The position numbers and the translations under genes are program-made. A stretch of 24,719 bases of DNA from the IMG/VR virus record IMGVR_UViG_3300012954_000072, positions 1 to 24,719 of that record. The stretch is one strand, 5' to 3'. The notes under the pieces were generated by a model. The model worked only from the letters and a program-made list of their open reading frames with translations, did not search any database and was not told the DNA's origin. The DNA is from a virus. Below are positions 1 through 24,719 of this stretch, in pieces (positions within the stretch are counted from its first letter, which is position 1; the number at the start of each line of letters is the position of its first letter).

Positions 1-1
1 A

Positions 2-865
2 CTAGCAATGGTCAATGCCCAAGTTACACAAACAGAAGGAATCATTCAATCACAAAGAGACTTAGTAATGAGTCAACTAGGAACAAAACTTTCTACTGCA
101 AGATTAGGAAGCAGAAAAGATGCAGCCGCAGTAAAACTAAAAGAACAGATAAAAATAGTTGAACTTACCAATGCAGAACAGGCTGTTAAAAATAAAATTA
201 CTGAGTTAGAAGATAAAGGTAAGACTTTAAAAGGCGAACAAAAAATAGCAAATGATGAACTCATAAAACAAGAAAAACTGAGATTGAACATTGCAGAAGA
301 ACAAACAAAAGCATACGAAGAATCAACAACAATGGCATTTAAACTTCAACAAACCTTTGCAACAGGACTTGAAAAAATGTTTGCAGATATAGCAACAGGG
401 GCTGCTACGGCTAAAGAGGCATTTAAATCTTTAGCAACATTAGTACTACAACAGTTAGTAAAAATAGCAGCACAACAAGCTGCTATGGCAACTCTAAATA
501 TGATGGGCTTCGGAATGGGAATGGCAAATGGTGGAGTTATACCAATGGCAAAAGGAGGATATACAAGAGGATATCGTTCTGGAGGTATAGCAACATCACC
601 AACTGTCTTAGTAGGAGAAGGAAGATACAACGAAGCAGTTGTTCCACTACCAGATGGAAGAAGTATTCCAGTTGAAATGCATGGTGGTGCAAGTAATGTT
701 GTTGTGAATGTAAATGTAAACGGACAAGGTACACAAGTAACAGGTAATGGCGGACCGAATATGGAAGCCATGGGTAAAGCAATAGCAGCACTTGTACAGA
801 AAGAAATGGTAGAACAACAAAGACCAGGCGGAGTACTAAGTCCGTATAATGGAACGGGAGTATAA
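2..865 (+). CDS. Phage tail tape measure protein, C-terminal part (lambda gpH-like), 5' truncated
   Basis: The tape measure sets tail length and spans the tail lumen. The reading frame is open to the left edge of the window, so the first Met (base 8) is probably internal and this is only the last ~287 codons. Numbering from that Met: residues ~35-105 are charged and coiled-coil-like; ~115-180 form a hydrophobic Ala/Met-rich segment; the end matches the lambda-family tape-measure C-terminus (GGVIPMAKGG at 175-184, then GEGRYNEAVVPLPDG at 203-217), followed by a Val/Asn-rich stretch. It overlaps the gpM-like gene by one base (TAATG). Family assignment rests on the C-terminal motif and on the H-M-L-K-I-J gene order that follows. 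Confidence 0.9.
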   Translation, partial: LAMVNAQVTQTEGIIQSQRDLVMSQLGTKLSTARLGSRKDAAAVKLKEQIKIVELTNAEQAVKNKITELEDKGKTLKGEQKIANDELIKQEKLRLNIAEEQTKAYEESTTMAFKLQQTFATGLEKMFADIATGAATAKEAFKSLATLVLQQLVKIAAQQAAMATLNMMGFGMGMANGGVIPMAKGGYTRGYRSGGIATSPTVLVGEGRYNEAVVPLPDGRSIPVEMHGGASNVVVNVNVNGQGTQVTGNGGPNMEAMGKAIAALVQKEMVEQQRPGGVLSPYNGTGV

Positions 866-1248
866 TGGCAATAGGATTTACAACATCAAGTAATTTTGGA
901 AGTAGAGCAGTAGTGCCTGATAAAGGTATGTCCGCACCATACAAACCTAGAGTTCTTGTAGCAAAATTTGGAGATGGTTATGAACAAAGAGTTAGAGATG
1001 GAATAAACAATGTTCAAAGAACTTTCTCAGTAACTTTCAAAAATCAACCAAAAGCAATCATTGACGACATTGCAGGATACTTCAATAGTCTTGGTGGAGT
1101 CGATAACTTTAGTTTCACTATACCTGACTCAAATGAATCAGGTAGCGAAGAAACACTAAAAGTAGTATGTGATACATGGACAAAAACATATTCATACGAC
1201 GAGTTTTATAATTTAACAGCAACACTAAGAGAAGTATTCGAGTCATGA
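865..1248 (+). CDS. Minor tail protein, lambda gpM-like
   Basis: 127 residues, close to the usual length of the phage minor tail protein M family. Family-like features are the FGDGYEQRV motif (35-43), the alternating FSVTF strand, and the NFSFTIPD segment (~81-88). In lambda, gpM belongs to the tail tip that initiates tail-tube assembly; this role is inferred by homology. The start overlaps the tape-measure stop (TAATG) and the end overlaps the gpL-like start by four bases (ATGA), indicating translational coupling. Confidence 0.9.
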
Positions 1249-2804
1249 GCAACGTAAATTTACACACAGACTTTCAAACACTAGTACCAAGTTCTGGTGG
1301 AGTTACTGATGGCAATGCTTTAGTAACAGTATTCGAAGTAGAACTAAAAGATATTGGTGGAGTAGGTGTTGATAAACTTTATTTTCACAATGATTCTACT
1401 GCGACAGGCGGAAATATTCAATGGTACAGTCTAGTCAATGAGACAAATTACGGGTCAACTACATCTTCCGATTATCAACAAGTTTCTTATGTCGCCTTTC
1501 CAGTCGAAGCCGATGGTTTTGAATACAAAGGAACAGGCTCACTTCCAAGACCCACAATCAAGTTCGCAAACATAAACGCATATTGGAATACTTATCTTAC
1601 TAACTTCGATGGCCTGTTAGGAGCGAAAGTTATTCGTAGAAAAACACTTCGTAAGTACTTAACAACAAATCCGCCTGTAGAGTTGAATAGAGAAATTTAT
1701 TACATAGAAAGAAAAGCATCTGAAAACGGTGTGGAAATTTCATTTGAGTTAGCAAGTGCGTTTGATGTGGAAAAGGTTAAATTACCCCGAAGAACCGTAA
1801 TCGCTGCCCGCTGTCCGTGGAAGTATCAAGATACTGACCAAGGAGGTTGTGATTGGCCGAACGATAACGAGTTTACTATTGGTGGAGTAGATTATATATT
1901 ATACTTTGACAAAGAAAATACACAGATAACTTTAGATACTACGGATTCATCATATACTGAAAATACTTATAATTACTGGGGATTACAAAATACTCAATCT
2001 AATAGAACGACAAGTTTGTATGCAGCCAAGTCTTATGCAGTAGACCAGTACGCAGAATATCAAAGACCGGTAGGAGATTTATTTACAGTAGCAGGTATTA
2101 CAAATGGTAGTAACGCAACAGTTTATCAACTATCAACTTCAGCACACGGCATATCAGTAGGTGACTATGTAATAGCAAAAGGCACTACTAATTATGACTA
2201 TAAACAAGTTCCTCTTTATGTTACAGCAGTAAGTGGAGCAAATGTAACAGTTGAAGATGATAATAGTGCTAGTGGTTCTTACACAGCAAACTCAGGGTTT
2301 TTACAACTTACTAGACGTACATTGTTCCGATGTATAGCAGCACACAGTATCGCCACAAGTGATTCAGTAGAAGATTTAATCAGACCGACTAATATTTCTT
2401 ACTGGAAACGAGGCGATATCTGTGGTAAGACTTTAGATTCTTGTAAGACAAGATATGGACATAGACCTGAAGTAGGTGGTTCAATCATAACTGTACAAGC
2501 GGCAATAAATACTACTACTGGACTTCGACAAACAGGGTCAGGCTATAGTAGTACACCTACAGTTACCATCTCTGGAGGAGGTGGTTCAGGAGCATCTGTA
2601 ACTGCAAATGTTGTAGGCGGAGCAGTAACAACTTATACAATTAATAATGCAGGAAGCGGATATACTTCTAATCCAACAGTAACCGTATCAGGTGGTGGAG
2701 GCTCAGGAGCAGTCGCATATGCAAACATTTATAACCCAGTCAATTTACCGAATAGTAATGTATCATTACCATTTGGAGGCTTTCCAGGAGCGGCATTGTA
2801 TTAA
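1245..2804 (+). CDS. Minor tail protein, lambda gpL-like, with large internal insertion and Gly-rich repeats
   Basis: 519 residues, about twice the length of lambda gpL (232). The N-terminal ~205 residues follow the gpL pattern, including the RCPW and GGCDW cysteines. Lambda gpL binds a [4Fe-4S] cluster through four Cys; here the equivalents are C190, C202, C393 and C400, so the last pair keeps the CX6C spacing but lies ~190 residues from the first pair. The intervening segment (~206-390) looks like an inserted beta-rich domain. After the second pair come two ~39-residue Gly-rich units, each with GSGY...[12 protein letters not shown] (starting at 431 and 470), before the LPFGGFPGA ending typical of the family. 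Expected site is the tail tip. ATGA start overlap with gpM; one-base overlap (TAATG) with the next gene. Confidence 0.88.
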
Positions 2805-3505
2805 TGATAGAAGCAGTAGAACAAGAAATATTTGAATACATAGGAAGTAAAATACCAGAAGAAGCATGTGGTATTGTAGGTATTCGTAAAGGTAGAATGA
2901 AATTTTATCCAACAGAAAATCAAGCATTTGATAAACTAAATGACTTTGTAATCGACCCAAAAGATTATAGAGATATAAATGCAGAATGTGATGTTGTTGG
3001 AATAGTACATAGTCACCCACATGGTGATTTAGAACCAAGTCCTTTAGATAGGGCTGCTTGTGATAGATTAGGTATACCCTGGTATATATTTAACACACAA
3101 GACTATATTAAGTTAGACTCCAAGAATGAGATTCTACCATTGATAGGTAGACCATTTGTATTTGGAGCATATGACTGTTATACAATTATAAAAGATTATT
3201 TTGATACTATCGGTATACACATCAGAGAGTATCAGTATGAGTGGGAGTTCTGGGAAAGAGGACAAAACCTTTATGTAGAACACTACCAAAAAGAAGGATT
3301 TAAAAAAGTAACAGACGGAAGTCTAAAACCGAATGATGTCATATTGATGGCATTAAATAGTGAAGTAACAAACCACGCGGGCGTCTATATGGGCAACTTT
3401 AAAATGTTACATCATGCACCAAGCAGATTATCTTGCAGAGATAACTACAATGGTATATGGAGAAACATTACAAGAATGGTTGTTAGGCATGAGAGTATGA
3501 TATGA
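2804..3505 (+). CDS. Tail tip peptidase, lambda gpK-like (JAMM metalloprotease + NlpC/P60)
   Basis: 233 residues with the two-domain gpK layout. The N-terminal domain carries the JAMM/MPN zinc-protease signature: a Glu near 19-20, H69-S-H71-P72 and S79-x-x-D82. The C-terminal domain carries NlpC/P60 residues: C125 (AYDCYT), H191 (NHAGVY) and a candidate third residue at H203/H204. Both catalytic sets appear intact. In lambda-like phages gpK works in tail-tip assembly, and NlpC/P60 enzymes cut peptidoglycan peptides, so a role in local wall degradation at DNA entry is plausible (inference). It overlaps both neighbours, by 1 and 4 bases. Confidence 0.92.
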   Translation: MIEAVEQEIFEYIGSKIPEEACGIVGIRKGRMKFYPTENQAFDKLNDFVIDPKDYRDINAECDVVGIVHSHPHGDLEPSPLDRAACDRLGIPWYIFNTQDYIKLDSKNEILPLIGRPFVFGAYDCYTIIKDYFDTIGIHIREYQYEWEFWERGQNLYVEHYQKEGFKKVTDGSLKPNDVILMALNSEVTNHAGVYMGNFKMLHHAPSRLSCRDNYNGIWRNITRMVVRHESMI

Positions 3506-4365
3506 GAAAAGTTTATTTAGAAGGAGTATTAGGGGATAAGTTCGGTCACGAATGGAACCTCGATGTTGCCTCGCCATCAGAGGCGTTGCAGGCAATCGCT
3601 GTTCAACGACAGGGCTTTAAACAATATCTCATTGATGCAGCAGATAGTCTAGCATATGAAATTGTTTTTGGAGATAAAGAACTCGAAAGACCTAACGGAG
3701 TACAATGCGACTTGGATATGGTACACCCTGTCCCAGTTGGTATGCCTATGCACTTTGTACCTGTTGTAGAAGGGTCAAAAAGTAGAGGACTAAGTATATT
3801 AGTTGGTATGGCTCTTATAGCCGCTACGGGTGGCTTTGCTGCAATCGGTATAGGAGGTAGTAGTGCCTTGACTGGTGGTATGGCAACAAACGCAGCAGCA
3901 TTTGAAGCCGTAGCAGGAGGAGCTGCACTTAGTGCACAAACATTCTCAACAGTAGGATTCTTAGGAAGTCTGATGTCAGGTGTCGGTATGATGATGGTTG
4001 CAGGACAACTAATACAGATGCTTTCTCCACAACCAGACACAGGAGACGCAGAAGAAAGGGCAGAAAACTATTTATTTAGTGGAGCAGTAAATACAACAAG
4101 ACAAGGTGGCCCTGTACCGTTAGTGTACGGTAGAATATTAACAGGGTCTTCCACTATATCTGCTTCGATATTTACGCAAACAGCGAGGTCAAAGGCAGGC
4201 GCTTCATCGAAGAGAAAATTAGTGGGTATTAGTAACTTTAGAACACCGGGTTCAAAATATGGACAAAATACTAATACAGGAAGTTATGGTCGTGGCGGCG
4301 GCGGAGGCGGCGGCGGTGGAGGCCGTGGTGGTCGAAATGACGAGGGAAGAAATCAAATTGAGTAA
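3502..4365 (+). CDS. Tail assembly protein, lambda gpI-like, with poly-Gly C-terminus
   Basis: 287 residues. The N-terminal ~90 (VYLEGVLGDKFG, then a beta-grasp-like pattern ending HPVPVGMPMHFVPVV) match the lambda tail assembly protein I family. Residues ~95-170 are hydrophobic and rich in Gly, Ala and Met. A conserved-looking GGPVPLVYGRI motif sits at 202-212. The extreme C-terminus has ten consecutive glycines (~265-274) encoded by a GGN tract, then a short charged tail. gpI acts in tail-tip assembly in lambda. It overlaps the gpJ-like gene by 29 bases if that gene starts at 4337. Confidence 0.85.
   Translation: MRKVYLEGVLGDKFGHEWNLDVASPSEALQAIAVQRQGFKQYLIDAADSLAYEIVFGDKELERPNGVQCDLDMVHPVPVGMPMHFVPVVEGSKSRGLSILVGMALIAATGGFAAIGIGGSSALTGGMATNAAAFEAVAGGAALSAQTFSTVGFLGSLMSGVGMMMVAGQLIQMLSPQPDTGDAEERAENYLFSGAVNTTRQGGPVPLVYGRILTGSSTISASIFTQTARSKAGASSKRKLVGISNFRTPGSKYGQNTNTGSYGRGGGGGGGGGGRGGRNDEGRNQIE
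4291..4333 (+). repeat. GC-rich GGN microsatellite encoding poly-Gly at the gpI end
   Basis: A run of GGC, GGA and GGT codons in an otherwise AT-rich genome encodes ten Gly in a row plus flanking RGG at the end of the gpI-like protein. The same bases read in the next frame give a spurious Ala/Val-rich extension upstream of gpJ. A second Gly-rich stretch lies just inside gpJ at ~4390-4425. Confidence 0.85.
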
Positions 4366-7300
4366 GAAGTTTAAACCAATAATAATCAGAGGATCCGGTG
4401 GAGGTAAAGGCGGAGGCGGAGGCTCGTCTTACGCTGCTGATGATAACTTATTTGCAAGACAGAGTGCAACTTTTATTGATGCCATAGCAGAAGGGCCAAT
4501 CAAGGGATTAGTGCATGGTGACGCTTCTATTTTTATTGATGAAACAAGACTTAGAGATGTTGATTTAGCAACAGGTAATATTTCAAAGACTGCAAACTTT
4601 GATAACTTTGAAGTTGTAACCGCAAATGGATTAGCAAACCAAACACCAGATGGCAGATTCTTTGCAGAGTTTCCTACTGCAGCAATAGTAGAACAAAAGA
4701 GTGGAACAGTATTAAAAGATGGCGAACCACAATATTTTACTATTTCTAGTTCACAGTTTGAGAAAAGAAACGCTGATTATTTAAAAGTTACAATCTTTAC
4801 CAACGCTATGGTAAGATTAGTAAAAACAGGAAAACAAAAAGGTGACCAACATGAAACAAGTGTAAACTTCAGTATTAAGTTAAGATATGTAAATAATGCA
4901 GGAACTACAAAAACTGCAACAATGTTTAATACAGGATTTAGAGGTAAGTGTACTGCAAAATATGCACATACATTTGGTTTTAATATTGAGGATATAAAAG
5001 ATGACGAGGGCATACTTGACTGGGCGATAGAAGTTACTAGATTGTCAGGGTCGCCAAGTAGTGATGACAATAACCAGGTATCTAACGACATTTTCGTAGA
5101 GAGCATTGAAGCATCGATTGCTGACAAACTGGAATACCCTTTTACTGCATATGTTGCTGGAAACATAGACGCAGAAAACTTCAATAGTATCCCCAAGCGT
5201 GGATATGAGATTGATGGTAAATTAATATCTGTACCAACAAACTATGTTCCTTGCGATTACGATGGCCTTAAGTTAACTGTCGCAAGTACATCAAGTTTCC
5301 AAACGGGAGAATCTATCTCTCAAGGAATCACAGCAAGTGCTTTAGGCGGTACTAGAGATACAGAAACAAAGAAACAGACTGCAACTATAACAATTAATGG
5401 TGGACACGGTCTTCCTGTTGGTAACATTATTCAACTTACGGTAGCAGGAGCTTCGGTTAGTAACTACAACGGAACTTTTGACTGTATTGTAACAAGCACA
5501 ACAAAAATAACATATGAAGTGCCTCTTGATTCAGAGGCTTCTGATTTAGCAAGTCCATCAGGTACGATTACAGTTTCTGTTGCAAGTATGGTTATTGATA
5601 AAATCGTTGGGTCAACCACTATCTATGTCAGAGGAAGAGCAAGTACTAGAGATGTGCCAATAACTGGTGGTACTATTACAGGAGCAACTTCTAGTGCAAC
5701 TACAACAGTAAGTGCCGTAGAGAAAACTTTTATTCCTGCTCATTACAGAAGAAGTCCAAGTACTGAAAAGATAACTACAACTGAACAAGATTGGGACGGT
5801 AGTTTTTATCAGTCATGGTCTAATAACCCTGCATGGATTCTTTATGATTTAATGACTAACAAAAGATATGGTTTAGGAAACTATATCACAGCAGCACAAA
5901 TAAATAAATGGGAACTATTCGGTATCGGTAGATATTGTGATGAACTTGTTCCTGCCAATATACCAGCAGCAGACTTTTTATCTTTATTTGCAACTAGTGA
6001 CGCTAACTATATACCAAGTGGTAGTACAGGATTACATGAACCAAGATTTGCTGCTAATGTAGTTTTACAGACAAAAGCAGAAGCATACAAAGTTATTAGT
6101 GACTTAGCAAGTGTCATGAGAGGTATGATTGTATGGAAGAATGGAGAAGCAGTTGTTATCCAAGATTCAGAAAAAGACCCTGTGTATCAATTCTCAAATA
6201 GTAATGTTATAAATGGAGAGTTTGAATATGAAGGTAGCGCACTTAAATCTAGAAGTAATCAAGTTATTGTTACTTGGAACAACCCAAAAGACTTATACAG
6301 AAAAAGAGAAGAATATGTTGAGAATGAAGAAGTATTACAATTAGACGATGACTTTGTAAAACCTTCTAAGTTAGTTGCTTTTGGTTGTACATCAAGAGGA
6401 CAGGCAAGACGACTAGGTAAATGGAAGATGTTAAGTGAGAATCTTAATACTCAAACAGTCAGTTTTAAAACTTCTATAAATGCAAGTTTCTTACAACCTG
6501 GGGATATTATCAATGTTCTTGATAAAAGAAAACAAGGTAAGTCATGGGGCGGAAGAATAAGTGCAGTAACAGATACAAATACCTTTACACTCGATAGAGA
6601 GTTTGCACTTGATTCTGGTTATGCAGTAGGCGATTATAAAGTTAGTATTTCTTTCTCAGGACAAAAATGTTTACTAGCACAAGACTCTGCAACTATAGGT
6701 GGGTCTTCTTTTGTAAGAGGAGATATCATATCAGGTATAACTACTATTGAGGCTTCTCAAAAAATACAAGATGATAGTGGTAATACTGTATTCACACAGT
6801 TTACTCCATATAGTTATGTTGAAGAAAAAACTCTTGCAACTATAGATGGAACAAGTAATGGTAAAACAACTATTACTGTATCAGGTAATTATAGCACAGC
6901 GCCAGTTGTTGACCAAATGTTTGTTATACAAAGACCTTCACTATCAACTGGAAAAACAGAACAAGTAGCACAACAATTTAGAGTAGTATCTTTAGCAGAA
7001 GATGAAGATATGAGTTTCTCAATCACTGCACTAGAGTATAACCCAACTAAGTTTGATAATGTTGATAAGAATGAACCAATCAAAGAATACAATACTTTAT
7101 TCTTACCAAACTCAGGAGATTCAGTTCCAAATGTAACAAAACTAAGAACATCTACAAGTCAGAGACTCTTGTCCGATGGTGTAAAAACAAATGTTTTAGA
7201 TATCACATGGGAAGAGCCAAAGAACGCAGATGGAAGTTCTTACGCATTTGTAAGAGAATATGTAGTCGAATACTCTACTGATAATGTAAAATTCTTAACA

Positions 7301-9496
7301 GCAGGTAGTACAACAGGTACAGACTTTGCACTAGAAGACGCAGTATCACAAACATACTATATAAGAGTAAGAGTATTCAATATGCTAGGTAAAGCATCGC
7401 CAGTAGTTTCTGGTACTTTTGATGTAAACTTCCAGACAGTAAACTTAGGAGAAGAAGACGAAGGTGCACAATATACTGTAAATAAAACAGGTACACTAAC
7501 TAATGCTTCTATTGAACTAAATACTACAACAGGACTTGTAAGTTTTACTCCTGATGATTTTAATTACTCAGCACTTGGAGCAACTACTACCGTATCAAAT
7601 CAATCTAATCTAGACTTTAGTGGATTATCAAATGGTGAAACAGGATTTATACTATTCGATAAAAGTGCAGAAGCTTTCGTAGCAAGAGAAAAACATAGTG
7701 CCTCTGACGCATACTTTGCAGTTGGTGGCTCTCCATATGCTACCGCAACAGGTACAATCTCAGCAACACAAAGTGATATTGGTAGAGATGTAACAGGTAG
7801 TGGCACAGCATTTAGCAGTGAACTTGCAACATTTAATCCATTCAAAGCAACAGTTAGTTCAGTAGATTATTACTTCAGAGCAGGAGAAATATCAAGCAAC
7901 ACAGCACTTGTAGCAGACGAGCCGATACCTGTAGATATATCAGGTGGTGCTTTCTCAAAACCAACTACTCTAGTTGACTATGCCAATGATAGTATATTTG
8001 GGTCAGTCAAAAGAAACAGTTCTACAAGTTATACACTAACTCTATTCGGAGTTACTAAAGGTGAGCCCGCATATAATGTAGCAGGAAGTAATGAAAACCA
8101 TACTTTCTTATCTTCAGATTCATCAGGAACTTTATCAAGTTCTGTGATAAATGCATTTAGTTGTTCTTATACAGTATCGAAAGGTACGACTGCATTTAGT
8201 TTTGCATCAAGTGGAACTGCAGCAGCAACATTTGGTTTATCAATATCTGCCTCTGGTTGTACTGCCGCAGTAAGTGGAAGTGGTGTAATTACAGTAAGTG
8301 CAGTTGCATCAAGTTCTGCTACAATTACAGTAACAGTCTCAGACTTAGCGGCAGGAAGCACAATTGCTACAAGAGTTATTACACTAACAAAAGCATTGAA
8401 AGGAACAGATGGAGTTGTAGGTAGTGATGGTGATGATGGACTAAGGTCAATACAAGGTTATCTATACTACGAGAAAACAACATCAGGAGCACCAAGTGCG
8501 CCAGGCTCAACTACTTATAGATTCGCTACCGGAGATGTAGACGGTGGTAGTGGAGCAACAGAAGTTCTAGCATTAGCAGATACTTCTGCAGTAAATAAAT
8601 GGACAAACGAACCAAGAACACAAGACCCAACACAAAACACTCATTGGACTGTAAGATATTTTGGAACAGAATCTAGTGCAGGTTCATCAACTTGTACTGT
8701 AAGTTATAGTACTATTGTACAACATACAAACTTCTCTGGAGTAGTTACTTTTAGTGACGGAACTTTTAGTGAGGGCGGAACAGCAATTACAACTATTGAT
8801 GGTGGTAATATTGCTACTGGAACAATCACAGCAGATAGAATAAAATTATCTGGAACTGGTGGTCTTACTATTGGAAGTTTAACAAATGATAGTGGCTTTG
8901 TCAATACAACACAAGCCGCTGCAGCAGCACCAATACAATCCATAAATGGTTCAACAGGTACCGCAGGAGCAGTAACTATTTCAGCATCAGGTCTGAATAT
9001 AACAAGTAGTGATGTTTCAGGACTAGGCGATGCAGCAACATCATCTATATCTAGCATTAGGTCAGGGACAACTGCATCAGATGTTGGACTTGGAAATGTT
9101 GATAATGTAAGTGCCTCAACTATACGATCTGGCACAACTGCATCAGATGTTGGACTTGGAAATGTTGATAATGTAAGTGCGGCTACTATTAGGGCAGGTA
9201 CAACTAAATCAGATGTTGGGTTAGGAAATGTAGATAATACTTCAGCCGCTGACATACGAGCAGGAACAACTGCAGCAGATGTTGGATTAGGAAATGTATC
9301 TAACTTAACTACTGCACAAGTAATTCAAACACTATTTACAGCATCAACATCAGTTACAGCAGGTAGAATAAAACTCACATCAGGTACTACACAATTTTTA
9401 TCAGATAGTACTACTGCTGTTGCAAACAACTCAATAGATATAGATTCAAGAAGTGGAAACGGAGGCCCGCGTATAGTTATAGCGGATAGTTCATAA
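4337..9496 (+). CDS. Tail tip / host-specificity protein, lambda gpJ-like
   Basis: About 1,719 residues, longer than lambda gpJ (1,132). Chosen start is the ATG at 4337 (MTREEIKLSKKF). The upstream ATG at 4259 would add only a frame-shadow of the GGN tract; a TTG at 4358 behind an AGGGAAG motif is an alternative. Layout: Gly-rich linker (~18-32); gpJ core with EGPIKGLVHG near the start; the conserved LMTNKRYGLG block near 505; a fibronectin III-like region (~930-1035); beta-rich, Ser/Thr-rich segments; a short collagen-like GTDG/GDDG stretch (~1356); GGNIATGTITADRIK (~1485-1505); four 22-residue repeats (from residue 1574) and a fibre-like tail. In lambda gpJ binds the host receptor, so the divergent C-terminal third is the likely receptor-contact region (inference). 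Confidence 0.9.
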   Translation: MTREEIKLSKKFKPIIIRGSGGGKGGGGGSSYAADDNLFARQSATFIDAIAEGPIKGLVHGDASIFIDETRLRDVDLATGNISKTANFDNFEVVTANGLANQTPDGRFFAEFPTAAIVEQKSGTVLKDGEPQYFTISSSQFEKRNADYLKVTIFTNAMVRLVKTGKQKGDQHETSVNFSIKLRYVNNAGTTKTATMFNTGFRGKCTAKYAHTFGFNIEDIKDDEGILDWAIEVTRLSGSPSSDDNNQVSNDIFVESIEASIADKLEYPFTAYVAGNIDAENFNSIPKRGYEIDGKLISVPTNYVPCDYDGLKLTVASTSSFQTGESISQGITASALGGTRDTETKKQTATITINGGHGLPVGNIIQLTVAGASVSNYNGTFDCIVTSTTKITYEVPLDSEASDLASPSGTITVSVASMVIDKIVGSTTIYVRGRASTRDVPITGGTITGATSSATTTVSAVEKTFIPAHYRRSPSTEKITTTEQDWDGSFYQSWSNNPAWILYDLMTNKRYGLGNYITAAQINKWELFGIGRYCDELVPANIPAADFLSLFATSDANYIPSGSTGLHEPRFAANVVLQTKAEAYKVISDLASVMRGMIVWKNGEAVVIQDSEKDPVYQFSNSNVINGEFEYEGSALKSRSNQVIVTWNNPKDLYRKREEYVENEEVLQLDDDFVKPSKLVAFGCTSRGQARRLGKWKMLSENLNTQTVSFKTSINASFLQPGDIINVLDKRKQGKSWGGRISAVTDTNTFTLDREFALDSGYAVGDYKVSISFSGQKCLLAQDSATIGGSSFVRGDIISGITTIEASQKIQDDSGNTVFTQFTPYSYVEEKTLATIDGTSNGKTTITVSGNYSTAPVVDQMFVIQRPSLSTGKTEQVAQQFRVVSLAEDEDMSFSITALEYNPTKFDNVDKNEPIKEYNTLFLPNSGDSVPNVTKLRTSTSQRLLSDGVKTNVLDITWEEPKNADGSSYAFVREYVVEYSTDNVKFLTAGSTTGTDFALEDAVSQTYYIRVRVFNMLGKASPVVSGTFDVNFQTVNLGEEDEGAQYTVNKTGTLTNASIELNTTTGLVSFTPDDFNYSALGATTTVSNQSNLDFSGLSNGETGFILFDKSAEAFVAREKHSASDAYFAVGGSPYATATGTISATQSDIGRDVTGSGTAFSSELATFNPFKATVSSVDYYFRAGEISSNTALVADEPIPVDISGGAFSKPTTLVDYANDSIFGSVKRNSSTSYTLTLFGVTKGEPAYNVAGSNENHTFLSSDSSGTLSSSVINAFSCSYTVSKGTTAFSFASSGTAAATFGLSISASGCTAAVSGSGVITVSAVASSSATITVTVSDLAAGSTIATRVITLTKALKGTDGVVGSDGDDGLRSIQGYLYYEKTTSGAPSAPGSTTYRFATGDVDGGSGATEVLALADTSAVNKWTNEPRTQDPTQNTHWTVRYFGTESSAGSSTCTVSYSTIVQHTNFSGVVTFSDGTFSEGGTAITTIDGGNIATGTITADRIKLSGTGGLTIGSLTNDSGFVNTTQAAAAAPIQSINGSTGTAGAVTISASGLNITSSDVSGLGDAATSSISSIRSGTTASDVGLGNVDNVSASTIRSGTTASDVGLGNVDNVSAATIRAGTTKSDVGLGNVDNTSAADIRAGTTAADVGLGNVSNLTTAQVIQTLFTASTSVTAGRIKLTSGTTQFLSDSTTAVANNSIDIDSRSGNGGPRIVIADSS
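9056..9319 (+). repeat. Four tandem 66-bp repeats in the gpJ C-terminus
   Basis: Units begin at 9056, 9122, 9188 and 9254, each encoding 22 residues of the form IR(S/A)GTTxSDVGLGNVDNxSA. Units 1 and 2 share a 47-base identical stretch (9068-9114 and 9134-9180), implying recent duplication or conversion. The SDVGLGNVDN motif is familiar from phage tail-fibre shafts. The last unit is the most diverged. Confidence 0.95.
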
Positions 9497-10008
9497 TGGC
9501 AAATAGAGTTTTAGTAGGAAAAATGGGTAGTGACTTTGGAATAAAAGTTTCAAAGGAAGGTTTTGATGTTACAACAACAGCAGATAAAAACTTATTATTT
9601 GACTCTACTGCTGGAAGAACAGGACTTGTGTATGCAGGAGCAACAGGATTACAATTAGCAAATAGTTCAGATAATTATCTAACTACAGGAAGTAAAACAA
9701 GTTTAGGATATCCTCCAATAGTAGTATTTTCAGAAAGAAATAATGGACTTTTACTATATGGAGATACAAATGCAGGTGGAGGTGAGGTTTCAAATGTGAG
9801 TGTATGGAAAACAACTACATCAACAGTAACGCCTTGTACTGCAAATGTAGCGCAAGAAGTCTCACAAGTATTCTTTGGAGTAAGACCTACAGATGGTAGA
9901 AACTATGACCAAGTTAACTCATCAAAAGAAGATGCATTTGATGTGAGTTATTTTGTACTAAGAATACCATGTGCATGGGGATATATGAATAGTACATATT
10001 TTGGATAG
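9496..10008 (+). CDS. Small structural protein, MANR-module family (copy 1)
   Basis: 170 residues. The first ~40 (MANRVLVGKMG, VSKEGFDVT, LLFDS) align with the starts of the next two genes, so this is the first of three tandem paralogues in the N-terminal module. The rest is unlike the other two, with a beta-rich, Cys-poor C-terminus ending in Tyr/Phe/Gly. Probably a virion protein attached near the tail tip through the shared module (inference from position). One-base start overlap (TAATG) with gpJ. Confidence 0.8.
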   Translation: MANRVLVGKMGSDFGIKVSKEGFDVTTTADKNLLFDSTAGRTGLVYAGATGLQLANSSDNYLTTGSKTSLGYPPIVVFSERNNGLLLYGDTNAGGGEVSNVSVWKTTTSTVTPCTANVAQEVSQVFFGVRPTDGRNYDQVNSSKEDAFDVSYFVLRIPCAWGYMNSTYFG

Positions 10009-10011
10009 ATT

Positions 10012-10476
10012 ATGGCAAATAGAATATTAATAGGAAGAGGATCAACTGCAAGAGGAACAAGTAACTACGGTCTATGGGTAAGTAGACCTGGAAAAGATGT
10101 TACTACTTGTACAGCAGATGAATTAATTTTTGATACAGATGCAGGAGGGTCAACTGATATAAAAGGATTATTTCAGTTACAAAATGTAGACACAACGGCT
10201 ACAACTCCTGTTACTTCAGGAACTACAGGTAGTGTAGCACAAGGAGCAACAGCAACAGTTTCTTTTTCAAATTTTAACTGGGCAAATGGAATTATACCTT
10301 TCTTTCGAGGAGGATTTAATCTTTCAGGTTCTGGCTCAAACCAATCTATAACTGCAAATAATTTTACAATTAATTCTTTTAATACATCAAGTGCAACTAT
10401 AACAAATGTATCAGGTGGCTCAGCAAATTTAAGATTTGCGATATTACCTAGTTTTTCAGCAAATGCGAGGTTTTAA
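10012..10476 (+). CDS. Small structural protein, MANR-module family (copy 2)
   Basis: 154 residues. It starts MANRILIGRG, then YGLWVSRPGKDVT and LIFDTDAG, the same module as copies 1 and 3 but with a short insertion after GRG. The C-terminal ~100 residues are Ser/Thr/Asn-rich with alternating hydrophobics, compatible with a small beta-sandwich or fibre head. Three bases separate it from copy 1, and it overlaps copy 3 by one base. No enzymatic motif seen. Confidence 0.78.
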   Translation: MANRILIGRGSTARGTSNYGLWVSRPGKDVTTCTADELIFDTDAGGSTDIKGLFQLQNVDTTATTPVTSGTTGSVAQGATATVSFSNFNWANGIIPFFRGGFNLSGSGSNQSITANNFTINSFNTSSATITNVSGGSANLRFAILPSFSANARF

Positions 10477-11087
10477 TGGCAAATAGAGTATTATTAGGTA
10501 AACGTGGGACTAAACAAGGTGTATTTGTTTCAAGGTCTGGAGTAGATGTAACAGATTCTACATCAACAACTCCTTTGTCTTTTGATTCAAATGCAGCATC
10601 AAGTTTAATTGTTCATTCATATGGAGAATGTATATTACCTGCATATAATGATACAACAGGACAAAATTTTACAAGAACATGGAATGGAGTAACTTATAAT
10701 AACTATGAAAAAACCATAACACATAACTTAGGATATATTCCTGCTTATTGTGTTAGATGGAATACTTTAGACCAAGTATCAGGAGGAGGAACTAGTGCAG
10801 GTTCTGGAACAGGAACAGTAGACACAACTTATACTCCTGTCTGGACTACTCTTACAGAAGAAGAATGTATTGAAGAATCTGATGATGGAAACTGTGAAGA
10901 ATTTGAAGAAGTATTTTCAGGCGATGGAGGTCTTTATACTGAAATCAGTACAACTACCTTATTTATGGAAAATGCTATGAGAAGTTATATTCAGCAAGTA
11001 GGCCTAAGTGCTCACGACTCTTCCGTGTTAGTAGTGGCGTACGTAATTTTTAAAGAAGAGAATTTTTTAAACGGAGAAAGTTTTTAA
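10476..11087 (+). CDS. Small structural protein, MANR-module family (copy 3)
   Basis: 203 residues. It starts MANRVLLGKRG, VFVSRSGVDVT, LSFDS, the shared module. A THNLGYIPAY motif (~88-97), a pattern frequent in phage tail proteins, follows. A strongly acidic stretch with two Cys (EEECIEESDDGNCEEFEE) lies near 128-145 and might bind a divalent metal; this is speculative. One-base overlaps (TAATG) on both sides. Most likely a tail-associated structural protein. Confidence 0.78.
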   Translation: MANRVLLGKRGTKQGVFVSRSGVDVTDSTSTTPLSFDSNAASSLIVHSYGECILPAYNDTTGQNFTRTWNGVTYNNYEKTITHNLGYIPAYCVRWNTLDQVSGGGTSAGSGTGTVDTTYTPVWTTLTEEECIEESDDGNCEEFEEVFSGDGGLYTEISTTTLFMENAMRSYIQQVGLSAHDSSVLVVAYVIFKEENFLNGESF

Positions 11088-11509
11088 TGTGGCATATATT
11101 TTATAATAATTCAAATAAAGAGATTCAGTGGTGTACTAACGGTACAGTTACTAGTGATATAATAACTGAGCAGCAAAATGCAGGTCTTAGTTATTTAAGT
11201 AAGGATACTGATACAACTCTAACTGTAGATGACTACTGTGTAAATACGGCAGGAGATGATGTCGTAGAAAAATCAGTTTTTAATCCAACTTACAGCACAA
11301 TAACCCCAAGTGTAGATGGTGTAGTAAATGTTACAGGTCTACCAGCAGGGACAGTAGTAACTGTAGATGGTGCAGTAGCAGGTACTATGTCAGATACAAC
11401 TCTGACATTTACTGCAACAGAACCAGGAATATATCAAATAAACTTTTCAAAAGATGGATACAAGAAAGCAACAGGAACAAAAATAACTGTTAAGAGGTAC
11501 GGACAATGA
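11087..11509 (+). CDS. Hypothetical structural protein with Ig/PEGA-like C-terminal domain
   Basis: 140 residues. The N-terminal half (WHIFYNNSNKEIQW) is not recognised beyond resembling small proteins in marine phages. The C-terminal ~65 residues (VNVTGLPAGTVVTVDG, GIYQINFSKDGYKKATG) have the strand pattern of PEGA- or bacterial-Ig-like domains. It overlaps the gene before by one base and the gene after by four bases. Position between tail-tip genes suggests a virion part; no enzyme motif seen. Confidence 0.7.
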   Translation: MWHIFYNNSNKEIQWCTNGTVTSDIITEQQNAGLSYLSKDTDTTLTVDDYCVNTAGDDVVEKSVFNPTYSTITPSVDGVVNVTGLPAGTVVTVDGAVAGTMSDTTLTFTATEPGIYQINFSKDGYKKATGTKITVKRYGQ

Positions 11510-11694
11510 ATATAAACTTAACAAAATCTGGAGCAACATGGTCAGATAAAAGAAGTAGATACTATACTACTACTAATGAACAATTAGACTTACTATACCA
11601 TGACATTGATAGTGGTAAGTTCGGAGATGCAGCAAAAACTGGGGGATTCTATCTCGCAAGGAAGGCTGTAAAAGATAAATACCCTAATTCATGA
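11506..11694 (+). CDS. Small hypothetical protein, possible XkdW-like tail protein
   Basis: 62 residues. The core LDLLYHDIDSGKF and the ending YLARKAVKDKYP resemble small phage tail proteins of the XkdW/assembly-chaperone type that often end in a similar IKAVKDKYP motif; this is from memory and tentative. The start is coupled by ATGA to the gene before. It is the last gene before the promoter at 11725, so it may end the first tail-tip transcription unit. Confidence 0.6.
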   Translation: MNINLTKSGATWSDKRSRYYTTTNEQLDLLYHDIDSGKFGDAAKTGGFYLARKAVKDKYPNS

Positions 11695-11724
11695 GGATAA
11701 ATCATAACCGCTCAAAAATAGTTC

Positions 11725-11753
11725 TTGACATCACCTCATATTTTTGGTATAAT
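11725..11753 (+). promoter_or_regulatory. Consensus sigma70 promoter
   Basis: TTGACA at 11725-11730 and TATAAT at 11748-11753 are both perfect matches to the bacterial housekeeping consensus, with the optimal 17-bp spacer. They sit in an 83-base gap, one of the very few gaps in this packed region. Transcription would start near 11760, just upstream of an AGGAG ribosome site (11763-11767) and the ATG at 11778. It would drive the fibre genes from 11778 onward using host RNA polymerase. Confidence 0.88.
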
Positions 11754-11777
11754 TTAGCATATAGGAGTAAAAGTTAA

Positions 11778-12116
11778 ATGGCAGCAGGTACATACGATAT
11801 CGTAATCGACCAAGGTTCTGATTACGCACTACAAATTCAAGTATCACAAGATGGGACAGATAGTAATTTGTCTACCCATACTGCTCGTGCGCAATTAAGA
11901 CCGTCACCAACTTCTACTACTAAAACCGCAGACTTTACATGTTCAATAGTGTCTGCTTCCGAAGGAAAAATAAAAATGGAATTGAACAACACTACCACTG
12001 CTAGTATAGCAGCAGGTAAATATTATTATGACTTAGAATTAGTGAACACTTCAGCAAGTACTGTAACTAGACTAATTCAAGGTGTGGCAAGAGTCACCGC
12101 TGAGGTAACACGATAA
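11778..12116 (+). CDS. Structural protein, beta-sandwich (BppU-like) type
   Basis: 112 residues. The pattern is an N-terminal TYDIVIDQGSDYALQIQV, a middle TARAQLRPSP strand, and an end KYYYDLELVN...TRLIQGVARVTAEVTR. It resembles small Ig-like baseplate or fibre-adaptor proteins common in marine phages (recognised by pattern, not by search). It is the first gene behind the sigma70 promoter and has a clear AGGAG ribosome site 10 bases upstream. One-base overlap with the next gene (TAATG). Confidence 0.75.
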   Translation: MAAGTYDIVIDQGSDYALQIQVSQDGTDSNLSTHTARAQLRPSPTSTTKTADFTCSIVSASEGKIKMELNNTTTASIAAGKYYYDLELVNTSASTVTRLIQGVARVTAEVTR

Positions 12117-12496
12117 TGGCTGTTAAACTAACTATTACTCCCCTAACAACATCTATCACTGCAACATCAAGTACCACTGAACTAACAATAACCAGTGCAA
12201 TACCAGGTTCTGTTAGTGATGCCGACGCCGTAAGTTATACAGATGCCCCAGGCCAGTTAGCAGGGATAACCACAGTAGGAGCCGCGCTAGATCATTTAGC
12301 GAATCAATTCTACACCCAAACAACAGCGCCAACTGCAGGCTCAACCGGGTTAGCAGAAGGGGATTTATTTTATGATACTGATGATAATCAGTTAAAGATT
12401 TATCGTGAAGTCAGTTCTGGAACATTTCAATTTGTTCCAATAATGATTGGTAACAATTCGTCAGATTCAGACACGATAGACGCAGGGAGCTTTTAA
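12116..12496 (+). CDS. Hypothetical virion structural protein
   Basis: 126 residues. The N-terminal ~40 are Thr/Ser/Ile-rich strands. The middle has VGAALDHLANQFY, and the C-terminal half GLAEGDLFYDTDDNQLKIYRE has a beta-hairpin pattern seen in fibre N-terminal modules (ELAYSSSSNKLFVG in the next large gene is similar). This suggests a related attachment fold. No catalytic motif. Ends 21 bases before the next gene. Confidence 0.68.
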   Translation: MAVKLTITPLTTSITATSSTTELTITSAIPGSVSDADAVSYTDAPGQLAGITTVGAALDHLANQFYTQTTAPTAGSTGLAEGDLFYDTDDNQLKIYREVSSGTFQFVPIMIGNNSSDSDTIDAGSF

Positions 12497-12517
12497 GCTC
12501 GTATAGGAAATTAAATA

Positions 12518-14116
12518 ATGGCACAAACAATTAAGATTAAAAGGAGTAATACCACCGCTGCTCCTACATCGCTAGGTGCTGGTGAGTTAGCCTATTCTAG
12601 TAGTTCTAATAAACTATTCGTAGGACACCCAAGTACGTCAGCAGTTACAACCATAGGGGGTGAAGTATATGTAAATATGCTAGATCACACTGCTGGTACA
12701 CTAACCGCGAGTTCAGCAATCCTTGTAGATGCAAGTAGCAAGATAGACTCTTTAAAATCTGGTAACATCGTAGTTACGGGTTCAAGTGACACAATCTCAA
12801 CAGCTTCTGGAGCGTTAACAATTGCTCCTGCTGGAAATCTAATAATAACGCATGGTGGTACATTAGATTTAGATGGTCAAGCAAACTCATTAACAATACC
12901 CGATAACCAAGCCGCTGCTTTAGACATCAATGAGGGTGGAAACTCATACATGAAATTTATCACTACAAACGGTAGTGAAGAAATTGAAATCGCAAAAGCA
13001 GTAGACTTAAACAACACATTAAATGTATCAAGTGCAGTAACACTTGGCGCTTCATTAGATGTAACTACAACTTTAGGAGTTGATGGTAACTTTGATGTTG
13101 CAACAAACAAGTTTACAGTAAATGCTTCTTCAGGTAACACAGCAGTTGCTGGTACTTTAGCAGTAACAAGCGACATAACAGGTAGCGCAGACTTAACAAT
13201 TTCAGGCGATACCGCATTGAACGGAGCAATAACTTTAGGTAATGCTTCAAGTGATGCAATCACAGTTACTGGTACTCCAACTTTCGGAGCATCAGCAGAC
13301 TTTGACGCTGGACTAACAGTAGCAGGTTCACAAACAGTAGACTTCGGGTCTAACAGATTACAGAATGTTGCGACACCTACATCAAGTACAGACGCAGCAA
13401 ACAAGTCATATGTTGATAGTGTAAAACAAGCACTAGACATAAAAGATTCAGTAAGAGTAGGTACTACAGCAAACCTATCGGCCTCATATAATAATGGGTC
13501 GTCCGGAGTTGGAGCAACTCTTACAGCAGACGCAAACGGAGCACTATCAATTGATGGTGTAACTCCTTCAGCTGGAGACAGAATATTAGTAAAAGACCAG
13601 TCTTCAGCCGCACATAACGGTATCTATAGTGTAACAACTGTGGGTGACGGCAGTAATGCCTTTGTTTTAACAAGGGTAACAGATGCAGATTCTTCAACGC
13701 AAGTTACAGGTGGTTTATTCACCTTTGTTGAAGAAGGGTCAAACAATGCAGATAATGCTTATGTATTAACATCAGTAACAGGTACTGCTACACTCGGAAG
13801 TGATTCACTTCTATTTACACAATTCTCAGGTGCTGGACAGATTTCAGGTGGGGCTGGACTTGCTAAGTCAGGCAACACTCTATCAGTTAATGTTGATGAT
13901 AAAGCAATAGAAATCAACTCAGATACAATAAGATTGAAAGGTATAACTGCAACTGCAAATGGAGATATTCTATTTGGAGCAAACGGTTCAAACGGTGGTT
14001 ATTCAAGACTTTCAATAGGAACTTATGATTCTACAAATTCAGTAGGACAAATTTTACAAGTCGGAGCATCTTCCACAGTTACATGGAGTAACACCTTAGA
14101 TGGAGGTACATTCTAG
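12518..14116 (+). CDS. Tail fibre-like structural protein with MAQTIKIKRS module
   Basis: 532 residues. Residues 1-50 (MAQTIKIKRSN, LGAGELAYSSSSNKLFVG) form an attachment-type module reminiscent of the N-terminal domain of tropism-determinant proteins. Residues ~55-290 are repetitive beta strands (LNVSSAVTLGASL, LAVTSDITGSADLTISG) typical of a fibre shaft. TDAANKSYVDSVK (~290-302) is a motif shared by many phage fibres, followed by a domain with GDRILVKDQ and NGIYSV. An AGGAAA ribosome site lies 7 bases upstream. Likely a receptor-facing fibre or a tip decoration. Its first ten residues are identical to those of the next gene. Confidence 0.82.
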   Translation: MAQTIKIKRSNTTAAPTSLGAGELAYSSSSNKLFVGHPSTSAVTTIGGEVYVNMLDHTAGTLTASSAILVDASSKIDSLKSGNIVVTGSSDTISTASGALTIAPAGNLIITHGGTLDLDGQANSLTIPDNQAAALDINEGGNSYMKFITTNGSEEIEIAKAVDLNNTLNVSSAVTLGASLDVTTTLGVDGNFDVATNKFTVNASSGNTAVAGTLAVTSDITGSADLTISGDTALNGAITLGNASSDAITVTGTPTFGASADFDAGLTVAGSQTVDFGSNRLQNVATPTSSTDAANKSYVDSVKQALDIKDSVRVGTTANLSASYNNGSSGVGATLTADANGALSIDGVTPSAGDRILVKDQSSAAHNGIYSVTTVGDGSNAFVLTRVTDADSSTQVTGGLFTFVEEGSNNADNAYVLTSVTGTATLGSDSLLFTQFSGAGQISGGAGLAKSGNTLSVNVDDKAIEINSDTIRLKGITATANGDILFGANGSNGGYSRLSIGTYDSTNSVGQILQVGASSTVTWSNTLDGGTF

Positions 14117-14118
14117 GA

Positions 14119-14334
14119 ATGGCTCAAACTATAAAAATAAAAAGGTCAGAAACAGTAGGAAATGTACCGACAGGGTCGGATTTAGCAACTCACGAAATTG
14201 CTATGAATGTTTCTGATAAAAAGATATACACAAAGAAAGAAGACGGAACAATCGTAGCGGTAGCAAACTTTAATGACCCAGATGCTACCGTGGATTTGTC
14301 CGATGTTCTTGCAATGAGTATAGCATTAGGATAA
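14119..14334 (+). CDS. Stand-alone MAQTIKIKRS-module protein
   Basis: 71 residues. It starts MAQTIKIKRSE and continues EIAMNVSDKKIYTKKEDGTIV, the same plan as the first ~50 residues of the preceding 532-residue fibre protein, then ends. It therefore looks like an attachment module without a shaft: either a small adaptor or the remnant of a duplicated fibre gene. Two bases separate it from the upstream stop. The reading frame is intact. Confidence 0.72.
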   Translation: MAQTIKIKRSETVGNVPTGSDLATHEIAMNVSDKKIYTKKEDGTIVAVANFNDPDATVDLSDVLAMSIALG

Positions 14335-14338
14335 TAAG

Positions 14339-14671
14339 ATGGCATCAAACTTTAAAACAGCAACAAGCGCAGATGTAGGCACATCGCTTACAACTGTATA
14401 TACTTGTCCATCAGGAACTACAAGTACAATAATCGGTCTATATCTTTGTAATCAAAGTGGCGGAGCGATTGAGGGTACTGCACAGTTTTTCGATTCAAGT
14501 TCTTCTACCCATATAAGTCTAACACACGGTACACCAATACCTAGTGGCACAACAATTGTAGCAGTAGGTGGAGACGGTAAAGTTGTTTTAGAAGCAGGAG
14601 ACGCAATCAAGGTACAGAGCAATGTCGCATCTTCGATAGATGTAACGCTCTCATATTTGGAGCAAACATAA
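14339..14671 (+). CDS. Small virion structural protein
   Basis: 110 residues of alternating hydrophobic strands (TVYTCPSGTTSTIIGLYLCNQ, GTPIPSGTTIVAVGGDGKVVLEAGDAIKVQS). The layout, with a late LEAGDAIKV segment, resembles small beta-sandwich structural proteins of marine phages. Two Cys are present (24 and 38), possibly fortuitous. Gaps to neighbours are 4 and 1 bases. Function assigned only as structural by context. Confidence 0.7.
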   Translation: MASNFKTATSADVGTSLTTVYTCPSGTTSTIIGLYLCNQSGGAIEGTAQFFDSSSSTHISLTHGTPIPSGTTIVAVGGDGKVVLEAGDAIKVQSNVASSIDVTLSYLEQT

Positions 14672-14672
14672 T

Positions 14673-17447
14673 ATGTCTCTCATAGGAAAACAAAACGCAT
14701 TAGTCTCTACCCTTGAGGCGAACGCAGTCGGAACTACTGAGATAGTCAGTAATTCCATAACTGCCAGTGAGATAGCGGCAAACGCAGTAGGTTCAAGTGA
14801 AATAGCAGAAAACGCTGTTGGCACTTCCGAAGTTGCAACTAACGCTATTGGGGCAGCACAATTACAAGATACAGCGGTTACAGCTGTAGCAGATAATGCA
14901 ATCAACACAGCAGCATTGGGTTCAAACTCAGTAGATTCTGCTCAATTAATTACAGGTAGTATTGATACAATACATATTGGCTCAGGTCAAGTAACCACTG
15001 CAAAGATAGCCGCAAATGCTATTACTTCAGCAGAGATTGCCGCAAACCAAGTTGGTAGTTCAGAGATAGCAGGTAATGCTGTTACAGGAACACAACTTGC
15101 CGCAAACTCAGTTGATAGTGCAGAATTAGTAACAGGTAGTGTTGATACTATACATATAGCAGCAGGAAATGTAACCACCGCTAAGTTAGCAGACGATGCA
15201 GTAACTAGCGCTAAGATTGCAGATAACGCAATCTTGACACAACACATAGACGATGGTCAGATAACAACAGACCAAATTTTAGATGGCACAATAGCAACAG
15301 GCGATATTGCAGATGATGCAGTAACAGCCGCTAAATTAGCAGCCAATGCAGTCGTATCTGGAAGTATAGCAAACGGTACGATTGTAACAGCAGATTTAGC
15401 AAACAATTCAATCACATCAGCCAAGATAGTAAATGGTACTATTGTATCAGCAGATATTGCTGCAAACACTATTGCTACTGGTAATATAGCAGATAATGCA
15501 GTAGATGGTACTAAGATAGCACAAAACTCTATCTTAACAAAACACATTGATGATGGACAGATTACAACCGACCAAATCTTGGACGGAACAATAGCGACTG
15601 GAGACATAGCAAATAATGCAATAACTTCAGCAAAGATAGCAGCAAACGCAGTAGGTAGTTCAGAACTAGCAAATAACTCTGTAACAGCAACACAGATTCC
15701 AAGTGGAACTGTAACTGCGGACTTACTCGCTGCAAACTCAGTAGATAGCGCAGAACTAGTAACAGGCAGTATTGATACAATACATCTTGGAGCAGACCAA
15801 GTAACAAGAGCAAAGATAGCAGCAGATGCAGTCGGAGCCGATGAGTTAGATAGTTCAGCAAACTTTACAGTATCAGATTTAACAGTTTCAGGTAATCTAA
15901 CAGTATCTGGAACAGAAACAGTTGTTTCATCAACAACACTAACAGTTGCAGACCCAATGATATCATTAGCAACAACCAACAACTCATCAGACGCAGTTGA
16001 CATTGGTTTCTATGGACTATATGATGATAGTGGGTCACAAGATGAATATGCTGGTATATTTAGAGACGCAAGTAACTCTAGATGGACATTCTTTAGAAAT
16101 TTACAATCACAACCAACCACAACAGTTAATACTAGTGGAACAGGTTACGCACAAGCCGATATTGACTTTAACATGGGTTATGGTAATATCACAGGTAATG
16201 TTACAGGTAATGCTGATACAGCAACTGCATTAGCAACAGGAAGAACTATTGGAATGACAGGAGATGTCGTTTGGACATCTGCATCTTTTGATGGTAGTGG
16301 AAATGTAACAGGCTCAGCAACAATACAAGCAAGTGCTGTAGAAAACAGCATGATTGCAGATAATGCTGTAAACGGTTCAAAGATTGCGCAGAACAGTATT
16401 CTAACAAAACATATAGATGATAGTCAGATTACTTCTGCACAGATATTAGATGGTACAATTGCAACAGGCGATATAGCAAACAATGCGATTACAGCGGCTA
16501 AGATAGCACAGAATGTTGTTGGAGCAAGTGAGATTGCTCAGAACTCTATCGGAGTTATACATATACCTGACGGTTTAATTACAACTACACAGATAGCAGC
16601 AAACACTATTGCTACTGGAGACATAGCAGATAATGCTGTCAACGGTACAAAGATTGCATCAAATAGTATTCTAACAAGACATATTGATGATGGGCAGATT
16701 ACTACTGACCAGATACTAGATGGAACAATCGCAACAGGAGATATCGCTGATGATGCAATAACATCAGGTAAGATAGCAGCGAATACCATAGCAACAGGCA
16801 ACATTGCAGATAACGCAGTAGACGGCACAAAGATAGCACAGAATAGTATTCTTACTAAGCATATCGATGACGCACAGGTTAATACTGCTCAACTAGCAGG
16901 TAACTCTGTAACAGCGGCAAAGATACAAGCAAACGCTGTCGGAGCAAGTGAAATATCAGCAAATGCTGTTTCATCTTCTGAACTTAAATCAGATGCTTTA
17001 TCTGGACAAACAATGACAGGTAATGTTACTTATAGTGGTCAAATAAATGGAGCAACAATAGTAACTACAGGTAATGTAGGTGTTCAAGATAGTAACCCAC
17101 CACAAATGTTACATCTTGACGAAGTTGCTGGTTTCCATACAGGTACAGCAAGTTCAACTGCAACATCACAGTTTACAGTAGATTCATTTAGTGCATCAGC
17201 ATTTAGAACTGCTAAGTATTTAGTACAAGTAGTAAACTCAACTGATGGTGACTATCAATCTTTAGAGATAGTATTATTCCATGATGGGTCAACCGTTTAT
17301 CTTACACAGTACGCTTCTATATTTGACAATGGTGCGCAAGCAACATTCGATGCTGATATATCAGGTGGTAATGTAAGGTTAAGAGCAACGCCAGCATCAA
17401 CAGACACAATGGCGTATAAGTATATCAGAACAACGATAGAGGTATAA
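14673..17447 (+). CDS. Decapeptide-repeat fibre protein
   Basis: 924 residues in four parts. Residues ~17-394 form 38 consecutive repeat units, 37 of ten residues and one of eight. Residues ~395-553 form a non-repeat domain (GNLTVSG, DPMISLATTN, DIGFYG, YAGIFRDASNSRWTFF) of a type found in cyanophage fibres. Residues ~554-773 form 22 further decapeptides. The end is a ~150-residue C-terminal domain (LEIVLFHDGSTVYL, MAYKYIRTTIEV). Unit consensus is (N/G)x(V/I)xxxx(I/L)xx, with hydrophobics five residues apart, compatible with a long beta-helix shaft. Likely a long fibre or spike. Start is one base after the previous stop. Confidence 0.85.
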   Translation: MSLIGKQNALVSTLEANAVGTTEIVSNSITASEIAANAVGSSEIAENAVGTSEVATNAIGAAQLQDTAVTAVADNAINTAALGSNSVDSAQLITGSIDTIHIGSGQVTTAKIAANAITSAEIAANQVGSSEIAGNAVTGTQLAANSVDSAELVTGSVDTIHIAAGNVTTAKLADDAVTSAKIADNAILTQHIDDGQITTDQILDGTIATGDIADDAVTAAKLAANAVVSGSIANGTIVTADLANNSITSAKIVNGTIVSADIAANTIATGNIADNAVDGTKIAQNSILTKHIDDGQITTDQILDGTIATGDIANNAITSAKIAANAVGSSELANNSVTATQIPSGTVTADLLAANSVDSAELVTGSIDTIHLGADQVTRAKIAADAVGADELDSSANFTVSDLTVSGNLTVSGTETVVSSTTLTVADPMISLATTNNSSDAVDIGFYGLYDDSGSQDEYAGIFRDASNSRWTFFRNLQSQPTTTVNTSGTGYAQADIDFNMGYGNITGNVTGNADTATALATGRTIGMTGDVVWTSASFDGSGNVTGSATIQASAVENSMIADNAVNGSKIAQNSILTKHIDDSQITSAQILDGTIATGDIANNAITAAKIAQNVVGASEIAQNSIGVIHIPDGLITTTQIAANTIATGDIADNAVNGTKIASNSILTRHIDDGQITTDQILDGTIATGDIADDAITSGKIAANTIATGNIADNAVDGTKIAQNSILTKHIDDAQVNTAQLAGNSVTAAKIQANAVGASEISANAVSSSELKSDALSGQTMTGNVTYSGQINGATIVTTGNVGVQDSNPPQMLHLDEVAGFHTGTASSTATSQFTVDSFSASAFRTAKYLVQVVNSTDGDYQSLEIVLFHDGSTVYLTQYASIFDNGAQATFDADISGGNVRLRATPASTDTMAYKYIRTTIEV
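14721..15854 (+). repeat. Decapeptide repeat block 1 (30-bp period)
   Basis: 38 units in frame, all ten residues except one octad (TAVTAVAD). Typical units are NAVGSSEIAE, NAITSAKIAA and GTIATGDIAD. A 40-residue super-unit (NAVDGTKIAQ, NSILTKHIDD, GQITTDQILD, GTIATGDIAD) occurs within it and again in block 2. Synonymous codons differ between units, so the pattern is kept at protein level. Confidence 0.93.
16332..16991 (+). repeat. Decapeptide repeat block 2 (30-bp period)
   Basis: 22 decapeptides with no length exception, from SAVENSMIAD to NAVSSSELKS. The block includes further copies of the 40-residue super-unit (around 16362-16481, 16632-16751, and a variant from 16812). It is separated from block 1 by a ~480-base non-repeat domain. 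Confidence 0.93.
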
Positions 17448-17449
17448 CA

Positions 17450-17665
17450 ATGGGACAGAAATTAGATTTTAACATCGAAGACGCAGGTATCAAAATTGAT
17501 GGAACACAAGCAATTGACTCTAGTAGAGCATTTCAAGGGTCAGTTAGTACTGACAAACTTGGAAGTGGAACTATAGCAAAGTCAAGACTACCGTTCACAA
17601 TCACTACTACTGCACCTACTGGAGTAGGCAGTACAAATGATGGTCACATTTTCTTCGTATATTAA
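17450..17665 (+). CDS. Small hypothetical virion protein
   Basis: 71 residues (MGQKLDFNIEDAGIKIDG ... DKLGSGTIAKSRLPFTITT). The GSGTIAKSRLP portion echoes the decapeptide style of the preceding fibre, and the ending NDGHIFFVY is typical of short phage fibre-associated proteins. Two bases after the previous stop. Probably an adaptor between the two giant repeat proteins, or a chaperone; neither can be shown from sequence. Confidence 0.68.
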   Translation: MGQKLDFNIEDAGIKIDGTQAIDSSRAFQGSVSTDKLGSGTIAKSRLPFTITTTAPTGVGSTNDGHIFFVY

Positions 17666-17677
17666 TAGAGGAATATA

Positions 17678-20515
17678 ATGGGAATATTTGTTAATGATGG
17701 CGGAACACTCCGAACTATCAGATTTATTGCCGTCAATGACGGTGGAACTCTTAGACGAGTAAATCAGGTGTTCGTGAACAACGGCGGCTCTCTTGAAGGG
17801 CCGTTTAGTGCTGTGCATGAAACAAGTAGGTCTACAAATACAGAAACAACCTATATCTCAGGAACACAAGAAACTGCTTTTGCAACAAATACAACCTTTG
17901 ATACAAACAGGGCAACAGATACTGTAACCACATTTAACACTACTAGAAGTACAGATACAACTATCTCTACAACAAGAGCAACTACAACTGTATTTAATAC
18001 AACTACAACTTATAATACTACAACAACCTTTGAGACATCACAGGCTACCACAACTACATTTACTACAACAACGCAGTATACAACAACTACGACTTATAAT
18101 ACAACTAGGTCTACAACTACGACTTTCACTACTACAACTCTGTTTAATACAGAAACAGCGTATCAAACAACTAGGTCTACAACTACGACTTTTGATTCTA
18201 ATACTACCTATACAACTACAACTACTTTTGATACAACTAGGTCAACTACAACGACCTTTGAAACTACAACTGCGTTTAATACAACAACGACTTTTGAAAC
18301 TACAAGGTCTACAACTACTACGTTTACTACTACAACAAATTATACTACAACTACAACCTATAATACTACTAGGTCGACTACTACTGTATTTAATACAACA
18401 ACAAATTATACAACAACTACAACTTTTGAGACAGATAGGTCTACAACTACTTCGTACAATACAACTACAACCTATACGACTTCGTATGACACGACGATAA
18501 CAACAACTAGGAATACTGGTTTTACAAATAGTACAAACACAAGTAGAGGAACAGCAACAAGTAGAAGTACAACAACTGCGTATGATACAACTACTGCTTA
18601 CGAAGATAATACAAATACTTCTAGGTCTACAAATACAAGTAGAGATACAGCAACTGCTTACGAAGATAATACCAATACTGCTAGGGTTACAAATACAGCA
18701 AGAGATACAAGTACCGCCTACGAAGACAACACAAACACTGCTAGGTCTACAAATACCTCTAGAAATACTGGATTTACAAACTCTACATCTTATGGTACAA
18801 GTAGAAACACTAATACTGCTCGAAACACAAATACATCGAGAGCAACAGCCTATACAGATAATACAGGATTTACAAACAGTACAAATACAAGTAGGGGTAC
18901 AGCTTACACAGATAATACAGGGTTTACAAACTCTACATCTTATGGAACAAGTAGAGCAACAGGATTTACAAACTCTACAAACACTTCTAGAAACACTAAT
19001 ACTGCTAGGGGTACAAGTAGAAATACCAACACTTCTAGAGGCACAAGTAGGTCAACAAGTTATAACACCTCGTTTACAAACTTAACATTTACTTTATCAA
19101 CAGAGGAAGAAGAAAGCGGAACCTTTGTAAACACAGAGGAGTTTAACACTAACACCTCTAGAGCAACAAGTAGGAACACCTCGTATACTACATCATTTAC
19201 AAACTCAACAAGTTATAATACTTCGTTTACAAATGCAACAGGGTTTACGAATAACACAAACACAAGTAGGAACACCGCCTACAATACTTCTAGAAATACC
19301 AATACTGCTAGAGGTACGAATACAAGTAGGAACACAGGATTTACAAATAATACAAATACTGCCAGAAGTACAAACACTTCTAGAAATACAGGATTTACAA
19401 ATTCAACAGGGTTTACAAACTCTACTGGATATAACTCTACAAGAAATACAAATACAAGTAGAGCAACAGCGTATACAGATAATACAGGATTTACAAACGC
19501 TACAAACACAGCGAGAGATACAAGTACTGCCTATGAAGATAATACAGGGTTTACTAATGTAACTAATACAACTAGAAATACAGCAACTGCTTATGTAGAT
19601 AATACTGGTTTTACAAATAATACAAATACAAGTAGAGCCACAGGTACAAGTAGAAGTACAACAACTGCTTATACTACTACAACTGCTTACACAGATAATA
19701 CTTCTACAACTAGAGGTACATCTTATGAAACAGCATATGGTACAAGTAGAACTTCTTCAAGAGCAACAGGTACAAGTAGAGCAACTACAACTACATTCAA
19801 TACTTCTAGTGGAACTGCTACAAGTAGAGCGACAGCAACAAGTAAATCTACAACTACAACATTTAATACAAATACTACAACAGCAACAAGTAGAGGAACA
19901 GAAACAAGTAAGAATACTACAACTACATTCAATACTTCTAGTTCCACAGGTACAAGTAGAGCAACAGATACAAGTAAGAATACTACAACGACTTATGCTA
20001 CAACTCTTGGAACACTTACAACAAGAGCAACAGCAACAAGTAAATCTACAACGACTGCATTTGATACTACAATTACAACAGGTACTTCTGCATCAACAGA
20101 TACAACTAAGTCTACTACAACTACATTTAATACCGATACTACAACAGGTACAAGTAGAGGCACAGACACAAGTAGGTCAACTTCTACTACATTTAATACA
20201 ACAGAAACAACTGCTACAACTAGAGCAACAGCGACAAGTAAGTCTACTACAACTACATTTGAAACTGCATTTGCTACAACAACTACATTTGAAACAACTA
20301 GAACAGAAGAAGCAGGTACAACAACAACATTTGAAACAACAAGAGCAACAGACACAACAATTACAACTGACCATCTGACAGTATTTGCTACTGCAACAGA
20401 TACAGTTGTTTACGAAAGAATAACAGCCAGCTCAGCAGGAACAATATTCGATACTGAAGTATCAAGCGCCTCCGATTTAGGGGCTTCCTTCTGGGACGGC
20501 TCTAAATGGAGTTAA
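17678..20515 (+). CDS. Giant Thr-rich repeat structural protein (mucin-like)
   Basis: 945 residues. The N-terminal ~45 hold three copies of a VN(D/N)GG(T/S)L module, probably for attachment. Residues ~50-890 are low-complexity Thr/Ser/Asn/Arg, from roughly one third to two thirds Thr in sampled stretches, with Phe/Tyr at regular spacing. Three zones can be seen: a block of 22-residue units (FxTTRSTTTTF type), an irregular zone of ~6-residue NTSRxT/GFTNST motifs broken by one acidic insert (STEEEESG), and a second 22-residue block (TSRATATSKSTTTTFNT type). The last ~55 residues are non-repetitive and end WDGSKWS. GAGGA ribosome site 5 bases upstream. Similar Thr-rich proteins occur, from memory, in marine phages; function unproven, likely a fibre or surface protein. 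Confidence 0.85.
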   Translation: MGIFVNDGGTLRTIRFIAVNDGGTLRRVNQVFVNNGGSLEGPFSAVHETSRSTNTETTYISGTQETAFATNTTFDTNRATDTVTTFNTTRSTDTTISTTRATTTVFNTTTTYNTTTTFETSQATTTTFTTTTQYTTTTTYNTTRSTTTTFTTTTLFNTETAYQTTRSTTTTFDSNTTYTTTTTFDTTRSTTTTFETTTAFNTTTTFETTRSTTTTFTTTTNYTTTTTYNTTRSTTTVFNTTTNYTTTTTFETDRSTTTSYNTTTTYTTSYDTTITTTRNTGFTNSTNTSRGTATSRSTTTAYDTTTAYEDNTNTSRSTNTSRDTATAYEDNTNTARVTNTARDTSTAYEDNTNTARSTNTSRNTGFTNSTSYGTSRNTNTARNTNTSRATAYTDNTGFTNSTNTSRGTAYTDNTGFTNSTSYGTSRATGFTNSTNTSRNTNTARGTSRNTNTSRGTSRSTSYNTSFTNLTFTLSTEEEESGTFVNTEEFNTNTSRATSRNTSYTTSFTNSTSYNTSFTNATGFTNNTNTSRNTAYNTSRNTNTARGTNTSRNTGFTNNTNTARSTNTSRNTGFTNSTGFTNSTGYNSTRNTNTSRATAYTDNTGFTNATNTARDTSTAYEDNTGFTNVTNTTRNTATAYVDNTGFTNNTNTSRATGTSRSTTTAYTTTTAYTDNTSTTRGTSYETAYGTSRTSSRATGTSRATTTTFNTSSGTATSRATATSKSTTTTFNTNTTTATSRGTETSKNTTTTFNTSSSTGTSRATDTSKNTTTTYATTLGTLTTRATATSKSTTTAFDTTITTGTSASTDTTKSTTTTFNTDTTTGTSRGTDTSRSTSTTFNTTETTATTRATATSKSTTTTFETAFATTTTFETTRTEEAGTTTTFETTRATDTTITTDHLTVFATATDTVVYERITASSAGTIFDTEVSSASDLGASFWDGSKWS
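17963..18490 (+). repeat. Eight tandem 22-residue (66-bp) units, Thr-rich block A
   Basis: Units begin at 17963, 18029, 18095, 18161, 18227, 18293, 18359 and 18425 with no indels. Consensus is (F/Y)xTTRSTTTTFxTTTxYxTTTT: aromatics near positions 1, 11 and 17 and Arg (Gln in unit 2) at 5. Codons for Thr vary (ACA, ACT, ACG, ACC) between units. Confidence 0.93.
19754..20281 (+). repeat. Eight tandem 22-residue (66-bp) units, Thr-rich block B
   Basis: Units begin every 66 bases from 19754. Consensus is TSRATxTSKSTTTTFNTxxTTx, with basic residues near positions 3 and 9 and an aromatic at 15. Unit length equals that of block A and of the gpJ repeats, although the sequences differ. Confidence 0.93.
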
Positions 20516-20518
20516 TGA

Positions 20519-20695
20519 ATGGCAGGATTTAAAAAGAACGAAGTCACTCCTGAGTATGTAAATAAGAAACTCGAGAGTATGATGAGCGCAATCTTCGATA
20601 CCATAGGTGAAAACGAAGACCGCATGAAAAATATAGAAAAAAGATTATTTGAATTAATTCAAGAGGTTAAGGAATGGAAGAAGGCAGACCAATAA
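20519..20695 (+). CDS. 58-residue coiled-coil protein
   Basis: The frame runs from ATG at 20519 to TAA at 20695, with GGAG at 20508-20511 as ribosome site. The protein (MAGFKKNEVT ... EVKEWKKADQ) is highly charged and helical, with heptad-like hydrophobics in the second half (MKNIEKRLFELIQEV). It fills the space between the Thr-rich gene and the next CDS, overlapping that CDS by 22 bases. Size and helical nature recall phage spanin, holin-accessory or fibre-chaperone proteins, but it has no membrane segment, so none of these can be claimed. Confidence 0.7.
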   Translation: MAGFKKNEVTPEYVNKKLESMMSAIFDTIGENEDRMKNIEKRLFELIQEVKEWKKADQ

Positions 20696-21585
20696 AACCT
20701 AATAAACCTCTTGAACAAATGAGTATACATGAGGAGTTAGGAGATATCCCAACTCACTTTATGAAATCAGGTAGTAGTTTTAGACCTAAGAAAGATTTAG
20801 AACTACTTAATAAATTCAAGAAAAGAATTATACCTGAATCTCATAGAGGAGCACCTTTTGAATATGACTTATGGTTTAATACTAATGAAGTCAAAACTAT
20901 AAGGGGCTGGTTATATACTGACTTTCTTGGTAAAGGTATTTACATGAGAGTTAGTTCAGTAAAAATTAATGATAAAATCTTACAAAGTATCGTTGATTCA
21001 GATATAAAAATTGATGAAGAACGAATTAGTAAGATAAAAGCAAACTTACAAAACAAGTATTCATTACAATGGAATACAGAGTTTTATGACAAAGTTATCT
21101 TTCCGCCAGGCAGTAACTTAATGAATGGCCCATTGATTAACTTTAGAAAAGTCAAAGAACTCGTAAAAGAGCAAGGTTTTAAAGTAAAACCGCACCCAAT
21201 AACTGCTCCTGTTTGGATAGCAAAATGGAATATGGAAGTTGGGGCAGAAAATGTTTTACATAAAAAAGAGGGTGGGTATGAACTACTACTTAATTGTAAA
21301 GAAGTAGCAACCTGTCCAAATAGTGAAATGGGAATCATCGCACTATTATTAGGAAAGAAATTACAACTAGTATCTAATCCTAGAAAGATAAGAGAAAAGA
21401 AACTCGTTACATATGAAAGTTTCTATGCAGCATGTAGCAATACAAAACACTGCACAGCTTACGATGCAATATGTAAGATTCTCTCATCAAAAAGGTCTGG
21501 TATAATATTTGACTTTGATGATGATGCAGAGGATAGAATGGAAAGGTATTTAGATAATTTTTGGGAGTATAAAATACACAAATGA
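20674..21585 (+). CDS. Predicted GT-B-like glycosyltransferase (capsule polysaccharide type)
   Basis: 303 residues, no signal peptide or membrane segment. Two motifs recall the nucleotide-sugar half of capsule/Kdo-transferase-like (KpsS/LipB-type) enzymes: VKPHPIT (171-177) and CPNSEMGIIALLLGKK (214-229), the latter matching the usual NS(E/T)xGxEALLLGKP pattern. Both follow the expected order. The N-terminal half is not recognised. Start supported by AAGAGG 7 bases upstream. It overlaps the 58-residue gene and joins the next by ATGA. It would work in the cytoplasm on host surface glycan or on a virion protein; the acceptor is unknown. The call rests on two motifs only. Confidence 0.55.
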   Translation: MEEGRPIKPNKPLEQMSIHEELGDIPTHFMKSGSSFRPKKDLELLNKFKKRIIPESHRGAPFEYDLWFNTNEVKTIRGWLYTDFLGKGIYMRVSSVKINDKILQSIVDSDIKIDEERISKIKANLQNKYSLQWNTEFYDKVIFPPGSNLMNGPLINFRKVKELVKEQGFKVKPHPITAPVWIAKWNMEVGAENVLHKKEGGYELLLNCKEVATCPNSEMGIIALLLGKKLQLVSNPRKIREKKLVTYESFYAACSNTKHCTAYDAICKILSSKRSGIIFDFDDDAEDRMERYLDNFWEYKIHK

Positions 21586-22586
21586 TTGATATAGCAATAT
21601 TATATAAGAAAGACTACACAGCTTTCACACTAGCGTCTCTACTTGATAAGTCGGAGGAGTTCCGCGTGCACCTATATTTTAAATGGGGAGAGTGGGACGA
21701 GGTCTTAGTAGAATGGGCGATGGAAAACTTTAGAGATATTAAATGCTATCAATTACCAGGAATAAGTAATAATATTTCTAAGATGATACTTCATATGCGA
21801 AGATGGTATATGGATAAACCAGAATCACAAAGACCAAGTAAAAGACTTATGGTTATTACAGGTAATAACATATTCAATCCAGGTAAACTGATTAGTGGAC
21901 ATATACCACCAGAGTCTTACTTTGAAAATAAAGTTGGGGTACTAAACAGAAAACTAATGTATAGACAACACCCAGCATATAAAAATTACTATAACATTCT
22001 AAAAATTAATCATAAAGTTCCGCAAGGAAAGAATATAACTGATGCGCAATGGGAAAGTGTAGCATTTAAACAATATGATTGGGATATGTTTATGGTAAAC
22101 TACGACGCATTGATGAAGATGAGAGATGGGAACTTGTTCTTTAAGGGTGGAACTCATTTTGCAACTAGATTCAAGGGCGAACCACAAATAGATGCGTACC
22201 TAAACAACTGCAGTAATGTAGTATTTTTTAGGGCGTTGATGAAACTCAAACCAGTAGATATGCCTTTGTATATGGACGGTAGACTTGATAAGTTAATTAA
22301 GTTAGACGCTATCGGACCAAAGGACTGTATCAATCACAATATAATGTTAAGAAAGTCATACTCAATAAATATAGACCATAGTGTATTGATGTCTGATTAT
22401 TATTCATTACCAACAGGGATTCAACTAGCAACACCATTCGAACTCTATGGAAACTTGATAGACAAGATACCATTGAATCTAAGAAATGCTAGATTGAATG
22501 AACAAATTCTTTTAAAATCAGAAAAACAAAAGATTACAACTAGAAAGTTAGTTCAGGCGGGTTATAAGTTAGGTAAAATCGACTGA
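21582..22586 (+). CDS. Hypothetical protein, possibly glycan-related
   Basis: 334 residues, not recognised. The N-terminus (DIAILYKKDYTAFTLASLLD, then VHLYFKWG) alternates strand and helix like the start of a GT-A-type transferase, but no clear DXD is visible. The closest acidic pair is YMDGRLDK near 227. It is coupled by ATGA to the GT-B-like gene, which suggests a related job. Its last 18 bases overlap the 3' end of the convergent GT29-like gene. Soluble, rich in Lys, Asn and aromatic residues. Confidence 0.6.
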   Translation: MIDIAILYKKDYTAFTLASLLDKSEEFRVHLYFKWGEWDEVLVEWAMENFRDIKCYQLPGISNNISKMILHMRRWYMDKPESQRPSKRLMVITGNNIFNPGKLISGHIPPESYFENKVGVLNRKLMYRQHPAYKNYYNILKINHKVPQGKNITDAQWESVAFKQYDWDMFMVNYDALMKMRDGNLFFKGGTHFATRFKGEPQIDAYLNNCSNVVFFRALMKLKPVDMPLYMDGRLDKLIKLDAIGPKDCINHNIMLRKSYSINIDHSVLMSDYYSLPTGIQLATPFELYGNLIDKIPLNLRNARLNEQILLKSEKQKITTRKLVQAGYKLGKID

Positions 22587-23225
22587 TTTTTCCTCGAGGT
22601 CTGACAAAATTTTCCAATCCAAAATATTTTTTCGAACCAAATCCATTACATAGCCTCGTTCTGTGGCTCCCATATGGGGATTCTCATTCACTGTATTTAT
22701 CGGAAGATGCCACGAGTATGGTATAGCATTCCCTACTTTGAAACCAGCGTCTTTGGCGAAAAAGTCAAATCCTATTAATGACAATTTTTTCCATACATGA
22801 ACCATACGAGTGAAAAATAAGATTGAAATAAATCCATTTGAAGGACGCTTTGCATGGAAGTCGTTATTTTTTATACCGAATTCTTTATAAATAGATTTCA
22901 ACTCGTCATCTGTAAACATAGTTATCCAGTCTTTTCCAATTTTATGTCTTGACACATCGCTGTCTAAATCAACTCTCGCTCTGTTTAAGAGTTTAAGTGC
23001 CATTGGATAATATATTTGATGTTTACTTCTAAGAAAACCAGATATCCATATATCAGTACGCTGTCCTATTGATTCATACTTATCAGGGGTTGGCATACCC
23101 TTTCCAAAACGCACAACAATATCATGAGAGTCTATCCACTCTCCTTTCTTATGCTGTAATATTTCTACTGAATTTCCTACAAAGATGATTTCTTTGTCTT
23201 CAATTGTTCTGATAAGTTTATCCAT
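22569..23225 (-). CDS. GT29 family (sialyltransferase-like) glycosyltransferase
   Basis: 218 residues. Three regions match GT29 sialylmotifs in order: L (IIFVGNS, then IDSHDIVVRFGKG, 13-43), S (RPSNGF at 127-132 followed by LIGFDFF at 150-156), and VS (H184-x4-E189 in HMGATE). GT29 enzymes transfer sialic acid from CMP-sialate in eukaryotes. Unlike those, this protein has no cysteine at all, so the usual L-S disulfide is absent, and it has no membrane anchor: it looks like a minimal cytoplasmic core. The actual sugar may differ. Starts 49 bases inside the upstream GT8-like gene; no later Met would preserve motif L. Confidence 0.75.
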   Translation of the reverse strand: MDKLIRTIEDKEIIFVGNSVEILQHKKGEWIDSHDIVVRFGKGMPTPDKYESIGQRTDIWISGFLRSKHQIYYPMALKLLNRARVDLDSDVSRHKIGKDWITMFTDDELKSIYKEFGIKNNDFHAKRPSNGFISILFFTRMVHVWKKLSLIGFDFFAKDAGFKVGNAIPYSWHLPINTVNENPHMGATERGYVMDLVRKNILDWKILSDLEEKSVDFT

Positions 23226-23872
23226 TCTTTCTCGTATAGTGGGTGTTTAAAATTATTGTGGTCACCTAACCAAGGGCCACCGTCTGTAAAGTGAACTGCT
23301 TTGGCATAGTTACCAAAATCATAGTAACCTACCATAGCATTGTATGATGCGGGTAAGTCTCCAACGCCGTCAGTATCATCATGCCCTAAAGCCCATGAGA
23401 AACCATGTAGATGTACTGGGGCTGCGTTGTTGACATACCACAAACTTAGTGAATTACATAATGCATTATTGAAATACATTAGTGAAGACCAATACTTTTT
23501 CTTGTATGGTCTATTTATCTTTCCGTCCATTTTTATTTTATCTTCTAAAATAAATTGTGGGTGTTTTACACACATGACGGATTTGTGTGAATTTTTGTGA
23601 TGTACTATTTCTTGTGGGTCACATCGCCACATGAAGTCTCCATCGCAGAATAATGACCACCCAGTATAGTCAGACAGGTAAGGAACAAGAAACCTAGTGA
23701 AAGCAAACTCTGTACTTGCACTTTCTTCTTTTCTAGTATAGATACCTTGTTCCTGTAAATCAGACTTAATCAAAGGGTAAATCTTATGCGTAGGATTAAA
23801 CCTAAGTATAGATTCTTTACACACCTCAAACATTTCTGGGTGAGATGATTCATACCCTATATAGATATTCAT
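23177..23872 (-). CDS. GT8-like glycosyltransferase
   Basis: 231 residues. It starts MNIYIGYESS, then has SILRFNP, STEFAFTRFLVPYL (53-66) and the metal/nucleotide-sugar motif CDGDF (D77-x-D79). WSSLMYFNN (128-136), a GDLPASYNAM segment (171-180), and HFTDGGPWLGD (194-204) follow. This order matches small GT-A, GT8-like transferases of bacteria and phages. No membrane segment, so cytoplasmic. The start overlaps the preceding small gene by ATGA and the 3' end overlaps the GT29-like gene by 49 bases, indicating joint translation. The acceptor and sugar are unknown. Confidence 0.78.
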   Translation of the reverse strand: MNIYIGYESSHPEMFEVCKESILRFNPTHKIYPLIKSDLQEQGIYTRKEESASTEFAFTRFLVPYLSDYTGWSLFCDGDFMWRCDPQEIVHHKNSHKSVMCVKHPQFILEDKIKMDGKINRPYKKKYWSSLMYFNNALCNSLSLWYVNNAAPVHLHGFSWALGHDDTDGVGDLPASYNAMVGYYDFGNYAKAVHFTDGGPWLGDHNNFKHPLYEKEWINLSEQLKTKKSSL

Positions 23873-24084
23873 TCTTTATCTTCTGCTGTATTAAGTTGAC
23901 TACCTAAGTCATTTATATAGGCCTGTCTTGCAGTTTGAGTTAATGCTAACATATTCTGATAATGAGCAATCTGTTGGTCACATAATTGTAAGTGTCCAAT
24001 GATAGATTTCTGTTCATCATTTAAATCTGCAACATCATGCTCAACTCCATCTATAGTGATAGTTGGTTGTAACTGTTCTGTCAT
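23869..24084 (-). CDS. Conserved small protein, DUF6447-like
   Basis: 71 residues: a short N-terminal TITIDGVEHDVADLND hairpin followed by a long helix (QLCDQQIAHYQNMLALTQTARQAYI in pattern). This layout fits the small DUF6447-type proteins of marine phages and bacteria (from memory). It joins its neighbours by ATGA overlaps on both sides, between ribonucleotide reductase and the GT8-like gene. Function unknown. Confidence 0.65.
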   Translation of the reverse strand: MTEQLQPTITIDGVEHDVADLNDEQKSIIGHLQLCDQQIAHYQNMLALTQTARQAYINDLGSQLNTAEDKE

Positions 24085-24719
24085 TTAAATATATCCTGCC
24101 AATTTCCTTGTGTACTAGCCTTAGCATACTCGGTAGCACGGTTTTCAAAAAAGTTGGTATGCTCAACTGCGTTAACTTGCATATCTATCCAAGGCAACGG
24201 ATTCTCCGTGCTTTTAAAGATAGCCTTCATACCCAGACCGAGTAATCTTCTATCGGCAATGTATCGGATATATTCCTTTACTTCTGTCGCAGTTAGGTCT
24301 GGTACTGAAACTTTATTGAAACAGATGTCGATAAATTTATCTTCTAATTCTACCGTCCTTTCCGCAGCACAATAAATTTCATACTTTAATTTATCAGTCC
24401 ACAGTTCTGGATTCTCTCTCATAAAAGTTCTAAATAATTCTGATAAGCCTTCTACATGCAGACTTTCATCTCTAATTGACCATGTAACAATCTGTCCCAT
24501 ACCTTTCATCAAGTTATGTCTAGGGTAATTTAAAAGTATCGCAAAACTACTAAATAGTTGCACTCCTTCAGTAAACCCACTATAGACTGCCATAGTCTTT
24601 GCCATGTCATGTTTTGTATTCATGTTAAAATCTGTAAGATAATCATGTTTATCTGACATCGCTTGTATATCAAAAAACTCTTGGTACATATCATCTGACT
24701 TACCTAAAGTTTCTAATAG
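24081..24719 (-). CDS. Ribonucleotide reductase class I beta subunit, C-terminal part, 5' truncated
   Basis: The frame is open through the right edge of the window (ETLGKSDDMYQEFF at the edge), so only the last ~212 codons are present and the Met at 24689 is probably internal. Visible diiron ligands are the Glu of GFTEG and the Glu and His of RDESLH; the first set (Asp, Glu, His) and the radical Tyr lie outside. The subunit supplies the radical with which the alpha subunit turns ribonucleotides into deoxyribonucleotides for phage DNA synthesis. The protein ends GNWQDIFK, a common ending in phage copies. First gene seen of the minus-strand operon that includes the two glycosyltransferases. Confidence 0.92.
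   Translation of the reverse strand, partial: LLETLGKSDDMYQEFFDIQAMSDKHDYLTDFNMNTKHDMAKTMAVYSGFTEGVQLFSSFAILLNYPRHNLMKGMGQIVTWSIRDESLHVEGLSELFRTFMRENPELWTDKLKYEIYCAAERTVELEDKFIDICFNKVSVPDLTATEVKEYIRYIADRRLLGLGMKAIFKSTENPLPWIDMQVNAVEHTNFFENRATEYAKASTQGNWQDIFK

Follow-up and report, generated by a model that had tools for sequence, protein, structure and literature searches.

Does a phage that encodes a very long threonine-rich protein beside a cluster of glycosyltransferases put sugars on its own fibre, or do these enzymes serve another target? The question is raised by the window, the whole stretch of DNA analysed here, a 24.7-kb virus record (24,719 nt, 37% GC) in which a cut tail-module protein is followed by a GpJ-like tip protein (PF13550, Pfam), several tail fibres and then the genes reported below. 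We consider it probable, at roughly 70%, that the Thr-rich fibre and the adjoining GT-B-fold enzyme form a dedicated module for O-glycosylation of the virion fibre, a reading for which the observed facts are the conserved gene order, the shared repeat motif, the GT-B fold and the KxHP motif. Loci compared with the window carry L-numbers, and whole records G-numbers. Among the tail genes of the window, the GpJ-like protein closes with 66-base tandem repeats (SDVGLGNVDN peptide; 9063-9298), and three adjacent ORFs (9496-11087) that start with MANR[VI]L[VIL]G resemble tandem paralogues. The context of the Thr-rich gene includes a tail-fibre-family protein (phrog_892 in PHROGs; 14673..17447, plus strand) and, directly 5' of it, a conserved 71-aa protein (17450..17665, plus strand).

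The fibre-like protein itself (945 aa; 17678..20515, plus strand) is recognized by its composition, its codon divergence and its homologues in the same place. The Thr-rich protein announced by the preliminary description is real, with 39.4% Thr over its full length; the one third to two thirds given there for sampled stretches agrees with the 26-64% of 50-aa blocks in the core, and the blocks at the two ends hold 8% and 14%. It also contains 10.9% Ser, a single Pro and no Cys, and comprises an N-terminal VNDGGTLR domain (aa 1-47), the Thr-rich repeat region (aa 48-905) and a conserved C-terminal domain, ERITASSAGTIFDTEVSS..FWDGSKWS (aa 906-945). Compared with its relatives in L004 and L007, the ORF has 186 differences at codon position 3, against 58-59 at position 1 and 44-48 at position 2, and this piling up of divergence at third positions identifies it as a real coding gene. 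Homologues at the same place range from 668 to 3108 aa, with both ends conserved despite the variation in length; the 3108-aa version (L046, 512-9838) is 46% Thr. No match to the protein was obtained in Pfam, PHROGs or tblastn of phage records, where its repeats are masked, so that nothing is concluded from the missing matches and the C-terminal domain was used as the query instead.

Within the window protein, Thr, aromatic (F/Y) and basic (R/K) residues show regular spacings of 6 and 22 residues. The motif T-x-[FYWR]-x-T is enriched approximately 3- to 8-fold over shuffles in all 14 fibres tested (z from 2.6 in Cr30 to 28, and 17 in the window protein), and it is common to Thr segments that are borne by different N-termini and are otherwise unrelated. 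Such an alternation of Thr with aromatic residues or Arg would fit an extended strand that displays Thr on one side. We therefore do not keep the earlier term 'mucin': mucin-type sequences are Pro/Thr/Ser-rich, disordered and devoid of regular aromatic spacing, whereas here Pro occurs once and Thr alternates strictly with aromatic residues or Arg, which suggests an ordered, beta-rich shaft. The regular spacing also suits an explanation that we hold to be quite improbable, in which the Thr-rich protein would be a structural shaft free of glycans, assembled with the GT-B-fold protein as its non-catalytic chaperone. A small companion of the fibre/GT-B pair would be in keeping with that idea as well: a 58-aa coiled-coil-like ORF (20519..20695, plus strand), overlooked in the preliminary description, lies between the two genes and overlaps the GT-B start, and ORFs of 51-75 aa occupy the same place in many relatives (72 aa in KVP40, as gp255, and 57 aa in DLP6).

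The GT-B gene (20674..21585, plus strand; 303 aa, phrog_26179 in PHROGs) begins 158 bases after the fibre stop, consistent with the distance of less than 200 bases noted earlier. Its AlphaFold2 model (pLDDT 91) finds WbbB (E 8.6e-5) and KpsC (E 2e-4) as best solved matches in Foldseek (probability 1.00), with modest TM-scores of 0.34-0.42 to solved structures; among viral models it comes closest to those of other phage members, including one from Vibrio phage VH1_2019. Profile alignment places its KPHP...NSEMG onto the KVHP...SSQMG of KpsC, with a weak E of 0.05. The (K/R)XHP motif is present, K172, H174 and P175 being invariant in 36 homologues, and the invariance of KxHP across very diverse GT-Bs argues against a mere chaperone. 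The QxxxD nucleophile motif is absent from the family, whose members have F-[LP]-P-G-[ST]-N at the corresponding place as judged by eye, with an invariant Asn148 as a putative equivalent; this absence, together with that of DxD from the GT-A-fold protein described below, would suit the non-catalytic reading. In the papers on KpsC and KrkA, (K/R)XHP is the CMP site and QxxxD provides the Kdo nucleophile (PMC10148158, PMC12887879), the former site being common to sialyl- and Kdo-transferases (PMC12887879). With (K/R)XHP present and QxxxD missing, the donor is likely a CMP-sugar, and neither Kdo, nor retention, nor family membership is claimed; for want of QxxxD the enzyme is not filed as a GT99/107/140 retaining beta-Kdo transferase. 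The phage GT-B resembles WbbB (GT99), KpsC (GT107) and KrkA (GT140) in (K/R)XHP and in the S-x-x-G loop and, tentatively, in fold, and KpsC Lys133-Tyr134 may correspond to its invariant K128-Y129, but it differs from the three in lacking QxxxD, in its identity of less than 15% and in its proposed acceptor, a protein instead of a glycan or lipid.

That the nearest solved relatives work on bacterial LPS and capsule lends weight to another explanation, which we regard as unlikely: the transferases would remodel a glycan of the host surface (LPS or capsule containing Kdo) so that superinfecting phages are excluded, the Thr-rich fibre would bind that same surface, and the two genes would be kept together as a cassette for host recognition, with no fibre glycosylation. 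The distribution of the genes bears directly on this point. A scan with the GT-B as query gave 51 contigs (56-100% identity), nearly all with the order fibre, 71-aa protein, Thr-rich protein, GT-B, GT-A-fold protein and GT29, followed by optional SDR and radical SAM genes, an optional GT8-like gene, DUF6447, NrdB and NrdA. Because the loci of the window's clade are related, their counts are not independent and distant relatives matter more. Altogether 114 distinct GT-B relatives were collected, and a Thr-rich ORF lies directly upstream in 98 of the 107 that have upstream sequence (97 by the script's rule, plus L105, whose truncated Thr-rich ORF is 31% Thr); L167 has a fragment of the same Thr-rich type upstream of its GT-B. 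The paired GT-Bs fall into seven lineages with less than 50% identity between them, i.e., marine siphoviruses, DLP6-like T4-type phages (Thr-rich ORF of up to 1202 aa), Lullwater/Percy podoviruses, Cr30 and three KVP40-type groups, and the isolates that carry a GT-B are Caulobacter phages, Vibrio phages and one Stenotrophomonas phage. The link between fibre and transferase suggested at the outset is thus supported as a dedicated one that recurs in several unrelated phage groups. These lineages share the repeat motif and no receptor-binding domain, and in several of them the GT-B sits among tail, neck or terminase genes; both observations weaken the idea of a host-surface target.

In isolates, where 'directly upstream' means at most one small ORF between the two genes, the upstream ORF contains 26% Thr in Lullwater (gp41), 20% in Cr30 (gp254) and 29% in KVP40 (gp254), and a Thr-rich ORF precedes the GT-B also in Quill, BL199, QD01, VS1, F86, D479 and D484. 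The GT-B-adjacent ORF is the most Thr-rich of its genome in KVP40 (first of 322 ORFs of at least 80 aa), Lullwater (first of 40) and Cr30 (first of 200). In the Vibrio phages F86, D479 and D484 it is unannotated in public records (L411 3113-3670, L412 3167-3679 and L413 3162-3695, respectively), so the pairing is independent of annotation. Against the pairing count DLP6, L130, L131 and L136, whose GT-B lacks a Thr-rich neighbour; upstream of it, DLP6 and L131 have a different large fibre-like protein. In L152, L153, L154 and L158 a small terminase gene takes the upstream place, and the two whole records checked for this group, G001 and G002, showed no Thr-rich ORF. L158 comes from G002, which breaks off within its tail genes, so that its fibre may be off the contig. 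Where DLP6-type phages lack this neighbour, the coiled coil and GT-B are preceded by a large fibre-like protein whose C-terminus resembles an intein/Hint domain (L061 3-1655, L131 1-1638 and L150 1675-5820). Contigs of bacterial genomes yielded no relative of the GT-B, and the Lullwater GT-B as sole query returned only itself from viral contigs.

The converse searches, started from the fibre, gave the same picture. Independent occurrence of fibre and transferases in related phages had been named in the preliminary description as evidence against its proposal, and wherever downstream sequence is available, no Thr-rich fibre lacking the GT-B was found. A scan with the fibre C-terminal domain alone found 73 new loci, 72 of them with a readable fibre gene, and the GT-B adjoins it in 72/72. 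In an unrelated fibre family, defined by a YYRGG N-terminal domain, the GT-B is downstream in all 13 Thr-rich members with downstream sequence and in 0 of approximately 60 members with ordinary tails (Fisher about 1e-14, kinship ignored). The 13 Thr-rich loci nearly always also carry the coiled coil and a DLP6-gp3-type gene; three further cases of 20-22% Thr (L335, L352 and L354) have, on reading, no motif-rich tail. The pairing therefore tracks the Thr repeat and not fibres in general, contrary to what enzymes acting on the host surface would lead one to expect.

Fibre glycosylation, the reading that we prefer, has to accommodate the other enzymes of the window. The unrecognized gene said earlier to be coupled to the GT-B is indeed so, since its ORF (21582..22586, plus strand; 334 aa) overlaps the GT-B end by 4 bases. 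Its predicted fold is GT-A (model pLDDT 90; matches to UGGT, LARGE1 and glycogenin, E 4e-6 to 1e-4), and no DxD metal site and no conserved DxD column pair were found in it and its homologues, so it may be metal-independent or non-catalytic. Its homology to DLP6 gp3 (hhalign 96.7%, E 4e-10) means that a GT-A-fold gene follows the GT-B in two phage groups; KVP40 gp257 does not match the family. On the minus strand, the GT29 assignment made earlier for a 218-aa protein (22569..23225) is borne out by Pfam (PF00777, E 1.9e-8, 34.5 bits against a cut-off of 23). Its L sialylmotif was matched by profile to that of ST3Gal-I (2wnb), and RPSxG...GFDFF and H184-x4-E189, which we take to be the S and VS sialylmotif residues, are conserved in 18 homologues. 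The enzyme thus has the L motif in common with GT29 sialyltransferases such as ST3Gal-I, and its S and VS residues are invariant, but it is short (about 218 aa) and phage-borne, and transfer of sialic acid from CMP-Neu5Ac is putative. The GT8-like enzyme of the preliminary description (23177..23872, minus strand; 231 aa) stands as a gene of phrog_28018 with an invariant D77-x-D79, and has no Pfam match; annotations of its relatives read GT24-like or nucleotide-diphospho-sugar transferase, and we refer to it as a GT8/GT24-like GT-A enzyme. That two phage groups have GT29 and GT8-like proteins with intact motifs, either beside the module or elsewhere in the genome, is a further difficulty for the chaperone.

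Both minus-strand genes belong to one run of overlapping ORFs with a DUF6447 small protein (Pfam; 23869..24084) and the ribonucleotide reductase small subunit NrdB, a conserved neighbour cut by the window end (24081..24719); promoter and terminator scans were uninformative, promoter-like sites being fewer than the shuffle mean. This position beside ribonucleotide reductase could suggest that the glycosyltransferases modify phage DNA, as could the location of the KVP40 GT-B near QueC-like genes and the DNA glycosyltransferases that phages encode (Pyle 2024, cited in PMC12619734). We think this very improbable, given that in groups other than KVP40 the module was not seen in the company of DNA-modification genes, and that in most groups the GT-B is linked to the Thr-rich gene.

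The suggestion that GT29 and GT8-like enzymes share the target of the GT-B holds in part. GT29 always adjoins the module in the window's clade, and in DLP6 and two T4-type relatives it lies elsewhere in the genome. It is absent, as is the GT8-like gene, from KVP40, Cr30 and Lullwater; the GT8-like gene is missing from some sub-clades (L031-L039, L008 and L043), occurs also in phages without GT-B, and is found together with GT29 away from the fibre in DLP6, G006, G007 and G002. This lack of constancy across systems leaves the fibre and the GT-B as the core. In some systems, extension seems to be the role of the GT-A-fold, GT29 and GT8-like proteins, and it is less certain that GT29 and GT8 act on the same glycan as the GT-B. 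Some sub-clades have SDR-like and radical-SAM-like genes between GT29 and the GT8-like gene (L013 5987-7385 and L044 12702-14327), and similar ones lie between GT8 and GT29 in G002. In G007 the GT-B and GT29 are both split over two frames (L148 6001-6886; G007 9633-10305) and may therefore be broken or mis-sequenced. Synechococcus phage S-SCSM2R, which has no GT-B, carries a GT8-like relative adjoining KdsB and KdsA, i.e., CMP-Kdo supply (L068 8001-11526), a neighbourhood in line with the host-surface explanation.

In the fibre-glycosylation mechanism that we propose, the N-terminal domain would anchor the Thr-rich protein in the particle, and the long T-x-[FYWR]-x-T repeat would form an extended, probably beta-rich shaft. 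During fibre production the GT-B, with its small coiled-coil partner, would put a sugar on the repeat Thr hydroxyls, from a CMP-linked donor that might be Kdo or another ulosonic acid, and the GT-A-fold, GT29 and GT8-like proteins may extend or cap the same glycan. The presence of the Thr-rich protein in the virion and its role as acceptor are both presumed in this scheme. A more specific version, doubtful for now, would make the GT-B a new family of protein O-glycosyltransferases that transfers a CMP-ulosonic acid (Kdo-like) onto the Thr of T-x-[FYWR]-x-T, in a module exchanged among siphoviruses, podoviruses and T4-type myoviruses. On sequence evidence, our results suggest that tailed phages of marine bacteria, Vibrio and Caulobacter sugar-coat their own fibres. 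If so, virion glycosylation, known from few phage systems and mainly from mycobacteriophages, would be widespread in phages of Gram-negative aquatic bacteria and directed to a repeat substrate of its own, and a function would be assigned to GT-like phage proteins so far unannotated (phrog_26179 and the DLP6 gp3 family). Since the pair is present in three cultured phages, KVP40, Cr30 and Lullwater, a direct test is feasible.

The conserved fibre-enzyme pair appears, provisionally, to be new: the literature searched, in which subscription journals were thinly covered, returned virion glycosylation in mycobacteriophages and DNA glycosylation, and neither a pair of Thr-rich fibre and transferase nor proteomic or glycan data on virions of this kind. 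In mycobacteriophages, phage glycosyltransferases have been proposed or shown to glycosylate virion proteins, the glycans being on capsid and tail-tube subunits (Freeman et al. 2023, PMC10527164; via PMC12619734 and PMC11256854). Systems of the window type differ in pairing, gene by gene, a long repeat protein rich in Thr with a single GT-B family, and their phages have Gram-negative hosts. A repeat protein encoded beside dedicated glycosyltransferases, GtfA/GtfB, is also the arrangement of the serine-rich repeat adhesins. These, however, are bacterial, secreted and rich in Ser, and their GtfA/GtfB belong to other GT families than the phage enzymes.
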